From positions 62,001-126,000 of the forward strand of contig CAIWKO010000060.1 of assembly GCA_903913285.1 (NCBI GenBank): a stretch of 64,000 nucleotides of DNA. The letters run 5' to 3'. The notes under the pieces are model-generated. The model searched no databases and had not been told where the DNA came from. It was given only the letters and a program-made list of their open reading frames with translations. The translations under genes were made by a program, and so were the position numbers. Source of the DNA: an uncultured Bacteroidales bacterium (GTDB lineage: Bacteria > Bacteroidota > Bacteroidia > Bacteroidales > CAIWKO01). Shown here piece after piece: positions 1 through 64,000 of this stretch. How positions within the stretch are numbered: position 1 is the stretch's first letter; the number at the start of each line of letters is the position of its first letter.

Positions 1-769
1 TTTCCTGCAAGGCACGCAGCACTTTAGCCTGCGCGGAAAGGCTCATGTCGCCAATTTCGTCGAGAAAGATGGTTCCGCCGTCGGCTTGTTCGAAATCGCC
101 TTTGCGCTGTTTGATGGCAGAGGTGAATGAGCCTTTTTCGTGACCGAAAAGCTGGCTTTCGATGAGCTCGGAAGGGATGGCAGCGCAGTTGACCTCGATG
201 AAGGGATAGGAAGAGCGTTTGCTTTTTTCGTGGAGCCAATGCGCCACGAGTTCTTTGCCGGTTCCGTTGGCGCCCGTGATGAGAACACGAGCATCGGTTG
301 GAGCCACGCGTTCGATCATGTCTTTGATGCGTTTGATAGCCATTGATTCGCCAATCATTTCCCAGTTTTTGCTGACTTTCTTTTTGAGAGCCTTGGTTTC
401 GGTGATGAGTGTTGATTTGTCGAGGGCGTTTCGCAAGGTGATGAGCAAACGGTTGAGATCTAAAGGTTTCGCGATGAAATCGTAAGCGCCGAGTTTGATG
501 GATTCGACTGCGGTGTCGATATTGCCGTGACCCGAGATCATGATGACCGGGGTGTCTGTTTTTAGCATTATGGCTTTCAACACCTCGATGCCGTCCATTT
601 TCGGCATTTTGATGTCGCAAAGTATGACGTCGTATTTTTCTTTTTCGACGAACTGCAACCCTTCACTTCCGTCGCAGGCATCATCTACCTGGTATTTTTC
701 GTATTCGAGAATTTCGCGTAGGGTGTTGCGGATGCTTTTTTCGTCGTCGATTACTAAGATCTTTGCCAT
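1..769 (-). CDS. NtrC-family sigma54-dependent response regulator, 3' end cut by window edge
   Basis: Read on the minus strand from the ATG at 769, this gives an N-terminal receiver domain (begins [10 protein letters not shown]; phosphoacceptor Asp in [11 protein letters not shown] near residue 53) followed by an AAA+ sigma54-interaction domain. The Walker A is GANGTGKE and the Walker B region is [13 protein letters not shown]. The reading frame is still open at base 1, so the end of the AAA+ domain and the DNA-binding domain lie outside the window. Such proteins activate RpoN-dependent promoters after phosphorylation by a histidine kinase. The sigma54-contact loop reads GSFTSA instead of the canonical GAFTGA. 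No partner kinase is visible here, so the stimulus is unknown. Confidence 0.9.
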
Positions 770-858
770 TGTTTAGGGGTTTAGCGGTTTAGCAGTTTAG
801 CAGTTTAGACTATTAGATTTTAGGTTTAAGATTGAGAGTTTAAACTGTCGATTTTTTT

Positions 859-886
859 CTTCTGAATTCTTACTTCTGAATTCTTA
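859..886. repeat. Dispersed EcoRI-site-rich short repeat, copy 1
   Basis: The minus strand of this stretch contains GAATTCAGAAGTAAGAATTC (864-883). The same 20 bases occur on the plus strand at 51315-51334. It lies between ettA and the response regulator, next to a degenerate TTTAGCAG-type simple repeat at 773-808. Confidence 0.6.
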
Positions 887-2563
887 TTATCCTTTTAGTT
901 TGCGGTATTTGATTCTGCCCGGCCCCACATCGCCCAAGCGTTTCTTTTTGTTTTCTTCGTATTCGGAATAGGAGCCTTCGAAAAAGTATACCTGAGAGTC
1001 GCCCTCGAAAGCGAGAATATGGGTTGCGATGCGGTCGAGAAACCAACGGTCGTGGGAAATTACGACGGCACAACCGGCGAAATTTTCGAGACCTTCTTCC
1101 AAAGCGCGAAGGGTGTTTACATCGATATCGTTGGTAGGTTCATCGAGCAGGAGGACGTTGGCTTCCTGTTTGAGCGTGAGCGCCAGATGCAAGCGGTTGC
1201 GCTCGCCACCCGACAACACACCGGCTTTTTTGCCCTGGTCGGTGCCGCTGAAGTTGAAACGCGACACATAGGCCCTTGAGTTCATGGTGCGGTTGCCAAG
1301 TATGATGTTATCGAGGCCATCGGAAATTATTTCCCAAACGTTTTTTTCGGGATCGATCTCAACATGGGCCTGGTCGACATAGGCTATTTTAACGGTTTCG
1401 CCAATTTTAAAGGTTCCGGAATCGGGCTTTTCCAAGCCCATCATCATGCGGAAGAGCGTGGTTTTGCCGGCGCCGTTCGGACCTATAACACCGACGATAC
1501 CTCCCGGAGGAAGCATGAAGGATAGGTTTTCGTACAAGAGTTTATCGCCATAAGCCTTGGAAACTTTTTGAGCATCGATGACCACATCGCCCAAACGAGG
1601 GCCGTTGGGGATAAATATCTCGAGTTTTTCTTCTTTTTGTTTTACATCTTCGTTCAACATGCTTTCGTAGGAATTCAAACGTGCCTTGCCTTTGGCATGA
1701 CGTGCTTTGGGCGCCATGCGAACCCATTCGAGTTCGCGGGCGAGGGTTTTGGCACGTTTGCTTTCGGTTTTTTCTTCCTGCTGCAGGCGTTTGGTTTTTT
1801 GTTCGAGCCACGAAGTATAGTTTCCTTTCCAGGGAATACCTTCGCCGCGGTCGAGTTCGAGAATCCAACCGGCAACATTATCGAGAAAATAGCGGTCGTG
1901 GGTAACAGCAATCACGGTTCCTTTATACTGCTGCAAATGATGTTCGAGCCATTCGACCGATTCGGCATCCAAATGGTTGGTTGGCTCATCGAGCAGCAAA
2001 ATGTCGGGCTCGGAAAGCAGGAGGCGGCACAAAGCCACCCGGCGACGCTCGCCACCGGAAAGATTTGCAATATTTACATCGCTTTCGGGACAGCGCAAGG
2101 CATCGAGGGCACGTTCGAGTTTGGTATCGAGTTCCCAGGCTTCGTGCTGGTCGAGCAATTCGGTGAGTTGCCCCTGACGGTCGATAAGCTTGCTCATTTC
2201 ATCGTCGGTCATGGGTTCGGCAAACTTGTTATTCACTTCTTCGTATTCTTTCAGCATGTCGACAATGGGCTGAACGCCTTCCTGAACGATCTCTTTAACG
2301 GTTTTTGAATTATCGAGTTTGGGTTCCTGTTCGAGATAACCAACGGAATAGCCGGGCGAAAAAACCACTTCGCCGTTGAAAGAGGTTTCGATGCCTGCAA
2401 TGATCTTAAGCAGGGTTGATTTACCGGAACCGTTGAGACCGATGACCCCAATTTTGGCACCATAATAAAATGAGAGATAAATATCTTTGAGAACCTGTTT
2501 GTTTGGCGGATACGTCTTGCTGACGTTCACCATCGAGAAAATTATTTTTTTATCGTCGGCCAT
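887..2563 (-). CDS. ettA: Energy-dependent translational throttle protein EttA (ABC-F ATPase)
   Basis: A cytosolic ABC-F protein with two ABC ATPase domains and no membrane segments. It acts at the ribosomal E site and gates translation elongation according to ATP/ADP status. First domain: Walker A GLNGSGKS at residues 42-49, signature LSGGERRR near 168, Walker B ILLLDEP near 188. A charged inter-domain linker follows (about 240-320, KTKRLQQEEKTESKRAKTLARELEW), which is the tRNA-contacting element. Second domain: Walker A GPNGAGKT and signature LSGGERNR. The 558-residue length matches the E. coli protein (about 555), and the C-terminal GDVGPGRIKYRKLKG is typical of EttA. It is monocistronic, with a REP-like palindrome in its leader. 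Confidence 0.95.
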   Translation of the reverse strand: MADDKKIIFSMVNVSKTYPPNKQVLKDIYLSFYYGAKIGVIGLNGSGKSTLLKIIAGIETSFNGEVVFSPGYSVGYLEQEPKLDNSKTVKEIVQEGVQPIVDMLKEYEEVNNKFAEPMTDDEMSKLIDRQGQLTELLDQHEAWELDTKLERALDALRCPESDVNIANLSGGERRRVALCRLLLSEPDILLLDEPTNHLDAESVEWLEHHLQQYKGTVIAVTHDRYFLDNVAGWILELDRGEGIPWKGNYTSWLEQKTKRLQQEEKTESKRAKTLARELEWVRMAPKARHAKGKARLNSYESMLNEDVKQKEEKLEIFIPNGPRLGDVVIDAQKVSKAYGDKLLYENLSFMLPPGGIVGVIGPNGAGKTTLFRMMMGLEKPDSGTFKIGETVKIAYVDQAHVEIDPEKNVWEIISDGLDNIILGNRTMNSRAYVSRFNFSGTDQGKKAGVLSGGERNRLHLALTLKQEANVLLLDEPTNDIDVNTLRALEEGLENFAGCAVVISHDRWFLDRIATHILAFEGDSQVYFFEGSYSEYEENKKKRLGDVGPGRIKYRKLKG

Positions 2564-2584
2564 TATTTGAGAATATGATTAGCG

Positions 2585-2604
2585 CCCTTCGACTACGCTC
2601 AGGG
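2585..2604. repeat. REP-like imperfect palindrome in the ettA leader
   Basis: CCCTTCGACTACGCTCAGGG can fold on itself (CCCT/AGGG ends). It lies 22-41 bases upstream of the ettA start codon, downstream of a putative -7 element. Very similar palindromes are scattered through many bacterial genomes; that is recollection, not a search result. Confidence 0.5.
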
Positions 2605-2635
2605 TAAAATTAGTAATTTGTGATTTGTGATTTTA

Positions 2636-2643
2636 CAAAATTA
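2636..2643 (-). promoter_or_regulatory. Putative -7 element of ettA
   Basis: Minus-strand TAATTTTG fits TAnnTTTG and lies 73 bases upstream of the ettA ATG. No good -33 TTG was found. A perfect 7-bp inverted repeat (CAAAATT, 4 bases, AATTTTG; 2636-2653) overlaps it. Confidence 0.35.
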
Positions 2644-2746
2644 AACAATTTTGGCGGGATTATCCTATTCGGTATTTTTATAAAGAGTAAACAGATGAAA
2701 GAATTCTTTCAGCATAAAACACGCAAAATTAAAGCACTCCGGGCAT

Positions 2747-3625
2747 CTATTTGGCCATGTTTTTGAAATCATCACTCAGAAAAGCATCGGGGTTGGAAGA
2801 GCTGATCTTGTGATTATCGAAATACAAAGGTTTCCCTTCTTTGGCTGTGACGATAAATTTCCAGCACGACGAACCGTCGCCGGCAGTTCCTTCAGGACCC
2901 ACTTTGTGGAGGAATGCAACTTTAGGATCGTTTTCGCTGATAGCTTTGGTAATTTCTTCTTCGGTAACAATCTTGACCGGATAGGGATAAAAGTTTTTGA
3001 TCTTGGCAAGAGTCTTCACATCAGGAGCCAAATCCGATTCCAAGAACCAGAGTTCATAGTTCTTTAAATCCGAAGAATTTTCTTTCACCACTTGCTGTAT
3101 GTCTTTTCCCGGATTTTTTTGCGAATAATCGATATAATACTGGATGAATTTTATTAGGACCGGGAGTTTGTATTCATATGTATCTTCATCTACTTCAGCG
3201 TAAGCAACCGGCACGATACACAAATCGGGCAATTTGTTCAGGTTTTTTGAAGCATCGCCCATCACCAAATTGAGAATCGTATAATCGAATGCATCATCAC
3301 CCTGCGAACCTTCCGACTTGAATAATGATGTTTTTGTTTTTCCGAACCGTGCCTGCGACATAAACATGAAGGAATTTTTCGGGTCGCCCATGTTTTTTTC
3401 AAATTCATCGTTGCTGATAATTTCAAAAGGAGTCACCTTCCAGATATTTTTTAACTGAGCCGAAACAAATCCGTTGAAAACCGAAAAGGGATCATCCTCA
3501 AGCACAACATAAGTTTTGGAATGCAAAAATTTTTCAACTTCTTCCTTACTGATAGCCTTCACTTGAGCTTGTAGTATTTGAAAGGAAAAGAGCATTAAAA
3601 CAGAAATTATTATGATTTTTTTCAT
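2747..3625 (-). CDS. Exported protein of unknown function
   Basis: I do not recognise this family. The start is placed at the ATG at 3625 because it directly precedes a signal peptide (MKKIIIISVLMLFSFQILQAQ); the longer open frame adds 16 residues that would spoil it. The mature protein is about 270 residues, hydrophilic and mixed alpha/beta, without lipobox, membrane segment or type IX sorting tail. It is therefore probably periplasmic. The C-terminal part (GPEGTAGDGSSCWKFIVTAKEGKPLYFDNHK) reads like a small beta-rich domain. It is a single gene, divergent from the DUF2752 gene. Confidence 0.75.
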   Translation of the reverse strand: MKKIIIISVLMLFSFQILQAQVKAISKEEVEKFLHSKTYVVLEDDPFSVFNGFVSAQLKNIWKVTPFEIISNDEFEKNMGDPKNSFMFMSQARFGKTKTSLFKSEGSQGDDAFDYTILNLVMGDASKNLNKLPDLCIVPVAYAEVDEDTYEYKLPVLIKFIQYYIDYSQKNPGKDIQQVVKENSSDLKNYELWFLESDLAPDVKTLAKIKNFYPYPVKIVTEEEITKAISENDPKVAFLHKVGPEGTAGDGSSCWKFIVTAKEGKPLYFDNHKISSSNPDAFLSDDFKNMAK

Positions 3626-3751
3626 GATACCATTTTTAAAGAAACGACATTTTGCGGGCAAATTGTATTCCAAAAGAATAAATTTTCCTATTCTGGAATG
3701 TTATTAGACCTCAAAAATACTTTTTTTCAATTTCGATTCCGTAAAAAATCT

Positions 3752-3759
3752 TAATTTTG
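3752..3759 (+). promoter_or_regulatory. Putative -7 element upstream of the DUF2752 gene
   Basis: TAATTTTG fits TAnnTTTG and ends 17 bases before the ATG at 3777. No convincing -33 element. Confidence 0.35.
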
Positions 3760-3776
3760 AACAAAGCAAAACCTTC

Positions 3777-4085
3777 ATGCTTATCAATATCATAAACTGG
3801 CTTGAAAATCATCAATTGCCTTGTCTTTACGAAAAGTTATTTGGCATTGAATGTCCGGGATGCGGAACACAAAGAGCCATTATTGAGCTTTTACGAGGTA
3901 ATTTTCAGGAAAGTTTTCATGCCTGGCCACCCCTCTTACCCGTGATGTTTATGATGGTCTATTTACTGCTATTTTTGAAATTCAGATTTAAAAACGGGAT
4001 AACAGTTTTGAAAATAACATTTATAATTAATGCTTCGCTGATAACAATTAACTACATTTATAGATTAATTTTGCACTTAACTTAA
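3777..4085 (+). CDS. DUF2752 family small membrane protein
   Basis: 102 residues with the diagnostic ECPGCGTQRA motif near residue 27 and two hydrophobic helices (about 49-67 and 76-98). DUF2752 proteins are small inner-membrane proteins of unknown role with a conserved CPxCG(T/M)xR segment, which might bind metal or a disulfide. It is 25 bases upstream of another small membrane protein and is probably cotranscribed with it and nnr. Confidence 0.8.
   Translation: MLINIINWLENHQLPCLYEKLFGIECPGCGTQRAIIELLRGNFQESFHAWPPLLPVMFMMVYLLLFLKFRFKNGITVLKITFIINASLITINYIYRLILHLT
4067..4074 (+). promoter_or_regulatory. Putative internal -7 element upstream of the 4111 gene
   Basis: TAATTTTG lies within the last codons of the DUF2752 gene, 36 bases before the ATG at 4111. 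Suggestive only; no -33 match. Confidence 0.25.
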
Positions 4086-4110
4086 GACTTTAATATTAAA
4101 CAAATATACT

Positions 4111-4455
4111 ATGGAAGAAATACAAGATCAACAGTTTCACAGAACAGTACTGCGTCAGAAAATGGTTCCTCATGCCATAACGGCAATGGTGTTTGGTATC
4201 GTATCAATTGCTGTAATGTGCTATTTTGGATGGGTTGCTGCCATCGTTGCCCTTGTTTTGAGGAATAAGGCCATGAAAATATATAACGAGAATCCCCCTG
4301 ATTATAAAGATGCATCATTAAAAATGCTCAACGCGGCTAAAATCTGCGGTATAATCGGTTTGATTGTTTCAATTGTTACTACAGTATTTTACATCCTGTA
4401 TATCGTTTTTATCGTAGCAATGACGACCCATACTTCCCATCCTTATTATTACTAA
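4111..4455 (+). CDS. Small two-helix membrane protein, CCC-motif/DUF4190-like
   Basis: 114 residues with two transmembrane segments (about 23-49 and 76-105) joined by a short loop (RNKAMKIYNENPPDYKDASLKMLNAAKICGIIG). This layout and loop (Y..NP..Y...S...L.A..I) match the small Bacteroidota membrane proteins annotated as CCC-motif or DUF4190/CD225-like. The Cys triplet of that family is reduced here to VMCYFG. Function unknown. nnr starts 10 bases downstream. Confidence 0.65.
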   Translation: MEEIQDQQFHRTVLRQKMVPHAITAMVFGIVSIAVMCYFGWVAAIVALVLRNKAMKIYNENPPDYKDASLKMLNAAKICGIIGLIVSIVTTVFYILYIVFIVAMTTHTSHPYYY

Positions 4456-4465
4456 CCGATAGATA

Positions 4466-5977
4466 ATGAAAATTCTTGCTGTCAGCCAAATAAAAGAAGC
4501 CGATGCATTTACGATCGCAAATGAGCCCATTGCCTCAATCGATTTGATGGAACGTGCGGCAAATAATTGCTTTTCATGGATCCAAAGAAATATCGGCAGA
4601 AATAAGTCCTACAAAATATTTTGCGGCACCGGAAATAATGGCGGAGACGGATTAGCGATAGCCCGTATGATGGCAGGCAAAAATATTAGTGTCGAGACAT
4701 TTGTTGTGCGGTTCAGCGAAAAAAGTTCCGACGATTTTGCCACTAATTACAAAGAATTAATAAAACTTAAAAAAATTAAGGTCACGGATATTAATACGGC
4801 ATCCGACCTTCCCGAAATCAAGGAGTCCGATATTATTATCGATGCTGTTTTTGGCTCGGGATTATCGAAACCTGTGAGTCAAGGTATAGCCGCTGAAGTC
4901 ATCAAGCATATCAATAAAAGCAAAGCCACGGTTGTTGCTATCGACATACCGTCAGGACTTTTCGGGGAAGATAATTCGGAAAATAGTGGTGAAATAATTC
5001 AGGCTAATCACACGCTGACATTCCAATTTCCAAAACTTGCTTTTTTGTTTGCAGGAAATGAAAAATTTGTCGGGTCGTGGCAAATATTGCCAATAGGTTT
5101 ACATCCGAAATTCATTCAGGATGTTATTACAAAGAATTATTTTGTTGAAGCAGAAGATTGCAAAAATATTCTGAAGCCGCGAAACAGGTTTTCTCATAAA
5201 GGAACCTACGGACATGCATTGTTGGTTTGTGGTTCGTACGGTAAAATGGGAGCAGCTGTATTGGCAGCAAAAGCATGCATTAAATCAGGAGCAGGATTGG
5301 TTAGCGCGCACATTCCTGAATGCGGATACATGGTGATGCAGACTGCAGCACCTGAAATTATGTGTCAGGTAGATAGTGATAAAAATATTTTTTCTGATAA
5401 TCTGGATATCTCTGTTTATAATTCTGTTGGTGTTGGTTCGGGAATAGGAACAGATGAAAAAACTCAGAAAGCATTGAAATTGCTGATACAGAATTCGGGG
5501 AATCCGATGGTTTTCGATGCCGATGCCATCAATATACTTGCCGAAAACAAAACATGGATATCATTTGTTCCGAAAAACTCAATCTTTACGCCTCATCCAA
5601 AAGAATTCGAACGATTGGTGGGTAAAAGCACAAACGAATTTGAACGACAAAATCTACAAATTGAGTTTTCTAAGAAATATGGTGTTTACATCGTATTAAA
5701 AGGAGCTTTCACCTGCGTCAGCACTCCTGCAGGAGATTGTTATTTCAATTCATCAGGTAATCCGGGAATGGCAACTGCCGGAAGCGGCGATTTACTGACA
5801 GGCATCCTCACAGGATTATTGGCGCAAGGCTACACTGCTTTCGAAACTTGTATTCTGGGTGTATTTGTACACGGACTTGCCGGAGATTGCTCGGCTAAAA
5901 TGCAGGGCTATGAAGCCACAACAGCCATTGAGATCATCAATATGCTGGGGAAAGCTTTTAAAAAACTGTATTCTTAA
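4466..5977 (+). CDS. nnr: Bifunctional NAD(P)H-hydrate epimerase / ADP-dependent NAD(P)H-hydrate dehydratase
   Basis: A metabolite-repair enzyme that restores damaged NADHX and NADPHX. The N-terminal YjeF_N epimerase domain (about 1-215) contains FCGTGNNGGDGLAIARMM near residue 52 and VVAIDIPSGLFG. The C-terminal ribokinase-fold dehydratase (about 225-503) contains the Gly-rich GNPGMATAGSGDLLTGILTGLL site. At 503 residues it has the length expected of the fused form. Its stop overlaps the stop of the convergent nitroreductase gene by four bases. Confidence 0.95.
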   Translation: MKILAVSQIKEADAFTIANEPIASIDLMERAANNCFSWIQRNIGRNKSYKIFCGTGNNGGDGLAIARMMAGKNISVETFVVRFSEKSSDDFATNYKELIKLKKIKVTDINTASDLPEIKESDIIIDAVFGSGLSKPVSQGIAAEVIKHINKSKATVVAIDIPSGLFGEDNSENSGEIIQANHTLTFQFPKLAFLFAGNEKFVGSWQILPIGLHPKFIQDVITKNYFVEAEDCKNILKPRNRFSHKGTYGHALLVCGSYGKMGAAVLAAKACIKSGAGLVSAHIPECGYMVMQTAAPEIMCQVDSDKNIFSDNLDISVYNSVGVGSGIGTDEKTQKALKLLIQNSGNPMVFDADAINILAENKTWISFVPKNSIFTPHPKEFERLVGKSTNEFERQNLQIEFSKKYGVYIVLKGAFTCVSTPAGDCYFNSSGNPGMATAGSGDLLTGILTGLLAQGYTAFETCILGVFVHGLAGDCSAKMQGYEATTAIEIINMLGKAFKKLYS

Positions 5978-6528
5978 CCAAGCAACAATTCACTGATCTT
6001 TTTCCGCGTTCGCGGTCTTGCAGCTCTTATTTGAAGATTTTCAGGCAGGCTCGCCGTTTCACCGGGAAATCCTATTGCTGCAATAGAGATAATAGTATAA
6101 TCATCCGAAACCTCAAAATTTCTGCGTGCCAATTCATGATCAAAACCAGCCATCTGATGCACGTATACGCCCGACTCCAAGGCGGAAATAATGAAATTCT
6201 CCATAGCCATTCCAGTATCAAATTGATGATAGGGGTTTGGATTAGCATTATGCGTAAAGGTTTTTTTTGCCATTACAAGCATCAGCACTGCAGCTTTCTG
6301 TGCCCATTCGTTGTTTCCTTCGACCATAGTGGTTCGGATTTTCTCGAAACGTTCTGTATCTATTTTATGAGCATAAATAAATCGCCAGGGTTGCTCATTA
6401 AAAGCTGATGGAGCCCATCGGGCCGCTTCAAAAAATTTTATTATTTTTTCTTCTTCAACATTTTTGTTAGAAAAAGCTAACGGGCTAAACCGTTTATTAA
6501 TTAAATCAGTTGCATTTAAATCATTCAT
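5974..6528 (-). CDS. Nitroreductase family protein (FMN-dependent oxidoreductase)
   Basis: 184 residues of the NfsA/FRP-type fold. Near the N-terminus is KRFSPLAFSNKNVEEEKI, then the conserved AARWAPSAFNEQPWRFIYA segment that binds FMN, and a C-terminal AIGFPGE motif. These are cytosolic NAD(P)H-dependent reductases; the physiological substrate cannot be told from sequence. The gene is convergent with nnr and lies 10 bases downstream of the zinc-ribbon gene, but it has its own promoter-like TATCTTTG inside the end of that gene. Confidence 0.88.
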   Translation of the reverse strand: MNDLNATDLINKRFSPLAFSNKNVEEEKIIKFFEAARWAPSAFNEQPWRFIYAHKIDTERFEKIRTTMVEGNNEWAQKAAVLMLVMAKKTFTHNANPNPYHQFDTGMAMENFIISALESGVYVHQMAGFDHELARRNFEVSDDYTIISIAAIGFPGETASLPENLQIRAARPRTRKKISELLLG

Positions 6529-6538
6529 TTTTTATAGT

Positions 6539-6937
6539 CTATCGATTTTCAAAGATACTTCCTTTTTCCTGCATCCATTCCATTATTTTCTTTCGTAATT
6601 TCCAGCATGTCATCTGCCGGATACATTCATCCTTGGAAATCTTATACGCCGAAATCTGCGGATTACAGCAAATAGAGAACAATATTCTGAATGCATCGGT
6701 TATTGGTAGTTTGCAATTATGAAATAAGGTATGTGCTGTAACCGATTCTTCGTGTTTGCATCTTGTGCAACGTCGTGAAAACGGTTTTTTGCCGCTGCAA
6801 TAATTCGTGTTGCCACACTTGTTACAAACAAATCCCTTGCTCCATTTTCCTTCTTCCAGAAAACGATAACAACTATCAGCATCCCCATATTTTGAAAAGA
6901 ATTCTTCAGGTTTTATTCCTTCAAAAACTTTGTTCAT
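6539..6937 (-). CDS. Stand-alone transposase-type zinc-ribbon protein
   Basis: 132 residues. A Cys4 zinc ribbon (CNKCGNTNYC ... RRCTRCKHEE, residues about 38-64) is followed by an alpha-helical segment (TAHTLFHNCKLPITDAFRILFSICCNPQ and the rest), as in the N-terminal part of IS1595-type transposases. The DDE catalytic domain is absent, and no terminal inverted repeats or target duplications are visible. It may be a transposase remnant or a domesticated DNA-binding protein. The frame is intact. Confidence 0.7.
   Translation of the reverse strand: MNKVFEGIKPEEFFSKYGDADSCYRFLEEGKWSKGFVCNKCGNTNYCSGKKPFSRRCTRCKHEESVTAHTLFHNCKLPITDAFRILFSICCNPQISAYKISKDECIRQMTCWKLRKKIMEWMQEKGSIFENR
6550..6557 (-). 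promoter_or_regulatory. Putative -7 element of the nitroreductase gene
   Basis: Minus-strand TATCTTTG, the most frequent Bacteroidota -7 form, lies 22 bases upstream of the ATG at 6528. No -33 TTG at the expected spacing. Confidence 0.45.
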
Positions 6938-6951
6938 GATATTTTTTTATG

Positions 6952-6959
6952 CAAATTTA
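6952..6959 (-). promoter_or_regulatory. Putative -7 element of the zinc-ribbon gene
   Basis: Minus-strand TAAATTTG lies 15 bases upstream of the ATG at 6937. No -33 match. Confidence 0.35.
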
Positions 6960-7002
6960 TAAAAAATAAGTGATACTAATGCGATATTAAAATAAAATGT
7001 TG

Positions 7003-7010
7003 TATCTTTG
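7003..7010 (+). promoter_or_regulatory. -7 element of the thioredoxin pair, very close to the start codon
   Basis: TATCTTTG ends only 12 bases before the ATG at 7023. It overlaps an in-frame TTG at 7008, so that TTG cannot be the real start. The transcript would have a leader of only a few bases. Confidence 0.6.
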
Positions 7011-7022
7011 CAAAAAAATCAG

Positions 7023-7508
7023 ATGATGAAGAAACTCTTTTTACTGTTACTAATATCTATAGTGTTTGTTTCTTGCAATAATTCAGGCAATACAAATAAG
7101 GATGCTGCTGCCAATACGAATCAATCCGGAGCTGTTGTGGTTAAACCAGAACATTTGAACGAAGATGCTTTTCGAAAAAAAGTTTTTGATTATACCTCGG
7201 GTAAAGAATGGAAATATATTGGTGACAAGCCTTGCATTATTGATTTTTATGCCGATTGGTGCTCACCTTGTCGCCGTCTTGGACCTGTTTTAGAAGAGCT
7301 GGCTCAGGAATACAAAGACCAGATCTATGTTTATAAAGTGAACACCGACCAGAATCCTAATGTTTCGGCATATTTTTCAATTCAAAGTATACCGGCTGTA
7401 TTTTTCTGTCCAATGAACGATAAACCACAAGTGATGGTGGGACTCTATCAAAAAGAAGATTATGTAAAAATAATAAATGATCTGCTATTGAAACCTACTG
7501 GCAAATAA
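7023..7508 (+). CDS. Thioredoxin-fold lipoprotein
   Basis: The protein begins MMKKLFLLLLISIVFVSC, a lipoprotein signal ending in a lipobox Cys, then a low-complexity Asn/Ala linker and a thioredoxin domain (about 45-155). The active site is DFYADWCSPCRRLGP and the cis-Pro loop is SIQSIPAVFF. It should be membrane-anchored and face the periplasm, with a thiol-disulfide role. ATG 7023 or 7026 is preferred over the upstream TTG, which lies in the promoter. The next gene is a cytosolic paralogue. Confidence 0.85.
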   Translation: MMKKLFLLLLISIVFVSCNNSGNTNKDAAANTNQSGAVVVKPEHLNEDAFRKKVFDYTSGKEWKYIGDKPCIIDFYADWCSPCRRLGPVLEELAQEYKDQIYVYKVNTDQNPNVSAYFSIQSIPAVFFCPMNDKPQVMVGLYQKEDYVKIINDLLLKPTGK

Positions 7509-7558
7509 GTGTCTGGCGGTTTAGTAAAAGTAATTCTAAAAATCTAAAATCAAATAAT

Positions 7559-7909
7559 ATGGAACACTTAACTAAGGAAACCTTTAAAGAGAAAGTTTTC
7601 GATTTTGAAACTGAAAAAGAATGGAAATTCAAAGGAGAATTACCGTGTGTGATCGATTTTTATGCCGATTGGTGCGGTCCCTGCAAAATGGTAGCTCCCA
7701 TCATGGAAGAGTTATCGAAAGATTTTGCCGGCAAGGTCAATATCTATAAAGTTGATACCGAAGCAGAGCAAGAGCTTGCTGCTATTTTTGGCATCAGAAG
7801 CATTCCCAGCATTTTATTCTGTCCGCTTGGAGCTGAACCACAAATGTCGGCAGGTGCTATGCCAAAGCCTCAGTTTGCGCAAGCAATCAACGATATCTTA
7901 TTGAAGTAA
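7559..7909 (+). CDS. Thioredoxin, cytosolic paralogue
   Basis: 116 residues with no signal peptide; active site DFYADWCGPCKMVAP and cis-Pro loop GIRSIPSILFCP. The N-terminal extension (ETFKEKVFDFETEKEWKFKGELP) closely matches that of the lipoprotein 50 bases upstream (DAFRKKVFDYTSGKEWKYIGDKP). The two therefore arose by tandem duplication and were then directed to different compartments. It could reduce cytosolic disulfides or pass electrons outward. Followed by a terminator. Confidence 0.9.
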   Translation: MEHLTKETFKEKVFDFETEKEWKFKGELPCVIDFYADWCGPCKMVAPIMEELSKDFAGKVNIYKVDTEAEQELAAIFGIRSIPSILFCPLGAEPQMSAGAMPKPQFAQAINDILLK

Positions 7910-7928
7910 TATTCTTGATTTATTGAAG

Positions 7929-7957
7929 CGGCTGCACAGAAATGTGCGGCCGTTTTT
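7929..7957. terminator. Rho-independent terminator between convergent genes
   Basis: CGGCTGCACA, loop GAAA, TGTGCGGCCG, then TTTTT. A ten-pair stem with one wobble, between the thioredoxin gene and the convergent ABC ATPase gene. Confidence 0.8.
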
Positions 7958-7958
7958 A

Positions 7959-8615
7959 TTACACTATCTGACCGTCTTTCATCACCAGTTTGCGGTCCGA
8001 CATGGCAGCAAATTCTTCATTATGTGTAACTATTACAAATGTCTGGTTGAATTTTTCGCGCAGATCAAAAAAGAGTTTATGCAATTCATGTGCATTAGCC
8101 GAATCCAGATTGCCTGAAGGTTCGTCAGCTAAGATCACATCAGGGTTATTGATCAGTGCACGTGCCACTGCCACCCGTTGCTGTTCCCCGCCTGATAGTT
8201 GCGATGGTTTGTGAGTCAGCCGGTCGTGCAAACCCAAAAAATTGAGTATCTCTCCTGCACTATGCTCAGCTTCTTTTTTCGAAACTTTTGCTATAAATGC
8301 AGGAATGCAGACATTTTCTAAAGCCGTAAACTCAGGAAGCAGATGATGGAACTGAAACACGAAACCGATATGTTTGTTACGAAACGCAGCCAGTTTTTTT
8401 TCGTTCATCTTCTGTATCTGCGTATTGTTTATTTCTATCGTGCCAGCATCAGGCCTGTCAAGTGTACCAATGATATGCAGCAAGGTAGTCTTTCCTGCTC
8501 CCGAAGCACCCACTATAGAAACAATTTCACCACGCCCGATCTCTAAATTGATGCCTTTAAGCACCTGAAGCGTATTATACGATTTTTGTATGTTCTTAAC
8601 TTTTATCATACTCAT
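7959..8615 (-). CDS. LolD-family ABC transporter ATP-binding protein
   Basis: 218 residues with the LolD/MacB-type order: Walker [10 protein letters not shown]-loop [17 protein letters not shown], signature LSGGEQQR, Walker [13 protein letters not shown] and switch His in [10 protein letters not shown]. These ATPases power lipoprotein release or other mechanotransmission systems together with an FtsX-fold permease. No permease gene is in the window, so the partner is encoded elsewhere. It starts three bases after the stop of the DUF5916 gene and is almost certainly cotranscribed with it. Confidence 0.9.
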
Positions 8616-8618
8616 TTC

Positions 8619-11069
8619 TTACTTTTTCTTTTTTGCAGCCCATCGTCTGATGTTCTGGTAATCCAGATAATAAATAACTTTTACAGAAAGCGAATTGAGT
8701 TGCTTCTCCGCAAAAATTTTCCCAAAGTTATCAAAATATGAAGGGTTCACGATATTTTTTTCATCCGAAATATAATTTTTATACGCAACATTCAGGCTGC
8801 TGCCGGGTGCAAACTCCCAATAGAACAACAGATCAATATTGAAAACGTTGTAATTGAAATTGTAGGGAGTGAAATCCGTTACCGATGTATTTCCTACCAA
8901 TTCTCCGTCATTATTCAGGTAAAATAATTGGTCATAAACCCCATCCGACCAATAGTGACGTACTGCAATACTTAGCGACAAATTGTTCCTGAAAATATAA
9001 CGCGCCGTGAGTTGGTTTTCCACCACATTCACATCTCTTTGCCCAAAAAGTATGTTATTCAAGTCATCAATATCTGCAAAGCCGATAGCGTTGATGTCTC
9101 TCGAATATTTCGAAGAAATGTTGAACATAAAATGATTGCTGCACCTCACAATAGGCGATAGCACTGCCGAAAAATACGTCGCATTCTTAAACATTTTCCT
9201 GTAAAACTCACCCTGAAAATCCAGCGAGACCCTTCTCCTGTAATCCGAAGAAAATCCTCCTGTAAAATAATAAAATTCATCATTCACATAAAACCTGCCC
9301 GGCATTCTGGGTTCATAAAAATCGTTGTTTTTCAAGGGCTGCACTGTAATGCCCTCCCAAATCGTAAGATATTTTTTTGTAGTAAAATTATTCGAAAGTC
9401 CCACCGTAAAATTCTCCACATATTTCGTCAAAAAGTTTTCCATATAATCCACCTGAAACGAGGTCGACATATTTTTAATATTCCCAAAAGGTTTATAAAT
9501 ATTATAATACACAACCACTCCGTTGTCGGTTTGGTTGTTTGTTAGTGTAAGACCCAGATCGTTGGCATCCCACTTTTGGTTCATTTCAGTTCGGTAAATC
9601 GTGAACTGAAATTTTCCGCTGATCTTGTTGAACGAAACAGAATACTTATAGCCCATCGTATCCGAATAATTTGTGCTTGTCGAATCAAAGCGATGAAACT
9701 TCTGGCTTAAAGCAGCGGTGCCGCTAAACTGAAACCTGTTTTTTTTGTCATCTAATTTCAGACCCAACAGCGAAACATTGCTATCATCAAAACCTTTGGT
9801 GCGTATAGTATTGGAGTTCACAAAATAGATCTTCGAATTGTTTTTCAGTATCTGGTCGAACACAAAAATATTATAATTCGTTAGCGGTTCTGTTAGTATA
9901 CGTCTCCGATGCCCCGCTGAATCACTTATCGTAGCATACATATCGTTCGTGATTGCATTAAAAATGCCTATCGCCGTTCCGTTTTTGTTCCGTCCTGAAA
10001 ACTTTATGGCATTGATCAGTTTGGCTTGTTCCGGATTTTTCTCCACAAATTCGTTCGCTCCTACCGAGTCATACACGTTGTTGTAGTCCATGGGCTGCCG
10101 GCCAATCCTGCGCGTATAAAACAAGTTGCCTTCCTTAAACAGATCGATTGCTTCATTAAAAAACGGACGGTAATCCGTATAAACCGTTTCAAAGGCCGAA
10201 AGATTCTTCACCTGATAGTCTGAATGAACCTGACTGAAATCGGGCAAAAGAGTCACATCTAACGTAAAACTCTCGTTGATGCCGTATTTCAGATCCATAC
10301 CTCCGCTGATCGATCCCGACAAATTCTTCTCTCCTTTCGTATTATACGGATAATGGTCTCCCGAGAGCGAAATAAATGGAGTGAGCGAAAGACGAAGCGG
10401 CGATTGAATATTGCTGATACCTTCCAGTTTACCCCAATCGGCCAGAATATTTCCCGAACCCTTAGCTTCAGTTGCCCACAAATCTCTTTCGCGATTGCGC
10501 CTTATATGTCTTGCCAACTGCAAACCCCAAACCTGATCTTTCACTTTTGCAAATCGGATGGCCGAATAATTAATTTTCATCTCGCACGTCCAGCCATTTT
10601 TTAGTCGTTTCACTGCGCTCTGCCAAACCCCGTTATAGCTTGCATCGTTCGTCCTATAATCCATTTGAACTCCCGAAGCAAACACCAAAAATGCGTATGC
10701 ATCCGATTGCAGGTTGTATGTGTCGAACTCCACCCCAAACATATCCGCATTCGGCTCATCATCGCGGTTGCCCAACTCGGTCATGATACTGTCAGGGGCT
10801 GTATCAAACATCATTGCACCTATATAAATTGCATCATCGTCAAAGCAAATTCTGACCTCGGTTTTCTGAGTTGTAGCAGCTTTATAATGCGGGTCGTCCT
10901 GAATAAAATCAGTTATGGGTACACACTTCTTCCAGCATGAATCGTTCAACATGCCATCGATCTTAGGAGGAATGCTTAAGCGGACCGCCATAGCTTTTTT
11001 GGTTTGAGCCATAGTGAATGAGGCTCCGCAGAACAACAACAAAAAAAATATAGCGATGTTTTTAAACAT
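8619..11069 (-). CDS. DUF5916 outer-membrane protein with CBM9-like N-terminal domain
   Basis: 816 residues. A signal peptide (MFKNIAIFFLLLFCGASFTMAQ) is followed by a carbohydrate-binding-family-9-like beta-sandwich (about 28-210; starts IPPKIDGMLNDSCWKKC, a hallmark of this family). A long region of alternating hydrophobic strands runs to the end and is predicted to be an outer-membrane beta-barrel (DUF5916). It ends in aromatic-rich strands and a basic tail. Members are common in Bacteroidota; substrate unknown, possibly binding or transport of a glycan. It heads an operon with the LolD-type ATPase. Confidence 0.85.
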   Translation of the reverse strand: MFKNIAIFFLLLFCGASFTMAQTKKAMAVRLSIPPKIDGMLNDSCWKKCVPITDFIQDDPHYKAATTQKTEVRICFDDDAIYIGAMMFDTAPDSIMTELGNRDDEPNADMFGVEFDTYNLQSDAYAFLVFASGVQMDYRTNDASYNGVWQSAVKRLKNGWTCEMKINYSAIRFAKVKDQVWGLQLARHIRRNRERDLWATEAKGSGNILADWGKLEGISNIQSPLRLSLTPFISLSGDHYPYNTKGEKNLSGSISGGMDLKYGINESFTLDVTLLPDFSQVHSDYQVKNLSAFETVYTDYRPFFNEAIDLFKEGNLFYTRRIGRQPMDYNNVYDSVGANEFVEKNPEQAKLINAIKFSGRNKNGTAIGIFNAITNDMYATISDSAGHRRRILTEPLTNYNIFVFDQILKNNSKIYFVNSNTIRTKGFDDSNVSLLGLKLDDKKNRFQFSGTAALSQKFHRFDSTSTNYSDTMGYKYSVSFNKISGKFQFTIYRTEMNQKWDANDLGLTLTNNQTDNGVVVYYNIYKPFGNIKNMSTSFQVDYMENFLTKYVENFTVGLSNNFTTKKYLTIWEGITVQPLKNNDFYEPRMPGRFYVNDEFYYFTGGFSSDYRRRVSLDFQGEFYRKMFKNATYFSAVLSPIVRCSNHFMFNISSKYSRDINAIGFADIDDLNNILFGQRDVNVVENQLTARYIFRNNLSLSIAVRHYWSDGVYDQLFYLNNDGELVGNTSVTDFTPYNFNYNVFNIDLLFYWEFAPGSSLNVAYKNYISDEKNIVNPSYFDNFGKIFAEKQLNSLSVKVIYYLDYQNIRRWAAKKKK

Positions 11070-11253
11070 AAATTAAGTTGTGCGAAATTAACACTTTTTG
11101 ATGCTTGGATATATGACGAGTGAATTTCTTTTTTGTTGCATTATTTATGAATTAATAAACTCCCAACCATAAACTTTTAAATAATAGCTTAAGGTACATG
11201 TAACTATACCATTTGTCAATTTAACATAGAAAAACACCCCTATTTAAAATTTC

Positions 11254-11286
11254 TTTGCCCTATATTTTATTTTTTATCTAAATTTG
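11254..11286 (+). promoter_or_regulatory. sucC promoter
   Basis: TTTG (11254-11257), 21 bases, TAAATTTG (11279-11286); the start codon is 25 bases downstream. Good match to the Bacteroidota sigma-ABfr consensus. Confidence 0.65.
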
Positions 11287-11311
11287 AAACCTCACAGAAA
11301 AAAGAAACAAA

Positions 11312-12505
11312 ATGAATTTGCACGAATTTCAGGCCAAAGAGATCCTCAAGCATTTCAATGTAAATGTACCTCAGGGTATTATTGCCGTCACTCCCGACGA
11401 AGCCAAAGATGCAGCTTATATTATCAATGCCGGTTCAGGCTCCGAAAAGTTTGCTGTAAAAGCCCAGATACATGCAGGTGGACGCGGCAAAGGAGGCGGA
11501 GTAAAAATTGCAAAATCCTATCAGGAGGTTTACGACTATGCAAAGCAAATTCTCGGCATGATGCTCATCACTCCGCAAACCAAAGCCGAAGGTAAAAAAG
11601 TACATAAGGTACTCGTTGAACAAAATATTTATTACGAAGGACCATCACCTATAAAGGAATTTTATATCAGTATATTGCTGAACCGCCCCACAGGAAGGAA
11701 TATTATCATGTATTCTCCGCGTGGAGGTATGGACATTGAAAAGGTTGCCGAAGAAACCCCTGAGCAGATTTTTAAAGAAGAGATACATCCTGCCTTGGGC
11801 ATACAAACTTTTCAGTGCCGCCGCATTGCCTTCAATCTGGGATTGGAAGGCGAAGCATATAAAAATATGCTGCCCTTTATCGAAAACCTTTATAACGCTT
11901 ATATCGGTTCCGATGCATCCCTGCTCGAGATCAACCCTGTAATAAAAGCCGCCGACAACAAAATATTTGCAGCCGATGCCAAAGTGGTTGTCGATAATAA
12001 TGCACTGTTCCGCCACCCCAACATAGCTAACATGCGGGATATCTATGAAGAAGACCCTACTGAAGTGGAAGCCGGAAAGTTTGGTTTGAATTTCGTAAAA
12101 CTCGATGGCAATGTAGGCTGCATGGTGAACGGAGCCGGATTAGCCATGGCAACCATGGATATCATTAAACTTTCAGGGGGTGCACCTGCTAATTTTCTGG
12201 ATGTGGGAGGTACAGCCAATGCCAAACGAGTGGAAGAAGCTTTCCGGATCATTTTGACCGATACAAACGTGAAAGCCATACTGGTCAATATATTTGGAGG
12301 TATTGTTCGCTGCGACAGAGTGGCGCAGGGTATCGTAGATGCCTATCACGAGATAGGTGAAATACCCGTTCCGATCATTGTTCGTTTGCAAGGCACCAAT
12401 GCCATCGAAGCAAAAAATATTATCGACCAATCGGGTTTGAAAGTTTATTCGGCCATCGACCTGAAGGATGCTGCTGATCTGGTGACAGATCTTTTAAAGA
12501 ATTAG
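11312..12505 (+). CDS. sucC: Succinate-CoA ligase (ADP-forming) beta subunit
   Basis: 397 residues, the standard SucC length. It begins MNLHEFQAKEILKHFNV. The ATP-grasp domain contains KAQIHAGGRGKGGGVK, the nucleotide region includes LLEINPV, and the C-terminal flavodoxin-like domain has NIFGGIVRCDRVAQG. With the alpha subunit it converts succinyl-CoA to succinate with substrate-level phosphorylation in the TCA cycle. sucD is not adjacent and not in the window. It has its own promoter; the downstream gene is convergent. Confidence 0.96.
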   Translation: MNLHEFQAKEILKHFNVNVPQGIIAVTPDEAKDAAYIINAGSGSEKFAVKAQIHAGGRGKGGGVKIAKSYQEVYDYAKQILGMMLITPQTKAEGKKVHKVLVEQNIYYEGPSPIKEFYISILLNRPTGRNIIMYSPRGGMDIEKVAEETPEQIFKEEIHPALGIQTFQCRRIAFNLGLEGEAYKNMLPFIENLYNAYIGSDASLLEINPVIKAADNKIFAADAKVVVDNNALFRHPNIANMRDIYEEDPTEVEAGKFGLNFVKLDGNVGCMVNGAGLAMATMDIIKLSGGAPANFLDVGGTANAKRVEEAFRIILTDTNVKAILVNIFGGIVRCDRVAQGIVDAYHEIGEIPVPIIVRLQGTNAIEAKNIIDQSGLKVYSAIDLKDAADLVTDLLKN

Positions 12506-12577
12506 TATTAATATCTGTGATTTACGAATTGTGATTGGCGATTGGTGCTTCTCAATCAAGTTCCGCTATAATTTGAA

Positions 12578-14446
12578 TTATTTATCCAGTTGTGAATATA
12601 CCGAATTCTGACTCTTGAATTCAGGTACTATCTCTTTCATCTTTTTAACCAGAAGCATGTTATCGTGCAAACTGAGCAACGATATTAATTCATCTACCAA
12701 AGCAGCCACCTGCTGAAAATCCGGTGTATCTACTTTAGCGATCATGATTTGAGGGTTATGCGTAGGCAGGGTATTTTCTGTATCGTTCAATAATTCTTCA
12801 TAGAGTTTCTCGCCGGGACGCAGCCCGGTGTAGGCTATCTGAATGTCTTTGCCCAAAGTAAGGCGTGATAGTTTTATCATCTTCTTTGCCAGATCCAATA
12901 TCTTAACCGATTTGCCCATATCAAAGATCATGATCTCACCTCCGTTGCCAAAAGCCCCTGCTTCGAGCACCAGTTGGCTGGCTTCGGGTATGGTCATAAA
13001 ATAGCGGGTAACTTCTGCATCGGTAATAGTTACAGGTCCGCCTTTTTCGATCTGTTCGCGAAACAAGGGTATCACCGATCCGTTCGATCCCAACACATTG
13101 CCAAACCTCGTGGTGATAAAGCGTGTTTTGTTCTTTTGGTTCAGCGATTGGGTGTACATTTCTGCTATGCGTTTGCTGGCGCCCATCACATTGGTAGGAT
13201 TCACTGCTTTGTCGGTCGACACCATCACAAACTTATCCACACCATATTCTACAGCCAGATCAGCAATGGTTTTGGTACCTTCTATATTGGTATGAATTGC
13301 TTCCACAGGATTATTCTCCATCATCGGCACATGCTTATAAGCTGCAGCATGATAAATGATCTGCGGACTAAAGAATTCGATGATCTTCCGCATCCTTACC
13401 TTGTTGGTTACATCGCATACAATAACCTCGAAATCCACTTTTTTGAACGACTCTTTCAGTTCAAGTTCCAGATGATATAAAGGCGATTCGGCCTGATCGA
13501 TCAAAATGATCCTGGCGGGCGAAAAACTTGCGATCTGTCTCACCAACTCACTGCCAATGGAACCCGCTGCTCCGGTAACCATCACACATTTGCCTAATAT
13601 ATCATGACTGATGCGTTTCTCATCCAGCTTAATTTCTTCACGTTCCAGCAGGTCTTCGATATTAATCTTTTTGATCTGCTTAAAGCTCAGTTCTCCGTTT
13701 ATCCATTTCCGCACGGGTGGCACGTTCAGCACTTTGGTGTTGTATGTCAGGCATTGTTCAATGATCTCTTGTTTTTTGGCCGGCTTGATATTTTGAATCG
13801 AAATAATAAGATGCTCTATCGTGTTGGTTTGCAATAATTTTTCAAGTTTGTCGGCACTGTATATCGTAACGTCTTCTATTTTCATACCGGTCTTTTTAGG
13901 ATCGTCGTCAATAAAAGCCAATACTTTATATTTGGTTCCCGCATCGCGGTCAAGCGAACGCTTGGCAATAACACCGCTTTCGCCTGCTCCGTATATCAAT
14001 ACATTCGTTTTATTCTTCGAAGGGTTGTTCATCTCCATATAGGTGATCTTGACCAAAATACGAAATGCAACCAAAACAAATGTTGTTGTTATAAAATCGA
14101 TAATGATGATAGAAATGGGAATAAAATTCCCGATTTGGAGTACGTAATCTGTAAGCACATCAGTTAAAACAAAAAACACCGTTCCCGCTATAGACACAAT
14201 AACGATGCGAATTGCATCGCCTGTGCTGGTATATTGTATAATTCCTTTATAAGTTTTTGCAATTATAAATGTAAGACCCCGAAAGCAAACCACAAACGCC
14301 AGTACTTTTGGCAAGGCGGCAAGGTCTTTGGCAGGCAGATCGAAATTAAAGCGCAGGCAATATGCTAGCACTATCGAACAGGCACATATCAACAGGTCAA
14401 TAAAATAAATTAACCAACGCGGAAGATTTAATTTTGTTGACGGCAT
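12578..14446 (-). CDS. Nucleotide-sugar 4,6-dehydratase, PglF/CapD/WbpM type
   Basis: 622 residues. Four N-terminal transmembrane helices (about 10-130) are followed by a first Rossmann segment (TNVLIYGAGESGVIAKRSL) and an SDR catalytic domain starting VMVTGAAGSIGSELVRQ. The motif STDKAVNPTNVMGASKR has Met in place of the usual SDR Tyr, as in the PglF/FlaA1 family. Such enzymes make UDP-4-keto-6-deoxy sugars for capsule, O-antigen or glycoprotein glycans at the inner membrane. The C-terminal GLRPGEKLYEELL is typical. It is a single gene here, not part of a polysaccharide cluster. Confidence 0.92.
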   Translation of the reverse strand: MPSTKLNLPRWLIYFIDLLICACSIVLAYCLRFNFDLPAKDLAALPKVLAFVVCFRGLTFIIAKTYKGIIQYTSTGDAIRIVIVSIAGTVFFVLTDVLTDYVLQIGNFIPISIIIIDFITTTFVLVAFRILVKITYMEMNNPSKNKTNVLIYGAGESGVIAKRSLDRDAGTKYKVLAFIDDDPKKTGMKIEDVTIYSADKLEKLLQTNTIEHLIISIQNIKPAKKQEIIEQCLTYNTKVLNVPPVRKWINGELSFKQIKKINIEDLLEREEIKLDEKRISHDILGKCVMVTGAAGSIGSELVRQIASFSPARIILIDQAESPLYHLELELKESFKKVDFEVIVCDVTNKVRMRKIIEFFSPQIIYHAAAYKHVPMMENNPVEAIHTNIEGTKTIADLAVEYGVDKFVMVSTDKAVNPTNVMGASKRIAEMYTQSLNQKNKTRFITTRFGNVLGSNGSVIPLFREQIEKGGPVTITDAEVTRYFMTIPEASQLVLEAGAFGNGGEIMIFDMGKSVKILDLAKKMIKLSRLTLGKDIQIAYTGLRPGEKLYEELLNDTENTLPTHNPQIMIAKVDTPDFQQVAALVDELISLLSLHDNMLLVKKMKEIVPEFKSQNSVYSQLDK

Positions 14447-14468
14447 AATGTTCTTTTAAAAAAGAGTT

Positions 14469-14497
14469 CAAAGATAAAACTAAATTTTTTGTTACAA
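14469..14497 (-). promoter_or_regulatory. Promoter of the PglF/CapD-type gene
   Basis: On the minus strand: TTG (14497-14495), 18 bases, TATCTTTG (14476-14469); the ATG is 22 bases further. Close to the Bacteroidota consensus. Confidence 0.65.
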
Positions 14498-14664
14498 CTC
14501 AATTTCTTTAAGTCTGTTTCAAGCACAGATTATTATTTGATTATAATGGTTCATGCAACGAATGCAGAACATCGCAAATTGAAATAATCCCAATGATATC
14601 CGGAGTTTTAACACTTATCAATAATTTTTTCTGTCATTATCCCGAACCATACCTTATTAATTTA

Positions 14665-14672
14665 TATTTTTG
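14665..14672 (+). promoter_or_regulatory. Putative -7 element of gcvT
   Basis: TATTTTTG fits TAnnTTTG and lies 76 bases before the gcvT ATG; no TTG at the expected -33 position. Confidence 0.35.
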
Positions 14673-14748
14673 TCAAGTTTGCCGGCCGGTTTTTTGTGCC
14701 GCAACGTAATTTATCCATTTATTATAACATCTTTAAAAACATAAGAGA

Positions 14749-15837
14749 ATGAAAAGTACAGCATTTCGTAGTATTCACGAGGCAAACGGCGCCAAAATGG
14801 TTGAGTTTGCCGGTTTTTATATGCCCATTCAATACGAAGGATTGATCATTGAGCACGAAACGGTTCGCAAAGCATTAGGAGTTTTCGATGTTTCGCACAT
14901 GGGCGAATTCTGGGTTGAAGGACCCAAAGCGCTCGACTTTGTGCAATATGTTACCTCCAACGACGCCTCCAAACTCTGGGACGGTAAAGTTCAGTATTCA
15001 TGCTACCCCAACGGCAAAGGCGGCATTGTCGACGACCTGCTGGTATATCGTTTCGGACCCGAAAAGTTCTTACTGGTTGTTAATGCAGCCAACATCGACA
15101 AGGACTGGGCCTGGGTGAACCAGAACAACAAATTTGGTGTAAAACTTACCAATGCATCCGACGAAACTTCACAACTGGCCATTCAGGGTCCGCTGGCATT
15201 GAAAGCCATGCAGAAACTAACCGACACCACCGTGACGGATATGGAATATTATACCTTTAAAGTGTTGAAATTTGCAGGTGTGGATGATGTTTTGTTTTCT
15301 ACCACAGGTTACACCGGTTCGGGCGGATGCGAGATCTATTTCCCTAACAAATATGCCGACCTGATGTGGAAAGCAGTGATGGATGCCGGTAAAGAATACG
15401 GAATAAAACCTATCGGTTTGGCAGCACGCGACACCCTGCGCCTCGAAATGGGATTCTGTTTGTACGGAAACGATATCAACGACACCACCTCTCCTATCGA
15501 AGCCGGTTTGGGATGGATCACCAAATTCACCGACGAAAAGAATTTTATTGATAAAGAACTCAACCTGAAACATAAGAACGAAGGTGTAAGTCGCAAACTG
15601 GTAGGTTTCGAAATGATCGACCGCGGCATACCACGTCATTATTACGAAATTTGCGATGCCGATGGCAACAAGATAGGCGAAGTAACCTCAGGAACCATGG
15701 CTCCTTCACTTCAAATAAACATCGGTATGGGTTATGTAAAAACAGCTTATTCGAAAGTTGATACCGAAATCTATATCAAGATACGCGATAAACTTATCAA
15801 AGCTAAAGTGGTGAAATTCCCGTTCTATAAAGGATAA
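14749..15837 (+). CDS. gcvT: Glycine cleavage system T protein (aminomethyltransferase)
   Basis: 362 residues, full length. It transfers the methylene group from lipoyl-H protein to tetrahydrofolate and releases ammonia. Recognisable parts are the N-terminal [27 protein letters not shown], the folate-binding region around [13 protein letters not shown]-like residues ([13 protein letters not shown]), [21 protein letters not shown], and a C-terminal [21 protein letters not shown]. gcvH and gcvP are not nearby. Followed by a clear terminator. Confidence 0.96.
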
Positions 15838-15861
15838 ACTATAATCCATTTTTCTAAAAAA

Positions 15862-15887
15862 AGCCGTCCGCAAGGATGGCTTTTTTT
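15862..15887 (+). terminator. Terminator of gcvT
   Basis: AGCCGTCC, loop GCAA, GGATGGCT, then a T run. Eight pairs with one wobble. Confidence 0.8.
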
Positions 15888-15936
15888 ATTTCAGCCAGAA
15901 TATGCATTCAATACAAAATTTTATTTGACTTCTATA

Positions 15937-15966
15937 TTGTTTTTATCTTAACTTTGTTATCATAAT
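15937..15966 (+). promoter_or_regulatory. Promoter of the exported protein gene at 16009
   Basis: TTG (15937-15939), exactly 19 bases, TAACTTTG (15959-15966). Among the best Bacteroidota promoter matches in the window. Confidence 0.7.
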
Positions 15967-16008
15967 TTTCGTTTAACGGTTCATATTGTATAACTAAAGT
16001 GTAATAAA

Positions 16009-16749
16009 ATGAAAACAAAAACCATTATCCTTTTCTTCACAATGTTATTTATAGCTTGTGGTGCTTTTGCTCAAAACGATCTGCAGGATGTAGTTTACCT
16101 GAAGAACGGCGGCATCACCCGCGGAACCCTCATCGAACTGGTACCCGACCAGCACATAAAAATTCAAACGGTAGATGGCAATGTGTTCGTGTATCAGATG
16201 AGCGAAATTGAAAAATATGTGAAAGAACCTGCCTACAGACCACAGCCTCAATCAATGCATTACGTTGCAAAAGACACCACCGGAATGAAACGTGGATATT
16301 ACGGGGTAATAGAGTCGGGATTGGGAGTGAGTTTTGGATATAATACCAGCATACTGTGTACAAAGCTAAACATCATAAGCGGATACAGAGTGAATCCGTG
16401 GTTTGCTGTTGGCGGTGGTTGGGGAATACGGATCAACCCGGGCAACGAAATGTATATGCCTGTATTTATTGATGTGCGAACCAATTTTTTCAACAAACGT
16501 TCATCACCTTATATTTCACTCGATGCCGGCTATGGATTATGCCCATCGAATCATAGAATAAGCGGTTTTATGCTGTCGCCCACTTTTGGTGTGAGCGTTA
16601 AACTCAAACCAAATTTTGCTATCAATTTGGGATTAAATTATGAAATGCAGCACTTTGACCATCCTTATTCCAGTTATTGGGAGTCATACTTAACAAACGA
16701 AACCCGCTATCAACACACCATAAGTTTTTTGTTTGGGGTTTGTTTTTAG
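16009..16749 (+). CDS. Exported protein with KNG-repeat N-terminal domain and beta-barrel-like C-terminus
   Basis: 246 residues. After a signal peptide (MKTKTIILFFTMLFIACGAFAQ) comes a short beta domain DVVYLKNGGITRGTLIELVPDQHIKIQTVDGNVFVYQMSEIEKY (about 26-70; shown here only as a motif description). Residues 100-246 are alternating Gly/aromatic strands ending in FLFGVCF, as in small outer-membrane barrels. A related N-terminal domain occurs in the 54947 gene. Function unknown; likely at the outer membrane. Confidence 0.75.
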   Translation: MKTKTIILFFTMLFIACGAFAQNDLQDVVYLKNGGITRGTLIELVPDQHIKIQTVDGNVFVYQMSEIEKYVKEPAYRPQPQSMHYVAKDTTGMKRGYYGVIESGLGVSFGYNTSILCTKLNIISGYRVNPWFAVGGGWGIRINPGNEMYMPVFIDVRTNFFNKRSSPYISLDAGYGLCPSNHRISGFMLSPTFGVSVKLKPNFAINLGLNYEMQHFDHPYSSYWESYLTNETRYQHTISFLFGVCF

Positions 16750-16755
16750 CCCATT

Positions 16756-18702
16756 TCATTTTGGCAAATTCTTAGTTATACCTTTCATCTTTTCCGTTAA
16801 TTCCAAGCGATTATTTTTTTCGGCGAAATCTGAGATATATTGAAGCACTTTTATGGCTTCATCCAGATCATCTTTCACAGTTTGCCGGCTCTTATTATCA
16901 AGCGAATTATAGTATTTCATTTTCTCTTCATAGATATCTGCAATACGTTCCAAAATAATGTCGCCTTTTTTTAGTTCCCCGCTGTTAATATAAAGTGTAC
17001 CATAATTCAGGATGTACTTATCAAACGCTATCAAAGAATCCGGCACTATTTCCAGTCCTTTATTCAAAAATGCAATGGCCCTGTTTGTATCTCCATCTGT
17101 CAATAAGGCCACAGCCAACTTGGCATAAAGAATACGATACCAAACAAACATATCACGGGTAAAATTATCGCTTCCGGTATGTTTGTCAATTTGAGTACCG
17201 TATTTAAATACGTTCATTAACAGATCATACGATCGTTCTTTCAGCACATCTCCCCCTGGCAAACTATCCCGTTTGACCGGCATAAAACGGTAAACTATCC
17301 CTTCCAGATAACAGTATTTTTCAACATCAAGAAAATCCATCAGGCTAGATGGACTTGCAAAACAGATAGGGCGCTCCCAGTGGTTGGAAGCAATAATATC
17401 GAGCAACAGCAGGTCATTTTTGTATAGATTCTCTTCATTCACTTTCCAAAAAACGGTGTCACACAAACGGCTTCTCATCGATGCAGGAATCATGTTCTTT
17501 TTTATCAAAGCTTCTTTATCAGCAGTCAAAAAGAAATTCTTGCTTGGGTAATAACTTATATATTTCCCGTTTGCCATCATCAATTTACTTGCTATATCAT
17601 CGCTGTTAACCGAATCAATAAATGTTTTTACATTTAAACTTTTCACCGATGGGTTTTGTGAATATTCAACCCACTCGTTGCTCCCGGTTTTATATTTATT
17701 AAAAGGTATGGTCGTTAATACTGGTTCCGAGAGATTGTGTTTAAGGTATAATTGCGCGATATACCACTCGGAGAATGCCAGAGTGAAATTTAAAACCCTC
17801 ACGTCTGTTCTGTATCCTTCAGCTTCCTGCACATACAAGACGGGGTAGGTATCGTTATCACCGTTCGTTATCAGAATAGCATTGGGCGGACAAGAGTTCA
17901 GATAATTTTTTGCAATGTTAATTGCTGCATCGTTATAAAGGCCGGGAATCATAAACTCTTTGGCCAGCTTATCTTCTTTAATACTTACAAGATTCATCCA
18001 TGCATCAACATAATCGTTCGATAATTTCTCAGGAGCATAACCCACGATGGTTTGAAAATACGGATTGCGCTCGGCTAACTCTTTAATTGTTGCAATACAT
18101 TTTTTTTCAAAGAACACATAATTATCAACTTGTTCCTTGCTTGCTTTTTCATATCCGAGAATTTTCTTTTTTTGTGTATGATACATGTACTGACCGCGCA
18201 AAAATGCTTCGGCATAATTAGTATACGCCCTTCCCAGCCCGTAAAGTACCGAATCCGGCAAATTCCTGTTCTTCCCAAAAGCACTTATCACATCCCGATC
18301 CCAGCCATTATAACCATAATAGGGATTAAATCTCCAGTCGTCAGAATTACAACTTGCCAGATAGGCTCTTATATAACTGCTATCGGTTTTGCCTTTTGTA
18401 TAGTGGGTAAGAGGAATAAACTTAGCGGTTTCAAGATCCCAGAACTTTTCAACATCACGACCAACAAACTCATCCGTCTCATATACTGATTTCGAAGCAT
18501 ACCAGCCATCAGGTTTTCGGCATAATTCTATATTATCATCAACTTTATTATAATGGTTAAAAAAGTAATTGGCAGCATCATATAATGAAGGATACTTTTT
18601 TAATATCGCAGGATCGGTCTTTAAATATGTAATATCACTATCCTGCGCACGACACCATAGTGCGCAAAAACAAATTAAAATAACGATTCCGGCTCTTTTC
18701 AT
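16756..18702 (-). CDS. Exported soluble protein resembling the C-terminal domain of DUF2723 proteins
   Basis: 648 residues with a signal peptide (MKRAGIVILICFCALWCRAQ) and no further membrane helices. Residues about 270-300 read CPPNAILITNGDNDTYPVLY then EAEGYRTDVRVLN; near 450 there is LLLLDIIASNHWERPICFA, followed by EGIVYRFMPVKRD. From memory these match the soluble C-terminal half of the Bacteroidota DUF2723 (protein O-mannosyltransferase-like) membrane proteins. The multi-spanning glycosyltransferase part is missing here and is replaced by about 250 residues of unknown sequence. The C-terminus looks helical and TPR-like. Role unknown. Confidence 0.7.
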   Translation of the reverse strand: MKRAGIVILICFCALWCRAQDSDITYLKTDPAILKKYPSLYDAANYFFNHYNKVDDNIELCRKPDGWYASKSVYETDEFVGRDVEKFWDLETAKFIPLTHYTKGKTDSSYIRAYLASCNSDDWRFNPYYGYNGWDRDVISAFGKNRNLPDSVLYGLGRAYTNYAEAFLRGQYMYHTQKKKILGYEKASKEQVDNYVFFEKKCIATIKELAERNPYFQTIVGYAPEKLSNDYVDAWMNLVSIKEDKLAKEFMIPGLYNDAAINIAKNYLNSCPPNAILITNGDNDTYPVLYVQEAEGYRTDVRVLNFTLAFSEWYIAQLYLKHNLSEPVLTTIPFNKYKTGSNEWVEYSQNPSVKSLNVKTFIDSVNSDDIASKLMMANGKYISYYPSKNFFLTADKEALIKKNMIPASMRSRLCDTVFWKVNEENLYKNDLLLLDIIASNHWERPICFASPSSLMDFLDVEKYCYLEGIVYRFMPVKRDSLPGGDVLKERSYDLLMNVFKYGTQIDKHTGSDNFTRDMFVWYRILYAKLAVALLTDGDTNRAIAFLNKGLEIVPDSLIAFDKYILNYGTLYINSGELKKGDIILERIADIYEEKMKYYNSLDNKSRQTVKDDLDEAIKVLQYISDFAEKNNRLELTEKMKGITKNLPK

Positions 18703-18726
18703 GTAATGGTTTTTTTTATTTTTCCA

Positions 18727-18759
18727 AGTCGTAGTACGACTTGAAGTCGTGCTACGACT
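18727..18759. repeat. Long hairpin, REP-like
   Basis: AGTCGTAGTACGACT, loop TGA, AGTCGTGCTACGACT. A 15-pair stem with one mismatch, upstream of the 16756-18702 gene. No U-tract follows on either side, so it is more like an interspersed palindromic element than a terminator. It touches the 18-bp direct repeat that begins at 18759. Confidence 0.65.
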
Positions 18760-18776
18760 ACTATTTAAAATCCTTT
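18759..18776. repeat. Direct repeat flanking the nuclease gene, left copy
   Basis: TACTATTTAAAATCCTTT, identical to 19942-19959. Similarity continues imperfectly for about 11 more bases (ending AAACTT in both). The pair encloses the PD-(D/E)XK gene and may mark an insertion or recombination site. Confidence 0.6.
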
Positions 18777-18899
18777 CAACGAAACTTCAATAAAAGGCTA
18801 TTCTATTGCTTCGAATTTTTTATTGATCAATGATAGTAATACTGAGGCAGAGACTGCTGATGAAAGTGAGCTGCTGGCTTATTTTATCTATGATCTGTC

Positions 18900-19907
18900 C
18901 TATTGAAAAATTCTCTTTTCTATCTTTTTCAGTACAACAAGGTCATCAATTGTCTTTTTTAAATAGCTTACCATTTCTGGAATTTGTTCTTCATTTTCAA
19001 TTATAAACTTAGCTAATTTTTCATAACGACCAATTGTCAAAACACCATCCGAGTCAACGGTCTCCCAATTTTTTAAATTTTTCTTTAATACATTAAACAA
19101 GTTATCTGTTTCTTTATACTTATCTGAAATTGTCAATTCAATTTCTGTTCCAATGTAAACTTCTTCATTAGACCACCAAAAGAATCCTATATTTACAAAT
19201 GACTTAAATTTGCTTTTAACATCTACATAATGATAGGTAGCATAAGAAAATTCTCTTTCAATTTTAGTACTTCTTGATGATTGCTTAGCCAATCCGCAAA
19301 TTTTATTTTCATAATATTCAGTGATCCCATCAATAACTTCATTCATTTTGCTTATTGTATCAGTTATTTTGGTTAATACGTTTAGGTCGGAATAATTAAA
19401 ATTTTTTGAGTCTGCCATGTTTTCTTCTTTTAAAAATGATTTGAATTCGTTCGTTAATTGGGTGTTTTTTTTATCTATTATTTGAAAAATATCAGCCCAC
19501 TTCATCAAGTGGAAAAGAACTGATTTGTCATATATTTCTTTTAAGTTGTAATATTTTGTTAGGTATACAAGATGTCTCTTTGTGATAGATTTACTTAGTA
19601 AAATCTTTTTATAGTCGTCCAGTTGGTTTGGTCTCTCAAAGTGTTCTATTTTACATTCAATTAAAATACAAGTTTTTTTTGTCGGAATATTTATTTCAAT
19701 ATCAGGTCTGCCAAACTCATAGCTTTTTTGTGTTTTGATAGTCGTTTCGCTGTCAGCCTGCAAGTCAAGTTTTTCAAGAAAGTTGTCACGAAATAATTTG
19801 TCTGCCTGTAAACAATTTGCGAAAATTTCTATTAAGAAATTTTCTTTGGAATTGGTGTTTTCTCTTTCCCTGTATGAATATATTTTACTAAAAACTGATT
19901 CTGTCAT
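18900..19907 (-). CDS. PD-(D/E)XK superfamily nuclease, possible defence effector
   Basis: 335 residues, no signal peptide. The nuclease core is at the N-terminus: TNSKENFLIEIF (about 18-29), GRPDIEINIP with Asp69, ILIECKIE with Glu84 and Lys86, then QLDDYKKIL (about 95). This gives the PD...ExK and QxxxY pattern of restriction-like nucleases (PDDEXK_4-like). The rest is helical, with an aromatic-rich patch (SFVNIGFFWWSNEEVYIGTEIE). The gene is AT-rich and sits between two copies of an 18-bp direct repeat, downstream of the HEPN-like and DUF262-like genes. DNA cleavage is inferred from motifs; target unknown. Confidence 0.75.
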   Translation of the reverse strand: MTESVFSKIYSYRERENTNSKENFLIEIFANCLQADKLFRDNFLEKLDLQADSETTIKTQKSYEFGRPDIEINIPTKKTCILIECKIEHFERPNQLDDYKKILLSKSITKRHLVYLTKYYNLKEIYDKSVLFHLMKWADIFQIIDKKNTQLTNEFKSFLKEENMADSKNFNYSDLNVLTKITDTISKMNEVIDGITEYYENKICGLAKQSSRSTKIEREFSYATYHYVDVKSKFKSFVNIGFFWWSNEEVYIGTEIELTISDKYKETDNLFNVLKKNLKNWETVDSDGVLTIGRYEKLAKFIIENEEQIPEMVSYLKKTIDDLVVLKKIEKRIFQ

Positions 19908-19941
19908 TTTTTTATAATTGATGTCGTTTCAAAAAGCAGCG

Positions 19942-19959
19942 TACTATTTAAAATCCTTT
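19942..19959. repeat. Direct repeat flanking the nuclease gene, right copy
   Basis: TACTATTTAAAATCCTTT, identical to 18759-18776, lying in the 147-base gap between the nuclease gene and the HEPN-like gene. Confidence 0.6.
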
Positions 19960-20054
19960 TTACAAAACTTGGTCAATTGGTGTAGTTACAAACTACAATT
20001 ACAAAATGCGAAGCTTGAAACTTTGCATAACTTAAAATATTACCTGTTAACTTA

Positions 20055-21278
20055 TTAATAAAGTTGAACAGTTTTCTGCCCATATTTGATATCAGTATAG
20101 TTGTCAGATATTTTTTTAATTACCAAATATTCAAATACTTCTAAAGACTTCCTGATTAGGGGAATAATAGTTTGAAAGTCGTTTGTATTCGATAATGAAA
20201 TATGATATTCACTTTCTTTATTATGAACAATACAGCATCTTAATCCATAAATAAACTCTGCTACTTTGCGTATTGAACTTGGACTGAAACCATCAACAAT
20301 TTTTTTGTCTCTTAAAAAAGTTATTTCATTCGCATTAGCCACTGGTGTCAATGCAGGCTTTATTATTGATACAAGGTCAGGTGTGAATATTTTCGAAAAA
20401 TTTCTGATAAAAGATTCTTTTTCTCCCTTTTTCATACTTTCTGCTGAATTAATAAATTCTCTCACAAAAATTCTACTTGACCCAACGCGATTTACTAAAT
20501 CAACTAAATAAACCCGATAGACTAAATATTCAAAAGTGTGATAAAGTCTTAAAAAACGATTCAAGATGTCTGGAGATTGATTTAGTTCGTTTATTACATC
20601 ATAAATATCAAAATACTGTTCATAATCTTTAGTTGAATCAAAAGATAAACCTGGATAAATTAATGTTTTTGAATACTTTAGATCACTTTGAAGAAGTATC
20701 GACTTGGCATCATTTAAAAAAGACAAATAAATAAATGGGTAGTGTTTGTCTTCATCAAAAGGAATAGCTGACTTGTTAATTACTAGTCCTTTATTTAAAT
20801 CTAGGTTTGAAATAATGTCGAAGAATTCATTTATAAAAACATTATTTACAATTGAGTAGCATCTTTCTAAATACTCTTCAATTTGCTTCCAAATTATTTC
20901 GAAATTTGGCTTTGATAAATCAATTATGTCGCCACTATCAAAAAGCGTTGATGACGATACAAATCCATAGTCAGTGTTTGAATATGCGAACCTTCTGTTT
21001 CTATTTTGAAATTTAGGTTGGGAAAAATCAATCTTTGTTGGATTTCCGATTATTGTGTAAGGTAAACTTAAAAATCCACCTTTATTATCTTTCCTTATTT
21101 GTTCAAGTGATTTTATGAATTTCTGAAAAATAGGAGGTGGGTTCAATAGTAATAACCATTGTAGCCCTTCTTCAAGATTATCATCAATATCAATAATATC
21201 AATTAGGTCTTGATCATTAAATCCCAAGTAAGTATTTAAAGATAGGATGACCTTTGATAAAAGTTCGTTACCTGTCAT
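20055..21278 (-). CDS. Unknown protein with C-terminal HEPN-like RX4H motif
   Basis: 407 residues, cytosolic. Residues 1-235 match nothing I recognise (start MTGNELLSKVILSLNTYLGF). Residues about 236-392 look like a HEPN bundle: a long helix RLYHTFEYLVYRVYLVDLV, a helix ending FIYGLRCCIVHNKESEYH with Arg347 and His352 in the RX4H spacing, and a final helix IIPLIRKSLEVFEYLVIKK. HEPN proteins of this type are usually RNases in toxin-antitoxin or antiphage systems. The start is six bases after the stop of the DUF262-like gene, so the two form an operon. The RNase call is inference from one motif. Confidence 0.6.
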   Translation of the reverse strand: MTGNELLSKVILSLNTYLGFNDQDLIDIIDIDDNLEEGLQWLLLLNPPPIFQKFIKSLEQIRKDNKGGFLSLPYTIIGNPTKIDFSQPKFQNRNRRFAYSNTDYGFVSSSTLFDSGDIIDLSKPNFEIIWKQIEEYLERCYSIVNNVFINEFFDIISNLDLNKGLVINKSAIPFDEDKHYPFIYLSFLNDAKSILLQSDLKYSKTLIYPGLSFDSTKDYEQYFDIYDVINELNQSPDILNRFLRLYHTFEYLVYRVYLVDLVNRVGSSRIFVREFINSAESMKKGEKESFIRNFSKIFTPDLVSIIKPALTPVANANEITFLRDKKIVDGFSPSSIRKVAEFIYGLRCCIVHNKESEYHISLSNTNDFQTIIPLIRKSLEVFEYLVIKKISDNYTDIKYGQKTVQLY

Positions 21279-21284
21279 AGCTAT

Positions 21285-22517
21285 CTATTTTTCTCTTATT
21301 TGATTAAATATTTCACTCCAAGTCAATTGCTTTTCTTCGAGCAATGATTGAGTATATTCCATTACAACTTTTCTAATGAAAGAACCAATATTTACCGACC
21401 TACTGGAAAGCACATTATATTCGTTCGTGAACTGAGTTAAGTTAAGTCCATTTTTTGTAATAGAATTATTCAACTTTTCGAAAACATCATTAGTTTGACT
21501 GAAAACATTTTCTGGGTCTTGGAGGTTAATTTTCCTACCAATTGCTGCGAATATACCGCTAAGAGAAGTATCCTTAGAAAACCATTCTTTCCCTTTCGCG
21601 TCATTTATAGAAATCAATTTATCCAGCTCAAATAACTTATTTAAAAACAAGTCTAGGTATTCTTTACTAAAAACTATATCATATACTTTCTCTGGTGTTT
21701 CTTCACTATCAATAAATTCGTTTTCAATTAATTTGTCAGTTGATACTCTTAGTGGTTTGCCTTCCACTAGCGATTGTAGAGCTACTATAACGGAAGAAAA
21801 CATAAACTGACCTAATTCTCTGATTCCCCTTTTTATATCGTTAGCATTTATATTTTTTTCTCTAAAAAGTTGTATTGGGGTATCAGAATTATTTATTGTT
21901 TCAAAATAATGAAGAAATAACAGCTCAAATTGGTGGGTCTTTGATACAGATTTTTGTCCTGCATTTAAGAGTAGCATTTTTTGAATTACTTCTTTCTCAT
22001 TTAACCCAGTCCAAATGGTAAAATAAACATCATAATTGCTAAATCTTGATGGTATTTTCTCTATTTCATTTGTTTCAATTAATGATTTTATTAAACGAGT
22101 TGACATGACTCCTGAATCAAAAAATAATGGATTTATTTCCTTCAACTCTTTTGCAAAAGTTCTATAATCAGATTTTGTCTTAGAATATTGCTTTGATGTG
22201 GCGAGATGAGCCCATAAGCGGAAAGACCGTTGAAGTCCATCTAAAATTTCAGTTTCAGACAAATCAAAAGAGACTTGATTATAATCTATTTCATTAAGTT
22301 TTGATTTTTTATATGTAAGTGTAATAGTAGGGATAGGGTCGCCTATCTGTATTGTTGAGTAGAGTTTGTCTAAATATTGATTTTTGACAATCCTTCTCTG
22401 AATTGCATACTCGTAGAAATCTATTTTCAAACCTTCTAAGTAATCTATTAATTTCCCTTTACATAGATACCAAGTCCTATGTTGGATTTCCTTTTTGTCT
22501 AGAATTTCTATTTCCAT
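21285..22517 (-). CDS. DUF262/ParB- or DndB-like protein (DGLQR motif)
   Basis: 410 residues, cytosolic. The N-terminal part (YAIQRRIVKNQYLDKLYSTIQIGDPIPTITL then EILDGLQRSFRLWAHL, residues 93-97 DGLQR) has the layout of DUF262 and DGQHR/DndB-like proteins, which carry a DGQ-R motif. Also typical is MLLLNAGQKSVSKTHQFELLF in the middle. In GmrSD, and from memory in other HEPN pairs, DUF262 proteins act in modified-DNA restriction or antiphage defence. It is the first gene of the AT-rich minus-strand operon and is followed by the HEPN-like gene. No methyltransferase is nearby. Confidence 0.6.
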   Translation of the reverse strand: MEIEILDKKEIQHRTWYLCKGKLIDYLEGLKIDFYEYAIQRRIVKNQYLDKLYSTIQIGDPIPTITLTYKKSKLNEIDYNQVSFDLSETEILDGLQRSFRLWAHLATSKQYSKTKSDYRTFAKELKEINPLFFDSGVMSTRLIKSLIETNEIEKIPSRFSNYDVYFTIWTGLNEKEVIQKMLLLNAGQKSVSKTHQFELLFLHYFETINNSDTPIQLFREKNINANDIKRGIRELGQFMFSSVIVALQSLVEGKPLRVSTDKLIENEFIDSEETPEKVYDIVFSKEYLDLFLNKLFELDKLISINDAKGKEWFSKDTSLSGIFAAIGRKINLQDPENVFSQTNDVFEKLNNSITKNGLNLTQFTNEYNVLSSRSVNIGSFIRKVVMEYTQSLLEEKQLTWSEIFNQIREK

Positions 22518-22792
22518 TTCGAATAGTTATTGATTTTTAGCTTGTAGGCAAAATTTGTATGAAACATTGATATAATTTTTATTCTACCTATTCAGTAGGT
22601 GCAATCCATGTATCCATTGGCCAAGTTTCCAAACTTCCCACAAAAATATTCTTTAGTTTCCAATCACATACAAATTTCACCTCAAATATATAAATTTATT
22701 CGATTGAAAATTATTTTTTCAAAAAAAATCATATTATTTTCTCAAAAAAAAACAACGATTAAAGCTTTAAAAAACATAAAAGTCAAATTGAA
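22518..22792. other. AT-rich gap between defence-like operon and repeat locus
   Basis: About 275 bases, very A/T-rich, with no coding potential I can support. It should contain the promoter of the minus-strand operon, but no good TAnnTTTG element was found. Confidence 0.4.
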
Positions 22793-23044
22793 AACAACGA
22801 TTATCAAAATCTGAACAATGGATTACAAAATCTGAACAACGACAATCAAAATTATGACTATGGATGACAAAAATATGACAATGGATGACAAAATCTGAAC
22901 AACGACAATCAAAATTATGACAATGGATGACAAAATTATGACAATGGATGACAAAATGGAGTCAACGACGATCAAATTCTGAACAACGACAATCAAAATT
23001 ACGACAATGGATGACAAAATGGAGTCAACGACAATCAAAATGTA
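22793..23044. repeat. 21-bp tandem repeat array A, locus 1 (12 units)
   Basis: Twelve consecutive units of exactly 21 bases without indels. Units alternate between two types, one built on GACAATGGATGACAAAAT and one on AACAACGACAATCAAAAT. There are no unique spacers, so this is not CRISPR. The open frames through it (for example minus strand 22823-23143) exist only because 21 is a multiple of three. It is followed by an A-rich spacer and a second, different 21-bp array. Confidence 0.85.
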
Positions 23045-23180
23045 AAAAATCAAAACAAAAAAACAAATCAAGTTGTTAATTATCAATATAATAATAAATA
23101 AGTCAACCAATTTACTTCTTAACAAATTAACCAACGAACTCAAAAATCACACCCCTAAAACAAAAATAACAACACACTAC
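23045..23180. other. A-rich spacer between the two 21-bp arrays, locus 1
   Basis: Includes AAAATCAAAACAAAAAAA, then TAATTATC and AACAAATTAACCAACGA. The same succession occurs at 40550-40640 in locus 2, so the spacer is homologous between loci. Confidence 0.6.
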
Positions 23181-23453
23181 CTCGTCCGAACGACACTTCA
23201 CCTCGTCGGAACGACTACGTTTCTCGTCCGAACGACACTATTCCTTCTCCGGACGACTCTGTTCCTCTTCCGAACCGCACTATTCCTTCTCCGGACAACA
23301 CTATCCCTTCTCCGGACGACACTATCCCTTCTCCGGACGACACTATCCCTCTTCCGGACGACACTATCCCTTCTCCGAACGACTCTGTCACTCGTCCGAA
23401 CGACTCTGCACCTTTTTCAGACTACATCAAACCTTTTTCAAACAACATCAAAC
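23181..23453. repeat. 21-bp tandem repeat array B, locus 1 (13 units)
   Basis: Thirteen units of exactly 21 bases, core CTCGTCCGAACGACACT or CTTCTCCGGACGACACT, the last two degenerate (CTTTTTCAAACAACATC). An ORF through it (23073-23525) would encode heptad repeats such as LLRTTLS, but it lacks a convincing start region and is probably not a gene. Confidence 0.85.
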
Positions 23454-23736
23454 ATCTTCCGGGTCATCCTTTATATCACCTCGCTCATAGCTTTTTATCC
23501 CGTAACCACCGGAATACATCTCTAAACTCTTATCATTTTCTGTAGCCCTTCGCCGAATATTCTGCCCGATTATCTTATTCCTTATCATCTTGCCGTTTCT
23601 TAACACACTATAGGATTGTTTTTATAAAAAAACATCCCTGGCTATCATCTTTTAAAAATAATTAAAAAACTTTTCACCGCTTAAATCGTTGTTTTTATGA
23701 TTATTCACTACTGTGCGAAACAGATTAATGAAATTA
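23454..23736. other. Intergenic DNA between repeat locus 1 and the padR operator
   Basis: Tail of the degenerate repeat, then AT-rich sequence. I see no gene here. Confidence 0.4.
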
Positions 23737-23767
23737 TTTTAGTACTTTGTATTGCATAGTACTAAAA
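23737..23767. promoter_or_regulatory. Probable PadR operator
   Basis: Perfect 10-bp inverted repeat TTTTAGTACT, 11-base centre TTGTATTGCAT, AGTACTAAAA. The -33 TTG of the padR promoter lies in its centre, so a bound dimer would block RNA polymerase. PadR proteins commonly autoregulate from such dyads. Confidence 0.7.
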
Positions 23768-23781
23768 ATGTATTATCTTTG
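23752..23781 (+). promoter_or_regulatory. padR-pspC promoter
   Basis: TTG (23752-23754), 19 bases, TATCTTTG (23774-23781). Ideal spacing, overlapping the operator. It would give a leader of about 230 bases before padR. Confidence 0.75.
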
Positions 23782-23789
23782 TCCCCGAA

Positions 23790-23933
23790 ATGATAAAACG
23801 ATCTTCAGATCAAAATTTTAAAATGGCTCTAAGTTTAATTTTTAATAGTGTTGGTAATAAAGTGAAACGTGTTGAGAATCATCTGCGCCTTATCTCAGAG
23901 GATAGGATGATTTTCAGCGGCTTCACCCTTTAG
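23790..23933 (+). CDS. Possible 47-residue leader ORF upstream of padR
   Basis: ATG nine bases after the -7 element, open for 47 codons (begins MIKRSSDQNFKMALSL). There is no family match and the codon pattern is unremarkable. Alternatively the padR leader is simply untranslated. Confidence 0.2.
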   Translation: MIKRSSDQNFKMALSLIFNSVGNKVKRVENHLRLISEDRMIFSGFTL

Positions 23934-24018
23934 GGAAGGGGAAAAAAGACGTTGAAAATCAATTAAAAGTCATTTGGAAAGAACAACAAACAACAAACGA
24001 CAAACAAACAACAACAAA

Positions 24019-24354
24019 ATGGATATCGAAAACTCAAAGGCCCAGATGCGAAAAGGTGTGTTGGAGTATTGCATACTCTCCATCATATCCGAAAAGGATG
24101 CCTACGCATCCGACATCATGGAAAAACTGAAAGAAGCCAAACTCATCGTGGTGGAAGGCACGCTCTATCCCTTGATGACACGCCTGAAGAACGACGGCTT
24201 GCTCAACTATCGCTGGGAAGAATCAAAAAGTGGCCCCCCGCGCAAATATTATCAACTCACCGACGACGGACGCAAATGCCTCTCCGATCTCGACGAAAGC
24301 TGGAACGAGTTGGTTGATTCGGTTAAACATATCACTCAAAAAAATAATTCATAA
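24019..24354 (+). CDS. PadR-family transcriptional regulator
   Basis: 111 residues from the ATG at 24019, preceded by an A/C-rich leader (AACAACAAAAT). An upstream in-frame ATG at 23974 gives only low-complexity residues and is rejected. Winged-helix features: MRKGVLEYCILSIISEKDAYASDIMEKL, then VEGTLYPLMTRLKNDGLL and SGPPRKYYQLTDDG. It should bind the dyad at 23737 and repress its own operon. The next gene, 12 bases downstream, is a PspC-domain protein; this pair recurs in Bacteroidota and suggests envelope-stress control. Confidence 0.93.
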   Translation: MDIENSKAQMRKGVLEYCILSIISEKDAYASDIMEKLKEAKLIVVEGTLYPLMTRLKNDGLLNYRWEESKSGPPRKYYQLTDDGRKCLSDLDESWNELVDSVKHITQKNNS

Positions 24355-24366
24355 AACATCATAGCC

Positions 24367-26154
24367 ATGAACAAAACAATATCAATTAACATAGGCGGTT
24401 TATTTTTTCAGATCGATGAACAAGCATACATCATCCTGGAAAACTATCTTGACTCCCTAAAAAAACATTTCGCAGGCACCGAAGGCAGCGAAGAGATCAT
24501 TCAGGACATCGAATCTCGTATAGCCGAAATATTTCAAACCCGCATCGAAGCCGGAAACGTTATGATTACCCTCGAACACGTGGAAGAAACCATAAAGATA
24601 CTGGGCAACCCGGGCGATATCGACAACAACAGCCCCGAAAAAGAAACCAAAAAAGAACACAAACGCTTTTCACAGAAACGTTTGTTCCGCGACGAGGACA
24701 ACCGGGTGCTGGGCGGTGTATGTTCCGGATTGGGACATTATCTTGATGTCGACCCCGTTTGGTTTCGTCTGGGGTTTGTTATAGCCCTCTTGTTTTTCGG
24801 CTCGAGTATATTAATATACCTGGTGTTGTGGATCATCATCCCCAAAGCCGACAGCACCGAAGATAAAATGCACATGAAGGGCGCACCGATGACCATCAAG
24901 GAAATAGAAAACAATATCAAAGAGGAGTTCGAAGATCTGAAAACCCGTTTCCACGACATGCGCGGCCACACCCGAAGACGCACACGCAGAGAAATGCACG
25001 AACTAAAACGCAAGATACATCAGGCAAAACACGAAGCCAAGTATTCATATCGTCAGTGCTATGTAGCTTCAGCAGTGGCAGCAGGCAAAAAACCCGAACA
25101 CATGCATCATCATGGCTTTGGAAGCGTGTTTGGCGAAATATTTTACTATCTGCTTCGCGCCCTGCTGATATTTGCTGGCATTGTTCTGCTCATCGTTGCT
25201 ATTATTTTAACGGGTTCGCTTGTGCTTTCGCTCACGGCATCCGATAGTTTCGTGCTGTTCACCAAATGGGGCATATCGTCGGTTTCTGTTCCTGCTCTTT
25301 CTAACCTGTTTTTCGAAAACCAATGGCAGCAGCAACTTACTGTTATCACCCTTCTGCTGCTGATAGGCGTTCCTTTGCTGATGCTCATCTTCAACAGCAT
25401 CCGTATGATAATCGGATTCAAGACCAAGCATCGTATCATCTCCATAACCGCCTCGCTTATGTGGCTCACGGGTTTGATCATAGCCATTTTTCTCACCATT
25501 AACATCGTCGGCAATTTCAACGAAAAGACTTTTGTAAAGACAGAGGTCGTTTTGCCACAGCCCCGGAAAACCCTCACCATCGATATAACCGATAATTTGC
25601 CGGGCATACGCACAACAACTGTGAACGACGAAGAAAACGATGAAAGCAATGTGCAGAACCATCAGCATTTTATCTTCAACAACTGCTTCTTTTCTGAACA
25701 CAATGACAAACTCATCGCTTACGGTTTCCCAAAACTTAAGATCGTTGCTGCTTCCGGCGGAGAATATAAACTTACGGTGATAAAATTCGCACGGGGCACC
25801 AGCCTGTTGAGCGCACGCCATAGAGCCGAAGCAATAAAAGCAGATGTTGCCACACCCGATTCAACTTTGTTCATCAACAATTATTTTGTGCTCCCGTTCA
25901 ACGAAAAATGGCGCAACCAATCGGTGAAACTCCTGCTCGAAGTGCCCGAAGGGAAGAGTATTTTCCTGACCGGCAACGTAGAAAATCTGGTTTACGACAG
26001 CAATTACCTCGACGGAAGCTGGAACACGGATATGATTGGCAAAAAGATGACGATGCACAACGGCATTTTGGTTGAAGACAGACAATTGCCAGTTAAAACA
26101 GACAGCGTACCTGCAAAAAAACCGGTGCAAAAAAGACTTCTGCCTAAAAAATAA
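24367..26154 (+). CDS. PspC-domain inner-membrane protein
   Basis: 595 residues. Residues 1-85 are a soluble segment (INIGGLFFQIDEQAYIILENYL, EEIIQDIESRIAEIF) usual in the Bacteroidota form. A PspC domain follows at about 98-160 (KRLFRDEDNRVLGGVCSGLGHYLDVDP and a hydrophobic helix). Then come a basic segment and three or four transmembrane helices (about 255-400), and an extracytoplasmic beta-rich C-terminal domain with a Lys-rich tail. PspC proteins take part in phage-shock/envelope-stress sensing. It is the second gene of the padR operon and is followed by a terminator. Confidence 0.88.
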   Translation: MNKTISINIGGLFFQIDEQAYIILENYLDSLKKHFAGTEGSEEIIQDIESRIAEIFQTRIEAGNVMITLEHVEETIKILGNPGDIDNNSPEKETKKEHKRFSQKRLFRDEDNRVLGGVCSGLGHYLDVDPVWFRLGFVIALLFFGSSILIYLVLWIIIPKADSTEDKMHMKGAPMTIKEIENNIKEEFEDLKTRFHDMRGHTRRRTRREMHELKRKIHQAKHEAKYSYRQCYVASAVAAGKKPEHMHHHGFGSVFGEIFYYLLRALLIFAGIVLLIVAIILTGSLVLSLTASDSFVLFTKWGISSVSVPALSNLFFENQWQQQLTVITLLLLIGVPLLMLIFNSIRMIIGFKTKHRIISITASLMWLTGLIIAIFLTINIVGNFNEKTFVKTEVVLPQPRKTLTIDITDNLPGIRTTTVNDEENDESNVQNHQHFIFNNCFFSEHNDKLIAYGFPKLKIVAASGGEYKLTVIKFARGTSLLSARHRAEAIKADVATPDSTLFINNYFVLPFNEKWRNQSVKLLLEVPEGKSIFLTGNVENLVYDSNYLDGSWNTDMIGKKMTMHNGILVEDRQLPVKTDSVPAKKPVQKRLLPKK

Positions 26155-26180
26155 ATGATCTTGCTTTTTTCATTGTTCGA

Positions 26181-26213
26181 ACAGCCATACAGTAATGTGT
26201 GGCTGTTTTTTTT
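26181..26213 (+). terminator. Terminator of padR-pspC
   Basis: ACAGCCATACA, loop GTAA, TGTGTGGCTGT, then T8. Eleven pairs with one wobble. It lies just before the convergent gene at 26227. Confidence 0.8.
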
Positions 26214-26226
26214 GGAACTGTTGCTC

Positions 26227-26865
26227 CTACTCCCTGCTCAAAAACGGCCTGAACTCTTTCGACTCCTTGACACGTCGGGCAATTTCAATAAAATCGCCTA
26301 TCCGATACATCTCAAGGTTCTCCTTAAGTTCAAGCTTTATCAGTATCACATTGCCAAACAACATCGACAGGTCATCATCCAGGTTGAGATCAACAATAAT
26401 TTTTGAAATTTGTTCTATCGACGTAAACCGAACGTTCAGTTTGGGATCGGAATAATCTCTCGGAAGGTTTTTCGATTCGCGGGCCACAAGTTTCTCGACC
26501 GACATCTCTCCCAACCCTATCAAATGTTTCTCACCGTCGGGCGAACGCATAAACACAGAGTCGTTTCCATAATTATGATACCTGACGACCTCGCTGTTCA
26601 TGTATTGTTTATACACTTTCAGGCTATCGATAAGTTGTGCAAAAGTCCAGTCTTCAATTTTTACATTATCTTGCATCTTGCCCACGATATATTCACCCAT
26701 AAGCTGAGAATCATATTTCGACATCAGTTTTTTTTCCAACAGTTTATGAATGATATCAGGGCTGTTCTCCGAAACTTTTGTTCGCAACAGTTCTTCTGCA
26801 GTTTGAGCAAAAAGCCCAACGGAGATAAACAGAAAGAAAAATGTAAGACTGAAATATTTTATCAT
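26227..26865 (-). CDS. Exported protein of unknown function
   Basis: 212 residues with a signal peptide (MIKYFSLTFFFLFISVGLFAQ). The mature part is mostly helical and charged (LLEKKLMSKYDSQLMGEYIVGKMQDN, FAQLIDSLKVYKQYM), with no lipobox and no sorting tail. I do not recognise the family. It is a single gene between convergent pspC and the upstream acyl-CoA synthetase gene, which may be cotranscribed with it (36-base gap). Confidence 0.7.
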   Translation of the reverse strand: MIKYFSLTFFFLFISVGLFAQTAEELLRTKVSENSPDIIHKLLEKKLMSKYDSQLMGEYIVGKMQDNVKIEDWTFAQLIDSLKVYKQYMNSEVVRYHNYGNDSVFMRSPDGEKHLIGLGEMSVEKLVARESKNLPRDYSDPKLNVRFTSIEQISKIIVDLNLDDDLSMLFGNVILIKLELKENLEMYRIGDFIEIARRVKESKEFRPFLSRE

Positions 26866-26901
26866 AGTTTTAGTTTTAATGCAGATTAGGAGTCTGAGAA
26901 A

Positions 26902-28959
26902 CTATTTCTCGATCCGTATACGTGCATCAACAGCCACCACTTTATCGGCATTACCCAGCAAAGGATTCAGATCAAGTTCCCTTATTTCAGGAGCAACCTG
27001 CAACAAAGCAGATAAACGCATGATAATATCGGCAAGTATATTTTGGTCGATGCCTTTTTGTCCGCGAACGCCTTCAATAATTTTATAGCTTTTCAGGCTT
27101 TTGATCATCGTCATGGCTTCGGCTTTCCCAATTGGCGACAAACCTGCCGAAACATCTTTCAACACTTCGATAAAAATACCTCCCAAACCAAACAATATCA
27201 TGTGCCCGAATTTAGCTTCGAAGTTGGCTCCCACAAAAAGTTCCGTTCCGCTCAGCATAGGCTGTATCAATATGGCAGTAGTTTCTTTTATCTGTATCAT
27301 GCGTTCGAATTCGCGTTCCACTGTTTCAATGTTTTTCACATTCAGCACCACTCCACCCACATCCGATTTATGAACCGGACCAACCACTTTCATCACCACC
27401 GGGAATCCCAAACGTTGCGCTTCTGCTTTTGCCGTTTCTTTATCGGTTACCACAGCTTCGCCTGTACGGGGAATGCCCGCAGCATCCAACAATGACTGGA
27501 TCTCTGCCGGAGAAATATATCCTTCGGCAGTTCCATCGATAATCGAACGGATCTTCACAGTATCAACCTGAGGTAATGTAGGAACTTCTTCGAAAGGTTT
27601 GGCTGTATAAAACACCTTCACCAAAGCCTTAGCCAACACCACTTCATCGGGGAAGTTGATGCGGTCTTTGGATAGAAAATCGTTCACCTCTTCACCGGCA
27701 GTTAAAGTAGATGGCAATACAGGGAATATAGGTTTTAAGGCCGTTTTCATTTTTGCATCCAGCACAGTATAAACATCAAAAAGTTTGAACAAGCCGGGTG
27801 TTCCGAAAATGACGATCATGGCATCTATATCATCAAATCTTTGGTCAACATAATCGATTATGGTTCCCAGTTGTTCTGCAGTTCCTGTTGCCAGAAAATC
27901 GATAGGATTTGCTACCGATGAACCCGGAAACAACTTGGTGAGCAGTTCTTTGCTTGCAGGAGAATCAATATGGGGAACGTCTAATCCTCCATTCGATAGG
28001 GCATCGGTACACATCACAGCGGGTCCGCCGGCATGGGTAATAATAGCAAGACGTTTGCCCTTCAGTTCGGGATGCATGAACACCGAAGCAACACTGATAA
28101 GATCTTCGCGCCCGATGCAACGAACTATACCTGCCTTGCGGAACAATGCATCTACTGCCACATCAGAACTTGCCAAAGCACCAGTATGTGAAGAAGCCGC
28201 CCGCGAACCTGCATCAGACGAACCGGCTTTTATGGCCGCTATCCTGCATCCTTTCCGGATCAGCGACGAAGCATGTTTCAATAGCTTCTGAGGTTTTGAA
28301 ATGTTCTCGATATACAGCAGTTTCACCCGTGAACTTGTTGCAGGGTCGAATGAATTGTCGAGATATTCGAGCAATTCTTCCACGCCAAGCTGAGCACTGT
28401 TCCCAACAGAAAACACATTTGCAAACGTAAGCCCGTTGGGGATACCCGCTTCCATAATAAAACAAGCCGTAGCGCCCGAACCTGAAATAAAATCACATCC
28501 CTGGGGTTCGAGTTTGGGAATAGGATACGTAAAGATGCTGTGATGCGAGGGTGTGAGGATTCCAGTGCAATTGGGTCCTATCAGGCATCCACCGGTACTG
28601 TTTATGGTGTCTACAATTTGTTTTTCGAGTTCCGCACCTTCTTTGCTTTCTTCACTGAAACCTGCTGAAAGTATGATAAATGCTTTTGTTTCTTTTTTTC
28701 GGGCAAGAATCTCGACCGTCTCGGGTATTAATTTCGCAGCAATGGCAATAATTGCCAGATCAACCTGAGGCATTTCGTTGATATCCTGAAAACTTTTTAT
28801 TCCCTGAACTTCGGGTTCTTTCAGATTTGTAACATACAAATGACCGGCAAAATGTCCGTCTATCAAATTCTTTAATACTTTTCCGCCCGGTTTGGTTATT
28901 TCGTTCGAGCCACCCACAACCACAATGCTACGGGGATTTATCAGAAAATTGTTCACCAT
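26902..28959 (-). CDS. Acyl-CoA synthetase (ADP-forming), fused alpha and beta domains
   Basis: 685 residues. The order is a CoA-binding Rossmann domain (SIVVVGGSNEITKPGGKVLKN), succinyl-CoA-ligase-like domains with the phospho-His loop SSHTGALASSD, and a C-terminal ATP-grasp domain (YISPAEIQSLLDAAGIP, GFPVVMKVVGPVHKSDVGGVVLN, ELDLNPLL). It interconverts acetyl- or another acyl-CoA plus ADP and phosphate with the acid and ATP, giving ATP in fermentation or acid activation. Length is normal for the fused form. The exact acyl substrate cannot be read from sequence. Confidence 0.93.
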   Translation of the reverse strand: MVNNFLINPRSIVVVGGSNEITKPGGKVLKNLIDGHFAGHLYVTNLKEPEVQGIKSFQDINEMPQVDLAIIAIAAKLIPETVEILARKKETKAFIILSAGFSEESKEGAELEKQIVDTINSTGGCLIGPNCTGILTPSHHSIFTYPIPKLEPQGCDFISGSGATACFIMEAGIPNGLTFANVFSVGNSAQLGVEELLEYLDNSFDPATSSRVKLLYIENISKPQKLLKHASSLIRKGCRIAAIKAGSSDAGSRAASSHTGALASSDVAVDALFRKAGIVRCIGREDLISVASVFMHPELKGKRLAIITHAGGPAVMCTDALSNGGLDVPHIDSPASKELLTKLFPGSSVANPIDFLATGTAEQLGTIIDYVDQRFDDIDAMIVIFGTPGLFKLFDVYTVLDAKMKTALKPIFPVLPSTLTAGEEVNDFLSKDRINFPDEVVLAKALVKVFYTAKPFEEVPTLPQVDTVKIRSIIDGTAEGYISPAEIQSLLDAAGIPRTGEAVVTDKETAKAEAQRLGFPVVMKVVGPVHKSDVGGVVLNVKNIETVEREFERMIQIKETTAILIQPMLSGTELFVGANFEAKFGHMILFGLGGIFIEVLKDVSAGLSPIGKAEAMTMIKSLKSYKIIEGVRGQKGIDQNILADIIMRLSALLQVAPEIRELDLNPLLGNADKVVAVDARIRIEK

Positions 28960-29100
28960 TCTTCTTAAATTTTAGTGCGCTAAGGTAAAAAAATACTTTT
29001 TAACAAGATACTATGTTGAAAACAAAAATAGCCGGGCTTTTTTTGAAAACAGCAAATTACTACTTTTACACCCTGAAACTTAGATTTTAAAATTTCTGAC

Positions 29101-29385
29101 ATGCCAAACAACAAAAAGAAGAAAAAAATAAAATACAAAAAGTTTGAGTTTAAACTTTCAGTAAAACAAAAAAATCTCATCGATAAGTTCTGCAGGGCAA
29201 AAAAAGTTAGCCCGAATAAGATGATAAAGTCCGCTATCAAAGATTATATCCGTAAATTTGCCGATTCGTTACCTGAAGAAGACTATATCAGCGAAAATCA
29301 GTTATGCCTGTTTGATGTTGAAGAAGATATTGAGAATTATGAAATGGCTGAAAAACAGGAAGAGTTTAAAACCACATTATTCTGA
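29101..29385 (+). CDS. Small Lys-rich protein, possibly ribbon-helix-helix
   Basis: 94 residues. A Lys-rich start (MPNNKKKKKIKYKKFEFKL) and a segment SVKQKNLIDKFCRAKKVSPNKMIKSAIKDYI are compatible with a MetJ/Arc-type ribbon-helix-helix fold; the tail is acidic. It may bind nucleic acid. It lies 59 bases upstream of grpE on the same strand. Function not assigned. Confidence 0.6.
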   Translation: MPNNKKKKKIKYKKFEFKLSVKQKNLIDKFCRAKKVSPNKMIKSAIKDYIRKFADSLPEEDYISENQLCLFDVEEDIENYEMAEKQEEFKTTLF

Positions 29386-29444
29386 CAAAATGTCGCATAA
29401 GTAATACTGGCAAAAAATTTGATTACCCCAAATTCAATTTGATT

Positions 29445-30017
29445 ATGAAAACAAAGAAAACTATGTCGAAGGAACACGAAGAAAAGAAACATGCAGAAAG
29501 CAAAGCCGAAGGAAAAGAAGAAGTGACTTCAACAGATGATTTCCCATGCGACGGCACTGAAAAAGACGAATTGATCCTGATACAAAAAGCCAAGATCGAC
29601 GAACTCAATGACAAATATTTACGCTTATATGCCGAGTTCGACAACTATCGCAAACGAACGATAAAAGAGCGTTTAGAAATGAGCAAAACTGCCGCAGCCG
29701 ATGTTATTTCATCCATGCTTCCGGTTTTGGATGATTTGGAACGCGCCATTAATGCCATGCCCGATGAGGAAGCTAACAAAGCTCTGAAAGAAGGCATTGT
29801 ACTGATCTACAACAAATACAAATCCATTTTAACAAAAAACGGACTGGAAGAGATTAAGTCAATTGGCGAAGTGTTCAATACAGATATCCATGAGGCTATT
29901 GCAAATGTACCTGCAGAAAATGAAAAGATGAAAGGCAGAATCATTGATCAGGTTGAAAAAGGATATTACCTGAACGGAACTATGCTCCGTTTTGCTAAAG
30001 TGGTTGTAGCTAATTAA
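29445..30017 (+). CDS. grpE: Nucleotide exchange factor GrpE
   Basis: 190 residues from the ATG at 29445; a TTG two codons earlier is less likely. An acidic, Lys-rich disordered N-terminus is followed by a coiled coil (DELNDKYLRLYAEFDNYRKRTIKERLE, the GrpE signature). The C-terminal beta domain has FNTDIHEAIANVPAE and GRIIDQVEKGYYLNGTMLRFAKVVV. It releases ADP from DnaK. dnaJ follows 89 bases downstream; dnaK is not in the window. Confidence 0.95.
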   Translation: MKTKKTMSKEHEEKKHAESKAEGKEEVTSTDDFPCDGTEKDELILIQKAKIDELNDKYLRLYAEFDNYRKRTIKERLEMSKTAAADVISSMLPVLDDLERAINAMPDEEANKALKEGIVLIYNKYKSILTKNGLEEIKSIGEVFNTDIHEAIANVPAENEKMKGRIIDQVEKGYYLNGTMLRFAKVVVAN

Positions 30018-30106
30018 AGTCCAAATTTGGTAGACTCCAAATACTTGTTGATCAAAAATACCCGATAAGAAATATAATTAAATTGTAATACCAGATACCA
30101 AAATAG

Positions 30107-31252
30107 ATGACCAAACGTGACTACTACGAAATACTTGGAGTTTCGAAAAATGCAGAAGATTCTGAGATCAAAAAAGCCTATCGGCAGTTAGCCTTAAAAT
30201 ACCATCCCGATAAAAACCCGGACGATAGTGCAGCTGAAGAAAAATTTAAAGAAGCTGCCGAAGCTTATGATGTATTGAGTAACCCTGAAAAAAAGAGTCG
30301 TTATGACCGTTACGGTCATCAGGGACTTGGAAATTCTTCAGGATTTGGCGGAGGCGGTATGAGCATGGATGATATTTTCAGCCATTTTGGCGATATCTTC
30401 GGAGGGGCATTCGGAAATTTTGGCGGATTCGGCGGAGGACAATCGCAACGCAGGAAAGTAAATTACGGTAGCAACTTACGTGTTAAAATAAAAATGACAC
30501 TGGAAGAGATTTCTGCAGGAGTAGAAAAAAAGATCAATGTCAATAAAAATGTTAGCTGTAAAGAATGCAGCGGAACAGGTGCAAAGAACGGAAGCTCGTT
30601 CAAAACATGTTCAACCTGCGGAGGACGCGGACAGGTGAGCCGTGTTACCAATACATTCCTCGGCCAGATGCAGACAACCTCTGCTTGCCCTACATGCGGC
30701 GGCGAAGGTCAATCCATCACTGAAAAATGCACTTCGTGTTTCGGCAACGGCATTGTAAAAGGCGATGAAGTGATCAGTATAAAAATTCCCGCAGGAGTTG
30801 CTGATGGCATGCAGCTTTCGCTTAGCGGAAAAGGAAATGCAGCAGCACGCGGCGGGCAACCCGGCGATCTGATCGTACTGATTGAAGAAATGGAACACGC
30901 CGAGCTGATTCGCGATGGAAATAATTTATTGTATACCCAATATATCAGCTTCCCCGATGCAGTAATGGGAACTTCGGTTGAAATACCCACCCTGGAAGGA
31001 AAAGCACGAGTAAAGATTGAAGCAGGTACACAATCGGGCAAAATTCTTAAACTAAAAAACAAAGGATTACCTTCACTGAATTCATACGGGCGCGGCGATC
31101 TGTTGATAGGTATCAACGTCTGGACACCACAAACCCTCACGAAAGAAGAAAAGCACATCATCACAAACCTGATGACTTCTGAAAACATTAAACCTCATCC
31201 GGGAGCCAAAGACAAGAACTTCTTTGAAAAAATGAGAGAATTTTTCCAATAA
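30107..31252 (+). CDS. dnaJ: Molecular chaperone DnaJ
   Basis: 381 residues with the full type I layout: J domain ([23 protein letters not shown] with the HPD motif), Gly/Phe-rich linker (about 77-115), four CxxCxGxG zinc-binding repeats ([32 protein letters not shown]), and the C-terminal substrate-binding domains. It stimulates DnaK ATPase and delivers clients. It is part of a probable grpE-dnaJ-ABC transporter transcription unit, with 11 bases to the next gene. Confidence 0.97.
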
Positions 31253-31263
31253 TCAACACAAAA

Positions 31264-32220
31264 ATGAATCTATTAGAAACCAGGAACATCACCAAACGAT
31301 ACGCGAATCATCTTGCCTTAAACAACGTTTCCATCAGTGTTCCTCCCCAAAGTATTTATGGTTTGCTGGGCCCGAATGGTGCTGGAAAGACCACCCTCAT
31401 CCGCATCATCAATATGATAACCTCCCACGACGAAGGCGAGATATTTTTGAACGGAGAAAAACTTCTTCAGAATCATATCGAACAGATCGGATATCTGCCC
31501 GAAGAAAGAGGCTTGTACAAAAAGATGAAAGTTGGCGAACAGGCTTTGTATTTTGCACAATTGAAAGGCTTATCGAGAACAGATGCCCTTAAAAAACTTA
31601 AATTCTGGTTCGAAAAGTTTGAGATCGCAGCATGGTGGAACCGCAAGGTTGAAGAACTTTCGAAAGGCATGCAGCAAAAAGTTCAGTTTATTGTTACTGT
31701 GCTGCACGAACCCAAATTGTTGATTTTCGACGAACCGTTCAGCGGATTCGACCCCATTAACGCCAACATTATAAAAGACGAAATATTCCGCCTCAGAGAG
31801 AACGGAGCTACCATTATCTTTTCCACCCACAATATGTCGTCGGTTGAAGAACTTTGCGATAATATTGCACTGATAAACAAAGCAAATAAAATCCTGGAAG
31901 GCAAAGTAAAAGAGATCAAGAACACGTATAAGAACAATGTGTATCACGTTGAACTCGCAGGATACAACCAGATACTGAAAGAACATCTTAACCACGATTA
32001 TCTGATTGAAGAAGAAATTCATGATGATGAACTGCTGAAAGCAAAGATCAGAATATTGAATAGCAGTTCAACCAACGATATGATTCAAACTCTTATGAAA
32101 TTTGGGAATATTCATGCCATTCAGGAAATCATCCCTACCATGAATGACATTTTTATCGCGAAGGTTAACAATGATTCCATTCATCTCAACACCTCTTCAA
32201 ATTCAAATTTAACAGAATAA
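31264..32220 (+). CDS. ABC transporter ATP-binding protein, NatA-like
   Basis: 318 residues. Walker A GPNGAGKTT, Q-loop GYLPEERGLYKKM, signature LSKGMQQK and Walker B LLIFDEPFSGFDP are all present. The Q-loop-to-signature form with PEERGLY and SKGM is typical of the NatA/DrrA type that works with ABC-2 permeases. The C-terminal 100 residues are the usual accessory domain. It forms a two-gene transporter with the permease six bases downstream. Substrate unknown; homologues extrude sodium or drugs. Confidence 0.92.
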   Translation: MNLLETRNITKRYANHLALNNVSISVPPQSIYGLLGPNGAGKTTLIRIINMITSHDEGEIFLNGEKLLQNHIEQIGYLPEERGLYKKMKVGEQALYFAQLKGLSRTDALKKLKFWFEKFEIAAWWNRKVEELSKGMQQKVQFIVTVLHEPKLLIFDEPFSGFDPINANIIKDEIFRLRENGATIIFSTHNMSSVEELCDNIALINKANKILEGKVKEIKNTYKNNVYHVELAGYNQILKEHLNHDYLIEEEIHDDELLKAKIRILNSSSTNDMIQTLMKFGNIHAIQEIIPTMNDIFIAKVNNDSIHLNTSSNSNLTE

Positions 32221-32226
32221 GCCGTT

Positions 32227-33567
32227 ATGAAAAAGACGCTCATCATAATCAAACGCGAATATTTATCCAGAGTTAAAAAAAGATCGTTCATCATCATGAC
32301 CATTTTGGGGCCAATACTCATGGCCTCTTTGATGATCGTTCCGTTCTTTATTTCCAAGTGGGGTGAAGAAGTTAAAAAGGTGGATGTAGTGGACGAAACA
32401 GGCATCTATTACGGACATCTTGCCAGCAACAAATCCGTTCAGTTCAACTATGTGATGTCGGATATTAATACCGCCAAAGCCGACCTGTTAAAATCAGACA
32501 GCTACTGCCTGTTATATATTCCAAAGCCATCGCTTACCAAACCGAACTATGCTTTGCTTTTCTATTCGAGCAAACAACCGGGCATAAGCGTTACAAGCTA
32601 CATTGAAGAGAAAATGGAATACGTGCTCGAGAACAAAACCCTTCACGATCAGTTCGGTTTGGATAAAAAAGACCTCGACGCAGCTAAAACCAATATCAAC
32701 CTGCAAATGGAGAACGTTCAAACCGGCGAAAATTCTTCACCCGAGCTCACCACTTTCATTGGTTTGTTTGCAGGTATACTGATCTATTTCTCTATTTTCA
32801 TGTTTGGCTCGCAGGTAATGCGCGGCGTTATTGAAGAAAAAACCAGCCGCATCATAGAAGTGATCGTTTCATCCGTAAAACCTTTTCAGTTGCTGATGGG
32901 AAAGATAATCGGAATAGCATTGGTAGGACTAACGCAATTTCTGTTATGGATAGTTCTCACACTCGGCATTGTAACAGTTTTTCAGGCTTCGGTGGCAACA
33001 TCCGTTTCCAATCCCAAACACGATAAAACCGTTCAACAGGATTTTCCGGTTCAGAAAAACACTTTGTTTCCCGAAAACGCACAACCACAAACGCATAAAA
33101 GCGATGACAGCGATATGATGAATTCTGTCATGAGTTCTGTTTCTCATTACGACTTTGTTGCCATCATATTGATGTTCCTCTTTTTCTTCATCTTCGGTTA
33201 TTTATTATACGGAGCCTTGTTTGCAGCCATCGGTTCGGCTGTCGACAACGAAGCTGATACTCAGCAGTTCATGTTGCCGATCACGATTCCACTGATTCTT
33301 GCTTTTGTTATGTCACAATCCATCATCAATAACCCACAGGGTCCGCTGGCATTTTGGTTCTCTATCATACCGCTTACCTCTCCTATTGTGATGATGATAC
33401 GACTTCCATTCGGTGTTCCTGTTTTTGACATGGTGCTTTCGATGGGATTACTGGTACTGGGATTCTTGGGAGCTACCTGGCTGGCAGCAAAGATCTATCG
33501 TACCGGAATATTGATGTACGGCAAAAAGATCAGCTACAAAGAGATCTGGAAATGGCTCAAATACTAG
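32227..33567 (+). CDS. ABC-2 type permease, NatB-like
   Basis: 446 residues. One transmembrane helix near the N-terminus (about 20-42) is followed by a large extracytoplasmic domain (about 45-175) and then five or six helices. The region ITFIGLFAGILIYFSIFMFGSQVMRGVIEEKTSRIIEVIVSSVKPFQLLMGKIIG is the ABC-2 signature area (paraphrased here; the key words are VMRGVIEEKTSRIIEV and PFQLLMGK). It pairs with the NatA-like ATPase upstream. Confidence 0.9.
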   Translation: MKKTLIIIKREYLSRVKKRSFIIMTILGPILMASLMIVPFFISKWGEEVKKVDVVDETGIYYGHLASNKSVQFNYVMSDINTAKADLLKSDSYCLLYIPKPSLTKPNYALLFYSSKQPGISVTSYIEEKMEYVLENKTLHDQFGLDKKDLDAAKTNINLQMENVQTGENSSPELTTFIGLFAGILIYFSIFMFGSQVMRGVIEEKTSRIIEVIVSSVKPFQLLMGKIIGIALVGLTQFLLWIVLTLGIVTVFQASVATSVSNPKHDKTVQQDFPVQKNTLFPENAQPQTHKSDDSDMMNSVMSSVSHYDFVAIILMFLFFFIFGYLLYGALFAAIGSAVDNEADTQQFMLPITIPLILAFVMSQSIINNPQGPLAFWFSIIPLTSPIVMMIRLPFGVPVFDMVLSMGLLVLGFLGATWLAAKIYRTGILMYGKKISYKEIWKWLKY

Positions 33568-33644
33568 GATTTTGGAGTGAGCTTGAGTGAGCCAGAACGC
33601 CTTGAGTGACCTTGAGTTGAAACCCTACTTATTGATAAGAAAAA

Positions 33645-34172
33645 CTACTTTTTAGGTATCCATTCTATTTTGACGTACTTTTTTAGGTCCAATCGTTTAA
33701 CGGGTATCCATATTTCTTCTTCCGAATCGGGACTGTCGTTCTTGTATTTTTTGCCCATCACCTGAAAAAATGGTCGGCTTACTATTTCGTACAACGCATA
33801 TTCATACCACGGTTCGAATATAGCGTCATACTGCTCGCGAAAAGCACTTGCAGGGCCTTTATGTGTGTATACGGCATACCAGTCGCATTCGATGGTCATG
33901 GTTTCCATGCCTTCGGGTATATTATCGAAGCTGCTCACTTCCACTGCTGCCCATTTCTCAAAGGGCATCTCGAACGAGAAAATTTCTTCATCATCCTGAT
34001 AATCGTATATCTGAACACAATAAAGGTCTTCGCCTTTGATGTTACTGATCTTTTTCCGTTCGGGCATAAAGCTTTTCCATAACTCGACGGTTTTGTCGTT
34101 GGCAAAATTCATTTTAAGACGTTTGCCAACCAGCCTGATCTTTCTTGAGAGTCTGACGCGCGGTTCTTCCAT
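33645..34172 (-). CDS. GyrI-like effector-binding-domain protein
   Basis: 175 residues, a single GyrI/AraC-effector-type domain. Clues are LVGKRLKMNFAND at the start, ECDWYAVYTHKGPASAFREQYDAIFEPWYEYALYEIVSRPFFQVMG in the middle (read as the typical Y..(F/Y)..G.......Y..I...W segment) and SEEEIWIPVKRL at the end. Stand-alone members bind small cationic or hydrophobic compounds, or act as hydrolases. No DNA-binding domain is attached, and regulation and partner are unknown. Confidence 0.75.
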   Translation of the reverse strand: MEEPRVRLSRKIRLVGKRLKMNFANDKTVELWKSFMPERKKISNIKGEDLYCVQIYDYQDDEEIFSFEMPFEKWAAVEVSSFDNIPEGMETMTIECDWYAVYTHKGPASAFREQYDAIFEPWYEYALYEIVSRPFFQVMGKKYKNDSPDSEEEIWIPVKRLDLKKYVKIEWIPKK

Positions 34173-34319
34173 GGATTAGGGTTTATTAGTTATAAAATAA
34201 TTTTCGAACTTTACATCACCAAAGTTATGATTTTTTTATTTTACTTTTTTAAAACTTGATTTATTTCATAAATGAATTAAATTTTTGTTGAATAATTAGT
34301 AATCTGCTTTTTTTTAATT

Positions 34320-34327
34320 TATCTTTG
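34320..34327 (+). promoter_or_regulatory. -7 element of the first collagen-like lipoprotein gene
   Basis: TATCTTTG followed by TTCAAACAT, 35 bases before the ATG. The same block is repeated ahead of the second paralogue at 35002, so the promoter was duplicated with the gene. Confidence 0.55.
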
Positions 34328-34361
34328 TTCAAACATATTATTAATTAAAAAACCAAAATCA

Positions 34362-34886
34362 ATGAAAACATTAAAACTTTTAGCAATGATTATGATTACC
34401 GGTATTGTTGCTGTTTCGTGCAAAAAAGAAGGCCCCGCCGGACCACAAGGAGCGGCCGGTACAAATGGGACTAATGGTACTAATGGTAATGCTAATGTAA
34501 CCGTATATGGCTATGGCACCGATACGCTTAAAGCTAGTAATAACTATGCTGCAAATTACTATCCTGCCGGATTAACCAGTGGTTTGGTCGATTCAAGCAT
34601 AATAGTAACATATTATAGCGCTTATCCAGGAGAATGGAATATGGCAAACGGCTATGGCCCAAGTGGACAATATGCCACCATTCAATATACATATGGAGGC
34701 TCTACACCTGCTTTAGTTTCTGTTTATCTTAGAAATGTCGACGGCACAGGTTATACAGGAGTTGATGTTATCTGGGATTCTGTCAGGATATTTGTAGTTC
34801 CGGCAAACATCTATAAAATTGCCAAACACGATAAGCTCAATTATAATAATTATAAAGCCGTGAATGATTATTTTAAAGCCAAATAA
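34362..34886 (+). CDS. Lipoprotein with short collagen-like repeat, paralogue 1
   Basis: 174 residues. Lipoprotein signal MKTLKLLAMIMITGIVAVSC, then KKEGPAGPQGAAG and GTNGTNGTNG, a short Gly-X-Y tract, and a beta-rich C-terminal domain ending IFVVPANIYKIAKHDKLNY. It is very similar to the next gene, and the third copy is more diverged. Such lipoproteins are frequent in Bacteroidota; the tract probably extends the domain from the membrane. Function unknown. Confidence 0.8.
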   Translation: MKTLKLLAMIMITGIVAVSCKKEGPAGPQGAAGTNGTNGTNGNANVTVYGYGTDTLKASNNYAANYYPAGLTSGLVDSSIIVTYYSAYPGEWNMANGYGPSGQYATIQYTYGGSTPALVSVYLRNVDGTGYTGVDVIWDSVRIFVVPANIYKIAKHDKLNYNNYKAVNDYFKAK

Positions 34887-34920
34887 ATTATAATTAAATT
34901 AGCATTTAAAGAAGCATTTT

Positions 34921-34950
34921 GAAAGTGATTGTTAAATAACAATCACTTTC
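34921..34950 (+). terminator. Perfect inverted repeat after lipoprotein gene 1
   Basis: GAAAGTGATTGTT, loop AAAT, AACAATCACTTTC. Thirteen perfect pairs, followed after a few A by CTTTTTATT. Probable terminator, although the T-run is not immediate. Confidence 0.6.
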
Positions 34951-35001
34951 AAAATCTTTTTATTTCCCGAATGCAAATCATAATTTTTTGTTTATTAATT
35001 T

Positions 35002-35009
35002 TATCTTTG
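35002..35009 (+). promoter_or_regulatory. -7 element of the second collagen-like lipoprotein gene
   Basis: TATCTTTG, in a duplicated context also found at 34320, 33 bases before the ATG. Confidence 0.55.
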
Positions 35010-35041
35010 TTCAAACATTTATTAATTAAAACCCAAAATTT

Positions 35042-35566
35042 ATGAAAACATTAAAACTTCTGGCAATGATACTGATTATCGGAATTGTTGCTGTTTCGTG
35101 TAAAAAAGAAACCGGCCCCACAGGACCACAAGGACCTTCCGGAACTAATGGTACTAATGGCACCAATGGAAATGCTAATGTCACCGTTTACGGCTTTAGT
35201 TCAATAACACTTAATTCCGGTAATGGCTATTACGGATATTTTTACCCGGCCGGATTAACCAGTGGGATGATCGACTCCAGCACCGTAGTTTCCTACTACC
35301 AGGTTGGGGCAAATGAATGGAACATGGCAAACGGTCTCGGACCGGCAGCCAATTACGCTACAATTCAGTACACCTATGGCGGTGGGACTCCTTTTGTCAG
35401 TATTTATCTCAGAAATGCAGACGGAACGGCCTATACAGGAAGCGATGTCACCTGGGATTCTATTAGGATATTCGTTGTTCCTGCAAACATTTATAAAATT
35501 GCAAATCGCAATAATCTCGATTATAAAAATTATAAAGCCGTGAACAATTATTTTAAAACCAAATAA
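35042..35566 (+). CDS. Lipoprotein with short collagen-like repeat, paralogue 2
   Basis: 174 residues, same architecture and length as the preceding gene. The lipobox is AVSC, followed by KKETGPTGPQGPSG and GTNGTNGTNG, then a conserved domain (PAGLTSGMIDSSTVVSYY, FVVPANIYKIANRNNLDY). A recent tandem duplicate with its own copy of the promoter. Divergence is concentrated in the middle of the domain. Confidence 0.8.
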   Translation: MKTLKLLAMILIIGIVAVSCKKETGPTGPQGPSGTNGTNGTNGNANVTVYGFSSITLNSGNGYYGYFYPAGLTSGMIDSSTVVSYYQVGANEWNMANGLGPAANYATIQYTYGGGTPFVSIYLRNADGTAYTGSDVTWDSIRIFVVPANIYKIANRNNLDYKNYKAVNNYFKTK

Positions 35567-35621
35567 ATTATTATTATATCATCATTAAAAGAGTCTTTTT
35601 ATCAATTAAAAACCAAAATTT

Positions 35622-36185
35622 ATGAGAACATTTAAATTATTAGCGATGATTCTTTTAATAGGAATCATAGCTGTTTCGTGTAAAAAAGAAACCGGTCCTG
35701 CAGGTGCAACGGGAGCAACGGGAGCAACAGGCACAGCCAATGTCATCTATTCACCCTGGACAGGTTTTGATGCAGCATTATGGAAACCTACTATTAATGA
35801 ATATGGACGAACTATCAGATTTTATCCAGCCGTTGCTAATGACCTAACCCAAAATATTATTGATCAAGGTACGGTAATGGTTTATGCTAAATTTGTAGGA
35901 ATTCCGACCCCAATGGCCTTACCAATAACAGTATATGACGTGGGAAATAAATACATAGGATTCCGATTAGAACCAGATACAATTAACATAGCCTACTACG
36001 ATCTGGATGACACCAATGATCCCGGAACTTTTTCAGGAACAGCCTCAGAAAATGCATATAGATATATAATAATACCCGGTGGAACTCCTTCAAAAAGTCC
36101 GGCTAAAAATTCAGAAATATCTTCGGAACAATTAAAAGCGATGTCATACAAACAAGTATGCAGTCATTTTAATATTCCTGAATAA
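35622..36185 (+). CDS. Lipoprotein with short collagen-like repeat, paralogue 3 (diverged)
   Basis: 187 residues. It keeps the lipoprotein signal (MRTFKLLAMILLIGIIAVSC) and a Gly-X-Y tract (GPAGATGATGATGTANV). The body is different (VIYSPWTGFDAALWKPTINE) and the C-terminus is longer. It lacks the duplicated -7 element, so it probably reads through from gene 2. The tract is encoded by 9-base repeats of the GCAACGGGA kind, which could change length by slippage. Confidence 0.78.
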   Translation: MRTFKLLAMILLIGIIAVSCKKETGPAGATGATGATGTANVIYSPWTGFDAALWKPTINEYGRTIRFYPAVANDLTQNIIDQGTVMVYAKFVGIPTPMALPITVYDVGNKYIGFRLEPDTINIAYYDLDDTNDPGTFSGTASENAYRYIIIPGGTPSKSPAKNSEISSEQLKAMSYKQVCSHFNIPE

Positions 36186-36204
36186 ATAGCTCCTTTACAA
36201 CATT

Positions 36205-36237
36205 AAAAGCCTGTTGATGATCTCAACAGGCTTTTTT
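36205..36237 (+). terminator. Terminator after the lipoprotein cluster
   Basis: AAAAGCCTGTTGA, loop TGATC, TCAACAGGCTTTT with further T. Thirteen perfect pairs. Confidence 0.85.
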
Positions 36238-36251
36238 AGTATTATACTTTA

Positions 36252-36671
36252 TCAATCACCTTTCTCCAACTCCCTTATCTTAGCTTTTACACTCTCAGGC
36301 AATATCAGTTTGGTGTTTTTATCAAAATCATACAAAACCAAGACATCCTGTGCTTCGGCTATGGTTTCGTTCTTATGGTTGACGATCAAATGCTGCATCA
36401 CAAAACTAGTGCTTTTGATGTCAGCTACTTTGCTATAGATCGTAAGCTGTCCGGGATAGAACAATGGTTTGCGAAACTGACATGCCGAAGAGGCCAAAAT
36501 AGGTCCTGTTCTGATTTCGGCAGGTATAGGCATCAGGCCTATCAATTCCAGATAATTTACACGTGCGGCCTGCACATATTTCATAATCGAGATATTGTTC
36601 ACATGCCCGAACAGATCCATTTCGCTCCAGTCGATCCGGAGTTCGAGTTTTACTTTTGATTGTAGTTGCAT
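36252..36671 (-). CDS. Acyl-CoA thioesterase, 4HBT/YbgC-like
   Basis: 139 residues, single hot-dog domain. It starts with LRIDWSEMDLFGHVNNISIMKYVQAARVNYL, including the D-x-x-G-H-V-N-N catalytic loop of the 4HBT/FadM family, and continues to QFRKPLFYPGQLTIYSKV. It hydrolyses acyl-CoA thioesters in the cytosol. The preferred acyl chain is not apparent. Confidence 0.88.
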   Translation of the reverse strand: MQLQSKVKLELRIDWSEMDLFGHVNNISIMKYVQAARVNYLELIGLMPIPAEIRTGPILASSACQFRKPLFYPGQLTIYSKVADIKSTSFVMQHLIVNHKNETIAEAQDVLVLYDFDKNTKLILPESVKAKIRELEKGD

Positions 36672-36704
36672 CCTTCCAGCCTTATGTTATTGGTATATAT
36701 TAGT

Positions 36705-37217
36705 TTATTTCTCTATAATCCCTTCCAATAAATTCTCAATAACAAGCTTGTCACCTTTATTACTTTTACCGAAAACCAAAAACAAATCATATTTCTGCCT
36801 TGGTTCGAATACAAAATAGTGATCCTCCGTAATAAAGTCGTAATAGTCATAAATGGGTTCGTCAGAATTCATGAACCTTTGTTTTCGCAAGAATGCTATG
36901 GGGTGAATTGTATCCTTATCCACACTATTAATAAGACTTATATTCTTAAAATTACCTTTCAGGTGCAATTCTGTTGACTTATTGCTTTGAAATGTCACCC
37001 ACACTCCGGTAATATTTTTACTCGTATCTATTTGACGACATGATATCGGGCGCATCGACACCGATGCAAAATAGATCACATCAGGTAATTTAATAGAGTC
37101 GGGTAATTGGCAAAAACTAAAAGGGTTCCATAGCCGACATTTTATCGTCGGATCTGTTTGTGCAAAAACCGATATCGTAATATTGAACACTACGAAGAAA
37201 TAAAAGATCTTTTTCAT
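36705..37217 (-). CDS. Exported protein of unknown function
   Basis: 170 residues from the ATG at 37217, chosen because it starts a signal peptide (MKKIFYFFVVFNITISVFAQ); 12 more upstream residues are possible but unlikely. The mature part is beta-rich with several Cys (CRLWNPFSFC). It lies 34 bases downstream of the start of the thioesterase gene on the same strand. I do not recognise it. Confidence 0.7.
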   Translation of the reverse strand: MKKIFYFFVVFNITISVFAQTDPTIKCRLWNPFSFCQLPDSIKLPDVIYFASVSMRPISCRQIDTSKNITGVWVTFQSNKSTELHLKGNFKNISLINSVDKDTIHPIAFLRKQRFMNSDEPIYDYYDFITEDHYFVFEPRQKYDLFLVFGKSNKGDKLVIENLLEGIIEK

Positions 37218-37273
37218 AAAATCCTTTTCTGTTTGGATTCTTCTATATAGCATGCAGTCTTGCTGCCTGCTCT

Positions 37274-37281
37274 CAAAGTTA
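37274..37281 (-). promoter_or_regulatory. -7 element of the 36705-37217 gene
   Basis: Minus-strand TAACTTTG, 56 bases upstream of the ATG. No -33 match. Confidence 0.4.
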
Positions 37282-37334
37282 ATACTTTTTATAGGTCTAT
37301 ATAAGAACTAATTGCTTGCTATGGGTTTCCCATT

Positions 37335-38372
37335 TTAATAGTCAATATTATAATAATCTTTCAGGTATTTTTTCGAAGTTGCATCGCCCAAATCGGCTGC
37401 TTTTTTCCAATCAGCTATACATAAATCCTTTTTTTTCTGTATCCAATATACGCTTCCCCGGTTGTTGTATGCAATTGCATATTTTGGATCGATGCTTATT
37501 GCTTTCGTAAAATCAGCAATTGCCAGATCATATTTCTCAAGCTTGCGATAACAGAGCCCAATAGAAACATATACGTCTGCTTGCTGCGATTTTATTTTCA
37601 ACGAAGCATTATAATCGTTCATGGCAAGGTCGTAATTTTGCTGGTGATAATAAACAAGTCCTCGGTTATAATAAGCATCTGAATTATCAGGGTTTATTTT
37701 TAACGATGCGGTATAATCTTCAATGGCATGATTATTATCATTTAGCTTATAATAAGCCAGACCTCTGTTGTAAAATGCATCTGTATAATTCGGGTCGAGC
37801 TTTATGGCAAGAGTATAATCGGCTATGGCAGTTTGATATTCACCTTTGTAATAATTTGCTAAACCCCTGCTGTAATAGGCATCTGTGTATTGAGGATTTA
37901 TTCTTATGGCCTTATTATAATCGGCTATTGCAGTTTCGTAATCACCTTTTTTACGGTAGCAAAGCCCGCAGTTATAAATTGCTTGAGCATCTCCGGGATT
38001 TAAAATCAGAGCCGTATTAAAATCAGCTATTGCAGTAGAATAGCTTTCCTGATAATAATATGCCAGCCCTCGATTAAAATAAGCATCCTCATATTTAGGG
38101 TTTATCTTTATAGCATCGGTATAATCTTTTATAGCCGATTCATAATTAGCAAGCTTGAAATAGGCCAGACCTCTATTGTATAAAGTATTTTCATCCTTCG
38201 GATCACTCAAAAGCACCTTATTATATTGTTCAATAGCCGATTTATAATTACCATCTTTATAATAGGCAAGCCCTTGTTTGAACGCTGTGCTTATATCCTG
38301 CGAATAACCGTTTTGCACAAAAGCACTTAGAATAAAAATGCTGAAGCTTAAAAGACATAATTTTCTTTTCAT
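37335..38372 (-). CDS. Exported TPR-repeat protein
   Basis: 345 residues. A signal peptide (MKRKLCLLSFSIFILSAFVQNGYSQ) is followed by about nine consecutive 34-residue tetratricopeptide repeats. Each has the pattern (G)(N/D)Y..AI.DY..A(I/L).I(N/D)P....A(Y/F)YNRG(L)AY. The repeats are unusually uniform, which suggests recent expansion. TPR arrays bind other proteins; here the array should lie in the periplasm. Partner unknown. Confidence 0.88.
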   Translation of the reverse strand: MKRKLCLLSFSIFILSAFVQNGYSQDISTAFKQGLAYYKDGNYKSAIEQYNKVLLSDPKDENTLYNRGLAYFKLANYESAIKDYTDAIKINPKYEDAYFNRGLAYYYQESYSTAIADFNTALILNPGDAQAIYNCGLCYRKKGDYETAIADYNKAIRINPQYTDAYYSRGLANYYKGEYQTAIADYTLAIKLDPNYTDAFYNRGLAYYKLNDNNHAIEDYTASLKINPDNSDAYYNRGLVYYHQQNYDLAMNDYNASLKIKSQQADVYVSIGLCYRKLEKYDLAIADFTKAISIDPKYAIAYNNRGSVYWIQKKKDLCIADWKKAADLGDATSKKYLKDYYNIDY

Positions 38373-38445
38373 TGTTTTTTTAATTTAATAGTGAAGTAAT
38401 TAATACGAATGGATACTACCATTCTACCTCTTTGTAGCGAGTTTT

Positions 38446-38453
38446 CAAAGATA
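38446..38453 (-). promoter_or_regulatory. -7 element of the TPR gene
   Basis: Minus-strand TATCTTTG, 73 bases upstream of the ATG. Confidence 0.45.
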
Positions 38454-38507
38454 CTACTTTTATTTTAGGTGGTTTTTACTCGAAGCAAGGTGATGCTATG
38501 CATAATA

Positions 38508-39077
38508 TTACTTCTCAATATATTCTACAATAAAATTTTTATCCGGCATAAAGTTCTTTTTGCTCCAGTAAAAAACCCTCATGGTATTTAGTTGCTTTAT
38601 ACTGTCGGGAGTATACGAAATTGAAATGATATTCAGGTTTTTGGGAGTTATTAACTTATAACAGGAATTTTCGAACGGAATTCCCCATTTCTGCGTGGTG
38701 AGCAATATATATTCTGCCTTATTTTTTAATAGTTTTTGCCTGTACGATATTTTGTATTTCCCAACTCCATATGCATCGATATCAACTTTAAAATAGAAAC
38801 CTTTCTCCGTTTTACTTATAATAATGTCTTTCGATTTTACATTACAATCGGTAGCACAAATTGAATCAACGTCACCATAAAGACTATCCAGAGGAAAAGG
38901 ATAAAACAATAGTTGCTGTATTTCTTTATTACCGTTATTGCAAAAGTTATAGATACCATCTACACGAAAATAACCGTTCTTTATTTCAAAGGTCAGGTCC
39001 TCGCGATAAAATTGTAGATTTTGAGGAAAAAGGTTTGGAGTCAAAAAGAGAGAGCAAAATACTATGAATGCCTTCAT
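38508..39077 (-). CDS. Exported protein of unknown function, second gene of the type IX cargo operon
   Basis: 189 residues with a signal peptide (MKAFIVFCSLFLTPNLFPQ). The mature part is beta-rich (LTFEIKNGYFRVDGIYNFCNNGNKEIQQLLFYPFPLD) with a short helical end, and resembles a single Ig-like domain with conserved aromatics. No lipobox or sorting tail. It starts five bases after the stop of the T9SS-tailed gene, so the two are cotranscribed and may work together. Family not recognised. Confidence 0.7.
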   Translation of the reverse strand: MKAFIVFCSLFLTPNLFPQNLQFYREDLTFEIKNGYFRVDGIYNFCNNGNKEIQQLLFYPFPLDSLYGDVDSICATDCNVKSKDIIISKTEKGFYFKVDIDAYGVGKYKISYRQKLLKNKAEYILLTTQKWGIPFENSCYKLITPKNLNIISISYTPDSIKQLNTMRVFYWSKKNFMPDKNFIVEYIEK

Positions 39078-39082
39078 AATTA

Positions 39083-40192
39083 TTACTTTGCAATTATGAT
39101 TTTTTGGGTGGCCGCTTCTTTTCCGTCTAATTCCAGTTTACAATAATACATGCCTGAAGCCGCAGCATTATAATAGCATATTCCATCCCATTTCACAGTA
39201 TATGTATCTTGTTTATCACTAATATTAACAGGCAACATGCGTACTATTTCTCCATTCGGATCATATATTTTTATGAGCGCTTTCGAATAATGTTTATTGG
39301 ATTTCATGGCAAACGTAAAATACGTTTCGCCTGTTGAAGGATTGGGGTAGCATGATAAACTGACCGCCCCTTGAAACGAATTAGATTCAATGCCTGTTAG
39401 AAGTGTGTCAATTGTAAATTCATAATAGTTTATTGAATCGGGCTCTATAGTGATCAATGTATCTAAAAGATCAGTTGAAAACGAAGCGAAAACATCAACT
39501 GTACGTTGCGAACTGAATTCCTCGGATGAAAAACTCCCGGTCGAATCGGTTATAAAATATTTATAGAAATTCTCACAAACTGATGGCCCCGGACCTGTTA
39601 TATAGTATATGTTGCCCACCTTGATCCCTGGAACAGGGTTATGCGCCAGATCAAAAACTTTTCCTGTAAAAATACCTTTGGCCGAAGATACCTGAAAAGG
39701 ATCATATCCAATTGTGGGATTATTATCTTTCACCAGATAATAATCTGTTTCAAATCCATAACTCACACTATAGCACGAATAAGCCATCCGCACCAGCGAC
39801 TGCCCGATTAAAGGAGCAGCGATCATAGAATTGGAAATATTGCCAAAATAAATCTCCTCTATCAAGTAATCAGATTCGTTTTTAATTGCAATATAATCGC
39901 CACTCCGGTTAAAATGCAACAAACTTTGCAAACTATCCTGTGTAATAATGATGATGCTGTCTGCAGTAATTGTAATACCATTTTTAAACAAACAACTCCC
40001 ACCCGATGATTCAAGTCTGAACCCATCGAAATTTGATCCAAAATATGGACTTTGAGGAAAAACCAATTCAAGATACCATGTAGAATCGTTCACCATATAA
40101 AACTCGCTTATTACTGGAGGAACAGGAATCGGGTTTGCTTTGGTAGTTCCGATCGATTGCATTAACAACAATAGCACAAGTAACTTCTTCAT
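39083..40192 (-). CDS. Exported protein with type IX secretion sorting domain
   Basis: 369 residues. A signal peptide (MKKLLVLLLLMQSIGTTKA) is followed by an N-terminal beta-rich region (about 20-150), a carboxypeptidase-regulatory-like segment (KVFDLAHNPVPGIKVGNIYY), and a C-terminal type A sorting tail. The tail contains CYPNPSTGETYFTF, then IYDPNGEIVRML and a final SGMYYCKLELDGKEAATQKIIIAK. It should be exported by Sec and then passed to the type IX system for surface anchoring or release. PorX, a regulator of that system, is encoded at 57751. Confidence 0.88.
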   Translation of the reverse strand: MKKLLVLLLLMQSIGTTKANPIPVPPVISEFYMVNDSTWYLELVFPQSPYFGSNFDGFRLESSGGSCLFKNGITITADSIIIITQDSLQSLLHFNRSGDYIAIKNESDYLIEEIYFGNISNSMIAAPLIGQSLVRMAYSCYSVSYGFETDYYLVKDNNPTIGYDPFQVSSAKGIFTGKVFDLAHNPVPGIKVGNIYYITGPGPSVCENFYKYFITDSTGSFSSEEFSSQRTVDVFASFSTDLLDTLITIEPDSINYYEFTIDTLLTGIESNSFQGAVSLSCYPNPSTGETYFTFAMKSNKHYSKALIKIYDPNGEIVRMLPVNISDKQDTYTVKWDGICYYNAAASGMYYCKLELDGKEAATQKIIIAK

Positions 40193-40248
40193 GATTTGCT
40201 TATAAATTACTTAACAACCAAAAATTATCAATTAGAACTTGGTTATAA

Positions 40249-40256
40249 CAAAGATA
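40249..40256 (-). promoter_or_regulatory. -7 element of the type IX cargo operon
   Basis: Minus-strand TATCTTTG, 57 bases upstream of the ATG at 40192. A TTTG lies only about 15 bases further, short of the ideal 19. Confidence 0.5.
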
Positions 40257-40471
40257 TAATTTTTTCAAAAACAAATCCTTAATAATTTATTATTTGGGTT
40301 GAGGTAACATGATTTTAATTAATTGCACGCAACGGGATACGCAAGCGAGCAGTGTGAAGTATGTTTTAATGTCAACGACAATAGCTTTCAGAAAAACATA
40401 AATCATTTTACAATAACAATTTTGAATCAAAAGCAACCATAAAAACTAAAAAAACGCTAAAGTCAAATTTA
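40257..40471. other. Intergenic DNA before repeat locus 2
   Basis: AT-rich, no gene seen. The last 20 bases (near 40451-40471) already resemble a decayed 21-bp unit. Confidence 0.4.
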
Positions 40472-40555
40472 GAACAACGAAGTACAAAATCTGAACAACC
40501 AAGTACAAAATATCGACAATGAAGTACAAAATGAAGTCAACGACAATTAAAATAA
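40472..40555. repeat. 21-bp tandem repeat array A, locus 2 (4 units)
   Basis: Four units of exactly 21 bases: starts GAACAACGAAGTACAAAAT, GAACAACCAAGTACAAAAT, CGACAATGAAGTACAAAAT, AGTCAACGACAATTAAAAT. They are homologous to array A of locus 1, 17 kb away. Confidence 0.8.
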
Positions 40556-40642
40556 AAAAAATCAAAACAAAAAAAATCAATTAAATCACTAATTATCTAC
40601 TTAATAACACCATTCAACAAATTAACCTACAATTCACAAGTC

Positions 40643-41392
40643 ATGGCACGATTCTCTGTCGTATTACTATTTTTACAACACGAATATCGTGATTATCCTA
40701 TCGTACATCATCCAAATTACTATTTACATCCAAACTCTAAAGCCTTTTGTCAATATTTATTCATCGTGAACGAGAAATATGACATCGTGAATAAGAATTA
40801 CGACATCGTGAATAAGAAATATAACATCGTGAATAAGAAATATGACATCGTGAATAAGAAATATGACATCGTGAATAAGAATTACGACATCGTGAATAAG
40901 AAATATAACATCGTGAATAAGAATTATAACATCGTGAATAAGAATTATGACATCGTGAATAAGAAATACGACTGTGTGAATAAGAAATACGACTTCGTGA
41001 ATAAGAATTATGACATCGTGAATAAAAATTACGACATCGTGAATAAGAAATATGACATCGTGAATAAGAAATATGACATCGTGAATAAGAAATATAACAT
41101 CGTGAATAAGAATTATAACATCGTGAATAAGAATTATAACATCGTGAATAAGAATTATGACATCGTGAATAAGAAATACGACTGTGTGAATAAGAAATAC
41201 GACTTCGACGATTTTAGTTACTATTACAACCCCATTCGGCAGCAAGCTCCGCCTCCTTTGGCTTATTTATGCCATCCGTGGCTTGTGGCTACAAATAAAC
41301 AAACCCGGCATCAAATTCCTTACTTTCAGGAAAATAATATTCAATTTTGTGCGTTTTCTAAAAGAATAAACGCCATAACTTTTATTAAATAA
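40643..41392 (+). other. Open frame through the repeat array; coding status doubtful
   Basis: 249 codons, ATG at 40643, no signal peptide, no known domain. The central 150 residues are (Y-D-I-V-N-K-K)-type heptads that follow directly from the DNA repeat, and the minus strand is also open (40757-41245). The heptad period could suit a coiled coil or a beta-solenoid if it is translated. I regard the DNA repeat, not the peptide, as the likelier unit of selection. Confidence 0.3.
40762..41202. repeat. 21-bp tandem repeat array B, locus 2 (21 units)
   Basis: Twenty-one consecutive units of exactly 21 bases built on CATCGTGAATAAGAAATA, with one- or two-base variants (for example CTGTGTGAATAAG, CTTCGTGAATAAG). 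An ORF on each strand stays open throughout because the period is a multiple of three. The plus-strand frame 40643-41392 would encode about 21 heptads like KYDIVNK. The upstream spacer (40556-40640) matches that of locus 1. Confidence 0.88.
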
Positions 41393-42058
41393 TTGCCAAA
41401 TCAAAACTATACTCCGTTGAAAACGTTTTGCCTGTTGTTTCTGTTATTCTTTTTGGCGACACCTCCCGTCAAATCGCAGAACAAAGCATTTATTGCCGGT
41501 GCATTTATTGGGTTTTACGGAATTGAGATCAAGGGCCAGATAAAAGATATGTATTCTCCCGGAAAAATTTCAGGGAAAGGCGGATTTTCTTTTGGGTTTA
41601 ATGTAAAACGCGACTTTTCTAAAAAGTTTTACGGTGCTCTTGAAATGCGCTATATCCAGAAAGGAAGCATCAATACTATCATAACCTACGCAGGAAGCCA
41701 ATCGTGGGAAGCCATTCATCTCGGCTATATTGAAGTCCCTTTATCTGTCGGACTTAAGATCAAATTAAAAAAGAAACAACTTTATTTCGAATCAGGGCTT
41801 GCTTATGCCCGAATGATCATTTCAAAAATGATGTTGAGTCCTTCAAATTATTGGGACTGTTCGGCAAAGATCAATAATTTCAAACGCAACGACATTTCGT
41901 GGGTGGCCGCTCTCAAATATCCTATTCTAAAAAATGAGAAGTTAGTGCTTGGGCTTCGGTATTCATATTCACTGTTTACAATTCATTCGTTATACAAATT
42001 ATATAATATGGACTACGGTATTGAACTGTATTATTTGTTTAACCGGAATGTAAAATAG
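41393..42058 (+). CDS. Outer-membrane beta-barrel protein, PorT-like
   Basis: 221 residues. The only start compatible with the signal peptide (TFCLLFLLFFLATPPVKSQ) is a TTG at 41393; the codon before it is TAA. The mature part is alternating strands with Gly and aromatics (AGAFIGFYGIEIKGQIKD, GFSFGFNVKRDFSKKFYGALEMRYIQKGS, YIEVPLSVGLKIKL) ending in an aromatic-rich strand (MDYGIELYYLFNRNVK). This resembles the PorT/Omp_b-brl_2 class of eight-stranded barrels. The gene abuts repeat locus 2, which may have disturbed its 5' end. Confidence 0.75.
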   Translation: MPNQNYTPLKTFCLLFLLFFLATPPVKSQNKAFIAGAFIGFYGIEIKGQIKDMYSPGKISGKGGFSFGFNVKRDFSKKFYGALEMRYIQKGSINTIITYAGSQSWEAIHLGYIEVPLSVGLKIKLKKKQLYFESGLAYARMIISKMMLSPSNYWDCSAKINNFKRNDISWVAALKYPILKNEKLVLGLRYSYSLFTIHSLYKLYNMDYGIELYYLFNRNVK

Positions 42059-42208
42059 ATTCTTAAGAAAATCTAAAAAAGTGGAATACAAAAGAATAAT
42101 AAACATAATTGGCAGTTTGGTCACGTAGCGAAATTTTCAAAAATAATCAATATGTATGCTGCAACCAAAATTTTATTTAAATTTGACATTCGTAAAAAGA
42201 ACAAAACC

Positions 42209-42994
42209 ATGAAAACAAAACTATTGTTCGCATCAGCTATCGTTGCTGTTATGTTTATTGCCAATGCATTCACCACTAATGGGCAGGACTTTTATCTAAA
42301 AACCCCGAAAGGCTATACCTTCATTCCAAGCGGTTCGCGCATGGAAAACGGCAAAGCTATTGCTGTTCAGGCATTTTTTATCGCAAGCACCGAGATCACC
42401 AACGGACAATACAACGCTTATCTGGCCGACCTGAAAAAACAAAACAACACTGCCGATTATGCCATTGCAAATTGCAGGAACGAGAACTGGAAATCGTATC
42501 AACTACCAATAGCCATTAACTATCAATTGCTGAAAGACTATCCCGTGGTGAACATCAGTAAAGAAGCAGCCCTTTTATATTGCAAATGGCTGACAGCAAA
42601 ACTTGAGAATGAGAACAAAGATCTTATTTTCGAAGTGCGTTTGCCCACCAAAGCCGAATGGGAATGGGCAGCCCTTGGCGGAATTGGAAGCAGCGATTAT
42701 CCGTGGGAAAGTTCAAAGTATACCGATGTAAGCAGATTTCCGGCACAATATAACAACACACTAAAACAACCGACCGGCCCCTGCAATGTGATGCAATATA
42801 ACGAAAACGGTTATAAACTCTACGGCATGGCAGGTAATGTGGCCGAAATAATCGGCGATGCAGACATGGTGAAAGGCGGAAGCTGGAACAGCGGAGCCAA
42901 CGAACTTAAGATCTATTCCGAAGAATTGTATCAGGTATCGCCCACGGTAGGTTTCAGGCCTATCATCACATTTATAGCGAAGAACAAACAATAG
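42209..42994 (+). CDS. SUMF1/formylglycine-generating-enzyme-like exported protein
   Basis: 261 residues from the ATG at 42209, which opens a signal peptide (MKTKLLFASAIVAVMFIANAFTTNGQ); an upstream ATG at 42152 gives a non-signal extension. Domain clues: FIPSGSRMENGKAIAVQAFFIASTEITNGQYNAYLADL, YPVVNISKEAALLYCKWLTAKL, RLPTKAEWEWAALGG, and MAGNVAEIIGDADMVKGGSWN. These are the hallmarks of the FGE-sulfatase fold. The family also includes GldJ/GldK of gliding and type IX secretion. The active-site Cys pair of true FGE was not identified, so a structural role is likely. Confidence 0.8.
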   Translation: MKTKLLFASAIVAVMFIANAFTTNGQDFYLKTPKGYTFIPSGSRMENGKAIAVQAFFIASTEITNGQYNAYLADLKKQNNTADYAIANCRNENWKSYQLPIAINYQLLKDYPVVNISKEAALLYCKWLTAKLENENKDLIFEVRLPTKAEWEWAALGGIGSSDYPWESSKYTDVSRFPAQYNNTLKQPTGPCNVMQYNENGYKLYGMAGNVAEIIGDADMVKGGSWNSGANELKIYSEELYQVSPTVGFRPIITFIAKNKQ

Positions 42995-43040
42995 CAGATT
43001 CACTTTCTTTGTCCTCAACGCGACTTTTACACCTTTACGA

Positions 43041-43391
43041 ATGAAAACAACAGCTCTGATTATTTTCTTTTGTATCCTCAGCTATGTTTCGTTTGGGCAA
43101 AACACGGGCGATTCAACACAAACTATACCCAAAAGAACCTCTATTAAAGGAATCGTCGTCAAGTTCTGCAACGGGCTGAGCCTCGATTATGGCGAACATC
43201 AGGGATTGATCGTCATTAAAGAAGACCGGACAGGAAAAACATACAATGTGTTATTGAATCCATACATTCATTACGAGTATAAAGAGAACGACCACGTTAA
43301 AATAAAAGTCGAACCTCTTTCAACCGTAAAAAAGCCAACGGAATTGATGTGCGGTAGCATAGGGAATGTTTTTGTGGGGAAAAAAGAATAA
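43041..43391 (+). CDS. Small exported protein of unknown function
   Basis: 116 residues with a signal peptide (MKTTALIIFFCILSYVSFGQ). The mature part of about 96 residues is beta-rich (KGIVVKFCNGLSLDYGEHQGLIVIKED, YKENDHVKIKVEPLS), perhaps an OB-like fold. It ends 50 bases before deoC's putative promoter. Not recognised. Confidence 0.65.
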   Translation: MKTTALIIFFCILSYVSFGQNTGDSTQTIPKRTSIKGIVVKFCNGLSLDYGEHQGLIVIKEDRTGKTYNVLLNPYIHYEYKENDHVKIKVEPLSTVKKPTELMCGSIGNVFVGKKE

Positions 43392-43443
43392 TAATCTATT
43401 CCAGTCCCTTGAAGTTTTTCCGCCCATAATGCGGTGAATGTAT

Positions 43444-43451
43444 TAATTTTG
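43444..43451 (+). promoter_or_regulatory. Putative -7 element of deoC
   Basis: TAATTTTG, 65 bases before the ATG at 43517. No -33 match. Confidence 0.3.
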
Positions 43452-43516
43452 TCACGCAAACCACATCCTAAACTATTACTACGTTCTATAATCAGATCTA
43501 AAAGAAATTTATAAAG

Positions 43517-44362
43517 ATGATCATATTTTCAAAATACAAAGAGCTCACCGAAGCCGCATGGCGTAAAAGAGTTGAATCTGTTGCAGGAAAAACTCACGAT
43601 GCAAAATCGTTACAACATATCTACCGCGAAATTCTTTCATTTGTCGATCTGACAACCCTTGAAGGAAGCGACACCACCGAACGGGTTTCGAAACTTTGCA
43701 ACAAAGCATATACCCTCGCGAACAAAACCAAAAAGATACCGCAGGTTGCAGCAGTTTGTGTATATCCGCCTTTCGTAAAACAATGCAAAGCCGCACTAAA
43801 TGGAAAAAACATTAACGTAGCCTCCGTGGCTGGTGCTTTTCCTTCGGGACAATCGCCTCTGCCTGTGAAGCTCAAAGAAATAGAATTTGCTGTTGAAGAA
43901 GGCGCCGACGAGATCGATATGGTGATATCCCGCGGCAAATTTCTGGAAGGCGATCATCAAACTGTATTCAACGAAATAGCTGCCATCAGAGCCGTTTGTA
44001 AAAACGTGCATTTAAAAGTAATACTCGAAACAGGCGAATTGCAAACGCCCGGGAATATCCGCAAAGCCAGCGAAATTGCCATTAATGCAGGAGCAGATTT
44101 CATCAAAACCTCGACGGGAAAAATGCAACCCGCAGCCACCGAACTTGCAGCCGTGGTGATGTGCGATACCATTCTGGAATATTATAATGTAACCGGCATC
44201 CGTATCGGGTTCAAACCGGCGGGTGGCATATCCGAACCCGAAATAGCCCTGCGTTACTATAACATCGTAAATGAAATTCTGGGAACAGAATGGCTTACTA
44301 AGGAACTTTTCCGTATCGGGGCAAGCCGTTTGGTTGATAATTTGCTGAAAGTTATTGTATAA
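43517..44362 (+). CDS. deoC: Deoxyribose-phosphate aldolase
   Basis: 281 residues, longer than the common 220-residue bacterial form because of a 50-residue N-terminal extension (FSKYKELTEAAWRKRVESVAGK...). The TIM-barrel signatures are VAAVCVYPPFVKQCK, VASVAGAFPSGQSP, EIDMVISRGKFLEGD and the Schiff-base Lys in DFIKTSTGKMQPAAT. It cleaves 2-deoxyribose-5-phosphate to acetaldehyde and glyceraldehyde-3-phosphate in nucleoside catabolism. No other deo gene is nearby. Confidence 0.95.
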   Translation: MIIFSKYKELTEAAWRKRVESVAGKTHDAKSLQHIYREILSFVDLTTLEGSDTTERVSKLCNKAYTLANKTKKIPQVAAVCVYPPFVKQCKAALNGKNINVASVAGAFPSGQSPLPVKLKEIEFAVEEGADEIDMVISRGKFLEGDHQTVFNEIAAIRAVCKNVHLKVILETGELQTPGNIRKASEIAINAGADFIKTSTGKMQPAATELAAVVMCDTILEYYNVTGIRIGFKPAGGISEPEIALRYYNIVNEILGTEWLTKELFRIGASRLVDNLLKVIV

Positions 44363-44377
44363 TCTAATATCATTTTT

Positions 44378-44698
44378 ATGGCATGGATCTATTTACTGTG
44401 TGCGGCTGTCTTCGAGATCGGCTGGCCGCTGGGATTTAAATTATCGCAAACCTATACCCAACAAAAAATACTCTGGATCGTTGTTGCTGGAGTTTCGATG
44501 GCGCTCAGCGGCTTATTCTTGTGGATAGCACAAAAAGAGATCCCCATCGGAACGGCTTATTCCGTTTGGACCGGCATAGGCGCTGCAGGCACCTTTATCA
44601 TCGGGGTTATTTATTTCAAAGACACGGCATCGCTCATACGCATTGCTTCCGTAACGCTGATAATTATGGGGGTGTTGGGTTTAAGACTGGCTCATTAA
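44378..44698 (+). CDS. SMR-family transporter, Gdx/SugE type (guanidinium exporter)
   Basis: 106 residues, four transmembrane helices. The key Glu lies in LLCAAVFEIGWPLGFKLSQ near the N-terminus, and IPIGTAYSVWTGIGAAGTFIIG is the SMR signature in its Gdx form. SugE/Gdx proteins exchange guanidinium or quaternary ammonium for protons as antiparallel dimers in the inner membrane. No guanidine riboswitch was recognised upstream; it follows deoC by 15 bases and may be cotranscribed. Confidence 0.88.
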   Translation: MAWIYLLCAAVFEIGWPLGFKLSQTYTQQKILWIVVAGVSMALSGLFLWIAQKEIPIGTAYSVWTGIGAAGTFIIGVIYFKDTASLIRIASVTLIIMGVLGLRLAH

Positions 44699-44716
44699 TT
44701 CATGGTTTAACATAAA

Positions 44717-45388
44717 TTGATTGCATTGAAAAAAATAATAATTCAGACGCTGCTCGATATCCTGAATTTATTTCTGACATCTACAGGACTGTCGTTCACT
44801 TCGCGGCAATGCCGAAAACTCCTGCATTCGGCTTCAGCCATGTCTTTTGATATCATAATCGTTCCGGGCATACCTTTCAAGAACAACAAATGGGATATGG
44901 TGATGAAAGGAAGGATATACTGGGCAAAATATTTATTCGACGAAGGCATCGCCAAAAACATCATGTTTTCGGGTGCAGCGGTTCATTCACCCTGGGTTGA
45001 AAGCAAAATAATGGCTCTATATGCCGAAGCCATCGGGATTCCTGCAAGCAAAATATTTATTGAAGATAAAGCCGAACACAGCACCGAGAATGTTTTTTTC
45101 TCGTATACCAAAGCGCTCGAAATGGGGTTCCGTAAAATAGCAGTTGCCTCCGACCCTTTTCAAACAAAGCTTCTGCGAAAATTCATTCATACAAAAGTGA
45201 GCAAAGAAATTTATTTGCTGCCCATCGTTTATGGTATATTGAGACAAAACGAAAAAAACTATATTGACCCGAACATTGACGCTCAACAGGCATTTATTCC
45301 CGAATTCAAAGCTCTTCGTCATCGGGAAAACTTCAGAGAACGGATGCAGGGAACACGGGGCAACAATATTGAAGAACTTAGCAAATAA
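44717..45388 (+). CDS. YdcF/SanA-like DUF218 protein
   Basis: 223 residues; start is TTG at 44717 or 44726, since no ATG fits. N-terminal hydrophobic segment, then SAMSFDIIIVPGIPFKNNKWDMVMKGRIYWAKYLFDEG, ENVFFSYTKALEMGFRKIAVASDPFQTKLL. DUF218 proteins (YdcF, SanA, ElyC) are membrane-anchored with a Rossmann-like fold and link to envelope or peptidoglycan-precursor metabolism. 18 bases follow the Gdx gene. Activity unknown. Confidence 0.78.
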   Translation: MIALKKIIIQTLLDILNLFLTSTGLSFTSRQCRKLLHSASAMSFDIIIVPGIPFKNNKWDMVMKGRIYWAKYLFDEGIAKNIMFSGAAVHSPWVESKIMALYAEAIGIPASKIFIEDKAEHSTENVFFSYTKALEMGFRKIAVASDPFQTKLLRKFIHTKVSKEIYLLPIVYGILRQNEKNYIDPNIDAQQAFIPEFKALRHRENFRERMQGTRGNNIEELSK

Positions 45389-45409
45389 AGCTGGATTAAA
45401 TTTTTATGT

Positions 45410-45442
45410 TTTGCCAACATTAAATCTTTATGATTATTTTTG
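45410..45442 (+). promoter_or_regulatory. Promoter of the nucleotide-sugar operon
   Basis: TTTG (45410-45413), 21 bases, TATTTTTG (45435-45442); ATG 42 bases downstream. Confidence 0.65.
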
Positions 45443-45484
45443 CGTACTATTTAGAAAACTTATTAAACTTTAATTTAATATTTT

Positions 45485-46810
45485 ATGAAAATTGTTGTTG
45501 TTGGAACGGGTTATGTCGGTTTGGTTACCGGTACTTGTTTCGCTGAAGTGGGTATCGAAACCGTTTGTGTTGACATTGATATTAACAAGATCGAAAACCT
45601 TAAAAAAGGAATTTTACCCATCTACGAACCGGGGTTGGATACTATGATCCACCGGAATGTTGAGAAAAACCGTCTGCATTTTTCTACCGATCTGAAATCG
45701 GTTCTGCCCGATGCAGAAGTTGTTTTTATTGCTGTTGGAACACCTCCCGATGAAGACGGAAGTGCCGACCTCAAGCATGTGATCGCTGTGGCTAAAGAAG
45801 TGGGTAAATATATTGAAGATTACACCCTGGTTGTAACCAAAAGCACTGTGCCGGTCGGAACAGCTGTAAAAGTTAAAAAAGCCATCACCGACGAACTGAA
45901 TGCCCGCGGAGCTAATATTCCTTTTGATGTGGCATCCAATCCCGAATTTTTAAAAGAAGGTGCTGCTCTGGATGATTTTATGAAACCCGACCGCATTGTA
46001 GTAGGCTTGGAATCGGATCGTGCCGAAACTTTGATGAAACAACTTTACAAACCTTTCACATTGAACGGGCATCCTATCATTTTTATGGATATTCCCAGTG
46101 CCGAAATGACCAAATATGCAGCCAATTCTATGCTGGCAACCAAGATCAGTTTCATGAACGACATTGCAAATCTTTGTGAGATCATGGGAGCAAATGTCAA
46201 TCAGGTTCGCAGAGGTATTGGCAGCGATACGCGCATCGGGAACAAATTTATATACCCGGGTATTGGTTACGGGGGCTCATGTTTCCCGAAAGATGTAAAA
46301 GCATTGATAAAAACTGCCAACGAAAACGGCTACAATATGCGTGTGCTGAAATCGGTTGAAGACGTGAACGACGATCAAAAAAGTGTTCTGTTCAATAAAG
46401 TTGTCCAGTATTTCAACGGTCAGCTAAAAGATAAAACCATCGGTATGTGGGGACTTTCGTTTAAACCCGAAACTGACGATATGCGCGAAGCTCCTGCTTT
46501 GGTGCTCATCGAAAAGTTTCTGGCTGCAGGTGCAAAAGTTAAAGCATACGACCCTGCCGCTATGGAAGAAGCCGAACGCAGACTGGGAAACAAGATTACG
46601 TTTGTTAAAGACCAGTACGAGGCTCTGATCGATGCGGATTGTTTGCTTATTGTTACCGAATGGACCGAATTCAGAGCTCCAAACTTCCCGGTGATCAAGA
46701 AACTTTTAAAGAAACATGTGATATTCGACGGTCGCAACATTTACGATATGGCAAGTATGAAAGAAGAAGGCTTCGATTATTTTTGCATTGGAATTGACAC
46801 TTCAAAATAA
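45485..46810 (+). CDS. ugd: UDP-glucose 6-dehydrogenase
   Basis: 441 residues. The N-terminal Rossmann motif is VVVGTGYVGLVTGTCFAEVG. The catalytic Cys is in GYGGSCFPKDVKAL, and the C-terminal UDP-binding domain has WGLSFKPETDDMREAPAL. It oxidises UDP-glucose to UDP-glucuronate with two NAD. The next gene, three bases downstream, uses this product. First gene of a three-gene operon for surface-polysaccharide precursors, with its own promoter. Confidence 0.96.
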   Translation: MKIVVVGTGYVGLVTGTCFAEVGIETVCVDIDINKIENLKKGILPIYEPGLDTMIHRNVEKNRLHFSTDLKSVLPDAEVVFIAVGTPPDEDGSADLKHVIAVAKEVGKYIEDYTLVVTKSTVPVGTAVKVKKAITDELNARGANIPFDVASNPEFLKEGAALDDFMKPDRIVVGLESDRAETLMKQLYKPFTLNGHPIIFMDIPSAEMTKYAANSMLATKISFMNDIANLCEIMGANVNQVRRGIGSDTRIGNKFIYPGIGYGGSCFPKDVKALIKTANENGYNMRVLKSVEDVNDDQKSVLFNKVVQYFNGQLKDKTIGMWGLSFKPETDDMREAPALVLIEKFLAAGAKVKAYDPAAMEEAERRLGNKITFVKDQYEALIDADCLLIVTEWTEFRAPNFPVIKKLLKKHVIFDGRNIYDMASMKEEGFDYFCIGIDTSK

Positions 46811-46813
46811 TTT

Positions 46814-47746
46814 ATGAAGAAAAAAATATTGGTAACCGGTGGTGCCGGGTTTTTAGGTTCGCATTTGTGCGAACGGCTTCTGAACGAAGGCAACGAAGTC
46901 ATTTGTCTGGATAATTATTTTACCGGACAAAAACAAAACATAGTACATCTGCTCGACAACCCTTTCTTTGAGTTGATACGGCACGATGTAACCATGCCTT
47001 TTTTTATAGAAGTTGACGAGATCTATAACCTCGCCTGCCCTGCTTCACCTATCCATTATCAATATAACCCTATCAAAACCATCAAAACATCGGTGATGGG
47101 TGCCATCAATATGCTGGGTTTGGCAAAACGCATACGTGCAAAGATACTGCAGGCATCAACCAGCGAAGTTTACGGCGACCCGAAAGAACATCCGCAAACA
47201 GAAAGCTATTGGGGAAACGTGAACCCGATAGGTTACCGTGCCTGCTACGACGAAGGTAAACGTTGCGCCGAATCATTGTTCATCAATTATTACCGTCAGA
47301 ACAATGTGAATATAAAGATCATCAGAATTTTTAATACTTACGGTCCGCGTATGCACCCCAACGACGGTCGTGTGGTGTCGAATTTTATTATGCAGGCATT
47401 GAATAACGAAGATATTACGGTTTATGGCGACGGTTCGCAAACGCGGAGTTTCTGTTATGTTGATGACCTTGTTGACGGAATGATACGCATGATGAACACA
47501 GCAGATGATTTTATCGGTCCGGTAAATGTTGGAAACCCCGTTGAATTCACCATACTGGAACTGGCGCAACAGGTGATAAATTTGACCGGTTCGAAATCGA
47601 AAATAATATACGAACCCTTGCCTTCCGACGACCCCTTGCAGCGTAAACCCGATATCACTTTAGCAAAGAACAAACTGAACTGGGAACCGAAAGTGCAATT
47701 GAGAGAAGGCTTAATGAAAACGATACAATATTTTAATAGCAAGTAA
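46814..47746 (+). CDS. uxs: UDP-glucuronate decarboxylase (UDP-xylose synthase)
   Basis: 310 residues, an SDR enzyme. The NAD motif is [16 protein letters not shown] and the catalytic YxxxK is in [14 protein letters not shown]. The segment [23 protein letters not shown] and the [15 protein letters not shown] stretch are typical of UXS. It converts UDP-glucuronate to UDP-xylose and so follows directly from the upstream dehydrogenase. Cytosolic. Confidence 0.93.
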
Positions 47747-47797
47747 TCATGGCTATTGGCTAGTGGCTTTTGGCTAAATCAAATCACATAAAAAACA

Positions 47798-48664
47798 ATG
47801 AACATACTGGTAACTGGAAGCAAAGGACAACTTGGGAATGAGATCCGGGTGATTTCTGAACAATTTCCACAACACAAGTATTTTTTTACCGATGTGGAAG
47901 AATTGGATATCTGCGACAAAAATGCTGTCGAGGCATTCATCTGCGGGAATCAGATCAAATGCATCATCAATTGTGCGGCTTATACCGGCGTGGATAAAGC
48001 TGAACAGGAACCCGAACTGGCATTTAAGATCAATGCCGAAGCCGTCGAAAACCTTTGCAATGCTGCTCTTAAACAAAAAGTTTTTTTGGTTCACATCTCG
48101 ACGGATTATGTGTTCGACGGAAAAAAAGATAACCCCTATCTTGAATACTTTCCGACGAACCCGATATCTGTTTACGGCAAAAGCAAACTGAAAGGCGAAG
48201 AGATCATCCTCAAATCAAAACTTCCGGCTTTGATCATCCGCACATCGTGGTTATATTCTGCATTTGGAAGCAATTTTGTGAAAACCATTTTGCGTTTGTC
48301 GAAAGAAAACAACCGACTGAACATCATCTCCGACCAGATCGGAACCCCAACTTATGCTGCCGACCTTGCCAAAGTGATACTCGATATTATCACCCATCAT
48401 AAACTGCCTTCAAAACCCGAGATCTATCATTTTTCGGATGAAGGCATAACCACCTGGTATGAGTTTGCATTGGAGATCATGGAACTGACAAACCGCAATA
48501 TCGTTGTGCACCCTATCACCACCAAAGAATATCCAACCGCTGCCACACGCCCGCAATTCAGTTTGCTGAGCAAAGAAAAGATAAAACACGATTTCAAGAT
48601 CGAAATCCCTTTATGGCAGGACAGCCTGAAAGAATGCCTGAAGCTGATCGTTGCGGAACAATAG
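47798..48664 (+). CDS. rfbD: dTDP-4-dehydrorhamnose reductase (RmlD)
   Basis: 288 residues, SDR fold: TGSKGQLGNEIRV at the N-terminus, HISTDYVFDGKKDNPY, catalytic YxxxK in SVYGKSKLKGEE and RTSWLYSAFGSNFV. It makes dTDP-L-rhamnose in the last step of that pathway. rfbA, rfbB and rfbC are not in the window. It is 51 bases downstream of the UXS gene and probably in the same operon. Together the three genes provide xylose and rhamnose donors. Confidence 0.93.
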   Translation: MNILVTGSKGQLGNEIRVISEQFPQHKYFFTDVEELDICDKNAVEAFICGNQIKCIINCAAYTGVDKAEQEPELAFKINAEAVENLCNAALKQKVFLVHISTDYVFDGKKDNPYLEYFPTNPISVYGKSKLKGEEIILKSKLPALIIRTSWLYSAFGSNFVKTILRLSKENNRLNIISDQIGTPTYAADLAKVILDIITHHKLPSKPEIYHFSDEGITTWYEFALEIMELTNRNIVVHPITTKEYPTAATRPQFSLLSKEKIKHDFKIEIPLWQDSLKECLKLIVAEQ

Positions 48665-48740
48665 ATCTTTTGGCCGAAGATCTGCAATTATTCGCAGCAG
48701 GGAAGCGTTATTTTGTTTAATTTTATTCAACAATTTTTTT

Positions 48741-49367
48741 ATGATGCAAAAAACAAAATGCCTGCTGCTTGCCATACTGGTATCCTTATCGCTCACATAC
48801 GCCCGTGCCCAGAAATTAACTCAACCCGAACAACAGTTGTTCTGCTTCGGCAGGTTGGTTAGCATCAGCGTTGATAAACAATTGTATGTTTCCGACACCT
48901 CCGATTATTTCTATATTCACGTAAGTGTAAAAAACATTTCGAAAAAAGATATCGGTATCGACCTGAGCAATTCGTGGTATGTATTGTATCCCAACCAATG
49001 GCAGTTTTCGGATACCACCATGCGGCAGGTTATCGACGAAAGGCAGATCGTACCTGCAGAAATGAATGCAAAAAAAACAGCCGAGATCGATAAAAAGTTT
49101 GCTGATAACGCGCTGAAGAAACTCGCACCCGGGCAATCGTTCGACTATTACACCGAGTTTAACAGCACCAAACCCAACCAAGCCGACATGGGCAAAAGCA
49201 AATACCTGATAGTGGCCATCGACGGGCAAATGTTCTTTACCGACGGGCGAAACTGCGAACAAATAAAATGCAACGGAGATATGAACGTGGATAGGGAACT
49301 GGTGATTAAATGCCAGCCAACTTGGCCTAAAATAACCGAAAAACAAAAGATATTCCACCGCAAATAA
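48741..49367 (+). CDS. Exported protein of unknown function
   Basis: About 208 residues from the ATG at 48741 (a second ATG follows immediately); these are chosen because they begin a signal peptide (MMQKTKCLLLAILVSLSLTYARAQ). A longer frame starting at 48651 overlaps rfbD and is rejected. The mature part has Ig-like strands (SDYFYIHVSVKNISKKDIGIDLSNSWYVLYPNQW), like a TssF-style beta sandwich. Three bases separate it from the next membrane protein gene. Not recognised. Confidence 0.72.
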   Translation: MMQKTKCLLLAILVSLSLTYARAQKLTQPEQQLFCFGRLVSISVDKQLYVSDTSDYFYIHVSVKNISKKDIGIDLSNSWYVLYPNQWQFSDTTMRQVIDERQIVPAEMNAKKTAEIDKKFADNALKKLAPGQSFDYYTEFNSTKPNQADMGKSKYLIVAIDGQMFFTDGRNCEQIKCNGDMNVDRELVIKCQPTWPKITEKQKIFHRK

Positions 49368-49370
49368 CCC

Positions 49371-49967
49371 ATGAAAACCAGCACACGCATATTATGTATT
49401 GTTTCAATAATCACGTTGTTGCTCATTATTGTTGCCAATTTGTTTTTGCCCTATTCGTTTTCGTTCAGCCCTTCGGCCGACGTGTGGAACATCAACCCCG
49501 CCTCCGACCCTTTGTATGCCTATCGGGTGGCCATTATCTTTTCGGGTTTGGCTCTTGCCGCTATAGCTTTGGTGGTGACCTGCATCAGTTTCTTTTTGCG
49601 CCATCACGCAATTGATGCCAAACTAGCCAACCTGAGTATTTTTATTCTGGTGTTTTACGTTGATTGGATGAGCGTCCCGTATTGGACCAACGGTTTGCTT
49701 CATGTTTTCGGCAAGGGCGCTTCAACCACCTTCGACCCGAAAGCCCTGCTGCCCATGACCATCTTAGGCGAAGCATGGCGACTGCCCATACTTGTTATGC
49801 ATCCTTTGGTTTTGGTTTATCTGGTGTTCAGCCTTGTCAGGTTCATCGTGGTGATAGTGCGCCGAAACAAACCCGGCCTGAACAATATCCTGATTTTGAT
49901 ATACACTTTGCTGAACATAGCCCTGCTGTTCTTTATACCGCAATATTTTAACTGGCTGCTTGATTAG
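49371..49967 (+). CDS. Inner-membrane protein with four to five helices
   Basis: 198 residues, transmembrane helices at about 7-27, 55-78, 86-110, 139-160 and 172-192. No known family motif. It is cotranscribed with the exported protein three bases upstream and might form a membrane/periplasm pair with it. Confidence 0.7.
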   Translation: MKTSTRILCIVSIITLLLIIVANLFLPYSFSFSPSADVWNINPASDPLYAYRVAIIFSGLALAAIALVVTCISFFLRHHAIDAKLANLSIFILVFYVDWMSVPYWTNGLLHVFGKGASTTFDPKALLPMTILGEAWRLPILVMHPLVLVYLVFSLVRFIVVIVRRNKPGLNNILILIYTLLNIALLFFIPQYFNWLLD

Positions 49968-50069
49968 CCTTTTAGTCTTTTAGGTGTGTAGACTTTTAGG
50001 TAATAGGTAACAAGTAATAGTTATAGTCTTCGGTCTTCCAACTTCTAACTCCTAACTTTTAACTTTAGG

Positions 50070-50180
50070 CACTTTAGGCACCTGCCCGACTGAAGCCGTT
50101 CAGGCGGGCTTTAAGTACTTTAGTTCACTTTAGGCACCTGCCCGACTGAAGCCGTTCAGGCGGGCTTTAAGTACTTTAGT
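50070..50180. repeat. Two 55-bp direct repeats containing a hairpin
   Basis: Copies at 50070-50124 and 50126-50180 start CACTTTAGGCACCTGCCCG and end TAAGTACTTTAGT. Each holds an inverted repeat GCCCGACTGAA, loop GCCG, TTCAGGCGGGC (one mismatch) followed by TTTAAG. It lies downstream of lpxD, where the hairpins could act as terminators. Confidence 0.75.
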
Positions 50181-50189
50181 CACTTTAGT

Positions 50190-51224
50190 TCACTTCTTCA
50201 ACTCTTCCAATTCTTTCTCCAGCGATAAAATGCGGTCGGCGAGGTTTGGGAGTTTGCGGAACAGCACATACGAGCGTAAAAAATCTTTAATATCGAAAGC
50301 TATATAGCCCTGCAACAGCGCTCCTTCTTCGGTCACGGTTTTGGCAACTCCCGAGCGTGCCTGAACTTTCACATTATCGGCTATCGAAATATGCCCCACT
50401 ATGCCAACCTGCCCGCCTATCATGCAGTTTTTGCCGATCTTCACCGAGCCTGCCACACCCACCTGAGCCACGATGATGGAATTTTCGCCCACTTCAACAT
50501 TATGAGCTATCTGTATCAGGTTATCGAGTTTGCAGCCTTTGTGTATGATGGTCGAGCCCAGGGTGGCACGGTCGATGCAGGTGTTGGCGCCAATTTCAAC
50601 ATCATCTTCAATAATAACGTTGCCTATTTGGGCCACTTTTTTATGAGTCAGGTCGGCTTGCTGGGTAAAACCGAAGCCGTCGGCGCCTATCACCACCCCC
50701 GAATGCAAAATGCAGTTGCGCCCCACCACGCTGTCCGAATAAACGCTCACCTGTGCATACAGCGTGGTGTTGTCGCCTATGCTAACGTTGTCGCCCACGT
50801 AGCTCAGCGGGTAGAGTTTGGCGTTGTTGCCTATAACGGCATTTTCGCCCACGAAAGCCTGTGCACCTATATACACGTTGCTGCCTATTTTGGCCGAAGG
50901 CGAAATGTAAGCCTTGTCCGAAATGCCCGTTTTGTTGAGTTTCATCTGATTGTATAGCTCCAGCAAGGTGGCGAAAGCAGCATACGCGTTGTCAACGCGC
51001 ACCAGGGTAGCCTCAACGGGGTGTTCGGGCACAAAATCGCGGTTCACTATAACAATGGCGGCCCGGGTGGTGTATATAAAATGCGTGTAGGCAGGGTTGG
51101 CCAAAAATGTGAGCGAATCCTCATCGCCTTCTTCTATTTTGGCCAGTTTCGAAACGGCTGTTTCGGGCTTGCCTTCTACGGTGCCGTTCAATACTTCGGC
51201 CAGTTGTTGCGCGGTAAATTTCAT
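50190..51224 (-). CDS. lpxD: UDP-3-O-acylglucosamine N-acyltransferase
   Basis: 344 residues from the ATG at 51224 ([14 protein letters not shown]); a nine-residue upstream extension is not needed. The N-terminal uridine-binding domain is followed by left-handed beta-helix hexapeptide repeats ([31 protein letters not shown]...) and a C-terminal helix ([11 protein letters not shown]). It adds the N-linked acyl chain of lipid A. In this window it stands apart from lpxC/fabZ-lpxA, 10 kb away and on the other strand. Confidence 0.95.
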
Positions 51225-51248
51225 TTCAGCTATATTTTTTTCAGAAAA

Positions 51249-51256
51249 CAAAGTTA
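51249..51256 (-). promoter_or_regulatory. -7 element of lpxD
   Basis: Minus-strand TAACTTTG, 25 bases upstream of the ATG at 51224. No ideal -33. Confidence 0.45.
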
Positions 51257-51307
51257 TAAAAACAACGACAAGTGGGAGGATTTATTTTTGATGGAGAAAT
51301 TTTTAGA

Positions 51308-51334
51308 GAATTCAGAATTCAGAAGTAAGAATTC
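51308..51334. repeat. Dispersed EcoRI-site-rich short repeat, copy 2
   Basis: GAATTCAGAAGTAAGAATTC at 51315-51334, preceded by another GAATTCA. Its reverse complement is at 864-883. Confidence 0.6.
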
Positions 51335-51570
51335 AGAAGGATTGAATTAGCTAAAAGCCATTACTTCCTACTTTTTTAACCACGGAAATACGGAGAACAC
51401 GGAGATACACAGAGAATTTATTTTGCATTCAAAAAAATTATTTTATTTTTTTAACAAAAAACTTGCATCACTTAAAATAATTTACGTTCTTTGTGTATCA
51501 TAAATTAAACCATATAAACCCGATGATCTATCGTTCTGATATATCATGTTCCGAAAGGCCTATTTCCGTA

Positions 51571-51580
51571 GGGGGGGGGG
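51571..51580. repeat. 10-G homopolymer upstream of repeat locus 3
   Basis: A run of ten G, six bases before the ATG at 51587 that opens the frame through repeat locus 3. It is the most conspicuous homopolymer in the window and a candidate slippage tract. Confidence 0.8.
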
Positions 51581-51687
51581 TATTTTATGGTTTTAGATTC
51601 CAAATCTTTTTGTTTTAGTTCGTTTTTATTTCAAGAAATTTCTTTAAAATTTATTTATAGTCCATTTTCGACTGGAAGTGAAAACTA

Positions 51688-52063
51688 TTCGCACGAGTTG
51701 GGAAAGGGTTCGCACGGCCAAGGAAAGGGTTCGCACGGCCGGGGAAAGGGTTCGCACGGCCAGAGAAATGGTTCGCACGGCCGGGGAAATGGTTCGCTCA
51801 CGGGACGATATGGTTCGCTCGTAGAACGATACCGTTCGCACGACCGGGGAAAGGGTTCGCACGACTCAGGAAAGGGTTCGCACGACTTGGGAGACCTCCG
51901 CACGACCAAGGAAAGAGTTCGCACGACTGAGGAAAGGGTTCGCACGGCCAAGGAAAGGGTTCGCACGAGTTGGGATGCCTCCGCACGACCGGGGAAAGGG
52001 TTCGCACGGCTGAGGAAAGGGTTCGCACGAGCCGGGAAAGGGTTCGCAGGGTTGGATATATAC
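51688..52063. repeat. 21-bp tandem repeat array, locus 3 (about 18 units)
   Basis: Units built on TTCGCACGGCCGGGGAAAG. The distance between TTCG starts is 21 in almost every case, and 20 before the two variant units at 51897 and 51980 (GACCTCCGCACGA, GCCTCCGCACGA). On the minus strand the unit reads CGTGCGAACCCTTTCC, which shares CGTnCGAAC with array B of locus 1. The frame 51587-52117 encodes GKGSHGR-like heptads that switch frame at the 20-base units, arguing against a conserved protein. Confidence 0.85.
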
Positions 52064-52150
52064 TTTGATTGGATGGAGGGATGTAGTTCTTGTTTATTGA
52101 ATGCTAATTATTTATAAACAATATTATTCACTTTAAAAAAAAATAAAGTT

Positions 52151-53119
52151 ATGGAAGATCAAAACATTTATTGGAGCGAAATGGAAAAAAGAATTGTTGG
52201 GTTGAAAAGTAACCCATTGTATTCGGCAGAAATAACCGGAACGGTTGCAACATTGGATTTTTTTACACGAGCTGAAGGCTATTTTAACGATAAGGTGAGC
52301 TGGCAACAGAAATTGGAAAAATCGTCGAAAGCGTATACGAAAGCAGGCGAGGCAAAGAAAGAGGAAGCCGCCCAGACTTTTAGTATTACGGCATCGGTAA
52401 TGAAATCGTATGGCGAAAAAATTGGTGATGCCGATTTGATAGGCCTGAAATTGCTGACATTTTCGAAATTGCATAAGGAAAGTGTTACTGCACAAATTGC
52501 TGATAATAATTATATTTTGGGTTTGATAGATGCTAATAAAGTTGCACTGGCAGATTATAAGATAGATGCAGCTTTTACGGCCAAGCTTGTTACGCTGAAC
52601 AAGGATCTTGACCTGCAGACAAAATTGCCGCTGGACGTGGTGAAGCAACATGCCAATGATAAGGTTCAGTATGAGGATATGGAGAATACTTCGAAGAAAT
52701 TTTATGATAAGGAGATGGACCCTTATATGAAAATTTATAAAATTACAGATATGGGTTTGTTTTTGGCTTATCTGGCGGCGCGGAAGGTGCGGCATCATCA
52801 TTTGAAACGAAAAGCGGTTGTGCCAGACCCGGAAACTATTACGGGAATACTGGAGTTGATGCTGCTGTTCAAAGCATCGATGGACCCGGCAGCAGGAGCC
52901 AGTTATGTGGTTACGGCACTGGGTATTTCGGATACGACGGATGAAGACGGGGAAGGCTATAATGACGAGTTGAAGCCCGGAACGTATCATGGAAAGATTT
53001 CGATGGACGGCTATAAGGATATTGAGTTTGATTTTACGATAGAAGCAGGAAAAACTACAGCGTTGCAGTTTTTGCTGGAAGTGGCTAATGTGGCTCCGAG
53101 CGGAACGCCGGGGAGTTGA
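52151..53119 (+). CDS. Cytosolic protein of unknown function next to repeat locus 3
   Basis: 322 residues, no signal peptide. Residues 1-215 are helical and charged (KVSWQQKLEKSSKAYTKAGEAKKEEAAQTF, TSKKFYDKEMDPYMKIYKITDMGLFLAYL). Residues about 215-262 contain a His/Lys-rich patch (ARKVRHHHLKRK), and 275-315 form a short beta domain (NDELKPGTYHGKISMDGYKDIEFDFTIEAGKT) of the carboxypeptidase-regulatory type. An equally long minus-strand frame (52133-52990) has a composition unlike a real protein and is rejected. Family not recognised. Confidence 0.75.
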   Translation: MEDQNIYWSEMEKRIVGLKSNPLYSAEITGTVATLDFFTRAEGYFNDKVSWQQKLEKSSKAYTKAGEAKKEEAAQTFSITASVMKSYGEKIGDADLIGLKLLTFSKLHKESVTAQIADNNYILGLIDANKVALADYKIDAAFTAKLVTLNKDLDLQTKLPLDVVKQHANDKVQYEDMENTSKKFYDKEMDPYMKIYKITDMGLFLAYLAARKVRHHHLKRKAVVPDPETITGILELMLLFKASMDPAAGASYVVTALGISDTTDEDGEGYNDELKPGTYHGKISMDGYKDIEFDFTIEAGKTTALQFLLEVANVAPSGTPGS

Positions 53120-53163
53120 TAGGCTTTTAGGCTATAGGCTGTAGACTTTTAGAAAAAAACGAT

Positions 53164-53307
53164 AGTGATAGTTTCACTTTGAGTGAAGCTATCACTTTAT
53201 AAAAATAAAAGTGGAGACCAGAAACCACTCGGATGAACAGAGTGATAGTTTCACTTTGAGTGAAGCTATCACTTTATAAAAGTAAATGTGGAAACCAGAT
53301 ACCACTT
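53164..53307. repeat. Tandem interspersed repeat, two copies with hairpins
   Basis: Copies start at 53164 and 53241, 77 bases apart. Each has the hairpin AGTGATAGTTTCACT, loop TTG, AGTGAAGCTATCACT, then TTATAAAA and a short dyad like AGTGGAGACCAGAAACCACT. Part of the second element recurs at 54280-54299. It precedes the T9SS cargo gene. Confidence 0.7.
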
Positions 53308-53340
53308 TAAAAAACGAAAAAAATTTAAAACTAAAAAGCC

Positions 53341-54246
53341 ATGAAAAAAATCTACTTTTTGTTTTTGTTATTTTTTCTAACAGGCATTATCAGCCTCAAA
53401 GCACAAACCCAGTTGCCCAATCCGGATTTTGAAAATTGGGTATCAAGTATTTCTGCTTATAGGCCGCTTAACTATTTTACTGTCGACACCCTGGGCTTAC
53501 ATAGCTGTTTTAAGTCTACCGACATGCATGGAGGCACTTTTGCTGCAAAGCTTAGATCGCTTGACACGACTATCCTTATTACTCTGCATATAAAGCTTCC
53601 TGGAATAGCAACTCTTGGTAGGCCAAGGTTGAGCGGAAGCAATTTATCCCAATTGTCCATTGATGAAGGAATTCCATTCACCGACAAGCCCGATGATTTC
53701 ATAGGATATTATAAATATAGGCCCATAAACACCGATACAATGAGTGTATTTATTTATTTCTGGCGTTATAATGCAGTGCTTCAAAGAAAAGATACCATGG
53801 GCAAAGCAACTTTTAGCAATTCTGCCACCATCAATACATATACCATGTTTGATATGCCTATACAATGGAATACCTCTTATAGCGGGTCGCCCGATTCGAT
53901 GAATCTAATTTTACTGGCTTCGCATACCGTGCAAAACCACACCTATGCCTATTTCGATGATTTTAGTTTCTATTATGATCCCTTTGCTGCCATTGCCACC
54001 AACTCAGGCAATCTTATTGCCAGAGTTTATCCCAATCCGGTAAAAGATATTTTTACAGTTGAATTGCCTGAATTAAGAAGTGAATCCAACGTATGTTTAT
54101 TTAACCTGCAAGGGCAGCTTCTTATTATGCAAACAATATATCAGCAAAAAACAGAAATAGACATAAACAGCCTGGCAAAAGGTGTTTATATAATAAAGGT
54201 CTTCAATGGAGAGGGTGTTGAGGTTATAAAGTTTGTGAAAGATTAA
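53341..54246 (+). CDS. Exported protein with type IX secretion sorting domain
   Basis: 301 residues. A signal peptide (MKKIYFLFLLFFLTGIISLKAQ) is followed by a central beta-sandwich region (LPNPDFENWVSSISAYRPLNYF..., resembling a carbohydrate-binding PCMD-type domain), then a type A sorting tail. The tail contains VYPNPVKDIFTVELPE, SNVCLFNLQGQLLIMQTI, LAKGVYIIKVFNGEGVEVIKFVKD. It should be surface-exposed or released by the type IX system. Interspersed repeats lie directly upstream. Confidence 0.85.
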   Translation: MKKIYFLFLLFFLTGIISLKAQTQLPNPDFENWVSSISAYRPLNYFTVDTLGLHSCFKSTDMHGGTFAAKLRSLDTTILITLHIKLPGIATLGRPRLSGSNLSQLSIDEGIPFTDKPDDFIGYYKYRPINTDTMSVFIYFWRYNAVLQRKDTMGKATFSNSATINTYTMFDMPIQWNTSYSGSPDSMNLILLASHTVQNHTYAYFDDFSFYYDPFAAIATNSGNLIARVYPNPVKDIFTVELPELRSESNVCLFNLQGQLLIMQTIYQQKTEIDINSLAKGVYIIKVFNGEGVEVIKFVKD

Positions 54247-54279
54247 TTATCCTGATTGATATTATTGAAATAAAATAAT

Positions 54280-54299
54280 GTGGAGACCAGAAACCACTT
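54280..54299. repeat. Third copy of the AGTGG...CCACTT element
   Basis: GTGGAGACCAGAAACCACTT, matching the second half of the 53164 repeats, followed by the same A-rich run. It precedes the lipoprotein gene at 54363. Confidence 0.65.
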
Positions 54300-54362
54300 A
54301 AAAAAACGAAAAAAAAAACTTAAAAGTGCAGTGTCAGCACGATAATCATTGACAATAAAAAT

Positions 54363-54842
54363 ATGAAAAAAATTACAATTATGTCGCTATTTTTAGCATT
54401 TAGTGTTTTAATGATTCAGTCGTGCAAGAAAAAAGAAGCAGCTTGCTCAAATATCGGAACCGCTGTTAATATCGGAAGTACAGTAGGTGGAGCTTTTAAT
54501 GTAGGTGTTAGTCCCTTCTTAAAATGTACTTTTGATGATCAAACGTATCAGCAATATTATGATAATTTAAATTTTGATAATACAACTCTTAATTTTTCTT
54601 GTAGTAGCCCCTATACTCATGAGGCATCATCTTGGGGTTATTCTACTGTAATAGGTGCTATTATGGATGTAGGTGAACAAAGTTGTCCTTCTTTAATTTC
54701 CGGAACACCATCATCTGCCACATACGTTGCGTATGTGGAGGGACATGGATATATTTGCAATTATGTAGATGGGCATTCTGTGAAGTTTACTGCAGGAAAA
54801 TATAGCGGAGGGAGTGTTACAGTAAATTATATTTGGCAATAA
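54363..54842 (+). CDS. Small lipoprotein of unknown function
   Basis: 159 residues. Lipoprotein signal MKKITIMSLFLAFSVLMIQSC followed by KKKEAACSN. The mature part is rich in Ser/Thr/Gly/Asn with several Cys (CSNIGTAVNIGS, CTFDDQTYQQYYDNLNF), beta-type. No similarity recognised. Interspersed repeat elements flank it on the 5' side. Confidence 0.7.
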   Translation: MKKITIMSLFLAFSVLMIQSCKKKEAACSNIGTAVNIGSTVGGAFNVGVSPFLKCTFDDQTYQQYYDNLNFDNTTLNFSCSSPYTHEASSWGYSTVIGAIMDVGEQSCPSLISGTPSSATYVAYVEGHGYICNYVDGHSVKFTAGKYSGGSVTVNYIWQ

Positions 54843-54946
54843 AAGTAAAAAAGTCCGTATGAATATCTTTTAATACTGCTAAAACCGAAAAGGTTTCGTG
54901 CAGTTCGTTCTTTTTAACATTAGTTATTAATTAAAACACAAACCCT

Positions 54947-55552
54947 ATGAAAAAAATATTTTTAGTTCTGGTCGGATTTTTAATTCTGAATACACTCCAT
55001 GCGCAGGATGTGATTTTTAAAAAGAACGGGGATGAGATCAGTGCAAAGATTCAGGAAGTGGGAGTCACCGAAATTAAATACAAAAAGGCCGATAATCCCG
55101 ACGGGCCTCTTTTTTCGATAATGAAAACAGATGTGTTCATGATCAAATTCGAAAACGGCACAAAAGAAGTTATCAATTCACAGGTAACCACAAATACACC
55201 AACAAGCACTATTGTTACCCCGGCTCAACCGACAACTCCGCAAAAAGTAACTGTTATTATTTATCGCAAAAATACGCGCGTGGGAGTGTTCGTAACCTAC
55301 GATGTATTTGCCAACGAAAAGTATCTGACCGATGTGTCGAATAACACTTACTTTTCAACTCAGTTAGATGAAGGCGTTGTAACATTTACGGCCCAAACCG
55401 ACCAAAAAATCACCCAAACCATAAATCTGGTTGCGGGCAACACCTATTATCTGCGATGCGGAGTTAATACCGGAATGTGGGTTGGAATACCTTCACTGGA
55501 GTTTGTTCCCGAAAATACGGGAATACAGGAAACATCACGGATTCGCCATTAA
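54947..55552 (+). CDS. Exported protein with KNG domain and DUF2846-like C-terminus
   Basis: 201 residues. A signal peptide (MKKIFLVLVGFLILNTLHAQ) is followed by DVIFKKNGDEISAKIQEVGVTEIKYKKADNPDGPLFSIMKTDVFMIKFENGTKEV, a domain related to the N-terminus of the 16009 gene. The C-terminal half (VGVFVTYDVFANEKYLTDVSNNTYFSTQLDEGVVTFTAQ, NLVAGNTYYLRCG) resembles DUF2846. Envelope-associated; function unknown. Confidence 0.7.
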   Translation: MKKIFLVLVGFLILNTLHAQDVIFKKNGDEISAKIQEVGVTEIKYKKADNPDGPLFSIMKTDVFMIKFENGTKEVINSQVTTNTPTSTIVTPAQPTTPQKVTVIIYRKNTRVGVFVTYDVFANEKYLTDVSNNTYFSTQLDEGVVTFTAQTDQKITQTINLVAGNTYYLRCGVNTGMWVGIPSLEFVPENTGIQETSRIRH

Positions 55553-55730
55553 ATTTTATTAATAAAAATAATGGCTGAAGCCAGAGTTGGTTTCTATTCG
55601 AAAGGTTAATCTTTATTATCAATCATGAATAATGTATTTAAAAATGAAAAATCATAACATCCACAGATGGTTCGGGTCGCAATCCTCGAAAATATAAATT
55701 ATTAATTAATTTACACTAACAAAAAATATT

Positions 55731-56348
55731 ATGAACTATCAATCACCTTCGTCAAAAAACAAAGCAATAATAATTTTAAATCAATTTGATCATTTAATCT
55801 CGGTTTCATTCATTTTTGTTGGTGTATTTTTTTTCTGTTCTTTTTTTACTCTTAAATGCTCAAGGCAAGATATTGTAACAATAAAGGGATATGAATTTAT
55901 TACAGGGGTAAACATGAAAGAAAAAGTTGATAAAGGAATTTATCCTGATTTATTTAAACAAGATGAAAATAAAAGTACTACTGAAAGCAAATTGCAAACT
56001 GACAATGAGGAAGTAAAACCTAATTATTGGGCTATTATTGCTGCTGGTGCTGCTATATTAGGCATAATTTTATCGATAGCTATGGGTAGTAAAAAGAAAT
56101 ACTATGGAGTATTAATATTTCTTGGCATAATTGGCATTATAGGTTTGTTTTTATTACATTATTTTCTAGGTGATGGTTTAAAACAAAAGCAAGGAGAATT
56201 ATTTAATGTCTTTGAGATAGAGATCAATTATGGTTACTGGGGTGCTATAGGCGGCTTTTGTTTGGCAACAATTGTTAGTTTTATTTGTAATATAATTTAT
56301 AAAGCCAATTTGCATAAAGAAATAGTTATCGAAGAGAATTCAGAATAA
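55731..56348 (+). CDS. Membrane protein of unknown function
   Basis: 205 residues with four or so hydrophobic helices (about 24-46, 99-117, 124-147, 168-193) and an acidic linker (about 75-95). Its AT-rich composition is unlike that of its neighbours. No family recognised. Followed by a terminator. Confidence 0.65.
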   Translation: MNYQSPSSKNKAIIILNQFDHLISVSFIFVGVFFFCSFFTLKCSRQDIVTIKGYEFITGVNMKEKVDKGIYPDLFKQDENKSTTESKLQTDNEEVKPNYWAIIAAGAAILGIILSIAMGSKKKYYGVLIFLGIIGIIGLFLLHYFLGDGLKQKQGELFNVFEIEINYGYWGAIGGFCLATIVSFICNIIYKANLHKEIVIEENSE

Positions 56349-56363
56349 AATAATTAACCAAAA

Positions 56364-56392
56364 AGTCTGTCCAATCCGGCAGGCTTTTTTTT
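56364..56392 (+). terminator. Terminator between convergent genes
   Basis: AGTCTGTC, loop CAATCC, GGCAGGCT, T8. Eight pairs with two wobbles. Confidence 0.65.
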
Positions 56393-56416
56393 CCCTTACC
56401 TCTTACCTATTACCTT

Positions 56417-57658
56417 TCACCACTTTCCCGCCACCTCTTTCGGGTAGCACAAAAAATACTTCCTGATGATTCTCGAAAGCAGTTCCGTGTTGATCTGATC
56501 CGAGCTTTGGGTGATATCTTCCGTTCGGCCGTCGCGGTGCAGCATCGAAATTTTGTCGAATGCGGGGTTGTAGGCATTGTTGGCCACCTCGTCCGAAAAC
56601 ACGAAACTTTCGGCTTCGTCCGTGGTGAGGTCATAAAACTTCATGGTTTTCGATTTTAGGTCGCCGATATAGCCCGCATCGAAGGGCATACTCTGAATTT
56701 CTATTTTCATCAGGTTGCGGTTCACCAGCTTTTGGCTGAGCAGCCTCAGCACCTTGTCTGTGGAGCGCATCCACATCTTGACGGCAAAAAACACGTCGTA
56801 GTCGTCCAGTTGGGCAAACACACCGAGCAAATCGGGCCTTTCGATGAAATCGTGTTCCACGAAACGGTTTTTCAAAAAGGTTTCGAGGGCGGGGCTGGCA
56901 AAAACGTTTTCGCCGCGTTCGGCCAGAAGTTTGGCGCGATTGAGGATGCGGATGAGCAGATGTTCGGCCGAGAGCACGGTTTTGTGGAGATAGACCTGCC
57001 AATACATGAGCCTGCGCGCCACGATAAATTTTTCGATGGAATAGATGCCTTTGATGTCGACCACCACCTCGTCGCGGTGCACGTTGAGCATTTTGATGAT
57101 GCGGTCGGTTGAAATTACGCCTTCGGAAACGCCCGTGAAAAAGCTGTCGCGCATCAGGTAGTCGAGCCTGTCGACATCGAGTTGCGAAGCCACCAACTGA
57201 TGGAGAAACTTTTTGGGATGGCGGTTGTCGAAAATATCGGCGGCCATCAGCAGGCGGTCGCCATAGATGGCGTTGAGGCGCTCGATGAAAAACAGGGAAA
57301 GGCGCTCGTGGGAAATGGCCGAAACCAGGGTATGCTCCAAAGCGTGAGAAAAAGGCCCGTGACCGATATCGTGCAACAAAATGGCGAGCAGGAGGCTCTG
57401 CTGTTCGTCGTCGCTGATGGCGATTTCTTTCAGCTTAAGCATTTCAACCGCCTGGCTCATCAGATGCATGGCTCCCAAAGCATGCTGAAAGCGCGAATGG
57501 CTTGCACCGGGATAAACCATATAGGTAAGGCCAAGTTGTTTTATATAGCGCAGGCGTTGAAAATAGGGATGTTCGATGATATCGAAAATGAAATCGTTGG
57601 GGATGGTAATAAAACCATGCACGGGGTCGTTAATGATTTTTCTTTTATTATGAACCAC
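56417..57658 (-). CDS. HD-domain phosphohydrolase, dGTPase-like
   Basis: 413 residues. The HD motif is HDIGHGPFSHALEHTL with upstream H in SRFQHALGAMHLM. The dGTPase/SAMHD1-like organisation includes RLRYIKQLGLTYMVYPGASHSRFQHALG. These enzymes hydrolyse dNTPs or related nucleotides. It is divergent from porX, which starts 93 bases away. Confidence 0.88.
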   Translation of the reverse strand: MVHNKRKIINDPVHGFITIPNDFIFDIIEHPYFQRLRYIKQLGLTYMVYPGASHSRFQHALGAMHLMSQAVEMLKLKEIAISDDEQQSLLLAILLHDIGHGPFSHALEHTLVSAISHERLSLFFIERLNAIYGDRLLMAADIFDNRHPKKFLHQLVASQLDVDRLDYLMRDSFFTGVSEGVISTDRIIKMLNVHRDEVVVDIKGIYSIEKFIVARRLMYWQVYLHKTVLSAEHLLIRILNRAKLLAERGENVFASPALETFLKNRFVEHDFIERPDLLGVFAQLDDYDVFFAVKMWMRSTDKVLRLLSQKLVNRNLMKIEIQSMPFDAGYIGDLKSKTMKFYDLTTDEAESFVFSDEVANNAYNPAFDKISMLHRDGRTEDITQSSDQINTELLSRIIRKYFLCYPKEVAGKW

Positions 57659-57677
57659 AAAAAGGCTGTATTATGTG

Positions 57678-57685
57678 TATCTTTG
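57678..57685 (+). promoter_or_regulatory. -7 element of porX
   Basis: TATCTTTG, 65 bases before the ATG at 57751; no TTG at the ideal -33. Confidence 0.5.
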
Positions 57686-57750
57686 TATTAAATTATGAGT
57701 TCAATATTACGCATTTTTTGCGCAATAAACTTTAAAAAAATAAGGCGATT

Positions 57751-59304
57751 ATGAGTAAAGTTCGAATTTTGTGGGTGGACGATGAAATTGATCTGTTGAA
57801 ACCACATATTTTATTTCTGCAGGAAAAAGGTTACGAAGTTGTTACTTCAAACAATGGCGACGAGGGCCTCGACCTGATAAACGAAAGCAATTTTGATATT
57901 ATATTTCTCGACGAGAACATGCCCGGCATTTCGGGTCTGGAAACCCTCACACAGATACGCAACAACTTCCCGAATTTGCCCGTGGTGATGATCACCAAAA
58001 ACGACCAGGAACATACCATGGAAGATGCCATCGGGTCGAGCATTTCGGACTACCTGATAAAACCCGTTAACCCCAACCAGATATTGTTGTGCCTGAAAAA
58101 GAACCTGGAGAACAAACGTCTGGTGAGCGAAAAAACAACTCAGGCTTATCAGCAGGAATTCCGCAGTATCGGCATGGAACTGTCGAACCGCTTATCGCAC
58201 ACTGAATGGAAAGATATCTATAAAAAACTCACGCGTTGGGAACTCGAACTCGAAAAATCGGACGACCAGTCGATGAATGATGTGTTGCTGATTCAAAAAT
58301 CGGAAGCCAACAGCATGTTCGCGAAATTTTACGAAAACAACTACATCAACTGGATAAACGGCAAAAACACCGATGCCCCTGTGCTTTCGCATACCTTGTT
58401 TAAAGAAAAGATATTTCCGAATATGGATAATGAAACCCCATTATTCGTAATACTTATCGATAACCTGCGCTACGACCAGTGGAAGATGATACAACCCGTG
58501 ATAGAAGAATATTACAGGGTTCAGGACGACGATTTATTTTACAGCATTTTGCCTTCGGCCACGCAATATTCGCGCAATGGAATATTTGGGGGATTACTGC
58601 CATCTGAAATTGCACGAAAATATCCGAAACTTTGGGTAGACGAAGACGACGAAGGCACCAAAAACCAATTCGAAGGCGAACTGTTGACCGAACTTTTGAA
58701 ACGTTATGGCAAAGACATAAAATTTAACTACACGAAAATATTAAACATCGCTGCCGGGAAGAAATACGTGGAGAATTTGCCGAATATAGCTTCGAATAAA
58801 TTGAATGTGCTGGTGTATAATTTCGTGGATATGTTATCGCACGCCCGAACCGAAATGGAAGTGATACGCGAGCTGGCCGACGACGAATCGGCTTATCGTT
58901 CCATTACCTTATCGTGGATCAAACATTCGCCTTTGCTCGAAGTTATCAAATACATTTCAGAGTTGAAAGCCAATCTCATTATCACCACCGACCACGGAAG
59001 TGTGAAAGTGACCAATCCCGTTAAGATCGTTGGAGACAAAAACACGAACACCAATCTTAGATATAAATTCGGGCGGGCATTAAGCTATAGCAAAAAAGAT
59101 GTTTTTGAAGCCCGCAATCCCGAAGAAATTTTTCTGCCGAGATTTAATGTAAGCACTTCGTATGTTTTCTGCCGTTCGAACGATTTTTTCGCGTATCCTA
59201 ACAACTTCCACTATTATGTGAATTATTATAAAAACACGTTTCAGCATGGCGGTATTTCGATGGAAGAAATATTGATTCCCATAATTTTCTTAAACCCGAA
59301 ATAA
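57751..59304 (+). CDS. porX: PorX: response regulator fused to a PglZ/alkaline-phosphatase-like effector
   Basis: 517 residues. The receiver domain has KVRILWVDDEIDLLKPHILFLQEKGYEVVTSNNGD, phospho-Asp in IIFLDENMPG and Lys in DYLIKPVNPNQ. A linker follows (about 125-220). The C-terminal alkaline-phosphatase-superfamily domain starts LFVILIDNLRYDQWKMIQPV and includes ITTDHGSVKVTNP. PorX with kinase PorY controls type IX secretion genes in P. gingivalis, and cyclic oligonucleotide hydrolysis has been reported for it. Its operon continues with tsaE and ald. Confidence 0.95.
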   Translation: MSKVRILWVDDEIDLLKPHILFLQEKGYEVVTSNNGDEGLDLINESNFDIIFLDENMPGISGLETLTQIRNNFPNLPVVMITKNDQEHTMEDAIGSSISDYLIKPVNPNQILLCLKKNLENKRLVSEKTTQAYQQEFRSIGMELSNRLSHTEWKDIYKKLTRWELELEKSDDQSMNDVLLIQKSEANSMFAKFYENNYINWINGKNTDAPVLSHTLFKEKIFPNMDNETPLFVILIDNLRYDQWKMIQPVIEEYYRVQDDDLFYSILPSATQYSRNGIFGGLLPSEIARKYPKLWVDEDDEGTKNQFEGELLTELLKRYGKDIKFNYTKILNIAAGKKYVENLPNIASNKLNVLVYNFVDMLSHARTEMEVIRELADDESAYRSITLSWIKHSPLLEVIKYISELKANLIITTDHGSVKVTNPVKIVGDKNTNTNLRYKFGRALSYSKKDVFEARNPEEIFLPRFNVSTSYVFCRSNDFFAYPNNFHYYVNYYKNTFQHGGISMEEILIPIIFLNPK

Positions 59305-59733
59305 ATGTCCGGTAAAATGGTCTGTAAAACTGTTAACGAATTACAACAGATTGCCGAAACAATTCTCACCCAATTTCCCGATGAACGTATCTTTATTTTC
59401 AAAGGAGAACTTGGAGCCGGCAAAACAACGCTCATCAAAGCCTTTTGCAGAGATTTGCAGGTAAGCGACCCAACCAACAGCCCCTCGTTTGCCATTGTGA
59501 ACGAATACGACACCAAAGCAGGACTAAAACTTTTCCATTTCGATTTTTACCGGTTGAAAAAACTTGAAGAAGCATATGACATTGGCTATGAAGAGTACTT
59601 TTACAGCGGTGATTATTGTTTTATTGAATGGCCGGAGCTGGTTATGGACATCCTACCCGAATCGTATGTTGAGATCGAAATAGAATGGAACCTGATTGAT
59701 GATACCCGAAACATTTCTTTTGCAAAAAAATGA
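59305..59733 (+). CDS. tsaE: tRNA threonylcarbamoyladenosine biosynthesis ATPase TsaE
   Basis: 142 residues. P-loop KGELGAGKTTLIKAF, then PTNSPSFAIVNEYDTK, LFHFDFYRLKKLEEAYDIGYEEYF, FIEWPEL. It assists t6A modification of ANN-decoding tRNAs with TsaB and TsaD. The ATG directly follows the porX stop, so it is translationally close to it. This association of porX with tsaE and ald is common in Bacteroidota as far as I recall. Confidence 0.93.
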   Translation: MSGKMVCKTVNELQQIAETILTQFPDERIFIFKGELGAGKTTLIKAFCRDLQVSDPTNSPSFAIVNEYDTKAGLKLFHFDFYRLKKLEEAYDIGYEEYFYSGDYCFIEWPELVMDILPESYVEIEIEWNLIDDTRNISFAKK

Positions 59734-59779
59734 CAGCGGATTAAATTTTTTACTAATTTTATAGTATCAAAATTCTATC

Positions 59780-61000
59780 ATGGATTCAAAAAAGAATTTT
59801 ATAAAATTTTCGTATTCCGAACAGTTCGTCACGCAACCCGAAACGCTTGAAATAAAGAAACAACGAGCACAATTTTCCATTGGAGTTCCGAAAGAGATCT
59901 CATTTCAGGAAACCCGCATCGGTTTGGTTCCCGAAGCTGTTGCAATGCTTGTGAACAATGGTCATAAAATTATTATCGAATCAAATGCCGGCAAAGCTGC
60001 TCATTTTCCCGACAACGAATATATAGATGCAGGAGCTCAGATAGTATATTCATCGGCGGAAGTCTACCAATCGGATATCATCATCAAAGTTGCACCGCCT
60101 ATCCTTTCGGAATTAGAAAAACTCAAAAACAGATCAACACTGTTCTCTGCTTTAAATTTACCGGGTCAGTCGGAGGAGTACTTTAAACGATTAATTCAAA
60201 AAAAAATAACGGCAATTTCGTACGAGCATATTAAAGACAAAACAAATTCATTTCCGGTGATTCGTTCACTGAGCGAAATTGTCGGAAATACTGCCGTTCT
60301 TATTGCTGCTGAATATTTAAGCAGCGTAGAATATGGGAAAGGGAAAAGCCTGGGTGGTTTTTCCGGTATAACACCAGCCGAGGTTGTTATTATTGGAGCC
60401 GGTACTATTGGCGAATTTGCGACCAGAGCAGCTTTAGGTATGGGAGCTTTTGTGAAAGTTTTTGATAATTCTATCTTCAAATTACGCAGCATTCAAAATA
60501 AGTTGAACGAAAGATTATATACTTCAATCATTCAACAAAAAATTCTCGCCAAAGCCTTAAGAACAGCTGATGTTGTTATTTGCGCTATTCATTCGGTCAA
60601 TGATCAGGCACCATGTGTAATATCCGAAGATATGGTAAAAGAAATGCCTTATGGATCAATAATAATTGATGTAAGTATTGTAAATGGCGGCTGTTGCGAA
60701 ACATCGCACGTAACGAATCACACGCATCCTGTTTTTAAGAAACATGGAGTCACACATTATTGCATTCCAAACATTTCCTCAAAAGTTCCGCACACTGCGT
60801 CATATGCCTTAAGCAACTTCTTTGCACCTATTATTCTGCAAATAGCAGATGAAGGAGGAATTAATAATTTCTTAAAAAACAATCAGGGGGTAAGAAGAGG
60901 AACTTATCTTTATAATGGAGTTTTAACTAACAAATATATCAGCGATTTATTCACTATTCCTTTTCAGGATATAGATTTGTTAATGTTCCCGCTTCATTAA
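59780..61000 (+). CDS. ald: Alanine dehydrogenase family protein
   Basis: 406 residues, AlaDH/PNT fold: GVPKEISFQETRIGLVPEAVAMLVNNGHKI, the NAD-binding Rossmann motif VVIIGAGTIGEFATRAALGMG, and DVSIVNGGCCETS. Alanine dehydrogenase oxidises L-alanine to pyruvate, and the fold is shared with saccharopine dehydrogenase. The Bacteroidota branch found next to porX carries a 25-residue N-terminal extension, seen here. Substrate is inferred. Confidence 0.85.
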   Translation: MDSKKNFIKFSYSEQFVTQPETLEIKKQRAQFSIGVPKEISFQETRIGLVPEAVAMLVNNGHKIIIESNAGKAAHFPDNEYIDAGAQIVYSSAEVYQSDIIIKVAPPILSELEKLKNRSTLFSALNLPGQSEEYFKRLIQKKITAISYEHIKDKTNSFPVIRSLSEIVGNTAVLIAAEYLSSVEYGKGKSLGGFSGITPAEVVIIGAGTIGEFATRAALGMGAFVKVFDNSIFKLRSIQNKLNERLYTSIIQQKILAKALRTADVVICAIHSVNDQAPCVISEDMVKEMPYGSIIIDVSIVNGGCCETSHVTNHTHPVFKKHGVTHYCIPNISSKVPHTASYALSNFFAPIILQIADEGGINNFLKNNQGVRRGTYLYNGVLTNKYISDLFTIPFQDIDLLMFPLH

Positions 61001-61115
61001 TTTATCCTGTCGTTAATTCGCATTTTTTAACAATGCTATTTTCTTCGTTTATAACAATATTCAGCTTTAGGCAATAGGCAATACTTATTATTTATAACGT
61101 AAATTTTTTTTTTAT

Positions 61116-61145
61116 TTGTTGAGAATAAAGAAATTATTAACTTTG
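61116..61145 (+). promoter_or_regulatory. lpxC/fabZ-lpxA promoter
   Basis: TTG (61116-61118), 19 bases, TAACTTTG (61138-61145), consensus spacing. The start codon follows only nine bases after the -7 element, so the mRNA is nearly leaderless. It also shows that the in-frame TTG at 61116 is promoter, not start codon. Confidence 0.8.
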
Positions 61146-61154
61146 CCGACCGTT

Positions 61155-62558
61155 ATGATTAAACAGCAAACAATTGGCCAACCGGTAAGCATTGCAGGCA
61201 AAGGCTTGCATACCGGCGAAGAAGTAATTCTGACATTTAAACCTGCTCCCGAAGATCATGGTTTTGTATTTAAGAGAATTGATTTAGAAAATCAACCTTT
61301 AGTTCGTGCCTGTCTGGAAAATGTAGTAGATACATCCAGGGGAACTACCATTGAAGAAAACGGTGTTCGGGTGTGTACAATTGAACATACTTTAGCTGCT
61401 TTTGCAGGTCTTGAACTTGACAATATTCTTATAGAATTGAACAGTTCTGAAACTCCTATTCTCGACGGAAGTTCGATACGTTTTGTTGAAGCCCTCCTTT
61501 CAGCAGGAATTGTAGAACAGGATGCTCCAAAAAAATTCATTGAATTAAAATCAAATTTCGAATATTTTGATGCAGAACGTAATGTTGAAATTATTGCAAT
61601 TCCTAGCGATAAATTCAGAATTACAACCATGATCGATTATAATACTGATGTGTTGGGAACTCAATTTGCATTGCTCGACGATATCAGTCTTTTCAAAGAT
61701 GAAATCGCAAACTGCAGAACATTTGTTTTTTTACATGAACTGGAATATTTACTTGAAAATAATTTAATTAAAGGCGGTGATCTGGATAATGCTATTGTAT
61801 TTGTAAACCGTATTATCTCTCAAACCGAACTGGATCATTTAGCAGTAGTATTTAACAAACCGAAAGTCACAGTATTGAAAGAAGGAATATTAAACAATTT
61901 AGAATTACACTTCCCAAATGAATCTGCCCGACACAAACTTCTAGATATTATTGGAGATTTAGCATTGCTCGGCGGCACATTGAAAGCGCACATTTTTGCA
62001 AAACGTCCCGGGCATTATTCAAATATCAATTTTGCTAAAAAAATTGCTGATTTTGTTGAAAATAAGAACAAAAACAAAAGAGGACAAATTGAATCTTTTG
62101 ATTTAACAAAACCACCATTATACGACATTATTCAGATTCAGAAAATATTACCACATCGTCCTCCATTCTTATTAATAGATAAGATTTTAGAAATGGATGA
62201 AAAGGGTATTATCGGATTGAAAAATGTTACTATGAATGAGAGTTTTTTTGTTGGACATTTTCCTGATGAACCTTTGATGCCTGGTGTTCTACAAATTGAA
62301 GCTATGGCACAATGTGGAGGTATTTTTGCATTAAAAACAGTTCCTGATCCGGAAAATTATTTAACTCTTTTCCTAAAAATCGAAAGTGCCAGATTTAAGC
62401 ATAAGGTTGTCCCCGGCGATACTCTTATTTTTAAAATCATACTAACTGCTCCTATTCGTAGAGGTATTTGTCAGATGAGTGGCTATGCCTATGTTAATAA
62501 TCAAATTGTGATGGAAGCTGATTTATTAGCTCAACTTGTTAAAAAAGACAAAAAATGA
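61155..62558 (+). CDS. lpxC-fabZ: Bifunctional UDP-3-O-acyl-N-acetylglucosamine deacetylase / 3-hydroxyacyl-ACP dehydratase
   Basis: 467 residues from the ATG at 61155. N-terminal LpxC (about 1-300): IAGKGLHTGEEVILTF, CTIEHTLAAFAGLELDNI, LDGSSIRFVEALL and a C-terminal zinc ligand region HKLLDIIGDLALLGG. C-terminal FabZ (about 315-465): ILPHRPPFLLIDKILEMDE, GHFPDEPLMPGVLQIEAMAQCGG. LpxC commits lipid A synthesis and FabZ dehydrates 3-hydroxyacyl-ACP; the fusion is a Bacteroidota trait and couples lipid A and fatty-acid flux. Overlaps lpxA by four bases (ATGA). Confidence 0.97.
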   Translation: MIKQQTIGQPVSIAGKGLHTGEEVILTFKPAPEDHGFVFKRIDLENQPLVRACLENVVDTSRGTTIEENGVRVCTIEHTLAAFAGLELDNILIELNSSETPILDGSSIRFVEALLSAGIVEQDAPKKFIELKSNFEYFDAERNVEIIAIPSDKFRITTMIDYNTDVLGTQFALLDDISLFKDEIANCRTFVFLHELEYLLENNLIKGGDLDNAIVFVNRIISQTELDHLAVVFNKPKVTVLKEGILNNLELHFPNESARHKLLDIIGDLALLGGTLKAHIFAKRPGHYSNINFAKKIADFVENKNKNKRGQIESFDLTKPPLYDIIQIQKILPHRPPFLLIDKILEMDEKGIIGLKNVTMNESFFVGHFPDEPLMPGVLQIEAMAQCGGIFALKTVPDPENYLTLFLKIESARFKHKVVPGDTLIFKIILTAPIRRGICQMSGYAYVNNQIVMEADLLAQLVKKDKK

Positions 62559-63367
62559 ATCAACCCTTAGCTTACGTCCATCCTCAGGCTAAAATTGCCG
62601 GCAATGTTGTAATTGAACCTTTTGTCAGTATTGATAAGAACGTTGAAATCGGAGAAGGAACATGGATTGGCCCAAATGTCACAATACTTGAAGGAGCACG
62701 TATTGGGAAAAACTGTAAAATATTTCCCGGAGCAGTTATCTCAGCAGTACCACAGGATTTAAAGTATGCTGGTGAAGATACTATTGTAAAAATTGGGGAT
62801 AATGTTATTATAAGAGAATTTGCTACAATAAATCGGGGTACAAAAGCAAATTTTGAAACAATAATTGGGAATAATTGCCTTCTAATGGCTTATGTCCATA
62901 TAGCTCATGACTGTATAATAGGAAATAATGTTATTTTGGCAAATTCAGCAGCTCTTGCAGGACATATTAAAATCGACGATTGGGCTATCATTGGCGGAAT
63001 GGTTGCCGTCCATCAGTTTGTAAATATTGGAGCACATTCAATGGTTTCGGGAGGATGTTTGGTTCGTAAAGATGTTCCTCCTTTTTGTAAAGCAGCAAGG
63101 GAACCTCTTTCATATTCTGGTATTAACTCAATTGGATTGCGCCGCAGAGGTTTTTCGTCAGAAAAAATAAAGGAAATCCAAGATATTTATCGGATTATTT
63201 TCATTAATGGGTTAAATGTATCACAAGCTATTAGTTACATTGAAGCTGAATTACCTGCAACTCCCGAACGCGATGATATTATTTCATTTATTATGACTTC
63301 AAAGCGCGGAATCATGAGAGGTTACACCCGTAACAGCAATGGGAAAGAGAAAAAGGACATTCTCTAA
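62555..63367 (+). CDS. lpxA: UDP-N-acetylglucosamine acyltransferase
   Basis: 270 residues of left-handed beta-helix hexapeptide repeats (AYVHPQAKIAGNVVIEPFVSIDKNVEIGEGTWIGPNVTIL), the catalytic His in LMAYVHIAHDCIIGNNVILAN, and GGMVAVHQFVNIG, then the C-terminal helical domain with GINSIGLRRRGF. It adds the first 3-O-acyl chain of lipid A. Start overlaps the stop of lpxC-fabZ, so translation is coupled. Confidence 0.97.
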   Translation: MNQPLAYVHPQAKIAGNVVIEPFVSIDKNVEIGEGTWIGPNVTILEGARIGKNCKIFPGAVISAVPQDLKYAGEDTIVKIGDNVIIREFATINRGTKANFETIIGNNCLLMAYVHIAHDCIIGNNVILANSAALAGHIKIDDWAIIGGMVAVHQFVNIGAHSMVSGGCLVRKDVPPFCKAAREPLSYSGINSIGLRRRGFSSEKIKEIQDIYRIIFINGLNVSQAISYIEAELPATPERDDIISFIMTSKRGIMRGYTRNSNGKEKKDIL

Positions 63368-63396
63368 TTCTGATTCCTTTATATTAATAACCTAGT

Positions 63397-64000
63397 ATGA
63401 AGATCATTCTTCAAAACGTTTCCAAACAATATTCACATCACGAGATTTTCAATAATTTCAGTTTCAATTTTGAATCTGGAATTACATACGCAATAACAGG
63501 CTCCAACGGTTCCGGAAAAACAACTTTGCTTAAAATTATTGCCGGCATGGTCACTCCGTCATTAGGGAAAATTTCTTATCAAAAATCAGGAAGGGAAATC
63601 CCTGTTGAAAGAATATTCAGGGATATTGCTATTGCCGCGCCCTATATGGAATTGATTGAAGAATTTACTTTATTGGAAAGCTTGAATTTTCATGTTAAAT
63701 TAAAACCTTTTATTAAAGATATTAGCATTGAGAATGCGGTTCAAATGATGTCGATGGAAGAATTTTCCAATCAAACCTTGCGTAGCTACTCCTCCGGTAT
63801 GAAACAAAAAGTTAAACTTGCTTTAGCATTATATAGTAATACACCTATACTTCTGCTTGATGAGCCTTTAAGCAATCTTGATGACACCAATGCAGAATGG
63901 TATCGTTCCTCGTTAAAACAATTTTCAAAACAGAAAATTACGATAATTTGTTCGAATTTAAAGAAAGAAGAGTATCCTGATTGTGAAAATATTATTGATA
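63397..64000 (+). CDS. ABC transporter ATP-binding protein, cut by window edge
   Basis: Begins MKIILQNVSKQYSHHEIF at the ATG at 63397 and stays open to the end of the window (201 codons). Walker A is TGSNGSGKTTLLKIIAG, signature YSSGMKQKVKLALAL, Walker B ILLLDEPLSNLD. The SSGM signature and short helical domain fit the ABC-2/CcmA-like class of ATPases. It starts 29 bases after lpxA and may be cotranscribed. The permease would lie beyond the edge. Confidence 0.88.
   Translation, partial: MKIILQNVSKQYSHHEIFNNFSFNFESGITYAITGSNGSGKTTLLKIIAGMVTPSLGKISYQKSGREIPVERIFRDIAIAAPYMELIEEFTLLESLNFHVKLKPFIKDISIENAVQMMSMEEFSNQTLRSYSSGMKQKVKLALALYSNTPILLLDEPLSNLDDTNAEWYRSSLKQFSKQKITIICSNLKKEEYPDCENIID

Follow-up and report, generated by a model that had tools for sequence, protein, structure and literature searches.

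The window, by which we mean the whole stretch of 64,000 nucleotides analysed, harbors three loci at which tandem arrays with a 21-bp period occur, all on the forward strand. Locus 1 starts with the remnant of a 5' leader (22738-22782, start approximate), which blastn and MAFFT alignments identified as common to modules on two other contigs of the genome, C45 and C18. The remnant is followed by array A, with about 12 copies of its 21-bp unit (22783-23047; TRF and autocorrelation), and by an AT-rich trailer (23042-23146) with homologs in locus 2, C45 and C18. A second and unrelated 21-bp array with unit CGACACTATCCCTTCTCCGGA occupies positions 23165-23465 and has no family gene behind it. Further downstream of these arrays, a PadR-type regulator precedes a PspC/ToastRack membrane protein (23974-26154). 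Locus 2 shows the same order of parts: a leader remnant (40425-40472; blastn against the other copies), a short array A of about 3 copies (40473-40532), a trailer (40533-40633) and an unrelated array with 21 copies of a 21-bp unit (40762-41207). The open frame that traverses this last array (40643-41392) is probably not a gene.

Locus 3 includes a gene. A boxA-like sequence, CGTTCTTTG (51485-51493), lies in its leader about 200 nt ahead of an array of 17 copies of the 21-bp unit TTCGCACGACCGGGGAAAGGG (51688-52048). A trailer (52049-52150) then leaves a gap of 102 bp between the array and a gene of family 1 (52151-53119), the product of which has 322 aa, a helical N-terminus and a CarboxypepD_reg-like C-terminus (profile E 6.5e-25; Pfam). 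A run of ten G residues upstream of the array (51571-51580) is a possible slippage or phase-variation tract, and imperfectly duplicated stretches of 56 and 77 bp flank the module (50062-50188 and 53164-53306).

Copies of the spacer module

The sequence-only reading had claimed that the spacer between the arrays, i.e., the trailer and its surroundings, is conserved between loci 1 and 2. The two intervals it reported (23024-23180 and 40536-40640) align locally with a score of 75, compared with a mean of 22.3 (sd 5.3, maximum 52) in 659 real windows from this genome that are just as rich in A, none of which attained 75. The part that follows the last repeat scores 52 by itself, a value that none of 500 dinucleotide shuffles reached (25.2 ± 4.0). 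Conservation was thus confirmed against both controls. The homology is collinear and extends into the upstream array, with 78% identity over 133 bp. It ends near 23134-23146 in locus 1 and near 40633 in locus 2; about 30 bases at the end of the interval reported for locus 1 therefore already belong to the next array.

When the host assembly (G000; 4.0 Mb, 70 contigs, 97%-complete) was searched, exactly two more copies of the module emerged, C45:141971-142316 and C18:50989-51358, and the genome therefore holds four copies of leader, array and spacer. The similarity is neither mere A-richness nor confined to one other site. The further proposal that whole elements were duplicated or dispersed is borne out in that leader, array and spacer were copied together, but four copies do not make a high-copy interspersed element. 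Likewise, the spacer was expected to return many hits, each followed by a different 21-bp array: the many copies did not materialize, while a different array does follow two of the four, locus 1 and locus 2, with nothing recognizable after C18.

The C18 and C45 copies are 95% identical over 314 bp, and their modules measure 445 and 403 bp, respectively, a difference of one extra 42-bp unit. In C45, the copy immediately precedes a gene of 405 aa, which makes the spacer the 5' trailer of that gene. The start codon is located about 10 bp past the end of the C18 homology, which begins about 5 nt after the TAGATTTG (-7-like) element of C45; the gene itself is absent from C18. The start and end of the homology coincide with those expected of a transcript leader, a suggestive but single case. 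Loci 1, 2 and C18 are array modules without a gene, loci 1 and 2 being duplicated modules of this kind, and a search behind these solo arrays for remnants of family genes yielded none that was convincing.

Four dispersed intergenic copies with leader, tandem repeat and tail would fit a MITE-like minisatellite element. The nearest description we found in the open-access literature is that of BrickBuilt in Porphyromonas gingivalis, another bacterium of the Bacteroidota, a single sequence that carries 23-nt tandem repeats, ends in terminal inverted repeats and is present in 19 copies (PMC4596501); no description of the array-gene arrangement itself was found there. BrickBuilt is likewise intergenic, with leader, tandem repeats and tail in several copies. 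However, the modules studied here have a period of 20-21 and lie upstream of specific gene families, the copies of this one number only four, and inspection by eye of the edges of the C45 and C18 copies revealed neither terminal inverted repeats nor a target-site duplication. Other arrays are unrelated in sequence, at the level of shuffled units, yet share period and position. This already disfavored explanation is consequently very improbable.

In GTDB r220 contigs, the last-repeat motif shared by the copies was not matched exactly, nor was a shorter version of it in IMG/VR. The spacer module was not found in three congeners, and weak matches in other families were few, short and low-scoring. 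What recurs is the architecture, i.e., an array of about 21-bp units, an AT-rich trailer and a gene, and not the sequence of the spacer, a member-specific trailer with dozens of unrelated counterparts.

Period, sequence and leaders of the arrays

TRF and a period scan of 464 kb of G000 recovered 19 long array segments of period 21, compared with 0-1 for each of the other periods from 15 to 30. Part of these 464 kb was chosen for holding arrays; the unbiased part (280 kb) gives a density of 25 arrays per Mb. Density rises to 58 per Mb in G001; in the congener G002, 276 kb contained no array, and the first two gene families described below went undetected. Arrays in G000 are mostly intergenic, and most of those in the sample adjoin no detected family gene. 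Across 42 arrays, the median number of copies is 13 (interquartile 12.3-15) and the median distance to the start codon is 125 bp, a gap with 75% A+T. Some arrays have higher-order units of 42 and 63 bp.

Units of different loci and paralogs are unrelated, their identity of 0.43 being the same as that of shuffled units (0.43). Because loci 1 and 2 have open frames that would encode 7-residue repeats, coding heptad repeats were considered and rejected: differences between neighboring copies show no bias among the three codon positions (515/547/454), and stops interrupt every frame of many lower-identity arrays. Periods of 20 and 41 bp in Methylococcales also rule out codon constraint. Nested folding of the units did not exceed chance (z +0.27 vs permuted units). 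At the gathering score of Rfam there was no match in the window, and five module loci gave only sub-threshold matches. The word ACGAC, a candidate for a recurrent unit motif, turned out to be an artefact of the pattern used.

The strict period of 20, 20.5 or 21 bp, kept with free sequence in two phyla, corresponds to two helical turns and could place successive bound proteins on one face of the DNA. Such a scaffold, a phased binding or bending site, would control the downstream gene, perhaps when bound by the helical-domain product of that gene, and solo arrays would be bound in trans. Its 10-15 or so units, non-coding and without an RNA fold, agree with this idea. Conversely, 58 independent units have no common motif (k-mers are barely above shuffles) and units lack internal periodicity of 10-11 bp, or of 7 bp. 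Furthermore, complete replacement of the unit beside a protein that is 98% identical (see below) excludes sequence-specific binding by that protein. We regard a DNA scaffold as unlikely, though it is the strongest of the rivals considered here.

A motif search upstream of arrays returned only generic A/T-rich or TTTG motifs. A boxA-like core, GTTCTTTG, occurs in sense orientation in 9 of 56 leaders and in antisense in none, with about 0.67 expected from the genome rate; the motif was picked post hoc from frequent words, and the nine loci include two pairs of close relatives. Several of these sites follow a TAnnTTTG-like element at a distance of 25-30 nt. Long untranslated RNAs, among them rRNA, are marked by boxA, and such elements have also been reported to precede CRISPR arrays (PMC7862264). 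Type III toxin-antitoxin systems (see below) have a Rho-independent terminator between repeats and gene; in the corresponding gap of the modules, a count of T runs revealed no excess of loci in sense orientation. The modules resemble CRISPR arrays in having a leader and short units, a boxA-like site in some loci, and variable sequence beside a constant protein. Units here are nevertheless arranged head to tail, without alternation of repeats and spacers, and none of the downstream genes tested encodes a Cas-like protein.

Gene families behind the arrays

A profile was built from ten paralogs of the C45 gene, and members of family 1 were collected from G000, G001, G003, G042 and other families of the class. 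An array was called when autocorrelation at lag 21, 42 or 63 was at least 0.65 within 600 bp upstream. By this measure, 53 of 61 members have an upstream array, compared with 3 of 57 on the downstream side and 7 of 165 ordinary genes (Fisher P 4.5e-35, a value that overstates independence since the members are related). A second family, of about 205 aa with a helical part and an FN3 domain, has arrays upstream of 22 of its 28 members and downstream of none (0/28). Third and fourth families were located by looking behind orphan arrays of G001, and the fair test is therefore provided by their relatives only; arrays precede 6 of 7 and 8 of 10 genes, respectively, and follow 0 of 7 and 0 of 14. 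In the same genome, uncharacterized proteins lie directly behind 21-bp arrays at L295:16580-17338 and L300:236-973, and probably represent additional array-associated families. G000 has at least 14 family-1 genes and about a dozen FN3-type genes. Two family genes have one in-frame stop, TGA in C45:116940 (L063:16940-17545) and TAA in C61:158-1006, and are possible pseudogenes that retain their arrays.

The FN3 family was also encountered in the named genomes Breznakibacter, Paludibacter, Marinifilum and Mariniphaga and in MAGs of the methane-oxidizing Methylococcales, with an upstream tandem array at 30 of 35 loci of these Bacteroidota and Methylococcales genomes. In the culturable Breznakibacter xylanolyticus DSM 6779, the array of the FN3-type module (L232) is modest. 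Units of 20 and 20.5 bp occur in Methylococcales beside those of 21. Their FN3-type module was seen in Methylococcaceae and Crenothrix, with several copies per genome (L241-L269), which suggests horizontal transfer or a distribution wider than that sampled. Searches of phages (tblastn with P0001), plasmids (tblastn with an FN3 member) and IMG/VR gave no match.

The product of the C45 gene belongs to a large paralogous family with a helical bundle and Ig-like domains. Its AlphaFold2 model has an N-terminal bundle of ten helices (1-205) and two beta-sandwiches (pLDDT 90.6), and that of the second family has a helical bundle and FN3 (pLDDT 88.7). The Foldseek matches shown correspond to the beta domains (pilin/CnaB, transthyretin-like and FN3), and the same searches revealed no known RNA-binding fold in array-associated proteins. 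The helical parts lack a match among Pfam, NCBIfam and PADLOC models.

Short tandem repeats directly upstream of a single gene, with a repeat that differs per locus, are also typical of type III toxin-antitoxin systems (ToxIN, CptIN, TenpIN; PMC5086642), and one could envision that the repeats are RNA antitoxins and the downstream protein a toxin. The order of parts would be the same. The proteins, however, have no similarity to ToxN, CptN, TenpN or nucleases and are not endoribonucleases by any search (Pfam, NCBIfam, PADLOC, folds); the units show no nested folding above chance, whereas pseudoknotted repeat RNA is typical of type III systems, and can be exchanged while the protein remains unchanged; and there are many paralogs per genome. 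We therefore give this explanation hardly any credence.

Exchange of units and possible roles

Comparison of orthologs revealed how units and proteins change relative to each other. In L136 and L144, the proteins are 99% identical and the unit is the same. In L139 and L147, the proteins are 98% identical and leader and trailer are conserved, yet the units are entirely different (GTTCAATTATGAACCATGAAG vs TGGTATTGACTATGCAGGTTC). These two loci come from draft assemblies, but a double chimera exactly at the edges of the array is unlikely. The array of L139 resembles that of its paralog L145, with which it has a common leader and a protein identity of only 46%. Arrays, leaders and genes have thus been reassorted, with mixed combinations among L139, L145, L147 and L143.

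Such combinations, the gene-less duplicated modules (loci 1, 2 and C18) and the higher-order units would be explained if the arrays were contingency minisatellites, i.e., fast-evolving promoter-proximal VNTRs that tune the expression of variable Ig-like proteins and provide recombination sites for the exchange of modules among paralogs, with a period that reflects how arrays arise and not what they bind. Nothing obliges a neutral satellite, however, to retain a single period and a fixed side of the gene in distant phyla, and the number of copies is rather narrow. This explanation appears improbable, somewhat more so than the DNA scaffold.

As read from sequence comparisons, the module comprises a leader, about 13 tandem units of 20-21 bp and a trailer that measures about 130 bp, and its normal place is immediately before a gene encoding a predicted helical-bundle and Ig-like (CarboxypepD_reg/CnaB or FN3) protein. 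Upstream-only placement, an apparently non-coding array and a replaceable unit characterize the modules of four protein families in Bacteroidota, one of which extends to Methylococcales. The reading we tentatively favor, while giving it slightly less than even chances, is that the repeats give a transcribed but untranslated RNA in the service of the downstream gene or its product. The array would be transcribed from its own leader, at some loci by way of a boxA-type antitermination site, and the resulting RNA would act on that gene or protein, or together with it. The number of repeats and their spacing, which equals roughly two helical turns or a single guide-sized unit, would matter instead of one fixed sequence, and recombination in the leader that paralogous loci share would consequently allow them to exchange units. 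Against a repeat RNA speak the restriction of boxA-like sites to a minority of loci, the fact that most arrays in the G000 sample adjoin no detected family gene, and proteins in which no known RNA-binding fold was found. Specific RNA-protein pairing is not supported, given that folding of the units is not above chance and that no co-variation of unit and protein was found.

A variant to which we assign little probability is that each module amplifies a single guide, providing many copies of one 20-21-nt guide RNA for a common helical-domain protein; the guide would be exchangeable, the protein constant, and solo arrays would add guides in trans. In 464 kb of the own genome, no unit had a match outside arrays at up to 2 mismatches, and self targets did not exceed the control; targets, if any, must therefore lie elsewhere.

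Membership in type III toxin-antitoxin systems, MITEs, CRISPR arrays or coding repeats fails in each case on at least one tested defining feature. None of the systems we could test matches a non-coding array that is fixed in period, free in sequence, swappable and tied to several multi-copy gene families in two phyla. The modules provide one entry point to a large group of paralogous hypothetical genes, as well as a testable argument for a novel type of repeat RNA or of regulation by repeat DNA. They also account for the abundance of 21-bp minisatellites in these genomes, repeats that may disrupt assembly from short reads. Separate repeats with a period of 7 bp (GACTTCT, ATTTGGT, GGTATCT and similar) occur near gene ends, mostly between convergent genes, as in L052:4341-4430, L055:5475-5552, L056:12376-12449 and L049:18396-18637.
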